Shown in pieces: positions 1 through 22,818 of a stretch of DNA of 22,818 nt. The first letter of the stretch is position 1. Each line of letters starts with the position of its first letter. The stretch lies in IMG/VR virus record IMGVR_UViG_3300009537_000190, positions 1 to 22,818 of that record. One strand, written 5' to 3'. Below the pieces are notes generated by a model. It was not told where the DNA came from. It saw nothing but the letters and a program-made list of their open reading frames with translations, and searched no databases. The stretch comes from a virus. Made by a program: the position numbers and the translations under genes.

Positions 1-1086
1 TTTGAGGACGGGCAGTATACCGTTAACTGCGTTGGGGCCAACCACAATCTATCAGATGTGAAAGTTCCCAACCAGGTCTCTCTCGTGGTGAACAACGCCG
101 CTGGTCTGATTTCAAACGCTCAGATCGAATATGCCTCATTCAATGGCGGGGTCACTGTAGATGTAGTTGATGGCGTTAGCGGGACGGCTTTCCCTGCTGG
201 AACTTCGATGATGCCCGTAAAAAGCTTGGATGATGCCATGCTGATTGCTTCTGTTAGAGGTTTCGGGACGATCTTCATCCTCGGGGATATGACGATAGAC
301 GCTGGCGGCGATTACTCCAATATGATCTTTGTTGGAGAGAGCAAAGGCAGGACGACAATTACCATTGATCCAGCCGCCAATGTAGCCAACTGTGAATTTT
401 TTGATACCACGATTACTGGAACTCTGGACGGAAACGCTAAGCTATATGATTGTCTGATTCTTGATCTTAACTATATCAATGGGGTGGTGCAGCAATGTAT
501 GCTAGGAGCAGGGACAATTACCCTCGGGGGATCGGCAGAGGCTCATTTTCTGGACTGCTGGTCAGGAGTGGCGGGAACGGGGACGCCAGCAATCGACTGT
601 GGGGGAAGCGGGCAAAGCCTCGCTTTGCGAAACTACAACGGAGGCATGACCATAAAAAACAAGACGGGACCAGAACCGATATCCCTGGACATCAACAGCG
701 GCAGGGTGGTTCTGGATAGCACGGTAACGAACGGTGATATTGTTATCCGTGGAATTGGTATCCTGGATGACAACAGTGTCGGTGCAAACGTGATTGCTGA
801 CGATTTGCTCTCCTCTGATACGATCTCCAGGGCAGTGCTGGATGAGCCGATTGTTTTTCATACTTCTCCTGGAAGTGTTGGAGCGACTATTCTTAATATG
901 TTAGGTTTGATTGGACAAAATATTCAGTGGGGAAATCTTGTACATGATTCAAATCATAATTTAACAGGAGCAAGGCTTACTGCATATACGGACAATAGTT
1001 TAAGCACAATCAGAAAACAGTGGGATATTGCTGCTACATATGATGCAGATTCTGAGCTTACTTCATACGAAATGATTGAGGTATAA
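1..1086 (+). CDS. Phage structural protein with beta-helix-like core (5' end outside window)
   Basis: The reading frame is open from base 1, so the gene begins upstream; the GTG at 58 is only an internal codon. The first visible residues (YTVNCVGANHNLSDV, then a PNQVSL stretch) match a pattern I know from the N-terminal parts of phage tail or neck appendage proteins. The middle is rich in short Gly/Asn/Asp turns and Cys-bearing strands (DCLI, QCML, DCWS, DCGG), as in a right-handed parallel beta-helix. The C-terminal 80 residues (GSVGATILNML, then NHNLTGARLTAYTD) resemble the stem module that ends many such phage proteins. The probable role is a virion appendage or fibre component; there is no catalytic signature. 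Base composition falls from about 53% GC (601-660) to 38% (961-1020) inside the gene. The stop directly abuts the next start (TAA then ATG at 1087). Confidence 0.6.
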   Translation, partial: FEDGQYTVNCVGANHNLSDVKVPNQVSLVVNNAAGLISNAQIEYASFNGGVTVDVVDGVSGTAFPAGTSMMPVKSLDDAMLIASVRGFGTIFILGDMTIDAGGDYSNMIFVGESKGRTTITIDPAANVANCEFFDTTITGTLDGNAKLYDCLILDLNYINGVVQQCMLGAGTITLGGSAEAHFLDCWSGVAGTGTPAIDCGGSGQSLALRNYNGGMTIKNKTGPEPISLDINSGRVVLDSTVTNGDIVIRGIGILDDNSVGANVIADDLLSSDTISRAVLDEPIVFHTSPGSVGATILNMLGLIGQNIQWGNLVHDSNHNLTGARLTAYTDNSLSTIRKQWDIAATYDADSELTSYEMIEV

Positions 1087-1338
1087 ATGAAAGCAGATCA
1101 GATTGCAGGATTGGGACGAGTTGGGAGGGTTTCAGCAGCGACGATTGCTTCTTTAGGTAGAATTGGACGCAAAATTCTTGAGTTTTTTATTCCAACAGAA
1201 CCTATTACCTTTGTTTCTATTCTGCCGTTTGCATTTCAAACGGAAATTACCAAAGGGAGCAATTTAAAGATTGTAGTATCTACCTATAGAAAAGCAGATG
1301 TTCTTTCTTCTGAAGGAAGAGTTGTTGTTATTTCATAA
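1087..1338 (+). CDS. Small phage protein of unknown function
   Basis: This 83-residue protein starts immediately after the preceding stop codon, so translation is probably coupled. The N-terminus carries a short internal duplication (IAGLGRVGR, then IASLGRIGR 16 residues later). A hydrophobic, proline-containing middle (FFIPTEPITF) leads to a C-terminal beta-like segment (KADVLSSEGRVVVI). That tail resembles the last residues of the repeat protein at 3565-4914 (KVEVISSRSIVEII). I do not recognise a family. The position between an appendage protein and a conserved structural protein suggests a small virion component, but this is inference. A 26-base gap follows, with a strong ribosome binding site for the next gene. 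Confidence 0.5.
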   Translation: MKADQIAGLGRVGRVSAATIASLGRIGRKILEFFIPTEPITFVSILPFAFQTEITKGSNLKIVVSTYRKADVLSSEGRVVVIS

Positions 1339-1364
1339 TTAAAGATATTGGAGGAGATTTAATA

Positions 1365-1916
1365 ATGCGAGATAAAAGTAAAATCGAGGGATTTGTTCGT
1401 GCAACTGTTTATGATTCAAGCGGTCAGATAAAACATTATCCACAAACCTGGTGGCAGAAATTACTAAGGCTTTCTGGAAAAAAGATGATCTCTGTAAACC
1501 ATAATATCGTCACGGATGAAGGAGATGCTCTGGTTGCCGATTTGATGGCAGAAACTCCTGCACAAACAAAAGTGGACGGAACCAACGGGCATATTGAAGT
1601 TGGTACTGGATTTGTATCTGAAAGCAAATCAGCTACTTCTTGTACAACACCCACAGGAAGCCCAGAATTACTGGATGCAACTTACCCTAAACTAAAAGGA
1701 GCATTTGGTGCTGCTGATGATAATGTTATTCAATATCGAGCAACATTTGAGGCAGGCGATTTGGATGCTACGGGTATTGATGAAGCGGCGCTTATTAATA
1801 ATGCCGTCGCAGGAAGTGCCGATTGTTTAGCATATGCTGAAATTACTCCAGCGGTGAATGTGACTTCTTCAGATACGCTACAGGTTGATTGGGAATTGAC
1901 ATTTACTGGTTCCTAA
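1365..1916 (+). CDS. Conserved phage structural protein (NxVTDEGxALVA type)
   Basis: This 183-residue protein has a strong Shine-Dalgarno site (GGAGGA, 1350-1355). Its layout is one I know from many siphophage structural regions. It has an early NHNIVTDEGDALVADLM segment, a glycine turn giving HIEVGTGF, a central TYPKLKGAF to QYRATFEAGD strand pair, an IDEAALINN motif, and a C-terminal DTLQVDWELTF strand. Members are usually annotated only as hypothetical or tail/fibre-associated proteins, and I know of no settled function. The beta-rich pattern and lack of a signal peptide fit a virion surface or adaptor protein. It precedes the 87-residue protein with a 12-base gap. Confidence 0.6.
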   Translation: MRDKSKIEGFVRATVYDSSGQIKHYPQTWWQKLLRLSGKKMISVNHNIVTDEGDALVADLMAETPAQTKVDGTNGHIEVGTGFVSESKSATSCTTPTGSPELLDATYPKLKGAFGAADDNVIQYRATFEAGDLDATGIDEAALINNAVAGSADCLAYAEITPAVNVTSSDTLQVDWELTFTGS

Positions 1917-1928
1917 TAAGGAGTAATT

Positions 1929-2192
1929 ATGCCAGCTAGAAATGTCCATGAAGTCAATATTACAAATTGGACTTCTCTTGGTAGCACTGCGCCAGTTGAT
2001 CGATATTCATTTGATCTTGAGATCAAATGGACTGACATGGCTGGCGTATTCCACACACATAGTGGAACCTACATTTTTCCAAACGATATAGTCTCAATGC
2101 CCTTGGTTAATATGCGCCATTTTGCTGAGATGATGGTGCTTGCGATGGTGAGAACAACGCTTGGCATAGATACCTGGGATGAATATACATGA
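1929..2192 (+). CDS. Small hypothetical phage protein
   Basis: This 87-residue protein has a good ribosome binding site (AAGGAG, 1918-1923, six bases before the ATG). It looks like a compact alpha/beta protein. An amphipathic strand region (YSFDLEIKWTD) and a threonine/histidine-rich turn lead to a C-terminal helix (MRHFAEMMVLAMVRTTLGI) that is hydrophobic but too broken by charges to be a clear membrane span. I recognise no family. Its stop overlaps the next start (ATGA at 2189-2192), so it is probably translationally coupled to the beta-helix gene, for which it could act as a partner or chaperone; that role is a guess. Confidence 0.55.
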   Translation: MPARNVHEVNITNWTSLGSTAPVDRYSFDLEIKWTDMAGVFHTHSGTYIFPNDIVSMPLVNMRHFAEMMVLAMVRTTLGIDTWDEYT

Positions 2193-3565
2193 CCATATAT
2201 TATGTTGGAAAAGGCGGAAGTGATGCGGAAAATGGTACGACTTGGGCGCTTCGCAAACTAACGCTCAACGGTGCAGAGGATATTCCCGTTGCTTCGGGCG
2301 ATACGGTATATGTGGGTCCAGGCGTTTACCGTGAGCGTTTGGATTTGGATGTTAGCGGGACTTCGATGATCACTTATATCGGCGATGTGACAGGCGAGAA
2401 TACCGATGGCATCGGAGGTGTTGTGCGTATTACGGGAAGTGATGACGACCAGACTGCAACACGGGGCAACTGCATTTTTAATGGCGGCACATACACAAGA
2501 AACTACCGCACATTTCGTGGGTTTGTTTTCGATCTGGCTACTAATAATCTCGTTGAAACCTTTGGGCCAAGTGATTACATCACGATTGAGGACTGTGTAT
2601 TCACGATGGGTGCAGCGGGATACTACTGTCTGTTCCTCGTGGGAACTAACAACTATATCAGACGCTGTATCTTCATGCCAGGACGTGATCCAGGGGGTAT
2701 ACGTCACTGGGCAGCCAGTGATAATACCGATGTTTCTTCGGTAATTGAGAACTGTATTTTTATTGGTGGCGGCGATAATTTTCAATCTTTTCGCACACAG
2801 GGGATTACCATCAGGAACTGCACGTTTCTGCACGGTAGAGATGATGGCGTGGATTGCGACCAGGCGATAACTGGAACGATAGACGTGAACAACTGCATAT
2901 TCTTTGGTATCTCTGGAAATGCCCTCGAAGCGGCGGAGACAGGCGACATTATCGAAAACTACAACTCGTTTTCTTTTAACTTCTCGGACCGCAGCCTTGT
3001 TGATACGGGTGCACAATCCAATGATTATCCTCCCCTGTTTGATTGGCCTGTTCTATTGGACGGGTTCATGCTCAAGAGTTACATGCTGGGAATATTATCC
3101 GAATGGTCTACGATTAAACGTATTACGGGGACTGGCGAGAGCACTGGGGATTTCTTTGGGATAGATAGACCCACAATCAGTTCGAAGAAATCGTGGGGGG
3201 CTTTCCAATATAGAGGGATAGAGCGAGAGACAATCACGACAAGAGGAACAAGCGCAGCGTCTTTGAAATTGGATGATGCTGGCGAGGCCATGTTTTTCGT
3301 TCCTGTCGATGGCTCGCAAATAACAATCTCGGCGTATGCTTATCATGAGGCTGACTATACTGGCACTCTGCCGCAGATGATCATCCAGCAACCTGGGCAG
3401 AGCGACAGGACAACAACGGACACGGGTTCTCATTCAACATGGAACCTGCTTACCGATACCTTTACCCCTTCTGGCACTGACTTTGTGGTGGTGACATTGC
3501 GTTCCCTCAATGAGGCAACCAGCGGTAATTACGATGTGTTCTTTGAAGACCTGGATGTATCCTGA
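2189..3565 (+). CDS. Right-handed beta-helix appendage protein, possible glycan-binding or depolymerase-like
   Basis: This 458-residue protein opens with the classic pectate-lyase-like entry: YYVGKGGSDAENGTTW, then GDTVYVGPGVY at residues 37-47. It continues as beta-helix rungs marked by a Cys-x-Phe ladder (NCIF 94, DCVF 134, RCIF 159, NCIF 188, NCTF 210, NCIF 235). The rungs end near residue 265, and a WGAFQYRG motif follows at about 336. Residues 345-458 look like a jelly-roll carbohydrate-binding module, with alternating strands and a terminal VFFEDLDVS. Such proteins are tail spikes or capsid/neck fibres that bind, and sometimes cleave, surface polysaccharide. I see no certain catalytic residues, so enzymatic activity is not claimed. 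There is no Shine-Dalgarno site; it is coupled by ATGA to the gene before and by TGATG to the gene after. GC is about 45% at 3001-3060, higher than the AT-rich repeats that follow. Confidence 0.7.
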   Translation: MTIYYVGKGGSDAENGTTWALRKLTLNGAEDIPVASGDTVYVGPGVYRERLDLDVSGTSMITYIGDVTGENTDGIGGVVRITGSDDDQTATRGNCIFNGGTYTRNYRTFRGFVFDLATNNLVETFGPSDYITIEDCVFTMGAAGYYCLFLVGTNNYIRRCIFMPGRDPGGIRHWAASDNTDVSSVIENCIFIGGGDNFQSFRTQGITIRNCTFLHGRDDGVDCDQAITGTIDVNNCIFFGISGNALEAAETGDIIENYNSFSFNFSDRSLVDTGAQSNDYPPLFDWPVLLDGFMLKSYMLGILSEWSTIKRITGTGESTGDFFGIDRPTISSKKSWGAFQYRGIERETITTRGTSAASLKLDDAGEAMFFVPVDGSQITISAYAYHEADYTGTLPQMIIQQPGQSDRTTTDTGSHSTWNLLTDTFTPSGTDFVVVTLRSLNEATSGNYDVFFEDLDVS

Positions 3566-4914
3566 TGGATTTCGATCTGTGGATTACCAACCGTATAGGG
3601 TTCGACATTGCTGCGCCAGCTAATGGAGGAACTGGTGACTTCGATACGTGGATCACGAATCGTATTTCATGGTGGGAGTATTGGAAAGCTCTTGTAGGGG
3701 GGGAAAGTTATCAACGGGGAATATATGATTCTATAGGAATTACAAGTGCAATAAATAATATTCAAACATATATTCGAACAGTGATAAATACAATAAGTGT
3801 AGTAGATATTATTTCTGTATTGGGTACTTATATTCGGACGATATCTGAAGCAGTTGGTATTACAGACACGTTTTCAAAAATTGGAACTTTTATAAAAAAT
3901 TTTGCAGAGACGGTTGGAATTACCGAGATTTTAACAACAGCAGTATTCAAATTAATCCTGTTTGTGGATGCGGTGAGTATAACGGATACCATTTCTAAAA
4001 TTAGTGCTTTTATAAGAATCTTACCAGATAATGTTGTCATAACAGATGTAATTTCTAAGATAGGTACTTTTATAAGAATTTTACTAGATACTGTTGGTAT
4101 AACAGATGCCATTTCAACAGCCATAGCATATATTGTAGCTCTAGTTGATTCAATTTCAATAACAGATATTCTTTTAGCGGCGGTATTCAAATTAGTTACA
4201 TTAGCTGATGCAGTAGGAATTACAGATATCGTAACAAAAATAGGAACTTTTATAAGGATAGTTGCTGATACAGTAAATATTACAGAGGTACTAACAAAAG
4301 TTGCAAATTACCTTGTATCAATAATAGATAACATTAGTTTAATTGATATAATTTCAACGAGCGTTAATTTTATTATAGCAATCGCTGATTCGATTGGCAT
4401 AACAGATGTTATGACAGCAATAAAAGGTGCGGGAGCATTCTTTGTAAATATTTATGATATAGTTAATATTACTGATGCATTAACAAAAACAGGTGAATTT
4501 ATACGAAATCTTGCTGATAACATAAATATAATGGATAGTTTTTCTAAAATAGGAACATATATTCGTACAATTTCTGAGAATCTTGATATTATTGATACTG
4601 TTGAATCAATTGTACACAGATTTATTTTTTTAACAAGTTCTATTGGTATTGTGGATATTTTTTCTACGATTCAAGGATATAAAAGAGAAATATTTGAAAC
4701 AGTTAATATTACTGATATGTTAAATAAAATAGGAACTTATATTCGTTCTGTTTTGGATGTGCTTGGAGTTACTGAAACAATTGGAGTTATAGGAGGAAGT
4801 TATCTCCAAATACCTTTTTTGCGAGGGCTTTTTAAAGTAATTATTGTTCCAACAGAAGAGTATAAAGTGGAAGTTATTTCTTCACGAAGTATAGTTGAGA
4901 TTATAGATGAGTGA
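3565..4914 (+). CDS. Virion-associated protein with about eighteen 20-residue tandem repeats
   Basis: This 449-residue protein starts at an overlapping TGATG. The head region (residues 1-54) contains two copies of a DxWITNRI motif (residues 5-11 and 28-34) and a Trp-rich stretch (SWWEYWK). From residue 56 to 398 there are 17 clear units and a partial eighteenth. Almost all are exactly 20 residues, with consensus xVGITDxxSKIGTFIRxxxD; unit 12 has three extra residues. The C-terminal cap (about 399-449) ends in alternating hydrophobic strands (VEVISSRSIVEIIDE). Exact periodicity with fixed Gly, Thr/Asp and hydrophobic positions suggests an elongated solenoid or shaft. I know no named family for it. 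Neighbours suggest a fibre or appendage. The repeat DNA is very AT-rich (13 of 60 G/C at 3721-3780), while the head region resembles the GC-richer gene upstream. Confidence 0.65.
   Translation: MDFDLWITNRIGFDIAAPANGGTGDFDTWITNRISWWEYWKALVGGESYQRGIYDSIGITSAINNIQTYIRTVINTISVVDIISVLGTYIRTISEAVGITDTFSKIGTFIKNFAETVGITEILTTAVFKLILFVDAVSITDTISKISAFIRILPDNVVITDVISKIGTFIRILLDTVGITDAISTAIAYIVALVDSISITDILLAAVFKLVTLADAVGITDIVTKIGTFIRIVADTVNITEVLTKVANYLVSIIDNISLIDIISTSVNFIIAIADSIGITDVMTAIKGAGAFFVNIYDIVNITDALTKTGEFIRNLADNINIMDSFSKIGTYIRTISENLDIIDTVESIVHRFIFLTSSIGIVDIFSTIQGYKREIFETVNITDMLNKIGTYIRSVLDVLGVTETIGVIGGSYLQIPFLRGLFKVIIVPTEEYKVEVISSRSIVEIIDE
3730..4758 (+). repeat. Coding tandem repeat, 60-bp units (20 residues), 17 full copies
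   Basis: Seventeen in-frame units run from S56 to D398 of the host gene; all are 20 codons except the twelfth, which has 23. The most conserved segment is KIGT[FY]IR (units 3, 6, 9, 14 and 17). The pair marked by AVFKL (units 4 and 8) recurs four units apart, hinting at higher-order duplication. Neighbouring units differ at the DNA level, so the array is old or diversified rather than a fresh slippage product. Confidence 0.85.
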
Positions 4915-4927
4915 AGGGAGTAGATGA

Positions 4928-5272
4928 ATGGCAGATTTTACGATTAAACGAAATGATTTATTGCCTAAATTAGAAGCGATTTTAAAAGACGGCAATAATG
5001 ATCCCGTTGATTTAACCGCAGCTACGGATATTGTTTTTCATATGCGCTTTGAAAAAGAGTCAACATTAAAAATTCAGGATGGAGAAGTTGATATTGATCT
5101 TGATCCAACAACGGGTAAAGTGTCTTATGAATGGCAAGGGGGAACTACAAGTGATACAGACACAGAAGGAATATTTCTTGGAGAATTCTCAGTTACTTGG
5201 ACTGGAGGAAAAGAACAGACTTTTCCAAGTGCAGGATATATTAATATAGAAATTTATGAAGACCTTGCGTAA
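4928..5272 (+). CDS. BppU N-terminal-domain-like small phage protein
   Basis: This 114-residue protein has a Shine-Dalgarno site AGGGAG at 4915-4920. It begins FTIKRNDLLPKLEAIL and continues through DLTAATDIVFHMR, a TGKVSYEWQ turn and a GEFSVTWTGGKEQTFP segment to a terminal YINIEIYEDL strand. This is the pattern of the immunoglobulin-like N-terminal domain of phage BppU-type baseplate/upper fibre proteins (ligand-polarising strands, W-[QT]-GG turn, terminal IEI strand). Here the domain stands alone without a fibre shaft. Stand-alone copies are common in siphophage structural clusters, sometimes close to capsid genes, and their function is not established. It could anchor an appendage or decorate the virion. 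Confidence 0.55.
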   Translation: MADFTIKRNDLLPKLEAILKDGNNDPVDLTAATDIVFHMRFEKESTLKIQDGEVDIDLDPTTGKVSYEWQGGTTSDTDTEGIFLGEFSVTWTGGKEQTFPSAGYINIEIYEDLA

Positions 5273-5312
5273 TGACATAAGTTGTGTGAATCTAATTGTA
5301 GGAGTTGAGAAT

Positions 5313-5579
5313 ATGTCGAACATACAAATTAAACGACGAACGATGAGATTGGTTCCTCGCAGTCCAAGCATTGATGGTTTTTTGCCTGCTGTGGTTGTTC
5401 CTGTTCTTTATGAGCGATGGAAGGGAGATAAATGGGGAAACGTTGTTGTTCTTCATGGTGGAATAACCTCTATTACTTGTGATATGGTTAAAAATGTAGG
5501 TTTTCAGGAACTATCAAAAGTTTATGGAATTCAGCAAACAAAATTATTTCTGGAAGCTGCGGGGCGAGGAGCCCTATAA
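5313..5579 (+). CDS. Small hypothetical protein before the prohead protease
   Basis: I place the start at ATG 5313, which has GGAG at 5301-5304 eight bases upstream. The earlier in-frame ATG at 5256 lies inside the previous gene and has no ribosome binding site. The resulting 88-residue protein is basic at the N-terminus (IKRRTMRLVPRSPS). It has a compact hydrophobic core (FLPAVVVPVLYERW, then NVVVLHGGITSITCDM) and a helical C-terminus (QQTKLFLEAAGRGAL). I recognise no family. In typical phages the portal precedes the protease; this protein is far too small to be a portal. It may be a minor head protein. Confidence 0.5.
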   Translation: MSNIQIKRRTMRLVPRSPSIDGFLPAVVVPVLYERWKGDKWGNVVVLHGGITSITCDMVKNVGFQELSKVYGIQQTKLFLEAAGRGAL

Positions 5580-5595
5580 TTTTATAGGCAAATAA

Positions 5596-7101
5596 ATGGA
5601 AAAGTCACCTGCTTGCAGACAAGAGGGTGAAACTAAAGAAGATTGTGTCGCTAGAAAAATTCCTGAGATCAAGGAAGAACACCCTGATTGGGCAGATGAT
5701 CAAGTTCAAGCCGTTGCTTATTCAATATGTGATGAGGCTTGTAGCGACAAATATATGAAGGAGAAAAACATGGCTGTGCGTTCACAAGATCAGTATATTC
5801 GCAAACATATTGGTGTTCCGCTTGAAAAAAGCTATGCGGCACAAGAAGACGGATCGATTATGGTCAGGGGATATTTTACTAGTGATGTAATCGATGAAGT
5901 TGGAGATATTATTACACGAGAAGCAACCGAAAAAGCTGTTCCTAAATACCGAGAATGGGGCAATATTCGTTATATGCACCTTCCCAAACCTGTAGCAAAA
6001 GTTGTTCGTATTGGGAAAGAAGATGGATTGAAATGGAATGAAGTTGAGATTCATGTTATCGACCCAGAAGCAGTTTTCCAGGTTAAAAACGGCTTACTTA
6101 AAGCGCTTAGTGTAGGGATTGTTATTCGTTCGTGGGACGATATTGAGATTAATGAAGAGACAGGCGGATGGGAAATTATCGCATACGAGCTTGTTGAAAT
6201 CAGTCTTGTTGATCATCCTGCCAATTATGATGCCAAATTATTTTTGGATGATGATAAAGTATTACCAGTTAATCGAGAGTTGCGCCAATTAGTTGCTGAT
6301 CACGGATTTGCCATGGTCTCCAAAGCCTTGGGCGCAATTACGTCCACTAAAATGGAGGAGGAAGTTGATATGGAAACACTGAAAGAAAACCTCCAAACGG
6401 AAGAGGAAATCGTGGCGGAGGAAGAGATTGAGGCTTCTCTCGACGAGGAAGAAATCGAAGAAGAGGAACTCGAACTCTCTGTTGATGAGGAAGAAGTGGA
6501 AGAGGAAGAAGAGGAAGAGGTTATCGAAGAAGTTCTTGATGAGATGGATGTTCGTCTTTCAGATGAGGACGAGGAAATCGAAGAGATCGATAGCGTGCTT
6601 CTGGATTCCGCTGAAGCTGAAGAAGAGAAAGACCTTGATGATGAAGAAGAGGAAGAAGAAGAACTTGACATAATCGATGAGGAGTCGATTGAAGAAGAAG
6701 TAGAAGAGGAACTGGGTATTGAACCCGACCTTATGGCACAATTTATTCCGCTGGCTAGAGCCCTTCTTGAAGTCCTTTCAGAGACCGAAGCAGAGGTTCC
6801 TATTGAGGAACAGTCTGAGGTAGAAAAGACGGAAGAGATTGAGGAAGCCCATGATGAATTTGCTGCACTGAAGGCACAGGTAGATGACCTTGGTTCTCAA
6901 GTAGCAGAACTTACAGAGATTCTTTATTCTCTGATTAAGCCTGCACAGCGAATGGGTAAAGTCAAAACCGATGCTCTTCCACATGAATCCGTAAAAGAAC
7001 TTGAAATGGAAGAAGAGGAAGAAACAGAGGATATGATGAAATCAGCCCTTCGTCGTTATCTAAAATCGCCTGGAAGAGTAGTAATTCGAGAAAGGCAATA
7101 A
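5596..7101 (+). CDS. HK97-type prohead protease fused to acidic scaffold-like region
   Basis: The frame encodes 501 residues. Residues 1-52 form a small module with four cysteines (C7, C17, C45, C49). Residues 60-220 are an HK97-family (U35) serine protease domain: HIGVPLEKSY and a VRGYFTSDVIDEVGD strand, then RYMHLP with probable catalytic His128, LSVG with probable nucleophile Ser172, and the late EISLVDHPAN motif. Residues about 254-400 are extremely Glu/Asp-rich, and a predicted coiled coil (ALKAQVDDLGSQVAELTEIL) follows near the C-terminus, as in scaffolding proteins. The protease would cleave scaffold and capsid precursor during procapsid maturation. The start at 5596 has only a weak AGG (5586-5588); in-frame ATGs at 5770 and 6370 have much better sites, so shorter products are likely. 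No separate scaffold gene is present and the next gene is the capsid protein. Confidence 0.8.
   Translation: MEKSPACRQEGETKEDCVARKIPEIKEEHPDWADDQVQAVAYSICDEACSDKYMKEKNMAVRSQDQYIRKHIGVPLEKSYAAQEDGSIMVRGYFTSDVIDEVGDIITREATEKAVPKYREWGNIRYMHLPKPVAKVVRIGKEDGLKWNEVEIHVIDPEAVFQVKNGLLKALSVGIVIRSWDDIEINEETGGWEIIAYELVEISLVDHPANYDAKLFLDDDKVLPVNRELRQLVADHGFAMVSKALGAITSTKMEEEVDMETLKENLQTEEEIVAEEEIEASLDEEEIEEEELELSVDEEEVEEEEEEEVIEEVLDEMDVRLSDEDEEIEEIDSVLLDSAEAEEEKDLDDEEEEEEELDIIDEESIEEEVEEELGIEPDLMAQFIPLARALLEVLSETEAEVPIEEQSEVEKTEEIEEAHDEFAALKAQVDDLGSQVAELTEILYSLIKPAQRMGKVKTDALPHESVKELEMEEEEETEDMMKSALRRYLKSPGRVVIRERQ
5758..5772 (+). promoter_or_regulatory. Internal ribosome binding site and ATG for the core protease
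   Basis: AAGGAG (5758-5763) lies six bases before an in-frame ATG at 5770 (residue 59). This start would give a protease without the Cys-containing N-terminal module, and its signal is clearly stronger than the one at 5596. Either both starts are used or 5770 is the main protease start. Confidence 0.5.
6354..6372 (+). promoter_or_regulatory. Internal ribosome binding site and ATG for nested scaffold
   Basis: GGAGGAGG (6354-6361) sits eight bases before an in-frame ATG at 6370, exactly at the junction between the protease domain and the acidic region. Such a site is what a separately translated scaffold would need. Caution: the region is Glu-rich, and GAG/GAA codons can create AGGAGG by chance. 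Confidence 0.5.
6370..7101 (+). CDS. Probable nested scaffolding protein (in-frame internal start)
   Basis: Starting at ATG 6370, the frame gives a 243-residue protein identical to the C-terminal half of the protease polypeptide. It is strongly acidic (long Glu/Asp runs), lacks recognisable enzymatic motifs, and carries a coiled coil near its C-terminus before a basic end (SALRRYLKSPGRVVIRERQ). These are common traits of phage scaffolding proteins, whose basic C-terminal helix often binds the capsid protein. Lambda Nu3, made from an internal start within the protease gene C, is the known precedent for this arrangement. The alternative is a scaffold used only as part of the fusion. The capsid protein has too short an N-terminal arm to hold a full delta domain, which makes a separate scaffold supply plausible. 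Confidence 0.5.
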   Translation: METLKENLQTEEEIVAEEEIEASLDEEEIEEEELELSVDEEEVEEEEEEEVIEEVLDEMDVRLSDEDEEIEEIDSVLLDSAEAEEEKDLDDEEEEEEELDIIDEESIEEEVEEELGIEPDLMAQFIPLARALLEVLSETEAEVPIEEQSEVEKTEEIEEAHDEFAALKAQVDDLGSQVAELTEILYSLIKPAQRMGKVKTDALPHESVKELEMEEEEETEDMMKSALRRYLKSPGRVVIRERQ

Positions 7102-7127
7102 AATCTTAATCTAAAAGGGAAAAAATC

Positions 7128-8501
7128 ATGGATACCGTAAAAGATCGTATTGTAAAGGATATTATGAGTCAAGTTCGAGGGGAAGAACTTCGCAAAGCGT
7201 TGTTAACAACGGGCGATGGTGCTGCACTTCTACCTTATGATCTTGATCCTATCCTCCATGAGGAACTCTTGAAGCTCCAGCCGCTTGCTGTTTTGCTGAG
7301 CATTATCCAGGCTGGAGGCAAAACCCATGAGTATTCTGTCCGAAGCTCTCACCCACAGGCATGGTTTGAAGGCGAAGTTACTCCTGCGAATGCCAAGAAT
7401 AGTGTATATGCTCGCAAGACCGTTGCAATGAAAATTCAGCGGATTTGGGGCTCTGTTTCTGGTTTCGCTCAGGCAATGGATGAGGCATTTGTTGATGCTC
7501 TCGCCGTTGAACTTGAAGGTTCGCTTGAAGGCATGTCCAACGTTCTTGAATATGGTTTGATGTGGGGTGCTGCTGATGACATTGGATTCACGGGTGACGC
7601 CTATCAGTATTCAGGCTTGATTCCTCGTTTAATGGCCTATGCCTCTGGCAATATTTTTGATGCTGGTGGAAATCAGATCACGTTGGATGATCTTGATCAG
7701 GCTTATGCGTTAGCAACAGGCTTCCGTGGAGTTCGTGGAGACCCGAAGGTTTGGTTGATGGGAACCCGAATGAAGCAGGTTGTTGATGGTCTCCAGCAGA
7801 GAGTTCAAATCCCTCTGACTGAAGCCGTTCTTGCAGACGGAAAGATCATCATGGCCGCATATGCAAATGTTCCGATCCTGGAAACCGACTATCTTGTTCC
7901 TGCAACAACTACAACTTCTCCAGCCGTCACCGCAGCCGCAGCTTCTGGTGGATCGTTGGTTGATGATGAGTACTTCTACATTATCTCTTCGGTCACCGCC
8001 ACAGGCGAGCAGGTTGGTGGTACGGAAGATAGTGCAACGACCTCCGTGACGGACAATACTGTTGATCTAACCTGGACCGCTGATGAGAATGCTTTGCTTT
8101 ACCTCATTTGGCGAGGTTTAGCAACAGGTGCTGCAAATATGAAGCTCCTAGACATCATCCCCGCACTTACCTATGATTCAGCAGGAACCGTTAGTGGTGC
8201 AGTTGAATCATACTCGGACGATGGTTCCATCGATACGGGTGCAGGTACTTCCCTCACCGATCTTCAGCCTCTATCCAGTGGTGAGCAGAATATCCTGCTA
8301 GTAAACTACAATCCACGTCGTGGTGCTGCATTTCTTGGTAAAGTTGACGACATGGGTCGTCCGACTGACCGTTTGTTCAGCTTCGTTGAGTTGGCACGAG
8401 TTAAGGATACCTACGACTATATGTTGAAGGGATATATCGCTTCTCGACTTGTACACCCGAATCTGGTTGCAATGGTTCGTCACGCAACACTTACCGCCTA
8501 A
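7128..8501 (+). CDS. Major capsid protein, HK97 fold, with inserted Ig/FN3-like domain
   Basis: The 457-residue product has a Shine-Dalgarno site AAGGGA (7115-7120). It follows the protease-scaffold gene, the expected place for the major capsid protein. Residues 1-255 show HK97-fold features: a short N-arm (LRKALLTTGDGAALLPYDL), the E-loop region (SVRSSHPQAWFEGE), the long spine helix (MDEAFVDALAVELEGSLEGM), and P/A-domain segments (DLDQAYALATGFRG, KVWLMGTRMKQVV, ANVPILETDYLVP). Residues about 259-375 look like an inserted beta-sandwich (DDEYFYIISSVTATGEQ, then TVDLTWTADENALLYLIWRG), typical of FN3-like surface domains. The HK97 fold resumes at LLVNYNPRRGAAFL and ends with a C-terminal GYIASRLVHPNLVAM strand. 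Inserted domains of this kind usually protrude from capsomers and may bind glycans or add stability. A terminator follows. Confidence 0.85.
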   Translation: MDTVKDRIVKDIMSQVRGEELRKALLTTGDGAALLPYDLDPILHEELLKLQPLAVLLSIIQAGGKTHEYSVRSSHPQAWFEGEVTPANAKNSVYARKTVAMKIQRIWGSVSGFAQAMDEAFVDALAVELEGSLEGMSNVLEYGLMWGAADDIGFTGDAYQYSGLIPRLMAYASGNIFDAGGNQITLDDLDQAYALATGFRGVRGDPKVWLMGTRMKQVVDGLQQRVQIPLTEAVLADGKIIMAAYANVPILETDYLVPATTTTSPAVTAAAASGGSLVDDEYFYIISSVTATGEQVGGTEDSATTSVTDNTVDLTWTADENALLYLIWRGLATGAANMKLLDIIPALTYDSAGTVSGAVESYSDDGSIDTGAGTSLTDLQPLSSGEQNILLVNYNPRRGAAFLGKVDDMGRPTDRLFSFVELARVKDTYDYMLKGYIASRLVHPNLVAMVRHATLTA

Positions 8502-8526
8502 ACCCAGTAGGCAAGAAGAAAATAGT

Positions 8527-8554
8527 GAGGTGTTCAGCAATGGACACCTCTTTT
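8527..8554 (+). terminator. Rho-independent terminator after the capsid gene
   Basis: A perfect 7-bp stem (GAGGTGT at 8527-8533 with ACACCTC at 8544-8550) can extend by a T-G wobble and a C-G pair to enclose a 6-base loop. TTTT and a further T-rich stretch follow directly. It lies 25 bases after the capsid stop and before the connector start. Confidence 0.8.
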
Positions 8555-8607
8555 CTTTTCCGATTGTAGGAATTGTAAGTCCAAGTTTGGATTTTGTGAG
8601 GGTAACT

Positions 8608-9171
8608 ATGGCCTGGACACTGTGTTCGAAACAAGAAGTTGTTGCAATTCATCCCTTTCCTGTTGATGATTTAAAAGATTTTTGGAGTGATACGGCAGAA
8701 GCGCTTATCCGAGAACATCTTGGGGCTCCGTATTTAGGTGAGGCAGTTGCGCTTACAAATGAAACGCATAGTGGAGATGGAACACCTCTTTTAATTGTGC
8801 GTAAACCTCCTATTATATCTGTTCAAGCACTTCGTATTTCTGGGGTTGCTGTTACCACGGCAGACTATGTTGTATTCTCAAATCATATTGAACTTGTTGC
8901 TCAGCGTTTTCCTGTTGGACAACTAAATGTACAGGTTGATTATACTTCTGGAGACACTACTATTAATCCAATCATTAAATTAACTGCGGCAGCAATGATT
9001 GCGGCAATTATAAATTATCGTCAAAGATATGGTGCGGATTCTACGTTTAAGTGGGCGACAGGGGAACAGCAAGCAGGAGAATCAACTCCTAATTTGAATG
9101 TAGGATTAACCTCTCATTTAAAATCAATTATGAAGCGGATGCTTCGCAGGGAGCGAATACGTGCCAGCTAA
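8608..9171 (+). CDS. Head-tail connector (adaptor) protein
   Basis: I place the start at ATG 8608, with GAGGG at 8598-8602; the longer frame back to 8449 would overlap the capsid gene and the terminator. The 187-residue protein has a long N-terminal region (DDLKDFWSDTAEALIREHLG), a strand region with KPPIISVQALRISG, a YVVFSNHIELVAQRFP segment and a helical stretch (IIKLTAAAMIAAIINYRQRYG). It ends in a basic helix (HLKSIMKRMLRRER). This is the usual pattern of gp6/gp15-type adaptor proteins that dock under the portal: helices plus a beta segment of the KPPIxSV...V type, with a basic C-terminus. Its place directly after the capsid gene fits. The next gene overlaps by 11 bases. Confidence 0.6.
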   Translation: MAWTLCSKQEVVAIHPFPVDDLKDFWSDTAEALIREHLGAPYLGEAVALTNETHSGDGTPLLIVRKPPIISVQALRISGVAVTTADYVVFSNHIELVAQRFPVGQLNVQVDYTSGDTTINPIIKLTAAAMIAAIINYRQRYGADSTFKWATGEQQAGESTPNLNVGLTSHLKSIMKRMLRRERIRAS

Positions 9172-9916
9172 TTTGAATATGAGCCCGATCTGGAGTGGAA
9201 CAAGCTTTCTTGGTTTCGGGCAGATGAAGCTTGAAGTTGATTTTAGTGAAGTTCAGGGTATGCTTGCGAGAGAGGCAAATGTTCGTCAGGCACGTGAATT
9301 TCTTGAAACAGCTTCTATGTCAGTTGCAGAAAAGATTGCCGAGTTTGCCCGTGAGAAGTTATCTGTAGGTGGCTCAAGAGATGTTGGTGCGACAGGGGGA
9401 GCATCAAAAAATATATTTGTGATGAAGTCTGGTGAGCACGATGCAATTATTTATGAAGGAGCCTATCCAGCAAACTATTTCATTCGAGAAGGACGCACAA
9501 AAGGGGCTAAGCGTCCTCCAGCAAGAGCAATTGTAGAATGGATTGTTCATAAAGGAATAACTATTGAAAAGCCCAAAGATCAACGGGGAAAATGGAGAAT
9601 AACAAAATATGGTGGTCCAAGAGCAAACTTGCGAAGTAAACCTCCTCGCCCCTGGAAACGAGATATGAAACAAGTAGCTGGAATTATTGCAACTAAAATT
9701 GGTCAAGAAGGAATGACTCATTTTGGAAAACTATATCCTTCAAATTCAAATCGGTATGATTATTATGGGGAGATTATGCATAGAACTCCTGGGGAAAAGT
9801 ATTTTACCAATATGATTATGGAGAGGTATACTTATTGGTTTCCTTTATATAGAGAATTTTTGCGAGATGGAAGACCACGACGGATACCACGAAGACTTAT
9901 TGGTGGGGCAAAATAA
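9161..9916 (+). CDS. HK97 gp10-like neck/tail-completion protein
   Basis: The start is GTG 9161, supported by AGGGAG at 9148-9153 seven bases upstream; ATG 9179 is the alternative. The 251-residue protein has a long N-terminal helix (residues 30-68) and then a YFIREGRTKGAKRPP segment (106-120). ARAIVEWIVHKGI (121-133) follows, the signature layout of HK97 gp10-like head-tail joining or tail proteins (FIxxGRxxGxxxPPxxAIxxW). It is longer than usual: residues 135-251 add a basic region rich in Tyr, Arg and Lys (RYTYWFPLYREFLRDGR) that I cannot assign. The order connector, gp10-like, tail terminator matches other siphophages. It overlaps the next gene by one base (TAATG). Confidence 0.65.
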   Translation: MPANLNMSPIWSGTSFLGFGQMKLEVDFSEVQGMLAREANVRQAREFLETASMSVAEKIAEFAREKLSVGGSRDVGATGGASKNIFVMKSGEHDAIIYEGAYPANYFIREGRTKGAKRPPARAIVEWIVHKGITIEKPKDQRGKWRITKYGGPRANLRSKPPRPWKRDMKQVAGIIATKIGQEGMTHFGKLYPSNSNRYDYYGEIMHRTPGEKYFTNMIMERYTYWFPLYREFLRDGRPRRIPRRLIGGAK

Positions 9917-10365
9917 TGGAAGAGTATGATATAAAAGAAGCCGCAGTGGTTAAGAAAATATATAACCATTTTCAAAAATATGTGGATCATGAAGATCAAG
10001 TTGTTGCAGGGGCAATCGATTTAATCTTTAAGCAATTGGTAGGGGAAGGAAAAAAGTATGGTTGTCTTGTAGAATTTGGTGGGGGTGCACGAACAAGAGT
10101 TGAACCATTTAAACGACCAATCTGGCAATGGACGTTAATCTGTGTTTTTATTGTTCGTTTTACGGGTGAGTTAGAAGATGTAGAAGATGAGCTTAGGGGG
10201 ATCATTAATTTACTTTCTTCATTATTTAATGATGATCATACATTGGGCGGACTTACACCATTGGTGAGAATTGAAAGAATTGATCAACCTGAAGTAATAC
10301 GAATGAATGATATTCCGATGTACTGGCTCCCTTTTGAGATCAGTGTTTTAGAAGGACCAGATTAG
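9916..10365 (+). CDS. Probable tail terminator / tail-completion protein
   Basis: This 149-residue protein starts at TAATG, overlapping the previous stop. It has an N-terminal helix region (AAVVKKIYNHFQKYV), a strand-rich middle (KRPIWQWTLICVFIVRF), an acidic helix (EDVEDELRGIINLLSSLF) and a C-terminal strand pair (IPMYWLPFEISVLEG). This alpha/beta pattern, length and location match the tail terminator group (gpU/gp17-like) that caps the tail tube and joins it to the head. Sequence similarity in this group is generally low, so the call leans on gene order. Confidence 0.5.
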   Translation: MEEYDIKEAAVVKKIYNHFQKYVDHEDQVVAGAIDLIFKQLVGEGKKYGCLVEFGGGARTRVEPFKRPIWQWTLICVFIVRFTGELEDVEDELRGIINLLSSLFNDDHTLGGLTPLVRIERIDQPEVIRMNDIPMYWLPFEISVLEGPD

Positions 10366-10374
10366 GAGGAGTAA

Positions 10375-10869
10375 ATGTTTGAGGAATTAAATTTTGTTGA
10401 AGAATCTTCTGAGGAAGAAGAAGCGGTTATTTCTGAAGAAATTGAAGAAGTTTTGGAAGAAACGCCAAAACGTCGAAGACGAAAAAAGAAAGTGGAGGAA
10501 GTAATTATCCCTTTAGAAGAACTTGATCCACATCTTCGACCTATACCTGCACCAGTTGTGGAAGAGAAAACGGAACCCGAGATACCTGAAAGTTCAGCAA
10601 CTTTTCCCGAAGGGACATATTTTGTTGACGAAGAACTTGCAGAACAAATGCTTGCAGATATCGTATACCGTCGTCGGCAAATTCGTGATAAGGTTGCATA
10701 TCTTGGACAGGGAAGACAGAAAAATTTTGTCTTACTTATGGCTACCTGGATGGTAAAACCTGAGGGCATTCTATATGTTCCTGAGCAATTGGCGCAATTT
10801 CAAGAGTTATCCTCCTGGAAAAAATTGGAAGAAGCTCCTGAGGGATTTGTGGCGTTTCAAGCAGAATAA
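10375..10869 (+). CDS. Charged hypothetical protein upstream of the major tail gene
   Basis: This 164-residue protein has a near-perfect Shine-Dalgarno site (AGGAGG, 10364-10369). The N-terminal third is acidic and then abruptly basic (SSEEEEAVISEEIEEVLEE, followed by KRRRRKKK at about residues 32-39). A Pro-rich linker (LRPIPAPVVEEKTEPEIPE) leads to a folded-looking C-terminal half (GTYFVDEELAEQMLADIVYRRRQI, given here in two recognisable helices) ending in short strands (WMVKPEGILYVPEQLAQF). I recognise no family. Its position between the tail terminator and major tail protein suggests a minor tail or neck component or a decoration protein; the flexible charged N-terminus would suit an interaction tail. 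A 109-base untranslated stretch follows, in which I find only a weak 5-bp hairpin and no convincing promoter. Confidence 0.5.
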   Translation: MFEELNFVEESSEEEEAVISEEIEEVLEETPKRRRRKKKVEEVIIPLEELDPHLRPIPAPVVEEKTEPEIPESSATFPEGTYFVDEELAEQMLADIVYRRRQIRDKVAYLGQGRQKNFVLLMATWMVKPEGILYVPEQLAQFQELSSWKKLEEAPEGFVAFQAE

Positions 10870-10978
10870 CAATTGAAGGAAATAGGTAGAGAAGACCGAT
10901 TTTGTGAGTCTTAAAAAAGATGCCTTTGTGTGTGACGGAGGTGAATAAAAGAAGAAATCCTATGGAGGAAATTATATT

Positions 10979-11395
10979 ATGGCCGCTATTGTTGGAATTG
11001 ACGCAAGGGTAGACCTTTCAACGGACGGTGGGTCTATTTGGACCCCTCTATCCGAACGAAATGAGTTCACGATTTCGATTTCAGTTGATGTAGCTGAGCG
11101 TAGGCCATTTGTTGCATCCTTAGCAGATGCATGGGTTTACAAGGCTCGAACGTGGATGAACTGGAATGGTTCTCTGCGTGGTTATTACGATGATGCTGAT
11201 GACACGATCTTTGATACGATGAAAACAGGCAACACTGTTAAACTTCGTTTCTATGATAGTCGAGCAGTTCTAACCAAGTACTGGGAAGGAAATGCTTTGC
11301 TTACGTCTGTTGAGCATGGTGTTACAACCGAGGACTTTGCTACGCTTTCAGTAGATTTCGAAGGTGTTGGAGCTTTGAGTCGAGTAAGTTCATAA
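10979..11395 (+). CDS. Major tail tube protein
   Basis: This 138-residue protein has GGAGG at 10964-10968. Residues 1-60 give a strand pattern typical of tail-tube proteins (GIDARVDLSTDGG, NEFTISISVDVAERRPF). They are followed by WMNWNGSLRGYYDDADD (the tube-monomer WxGxLxGYxD pattern), a turn GNTVKLRFYDS, an LTKYWEGNALLTSVEHG strand pair, and the terminal VTTEDFATLSVDFEGVG sequence. Polymers of such proteins form the tail tube around the tape measure. The position before the chaperone and tape measure genes confirms the role. The gene has its own long 5' untranslated stretch and a terminator directly after it, which suits a highly expressed structural protein. Confidence 0.85.
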   Translation: MAAIVGIDARVDLSTDGGSIWTPLSERNEFTISISVDVAERRPFVASLADAWVYKARTWMNWNGSLRGYYDDADDTIFDTMKTGNTVKLRFYDSRAVLTKYWEGNALLTSVEHGVTTEDFATLSVDFEGVGALSRVSS

Positions 11396-11419
11396 ACATC
11401 AGTGAAGTAAAGCCTTAAA

Positions 11420-11455
11420 AACCCTGGCCTGCTTAAAGCGGGTCGGGGTTATTTA
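11420..11455 (+). terminator. Terminator hairpin after the major tail gene
   Basis: Bases 11420-11433 pair with 11437-11450 over 14 positions (three G-T wobbles) around a TAA loop. An ATTTATAT stretch follows. The U-tract is interrupted, so termination may be partial and allow read-through to the chaperone and tape measure genes. Confidence 0.7.
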
Positions 11456-11476
11456 TATCTAACTCAGGAGTGAGAG

Positions 11477-11887
11477 ATGACAGAGAGTATCAAGTTTGCA
11501 GTTGCGGAAAAAGAGTTTGAGCTAGTTAAGACGGGTCGAGAGCAGGCAGAACAAGTTATTCAGCTTGGTAAATGGATCAATGAGTATGGTGTTCCTGCAC
11601 TTCAAAGAATGACAAATGAAGAAGGGGAAATCACCTTTGCTGGCGGATTTGATTTGCTCAGCAGCATCCTTCAAAGCCTTACTGTGGATGCCCTCATTGA
11701 TCTTTATATTCTTATCTTTGGTTGTAATAAAAAATTTGCTGATCAACATTTTGATATTGGGACTCTCATTGAAGCATTGACAGTTGTTTATAATGCTCAA
11801 CCATCTATCGGAAAGGTAATCTCCCGTTTTTTCTCGCAAGCTACATCCGAAAACGTTACGGAAGAGCCCTCCATGACATCAGAGTAG
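11477..11887 (+). CDS. Tail assembly chaperone, short form (G-like)
   Basis: This 136-residue protein precedes the tape measure and follows the major tail protein, the position of lambda gpG. The body is helical (IKFAVAEKEFELVKTGREQ, QVIQLGKWINEYG, LTVDALIDLYILIFGCN), matching tail assembly chaperones that start with a strand-forming segment followed by helices. The final 17 residues after the slippery site (SQATSENVTEEP and the rest) are low in structure, as expected of the non-shifted tail. Translation initiates at ATG 11477 behind GGAG (11467-11470). It would act with the frameshifted form to keep the tape measure extended during tube polymerisation. Confidence 0.75.
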   Translation: MTESIKFAVAEKEFELVKTGREQAEQVIQLGKWINEYGVPALQRMTNEEGEITFAGGFDLLSSILQSLTVDALIDLYILIFGCNKKFADQHFDIGTLIEALTVVYNAQPSIGKVISRFFSQATSENVTEEPSMTSE

Positions 11888-12276
11888 CCTATGGCTGGGC
11901 TGATGAAGAAATTTTTGAGCATATAGATATTTACGGACTTTCATGGCTGGAAGAAACATGGAAGTATATCCAAGAGGATAAATCCAATCATTATCGATGG
12001 ATGATGTTGGTAGCTCCCCTATCCAGGACTCCTATGGACAGAAAAGGAGCGCAAAATCAACGAACATATTCACAGAAGTTGCAGCGCTCTCTTGAAATGC
12101 TAACGCCATGGAGTGAGGATACGAAGTTTAATGCTTTGCGAAGAAAGTATGGCCCATCTATGAGGGGTGAGGCACAAGTTATTGTATCTTTTGATGCTAA
12201 TGATGATCCAAATAGCCCATTATTCAAGGATGCAATAACTACAAGAATAAAGAAAAAAAGCAAAGCAGAGGACTAA
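11477..12276 (+). CDS. Tail assembly chaperone, frameshifted long form (GT-like), join 11477-11833 and 11833-12276
   Basis: A -1 shift at T-TTT-TTC (11827-11833) joins 119 residues of the short form to 147 residues from the other frame, giving about 266 residues. The downstream frame is open before and after the slip site and has no good start of its own; the first ATG in it is at 12001, without a strong ribosome site. The shifted part begins LASYIRKRYGRALHDIRVAYG, then WADEEIFEHIDIYGLSW. An RxGxALxDIRVAYGW-type segment next to a predicted slip site is typical of GT chaperones. The tail continues with a basic, coiled region (MDRKGAQNQRTYSQKLQR) and an acidic middle. The stop codon (12274-12276) directly touches the tape measure ATG. 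By analogy with lambda, the long form should be made at a small percentage and bind the tape measure. Confidence 0.8.
11827..11833 (+). other. Programmed -1 frameshift slippery heptamer T-TTT-TTC
   Basis: In the chaperone frame the codons CGT-TTT-TTC contain T TTT TTC, a classic X-XXY-YYZ slip site. An AAAGG tract (11812-11816) lies ten bases upstream, the spacing of stimulatory Shine-Dalgarno elements such as in dnaX. Downstream I see only a weak 4-bp TCCG/CGGA stem (11846-11862). Confidence 0.8.
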
Positions 12277-15200
12277 ATGGCTCAATCTTCACATACTATT
12301 ACCCTAAGATTTAAGGGACAAGACCAAGTTAGTGCAGTAATCAATAAAACAAGCCGTGGCCTTCAGGTTATGGGGCAGGGTCTCAGTAGTGTTACTCAGA
12401 AGACAACCCAAACTGCTACTGGAGGACAAAAGTTTATTGGTTTCCTGCGAGCAGCAGAAACGGGTTTAAAGGCTGTTACTAACTTAGGACAAAATTTCTC
12501 TAACTCTCTTCGTCTTGCCGCACAGGGTATGATGTCTGTGGGCAAAGCAATGACCATTTTCATCACGCCTCTAATTGCTCTTGGTCTCAAAAAAGCTGCG
12601 GATGCCGCAATTGGTTTTGATGCAGCATTGATCCGTGTTGCAAAAACCACTCAATTGAGTGGGGATTCACTAGCGATGCTTGCTCGTGGTATACGAGACC
12701 TCGGGATCAATACTTCAACTTCACAAGTTGATCTTGCAAAAATGGGAGAACAAATTGGTCAGCTTGGTGTTCGTCATGTTCCTTCTATTCTTTCCTTGAT
12801 TGATACATTTAATATGCTTACGATTGCGACTGAAATCAGCGCAGATGAAGTTGCACTAGCAATGGGTAAGATTGCCAATGCCTTTGGTATTGATCTTAAT
12901 ACCGAGGAAGGGGCAGAAGAAATTGCTACACTTTCAAGTGTTATTAACCGTTTAGAAAATGAATTAGCTGCAACTGCCCCTCAAATTCTTGCGGGAATGG
13001 AGAATTTTGCTCAAGTAGCTAGTTTAATTGATGTTCCTCCTCAAACAGGCGCTGCTTTAATCGCTTCCCTTGTTTCTGTCGGTTTTTCTGCCGAAGAAGC
13101 AGGAACGGCATTACGTAATATGACGATTAAGGTCGTTCAAAATGCGGATGAAATTTCGCAGTTGATGAAAAATACAGAGGGATATGCTTCAACACAAGAA
13201 GTATTAACCGCAGTTAATGAGGATGCTGGAAAAGTTCTTATCGACCTTGTTGAAGCTGCCGCCGCAGGAGATGACCAGGCACGAACGTTATTTGCAACTA
13301 TTGAAGCAGGAGGAATTCGTGGTGGTAAAGCCTGGGCAGCAATGGCAGGTGGTATTGAGACATTCCGCAAAGCGTTAAATATCGCTGGTGATGAGTGGGA
13401 AGAAGCGCTTTCTCTTATTACAGAATATGAGCAAGCAATGCTATCCACAGAAAATCAGCTTGGTATTTTACGTAATAACTTTACTGAATTGGCATTGACA
13501 ATTGGTGATGTTCTTCTGCCAATCATTAATACATTAATTGCAACAGCGATTCCAGCGGTCCGTGCCTTAACAGAGGCGTTTAAAAATCTTCCTCCACATA
13601 TTCAAAAATTTATTGTTCTTGGAGCAGTATTATTAGCAGTTCTTGGTCCATTGATTATGTTTTTGTCCATGCTTGGGTTTGGTTTATCCATGGTTGCAAT
13701 TTCATTCTTCAAAATGGTCAGTCTTGTCGGTGGCGTAATTCTTGCTTTCCTTAAACTTGGAAGTATCTTTCTTACAATTATACAATTTATTGGTGGCTTA
13801 AGTGCGGGATGGCTTCTTGCTGTGGGTGCGATTGTATTAGGAATTGCTCTTCTTCTTACTCAATTTGGAAATCTTGGAGCTAAGCTTTCCCTATTTTTCT
13901 TGGGCTTAGCAGAAAAAGCCAGAGCATGGGGCGAAAATCTTATTGCAACTTATGGTGCGGGTCTTCTTTCTGCCGCTGTAACAGTTTTGGCTAAGGTTTT
14001 GACTGCAATTGGAAACTTTATTGGCAAGTTTCTTGCAGGTCGATCTCCTCCTGAATTAGGTCCTCTTTCTCATATTGATAAATGGGGCAAAAGTGTTTTT
14101 GATAGCTATTTACAGGGTTTTGCTGAAGCAGATTTTTCAATCTTAAGCGGTGTTGGTAGAATTATTGAAAACGTACTTAAATCCTTTGCGGCGGTAGGTA
14201 AAATTGGAGATAAACAGCAATTTACGTTTGCCATGAAAGCACGTCAAGACCTGGCGAAGTTAATTAATGTTTTCAATGATACTGGACAGATTGCTGAGGA
14301 TGTATTAGATTCTATCACAGCTAATATTGGTGAAGCTGCGGATGAAGTACAATCATTAATTCGCTTGTGGTTAGAGTATACTCGTATTCAAAAAGAATTA
14401 GCCGCATTGGAAGCTCGGCGTGAACAGGTATTAGATATTTATCGCCAGGAAATTCAATTAATCGCACAATCCAATATGACTGCTGAAGAAAAAGCTGATG
14501 CCATTCGTGAAGCAATGCGTTCTCGTGATGAAGAATTGCGTGCTGTTTCTGAAGAAGAACGGGAACTTCAAAAACAGAAAACTGTGGTAGAAGAACAACT
14601 TGAAATCCAACGAGCGATGATTGATGCTATGCAGGATCAGGATGAGCTTCAACTTCGTCTATTGGATACGCTCGATAAAATGAGCGGTAAACTGGACGCA
14701 TTAGGAGATTTTTCTTTTCCTGAGTTTGAAGGCTTCCCTGAACCCGATGTCTCTGGAATTTCAGAGATCGGGGAACAGCTTCTTACAATGCAAGATCGTA
14801 TTTCTCAAGGTGAAAAGGCGTTTCAGGGATTTATGGATGCTCTTACAGGGGCGGATTTTGATGAAACGCTTTTTGCCGAACTAAAAGCTTTTGATGAAGA
14901 AGCAGGAACAGATTTTGCAAATACATATAAAGCTTTATGGGAAGCAGGAAATAAAATTTATACAACCTGGGAAAAAATAAAAACCACCTGGCAGTCAGCA
15001 AAAGACACATTTGCCGCACTTACTGGTCTTTTCAGTGGAGAAGGGTTAAAGGGTCTTATCCCTGAAGGTGCGGCAGAAAATATAGGAAAACTTACGGATG
15101 CTGTGGGGAAGATAGTAGGATTTATTGCGGATAATATAGATACGATTTTGGTTTTCATTGGCGTATTTGCTGGACTTGGAAAAGTTGTTCCAATTATTAT

Positions 15201-16965
15201 GACCTTAGCGACAACATTAGGAGATTTATTTTGGGTTCTTGGAGCAGGAGGAACTGTAAGAATACTATTTTTTAAATGGATAGGAGATATAGGAAATGTT
15301 TTGATAGGAGTAGGACCAGCAATCATGGGATTGATTACTAAAATCCCCATTCTTGGAACGGTATTGTCTACATTGGGTGGACCGATTACGCTGGTCATTG
15401 CATTGGTTGCTGCTTTAGTTGCCGCCTGGGTAACAAACTTTGGGGGTATTCGGGATAAGGTAGGGGCAGTAATTGATTGGATTAAGAATGGATTAGCATC
15501 TTGGGGAGACGTGTTTTCAAATCTTGGGATAATTATTAAAAATAAGTGGGAAGATATAAAGGGGGCATTTGATAATGCTAAACAGGCATTGTCGGAAAAG
15601 TGGGGAAAGATAAAAGAGGGCATTCTTGGAATGGCTGATTCTTTTCGTGAAGGATTTCAAAATATAAGAAATGTTGTTCGAAGTAAAGCGACACAAATAA
15701 AAACAGCATTATCTAATGCTTGGGGTAAAGCAAGTAAAGCGGTAGAGGATGTTTGGACTGGGTTGAAGGAAGGAGCCGCAACTGTAGTAGATGGCTGGAT
15801 TTCTACATTCCAGGAAAGCGCTCTTGGTCAGCTTCTTACTACTTTATGGGAATCTATTAAAGAAAATGCATTGGAAATTTGGAACACGTTTGTTGAAGAA
15901 TTTGGTCCAATTTGGGAAGACGTAGTTTTAATTGTGACGACGGTTTGGGACAGGATAAAAAATAAAATTATTGAGGCATGGGAAAATATTAAACTGGCAG
16001 TTGAAACTGCATGGACGACTATAAAGGATTGGTTAGTTGCACAATGGGAAACATTTAAAACCTCCGCTTTGGCAGTTTGGGAATTTATTAAAAATTCTGT
16101 TATTACCGCTTGGGAAACCATTAAAACGTTTATTGTGAACTTATGGAATAATATCAAAGACCAGGTTTTAGCCGCATGGGAAACGTTGAAAGGAAATCTT
16201 CTTGCCGCATGGGAAACGTTTAAAGGAAACGTTATTACTGCCTGGGAAGGAATTAAACAATCTGTGATAAATACTTTTGGTCCAATTGTAGACTTAGTTG
16301 TTGGGATTGTAACGAACATTAAAAATAAAGTTGCTGCAAAATGGGAAGAAATCAAGCAAGATGCTATTATTCTATGGGAAAATATAAAAGCTGTGATAGG
16401 AGAAAAATGGGACGGAATAAAAACATGGGTTCAGGAAAAAGTGGAGGCGGTTAAACAGGCTATTTCAGATTTCAAGCAGGGTTTTATCAATGTAGGAAAA
16501 GCTCTCATACAGGGCATAATTGATGGTATCGGTTCCATGATACAGAACTTAATCAATAAAGCTGCTGGGGCAGCACGAGCAGCACTTGATAAAATTATGG
16601 GAATTCTTGGAATGGGCTCTCCCTCCAAGGTTTTATTCGAGGTCGGTATTAATATGCTTAAAGGTATGGCGGGGGGTATTTTAAATGCAAATGATTTGTT
16701 AATGGGTGCATTAGATACAACATTCTCGATGGGACTTCAAACAACACAAGAATTTGCTATGGCTGCTGCTACTCCTGTAATGTCTCCAATGGGAGGTACA
16801 CCTGTTTTTGGACAAACATCAGCACCAATTACACTTAATTTTGGAAAAGATTCTGTACGCAGTGATCGAGATATTACAGATATCGCCGAAGCGGTTGAAC
16901 GAGTTCTTGCACGAAGGGCACAGGGAAATATTAGCGCAGGAATGGCTTACGGAGAAGAATTTTAA
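12277..16965 (+). CDS. Tail tape measure protein
   Basis: This 1562-residue protein sets tail length and is threaded inside the tube. The N-terminal part (about 1-440) resembles TP901-type tape measure cores (SVGKAMTIFITPLIALGLKK, AADAAIGFDAALIRV, LSGDSLAMLARGIRDLG, FGIDLNTEE). A hydrophobic block follows (about 441-531), then an AGRSPPELGPL/IDKWG motif (587-604) and a charged coiled coil (about 699-808, with ELAALEARREQV). A second hydrophobic block (about 945-1058) precedes twenty 11-residue Trp/Ile-Lys repeats (1190-1409), and the C-terminus has the usual MGSPSKVLFEVG motif (1446-1457). At roughly 0.15 nm per residue the tail would be near 230 nm. The hydrophobic blocks fit tape measures that insert into the host membrane. 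The start follows the GT stop directly, with AGAGGA just before it. The presence of two SPP-type motifs suggests two fused modules. Confidence 0.9.
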   Translation: MAQSSHTITLRFKGQDQVSAVINKTSRGLQVMGQGLSSVTQKTTQTATGGQKFIGFLRAAETGLKAVTNLGQNFSNSLRLAAQGMMSVGKAMTIFITPLIALGLKKAADAAIGFDAALIRVAKTTQLSGDSLAMLARGIRDLGINTSTSQVDLAKMGEQIGQLGVRHVPSILSLIDTFNMLTIATEISADEVALAMGKIANAFGIDLNTEEGAEEIATLSSVINRLENELAATAPQILAGMENFAQVASLIDVPPQTGAALIASLVSVGFSAEEAGTALRNMTIKVVQNADEISQLMKNTEGYASTQEVLTAVNEDAGKVLIDLVEAAAAGDDQARTLFATIEAGGIRGGKAWAAMAGGIETFRKALNIAGDEWEEALSLITEYEQAMLSTENQLGILRNNFTELALTIGDVLLPIINTLIATAIPAVRALTEAFKNLPPHIQKFIVLGAVLLAVLGPLIMFLSMLGFGLSMVAISFFKMVSLVGGVILAFLKLGSIFLTIIQFIGGLSAGWLLAVGAIVLGIALLLTQFGNLGAKLSLFFLGLAEKARAWGENLIATYGAGLLSAAVTVLAKVLTAIGNFIGKFLAGRSPPELGPLSHIDKWGKSVFDSYLQGFAEADFSILSGVGRIIENVLKSFAAVGKIGDKQQFTFAMKARQDLAKLINVFNDTGQIAEDVLDSITANIGEAADEVQSLIRLWLEYTRIQKELAALEARREQVLDIYRQEIQLIAQSNMTAEEKADAIREAMRSRDEELRAVSEEERELQKQKTVVEEQLEIQRAMIDAMQDQDELQLRLLDTLDKMSGKLDALGDFSFPEFEGFPEPDVSGISEIGEQLLTMQDRISQGEKAFQGFMDALTGADFDETLFAELKAFDEEAGTDFANTYKALWEAGNKIYTTWEKIKTTWQSAKDTFAALTGLFSGEGLKGLIPEGAAENIGKLTDAVGKIVGFIADNIDTILVFIGVFAGLGKVVPIIMTLATTLGDLFWVLGAGGTVRILFFKWIGDIGNVLIGVGPAIMGLITKIPILGTVLSTLGGPITLVIALVAALVAAWVTNFGGIRDKVGAVIDWIKNGLASWGDVFSNLGIIIKNKWEDIKGAFDNAKQALSEKWGKIKEGILGMADSFREGFQNIRNVVRSKATQIKTALSNAWGKASKAVEDVWTGLKEGAATVVDGWISTFQESALGQLLTTLWESIKENALEIWNTFVEEFGPIWEDVVLIVTTVWDRIKNKIIEAWENIKLAVETAWTTIKDWLVAQWETFKTSALAVWEFIKNSVITAWETIKTFIVNLWNNIKDQVLAAWETLKGNLLAAWETFKGNVITAWEGIKQSVINTFGPIVDLVVGIVTNIKNKVAAKWEEIKQDAIILWENIKAVIGEKWDGIKTWVQEKVEAVKQAISDFKQGFINVGKALIQGIIDGIGSMIQNLINKAAGAARAALDKIMGILGMGSPSKVLFEVGINMLKGMAGGILNANDLLMGALDTTFSMGLQTTQEFAMAAATPVMSPMGGTPVFGQTSAPITLNFGKDSVRSDRDITDIAEAVERVLARRAQGNISAGMAYGEEF
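15844..16503 (+). repeat. Coding 33-bp (11-residue) Trp repeats of the tape measure
   Basis: Twenty consecutive 11-residue units occur at a fixed phase. Trp codons fall exactly 33 bases apart from 15847 to 16243 (13 in a row), then Phe (16276) and Val (16309), then Trp again at 16342, 16375 and 16408. The consensus unit is AWExIKxxVxx. This is the known tape measure hendecad-type pattern, in which one helix face contacts the tube interior. Confidence 0.9.
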
Positions 16966-16994
16966 TTCTTCTGTGAGAAAAATAGGTTTAAACA

Positions 16995-18464
16995 ATGACA
17001 TTTAAACTCTTAATGACAAATGGAATAGACAGCGTAGACTTTCTTTCCTTCTCATATCATCTTCGAGATGGAGGACTTGACGTTTTAACTCCAAAAAAGA
17101 AGCAAGTGTGGGGTGGGGAATCTGTTTACTCTCATGGTTCGCAGTTAGTTACTTCGACATTTCAGAATAGATCAATTCGTCTGTGGTTCCATGTCACAGG
17201 GGTTACACGAAACGAGATTATGTCAAATGTCAGCAAGATAGAACGACTTCTTGAAGATGCTCGTCACAGGTCTATTGAGCAGACAGGCTCACGGGTTGAA
17301 ATTCAATATCAATGGGATGGAACATCGAATGTTACTTATTTTGAGGTTATTGATGGAGAACTTCGTTGGCCGAATGATATAATGTCTGTGGAGCAAGTTC
17401 ATCAACAGGATGAAGAACTGCGTTATATTATCCAGGATTTTTATCTTACGCTTGATTGTGCTCCATTTGCATACCCAATTTCTCCTGTTAACGGAACGCC
17501 TGTAGAGCTTGCTCTGACGAATGGAAATGGAACAGATATTACAGGAGGACTTGCTGTTTGGAATCATGATGATGACACGGCTGCAACACATGACAATTGG
17601 GTTCAAATTGATGGATCGGATTTTTCAGGAGATTTTCCAGCGGTTGTAAAACTTGTTTTGGAAGCAGACTCAGGAGAAGCGGAGAAAACATCGAAAATTT
17701 ATATCGGTGTTCGAAAGGGAAATTTGAGTTTTGTCCATATTTTGGAAGATGATGATGCCGCAGCAGTTTTTGGATCACCGTCCCCAACTTCTGATGTAGA
17801 TTATTCTTCTGGTGATTACTACACAGCGATTAGTTTTGCTGATACAGATGGGGAGATCGATCTTATTCGATGGGCATTGACTGCAACACAAACAGAGAAT
17901 ACACAGGGACCCTTCCGTTTCTTCGGACGCTGTAAAGCAGGTACGCATTGGGATCAAAATGGAAGTTATGCAATTGCAATTAAATATGGAACTGCCATTC
18001 TTTTTCAAAGTGAGTGGATTAAACCGATTGATACAATAACGGAATTTTTAGACTTTGGCACGGTCTATTTGCCCCCATGGTTAGTTGGAACACCTACAGA
18101 TTTAGCAGGATTGGATATTGTAATTCGTGCGAAGCGGGATGTTGCAGGAAGTACTACAATCAATTTGGATTATCTTGCTCTTATGCCACAGGATGGAGGA
18201 TATCGCATTCTTGAATATCGCACAACGGGCGTATCTCAATTTGAATTCAGTGTAGATGATGGATGGGAGGAATCGGTTTATCATATCAATTCAAGCAGTA
18301 AAAAAACAGGGCTTCCTTACGGATTAATGCCTCGACTTACGCTTGAATCAGGCGTAGATCATAAAGTTTTCTTCTTTCAAGAAGGAACTTCTAAAAACTG
18401 TGAGATTACTCGACAGATGAATGTTCAGATATTTGTTGTACCAACATATAATGTGTTAGTGTAA
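16995..18464 (+). CDS. Distal tail (Dit)-like protein with carbohydrate-binding-like insertion
   Basis: This 489-residue protein follows the tape measure, the place of Dit or its equivalent. Residues 1-165 look like a Dit/tail-tip core: SVDFLSFSYHLRDGG, then QLVTSTFQNRSIRLWFHVTG with the KIERLLEDARHRS helix, and later YIIQDFYLTLDCAPFA. The last 70 residues (MPRLTLESGVDHKVFF and the strand FVVPTYNVLV) could close the core. Between them, about 175-400, lies a strand-rich insertion with aromatic residues (AVWNHDDDTAATHDNWVQID, FFGRCKAGTHW, TTINLDYLALMPQDGG), like galactose-binding or CBM-type beta-sandwiches. Evolved Dit proteins carry such inserts for host glycan binding. The ribosome site is weak (AGG at 16983-16985). 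Assignment rests on position and domain pattern, not a decisive motif. Confidence 0.6.
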   Translation: MTFKLLMTNGIDSVDFLSFSYHLRDGGLDVLTPKKKQVWGGESVYSHGSQLVTSTFQNRSIRLWFHVTGVTRNEIMSNVSKIERLLEDARHRSIEQTGSRVEIQYQWDGTSNVTYFEVIDGELRWPNDIMSVEQVHQQDEELRYIIQDFYLTLDCAPFAYPISPVNGTPVELALTNGNGTDITGGLAVWNHDDDTAATHDNWVQIDGSDFSGDFPAVVKLVLEADSGEAEKTSKIYIGVRKGNLSFVHILEDDDAAAVFGSPSPTSDVDYSSGDYYTAISFADTDGEIDLIRWALTATQTENTQGPFRFFGRCKAGTHWDQNGSYAIAIKYGTAILFQSEWIKPIDTITEFLDFGTVYLPPWLVGTPTDLAGLDIVIRAKRDVAGSTTINLDYLALMPQDGGYRILEYRTTGVSQFEFSVDDGWEESVYHINSSSKKTGLPYGLMPRLTLESGVDHKVFFFQEGTSKNCEITRQMNVQIFVVPTYNVLV

Positions 18465-18465
18465 A

Positions 18466-19605
18466 ATGAAATTATTTATCGCCCTTTGGAAGACTTATGC
18501 AGAGAGTAAAGCGGATTTCGCAGAGATGACGAGTCGATTTTCTGGTTTAGGTTTTGATACAGGTCTTCATGGAGGCTTCGGCGCATGTTCTTTTAAGGTG
18601 GAGGTTGGGGGGTACAATGCAATTCGTTGGTATCGAGATTATGTTGGATACCATATGGTTCTTTTTGATCATCTTGGTAGACGACTCTACGAAGGACGGG
18701 TAGATTCTACAGATGCGGATACACAAGGGGTACGAGTAAGTTGTGTTGGATATTATAGTCATGCACAAGATTTAACGCATGGTATAATTTATCCTGCTTC
18801 AACGCCAACCTCGATTTCAGAGATCATTGAAGATACGGTTGATCTTTCGGATCAATGGTGGGCAAATCATGCAAGAATCAAAGTTACGACAACAGACATT
18901 ACCCCACAAGATTTTACGGGAGAGCAAAAACTGCGAGATGCGATTGAGCAGGTTACAAAATTTGGGGATGATGGAGTTATTCCTGTACCAATTTATTTTG
19001 CAATTTGGGAGCACCGTCTTCCTCATTTATTTGCAGAACCAGACATTACCGCAGTGGAACCTGATTGGCAGGTTTTTGTGAGGGATTTTGGTGGAGGACA
19101 GGGGCTAACATTGAGTCGTAATCGAAGCCAACTTTATAATAAAATTCAAGTTCTCTATGATGATCCTGATATTGGGGCAACATTTACAGATTGGGAAGAA
19201 GATTCAGTCAGTCAAACATTATATGGTGTACGAGAGGGAAGTTTGAATATTGGACCTGCATTACCTGGAATTGCAGATACAATGGGGGAGCTTGCACTAC
19301 ACAGTTATTCCAAGCCCACTCAATCTTCACAATTAGGTATTTCTGGGCGAGTATATACTCAAGCAGGCGCACCCGATTACCCGTATATGGTGCGAGCAGG
19401 GCAGTTGATTCGTATTAACGATTACGATCCTTCAGTAGCACAACTAGTTAGTGCAGAAAGTGGTGAGGATGCTGCAATATCTTTTATTACTCGCACAAAT
19501 TATAGTGCAGATAACAATACATTAAAGGTTGAGCTTGGACGTAAAAACGTTGCACTTGACCTTTTGATGGCACGACTTGGTATGGGATCAGCGAGCGTGA
19601 GATAA
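18466..19605 (+). CDS. Tail hub / Tal-like baseplate protein
   Basis: The 379-residue product starts two bases after the previous stop, with no clear Shine-Dalgarno site, suggesting coupling. The N-terminal part has the beta-barrel run typical of gp27-like tail hub proteins: FGACSFKVEVGG, YRDYVGYHMVLFDHLGRR, LYEGRVDSTDADTQGVRVSC and a VGYYSHAQDL motif. The middle contains TPTSISEIIEDTVDL, often a helical linker, and the C-terminal part (YNKIQVLYDDPDIGATF, ISGRVYTQAG, VRAGQLIRINDYDPS, LKVELGRKN) is a further barrel. No lysozyme or peptidase motif is visible. It would close the tube end and anchor the fibre protein encoded next. Confidence 0.65.
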   Translation: MKLFIALWKTYAESKADFAEMTSRFSGLGFDTGLHGGFGACSFKVEVGGYNAIRWYRDYVGYHMVLFDHLGRRLYEGRVDSTDADTQGVRVSCVGYYSHAQDLTHGIIYPASTPTSISEIIEDTVDLSDQWWANHARIKVTTTDITPQDFTGEQKLRDAIEQVTKFGDDGVIPVPIYFAIWEHRLPHLFAEPDITAVEPDWQVFVRDFGGGQGLTLSRNRSQLYNKIQVLYDDPDIGATFTDWEEDSVSQTLYGVREGSLNIGPALPGIADTMGELALHSYSKPTQSSQLGISGRVYTQAGAPDYPYMVRAGQLIRINDYDPSVAQLVSAESGEDAAISFITRTNYSADNNTLKVELGRKNVALDLLMARLGMGSASVR

Positions 19606-22600
19606 TGACCAGATTAGACCGTGAAATTCGACGATTAAAATCATATTTTATCGCAAAAGAAGGTGGTGCTGTATCAGGAGATTTAAATCCTGATGTTACA
19701 GAAACGCATGATTTAGGTCGTACAGACAAAAAGTGGGATAATATTTATGCAACGAACATTTTTGCTGATACTTATGAAGGTGGAGGAATTGGTGAAGACG
19801 CAGATACTGTTGACGGGTTTGATGCTGCTCAGAACCCTCTTCCTAATACATTATTGGCGCTCGATCCACAGGGTGTATTTCCAACATCAGTATATCCAAA
19901 AGCGTTGTTGAAGGATGGAACTCGTTCTCTTGAAGCCAGTTTAACGGTTGTTGCGGGCGCAACTGTGGATGGGGTGGATATTGGTGCACATACACATACT
20001 GGCGTTGGAAGCATGGGGCCGACAATTGCACATGCAGACACTACAGGCTTGGATGCAGACGATCATCCACAGTATACACAAAGAGCGCAAGATGAAATTA
20101 TCACAGGCGACTGGATGTTTACACATCTTCAGGATCGTTCTGCTGGCTGGTTGTTCTTACCAGATGACAAAATTTTCAAAGCCGTTCCTCATAATATGAT
20201 CTTTACTGCAACAGCAAGCTCAGCATCTATAGGTATTGGTCCTGAATCTGGAAGTCCTCTTGAACACGCAATTTTGCTTTACGATGATACTACTCCATTA
20301 ACCTATCTTAAAATTGGACGAGGAGATAATTCAGTAACATTATCAGGAACTGATTCTACTTATCGTTTATGGGCAGGTGATGAAGTTGCAGCGGATGCCC
20401 CATTTCGAGTAGAACAGGACGGCTCAATTTTTGCTTCAGATGGGGTAATTGGTGGTTGGACAATCGTACCCACTAAAATCTATGCGGGCGATATGGAATT
20501 ACAAGATGCGGGACGGATAATTGCAGGATCAGGAGATCAGATTGTTCAAATTGATGCGGCTGACCCTACCTGGAGACTTTGGGCAGGAAATGCAGTTGCA
20601 GGAAATGCACAGTTTCGGGTGAATAAACTTGGACAAGCGTATTTTTATGATGCATTTGTTACAGGGACATTAAGAAGCCAAAACTTTATCAGCGGGCAAT
20701 CTGGATTTAGTCTTGAATCTTCAGGACTTGCGGAATTTGATCAAATTATTGCTCGTGGAAAAATTCAAGCAGTTGTTTTTGCAGAAGCCGCAGTTTCTGT
20801 TGCTTCAGGTAAACTTATTATCACAGACGGTGCTGTATTATCCGTAGATGTGGATTCCGCAGATGGGTTTATTATCGTTGATGCCCCAGTATTTCAGGCA
20901 AATGATATTATTCGCTTAAAGCCTTCATCTGATCGTGATGAATGGATGCGAATTACTTCTCCATATACGGTTGAATCAGAAGGGTTTAAACATTACGTTG
21001 CTCGTGGATTAAACTCAGCAGAACCAACCTACACAGGTCCTTATGATTTTTACGCAGGGGAAAGTGTTGCACGTCTTGGATCAGCGGTACAAGCAAATGT
21101 CGGTTATCCATTAGCCGCAGGTGAAGAAGGTGGAGAATATGGTGAGTATCAAGTAGGTGGATCAGGAAGCAGTTCAGGTGGCGGCTATCTAATTCTGGAA
21201 GGTTCCCGTAATTATGGACCATTTTTTGGTGTTGCGGCTCGCTATGGTCCTGTTTATAATCAGCTTCTGGATGTTGTTCGTGTGGGAAATCTATCAGGCA
21301 TTTTGGATTATACCTCTGAAGAATGGGGTGCAGTATTTGGGGACAGCAATCAATATTTTACATATGATCAAACACAGGGGGTTCGTATTAACTTCTCTGG
21401 TTCAGGCGTTGTGGATTCCTCAATTGATCGATATGGCATTAAATCTGAAGTTATGCGGCTTGCAAAATTAACCACTGATCCAACCTATACAGATAATTTT
21501 GAAGCAAAACTTTATTTTTATGAAGATGCACCAACAAGAATACTTAAAGTACGTATGAAGGATGATGCAACAGAAATTGAGCAAGCTCTTGGAGATATGT
21601 TTAAGAGCGTATATGATACCAATGATGATGGAATTGTAAATTCCGCAGTGAATGCCGACACGGTTGATAATAAACATGCCTATACAACGGCGACAGCTAA
21701 CCATCTGCTAACTTTGGACTCATCTGCCAAGCTTCCTGCCTCTATCACGGGAGATGCGAATACCGTAGATGGTTATGACGCTACACAACTTATTGCTACT
21801 GGGAAAAATGTTTTGTTTAATGGTGGTTTCCGTTATCCTTGGGAAATAGGTTGGACTTTATATGATCCAGATGGTATTGTAGCAGCGGGGTATCCAATAA
21901 TTTGGCAAGACAATACAGATTGGACATTGAGAGATCGTGATTATAGAGTAGATGCTCTTGGCTCTACTCTAGTTATTTGTGGAACTAAAGCATATTCAGC
22001 GGGTCAATCATACACTTTTTATTCAGATTTTGTACCTGTTACTGCGGGAAAATATTATACAATCAGCGCATTAGCAGCAGCCCATCGTATGACTTTTGCA
22101 GAATGTACCATAAGCGTTCGTTGGTATAACGAATCCAAAGTATATCAAAGCGTTACATATTTAACAAGCGCTGATACGGAATATGCGTATATCACCAAGA
22201 GTGGCGGCAGAGAGGATAGTACATTTGATCACATGAATGTTTCTATTCAGGTTCCAGCAAATATTCGCTATGCAATTGTTGCGGCTGTTGGAACTGGATA
22301 TACTTCTCCATCTGACTGTTATATGTTTCTTGATCAATTCAAAATTGAGCCTAGCAGAGCATATACTAGATATGCTTCTGAGACAGACAATGATGGGGTG
22401 AAAAGTCTTGGCTGTGTAATAGGAAGCGGATTTTCTATCATTGAGAGTGGAGAAGAACGGGTAGTGCGGGTTCCCAAAGAATACGGACAAGCCAGGATTA
22501 TCCGTTGTTCTGTGGTTGGAGATGTTTCTGGAAGTGTTTTGCTTGGAATAGATAAGGCTACCTGGGCAGCAACCCCATCCTTTGCAAATATCTGTGGATC

Positions 22601-22818
22601 AGATTATCCTAATCTTTCTTCTGCGCAGACGTTAGAGAAGGAATCATTTACGGGCTGGACGATGGATATTGCTGGCGGTGACCTGTTGAAATTCAAAACT
22701 CACCGAGACAAGAAGTACACATCGCTCAAACTTGACTGCGTCGAAGATCTAAGGCTTACATGGGATGCCAAAGGCCTCCACACCTACCTTGCGTCCCGAC
22801 CGCCGTCCTGGCAGATCC
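19605..22818 (+). CDS. Large receptor-binding tail fibre protein (3' end outside window)
   Basis: The start (ATG 19605) overlaps the previous stop in TAATG, and the frame stays open to the last base: at least 1071 codons. The N-terminus begins TRLDREIRRLKS, followed by THDLGRTDKKWDNIYATNIF, a standard fibre motif. Typical fibre features follow: ADTVDGFDA (residues 66-74), HTHTG, LDADDHPQY (149-157), ADTVDNK (684-690) and ANTVDGYDA (718-726). A duplicated RLWAG module starts near residues 253 and 323, and IGGWTI follows the first copy. Residues about 470-500 have strand-rich Gly/Ser segments (GGSGSSSGGG lies at about 526). The later part (about 725 onward) resembles jelly-roll binding domains (KNVLFNGGF, YKVYQ-like strands, YMFLDQFKIEPS, a known CBM4_9-type ending). 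The last part (VPKEYGQARIIRCSVVG) is a further tail-protein module. It probably carries host recognition. Confidence 0.8.
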   Translation, partial: MTRLDREIRRLKSYFIAKEGGAVSGDLNPDVTETHDLGRTDKKWDNIYATNIFADTYEGGGIGEDADTVDGFDAAQNPLPNTLLALDPQGVFPTSVYPKALLKDGTRSLEASLTVVAGATVDGVDIGAHTHTGVGSMGPTIAHADTTGLDADDHPQYTQRAQDEIITGDWMFTHLQDRSAGWLFLPDDKIFKAVPHNMIFTATASSASIGIGPESGSPLEHAILLYDDTTPLTYLKIGRGDNSVTLSGTDSTYRLWAGDEVAADAPFRVEQDGSIFASDGVIGGWTIVPTKIYAGDMELQDAGRIIAGSGDQIVQIDAADPTWRLWAGNAVAGNAQFRVNKLGQAYFYDAFVTGTLRSQNFISGQSGFSLESSGLAEFDQIIARGKIQAVVFAEAAVSVASGKLIITDGAVLSVDVDSADGFIIVDAPVFQANDIIRLKPSSDRDEWMRITSPYTVESEGFKHYVARGLNSAEPTYTGPYDFYAGESVARLGSAVQANVGYPLAAGEEGGEYGEYQVGGSGSSSGGGYLILEGSRNYGPFFGVAARYGPVYNQLLDVVRVGNLSGILDYTSEEWGAVFGDSNQYFTYDQTQGVRINFSGSGVVDSSIDRYGIKSEVMRLAKLTTDPTYTDNFEAKLYFYEDAPTRILKVRMKDDATEIEQALGDMFKSVYDTNDDGIVNSAVNADTVDNKHAYTTATANHLLTLDSSAKLPASITGDANTVDGYDATQLIATGKNVLFNGGFRYPWEIGWTLYDPDGIVAAGYPIIWQDNTDWTLRDRDYRVDALGSTLVICGTKAYSAGQSYTFYSDFVPVTAGKYYTISALAAAHRMTFAECTISVRWYNESKVYQSVTYLTSADTEYAYITKSGGREDSTFDHMNVSIQVPANIRYAIVAAVGTGYTSPSDCYMFLDQFKIEPSRAYTRYASETDNDGVKSLGCVIGSGFSIIESGEERVVRVPKEYGQARIIRCSVVGDVSGSVLLGIDKATWAATPSFANICGSDYPNLSSAQTLEKESFTGWTMDIAGGDLLKFKTHRDKKYTSLKLDCVEDLRLTWDAKGLHTYLASRPPSWQI

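Follow-up and report, generated by a model that had tools for sequence, protein, structure and literature searches.

What is encoded by a gene that repeats a 20-residue unit some eighteen times next to the head genes of a virus? The window (the whole stretch of DNA analyzed here, 22,818 nucleotides) is a 22.8-kb viral contig, and its gene order runs from two ORFs at its start through the companion, small ORF, beta-helix, repeat and Ig-like genes and one further ORF to the head protease, as follows:

58–1086 and 1087–1338: two ORFs, with relatives of both at the same place in the related contigs L004 and L012
1365–1916, + strand: companion gene, 183 aa, phrog_5417-like, with the C-terminus DTLxVxWExTFxGS
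1929–2192, + strand: small ORF of 87 aa between the companion and the probable adhesin gene
2189–3565, + strand: right-handed beta-helix protein, 458 aa (Pfam Beta_helix PF13229, E = 5.5e-8, above cut-off)
3565–4914, + strand: repeat protein gene, 449 aa, ATG to TGA; N-terminal segment with a duplicated DFDxWITNRI motif, 18 shaft units, short C-terminal tail
3727–4815, + strand: repeat array, 17 whole units and one fading, consensus DTVGITDIISKIGTYIRILA
4387–4455, + strand: single 23-residue unit, DSIGITDVMTAIKGAGAFFVNIY, common to relatives
4928–5272, + strand: small Ig-like/BppU-N-like gene, 114 aa (phrog_1627, E = 1.9e-7)
5256–5579: ORF after the Ig-like gene
5596–7101: head protease (Pfam Peptidase_S78)
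7128–8501: major head protein (PHROG match 1.9e-10; Leptospira phages LE3/LE4, 25% identity), with connector and tail genes downstream
12277–16965: tape-measure-like ORF, 1562 aa, followed by two tail-like ORFs, the 18466–19605 protein being tail-hub-like
19605 to the window end, where it is open: tail-appendage-like ORF, 1071 aa

The tape-measure-like, tail-like and tail-appendage-like names derive from sequence character and gene order. Ahead of the tape measure gene, a pair of neighbouring small ORFs in different frames (11477–12276) resembles the frameshifted tail assembly chaperones. The stop of the beta-helix gene overlaps the ATG of the repeat gene (TGATGG), and the beta-helix protein, encoded in the same operon, is probably an adhesin- or spike-like partner; the small ORF at 1929–2192 had no match in the relatives compared.

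The first-pass annotation had proposed about eighteen exact 20-residue units, and this register is clearly present: self-identity of the 449-aa protein reached 0.29 at lag 20 (0.27 at lag 40, 0.31 at lag 60), against a lag-20 maximum of 0.155 in 2,000 shuffles. Units start at residues 55, 75 ... 275, then 298 ... 398, and the array spans residues 55 to ~417, where the 18th unit fades into the C-terminal tail. As had been claimed, unit 12 (residues 275–297) alone departs from this spacing in the window protein, with 23 residues, and it is no private oddity, as one or two such units with a similar core recur in relatives of the window's class. "Exact" holds for the spacing only; the sequences are degenerate, with VGITD exact in 3 units, GTFIR exact in 2 and the full consensus found in one unit. 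Identity between units was 0.48, 0.60 and 0.43 at codon positions 1, 2 and 3, respectively; since positions 1 and 2 are more alike than position 3, the register seems to have been maintained by constraint on the protein and not by recent copying of the DNA. The G+C content is about 0.29 in the array and 0.48 in the gene before it and in the first 52 codons of the repeat gene itself, which gives the repeat gene a mosaic look with a junction at about 3720; the step within the gene, at 3565–3720, is sharp (0.48 to 0.27), and the duplicated DFDxWITNRI motif lies in the first 35 residues of the protein.

No credible match to the window repeat protein was found in Pfam, PHROGs, PDB sequences, isolated phages or plasmids, nor did phmmer and profile searches of PDB chains return a credible match to any beta-spiral shaft. 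Foldseek of the AlphaFold2 models against the PDB gave nothing significant, and the open-access literature searched held no description of the repeat. The absence of a described family, as first supposed, was thus upheld in family libraries and PDB sequences, and the element is real and apparently undescribed.

Several candidate matches were set aside. Pfam Ribosomal_S5_C (PF03719) scored above cut-off, with 22.9 bits summed over short repeat matches of which no single stretch passes, a false positive due to repetition; Zein, TetR_C_9 and similar Pfam matches were likewise repetition artefacts (in L037, at 367–2412, Zein reached 1e-13 on repeats). Two Foldseek matches below 1e-3 in BFVD were to unnamed or uncharacterised proteins and came from a low-confidence model. 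The tblastn matches to Mycobacterium phage Aminay and to PhiCh1 fell in a frame antisense to the annotated gene; that to the PhiCh1-type repeat tail fibre was spurious, with no homologous repeat in the sense frame. Aminay gp26 (L029/L168), annotated as a minor tail protein, carries a 20-residue repeat (VGLSVTPTLAVAGxxRxxxx) that may be an independent tail repeat of this length; read in antisense it gives VGVTD, which can mislead six-frame searches. Peptide-pattern searches with the repeat proteins of the window, L007 and L018 returned only themselves or nothing, the patterns being too idiosyncratic. Repeats of the same type do occur in two unannotated PHROGs of unknown function, phrog_22415 (matched by the relative L047, E = 6.9e-9) and phrog_12240 (by L045, E = 8.8e-20), neither of which is matched by the window protein itself.

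The same capsid protein is encoded on 19 viral contigs, three of which (L003, L007 and L018) carry a 20-residue array upstream of the protease, in proteins of 993, 608 and 841 + 260 aa that match the window protein at E = 1e-22 to 1e-59. Their N-terminal domains differ from one another and from that of the window protein: L003 begins with a weak H-type lectin match (E = 0.0017, below cut-off), L007 and L018 with other non-repeat domains. In L004 and L012 the repeat block is absent while its neighbours remain, and the block thus behaves as an exchangeable cassette. The division in L018 stems from a frame break inside the array (7100–7141), which may be an error, a pseudogene or a programmed shift.

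Beyond these relatives, a DNA pattern that requires two VG[x]TD motifs at a distance of exactly 20 codons was found in at least 120 stretches of IMG/VR viral contigs and in 24 stretches of GTDB genomes (257 billion bases), among which only L144, a phage-like contig in a MAG, gave a repeat-profile score. Overall, arrays are encoded in at least 40-odd viral loci. The matches listed, together with loci added later, comprise at least 66 distinct repeat proteins (counted after grouping by shared 30-mers), at least 44 of them complete, of 207–1553 aa. Among the matches listed, the carriers are three relatives of the window phage and many unrelated tailed phages, the spacing is 20 in 500 of the steps counted (minor classes 18, 21, 22 and 23), and unit number in relatives ranges from about 5 to nearly 60. 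An isolated phage, Shewanella phage vB_SbaS_Y11, carries a related-looking repeat (DSAxVSDSxxx, ~20–22 residues; L169, 5656–7041) in a hypothetical protein of its structural block, a possible cultivable test case.

What the first-pass annotation had overlooked is that this element is widespread and modular and travels with the companion gene at 1365–1916. The companion matches phrog_5417 over most of the domain (residues 44–180 on profile positions 30–156 of 156, E = 4.8e-11), which was also matched by all 8 aligned relatives, and neighbours of several arrays end, like it, in DTLxVTWEITFLGS. A companion profile built from six sequences detected the gene in 18 of 40 array loci vs. 6 of 78 other pattern loci among the matches listed (Fisher p = 4.6e-6), a comparison biased by profile seeds that themselves come from array loci; those 6 loci hold weaker repeats. 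A companion-only scan of viral contigs is the stronger test, as the repeat was not used in the search: 34 of 46 loci carried an array, always on the same strand (34/34), and the other 12 end within ~2.5 kb on one side of the companion. Where at least 4 kb was available on each side, a repeat gene was present in 25 of 25 loci, or 16 of 16 once seed contigs and two duplicates were removed (two of the 16, L176 and L186, being weak or distant matches). The array usually lies downstream of the companion within 0–3 kb and sometimes upstream. The repeat gene is linked to a phrog_5417-like companion in both directions of search. The companion was not detected in L003 and L007 within the flanks examined, and among isolated phages the search returned one weak match only (Achromobacter phage vB_Ade_ART, E = 6e-3), which is closely followed by an annotated tail fibre gene that has no repeats.

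An Ig-like-type gene directly follows the array in L003, L007, L018, L121, L174, L046 and L187/L188 (profile search). The profile rests on seven hand-chosen, poorly aligned seeds, so the seeds' own scores are by construction, and its finds beyond them are L007, L046 (the L174 contig), L063/L187/L188 and, marginally, L018. The window product matches phrog_1627 and presumably resembles the N-domain of siphophage baseplate upper proteins (BppU-like) and Ig-like proteins. Several contigs have, along with the module, a glycosyltransferase-like gene that starts xxDGVxPTGFxxVxHxIIKYLP (L113, 3339–4574; L131, 7820–9001; L171, 5450–6628; L051, 6297–7538; L174, 12194–13459).

As dozens of unrelated phages join the unit to varied front-ends beside the same companion, the unit probably forms the shaft of a viral adhesion fibre of a kind not yet described. 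We favour, with some confidence, a repeat protein that is the shaft-bearing subunit of such a fibre, most likely seated at the head or neck; it would then be a virion protein, as first proposed. In the arrangement that we infer, from incorporation into the virion to adhesin function, oligomeric state and anchoring roles, a variable adhesin domain, N-terminal or separately encoded, would contact the host surface or its polysaccharides, and the 20-residue units would build a long repetitive rod, with the number of units determining its length. The short C-terminal tail, the phrog_5417-like protein (1365–1916) and the Ig-like protein (4928–5272) would fix the fibre to the virion, most likely to its head or neck.

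The seat on the virion is suggested by gene order. In the window the repeat gene stands just before the head protease gene, in agreement with the earlier description of a regularly repeating element among appendage genes close to the head genes, and the module falls between head and head-tail connector genes in most loci inspected (in L113, L131, L171, L174, L200 and L205 between capsid and connector genes, as judged by gene order, sizes and sequence character). This placement is not universal: in the actinophage-like contigs L059 and L061 the repeat gene is in the tail module. A tail fibre or tail-tip adhesin of the same architecture, attached at the baseplate or tail hub, would explain why the repeats of L059 are part of the same chain as a domain resembling the window's tail-hub-like 18466–19605 protein (E = 1e-6) and why the repeat gene of L061 lies downstream of a tape-measure-like ORF, and many phage adhesins do sit on the tail. 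We nonetheless consider it unlikely, given the head/neck block that holds the gene in the window, L003, L113, L131, L171, L174, L200 and L205, and the separate large tail-appendage-like gene of the window (19605 to its end).

For the fold of the shaft, AlphaFold2 monomers from 19 and 69 rows were all-beta, with mean pLDDT of 52 and 57 and strand layouts that disagree; with both models below pLDDT 60, no fold is established. We lean slightly toward a beta rod, which on these models would most likely be a beta-solenoid or an intertwined beta fibre. An alpha/beta coiled coil, with trimeric ~13-residue helices and a short beta-layer every 20 residues at the VGIT motif, concerns the fold alone and fits a head/neck or a tail location. 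The hydrophobic moment of the unit in the window's class peaks at 100–110 degrees, in the helix/coiled-coil range, and the core spacing 3-4-3-4-2-4, which we read as two heptads and a hexad, sums to 20. However, both AlphaFold2 models are beta although coiled-coil helices are usually easy for this method, strand propensity exceeds helix propensity (1.17 vs. 1.02), and sister units (DPVGITDSVT...) are rich in beta-branched residues and contain proline. Most known beta-layers come from phage trimers (PMC4786415), which counts for a coiled coil, but the unit consensus DTVGITDIISKIGTYIRILA does not fit their published consensus, [aliphatic]-A-T-K-[polar]-[DE] (PMC4786415), and we regard this fold as distinctly improbable. 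Least probable is a product outside the virion (a phage protein that is secreted or associated with membranes, or else a disordered spacer): the strongly hydrophobic units (I, L, V and F, 42%) would suit it, yet that hydrophobicity argues against disorder, and the one-strand structural gene block, the conserved companion and Ig-like genes and the L059 fusion to a tail-hub-like domain speak against it.

The adhesion fibre that we favour, with its beta rod, resembles several known systems. Triple beta-spiral shafts (adenovirus fibre) are built of a varying number of short repeated units with a turn-like motif that bears glycine, and these and other beta fibre shafts form an elongated shaft between anchor and knob; the window array is alike in its short repeated unit, its glycine-bearing motif and its variable number, and has no sequence match to triple beta-spiral shafts. 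The tail fibres ORF34/ORF36 of the haloarchaeal virus PhiCh1 are likewise tandem-repeat fibres of a tailed virus, but their 30-nt (10-residue) repeats of the SQTAMDAVSD type differ from the 20-residue units. The head fibre gp8.5 of phi29 (cited in PMC12796354) is also a repetitive elongated fibre from a head-region gene of a tailed phage, a comparison of how it works only; it is helical, whereas the window shaft is modelled as beta at low confidence, and gave no match in the PDB sequence and profile searches. Known fibres would work in a similar way, but the repeat matched no named family, and its membership in any of them found no support.

Taken together, we tentatively entertain, as possible though somewhat improbable in its full extent, a horizontally shared fibre system in which many unrelated tailed phages combine a new-fold rod of 20-residue units, swappable adhesin heads and a phrog_5417-type assembly/anchor protein at the head or neck. 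Two protein families whose function is unknown come together here in one testable module, found in many environmental phages. The motif D-x-V-G-I-T-D, recurring every 20 residues next to a DTLxVTWEITFLGS gene, offers a signature for annotating probable adhesin genes that go unrecognized or are wrongly named in present libraries, and Ribosomal_S5_C or Zein labels in public records may conceal further members of the repeat family. The module may hold a new fibre fold, and it draws attention to head/neck adhesion, a step that seems to have been overlooked.
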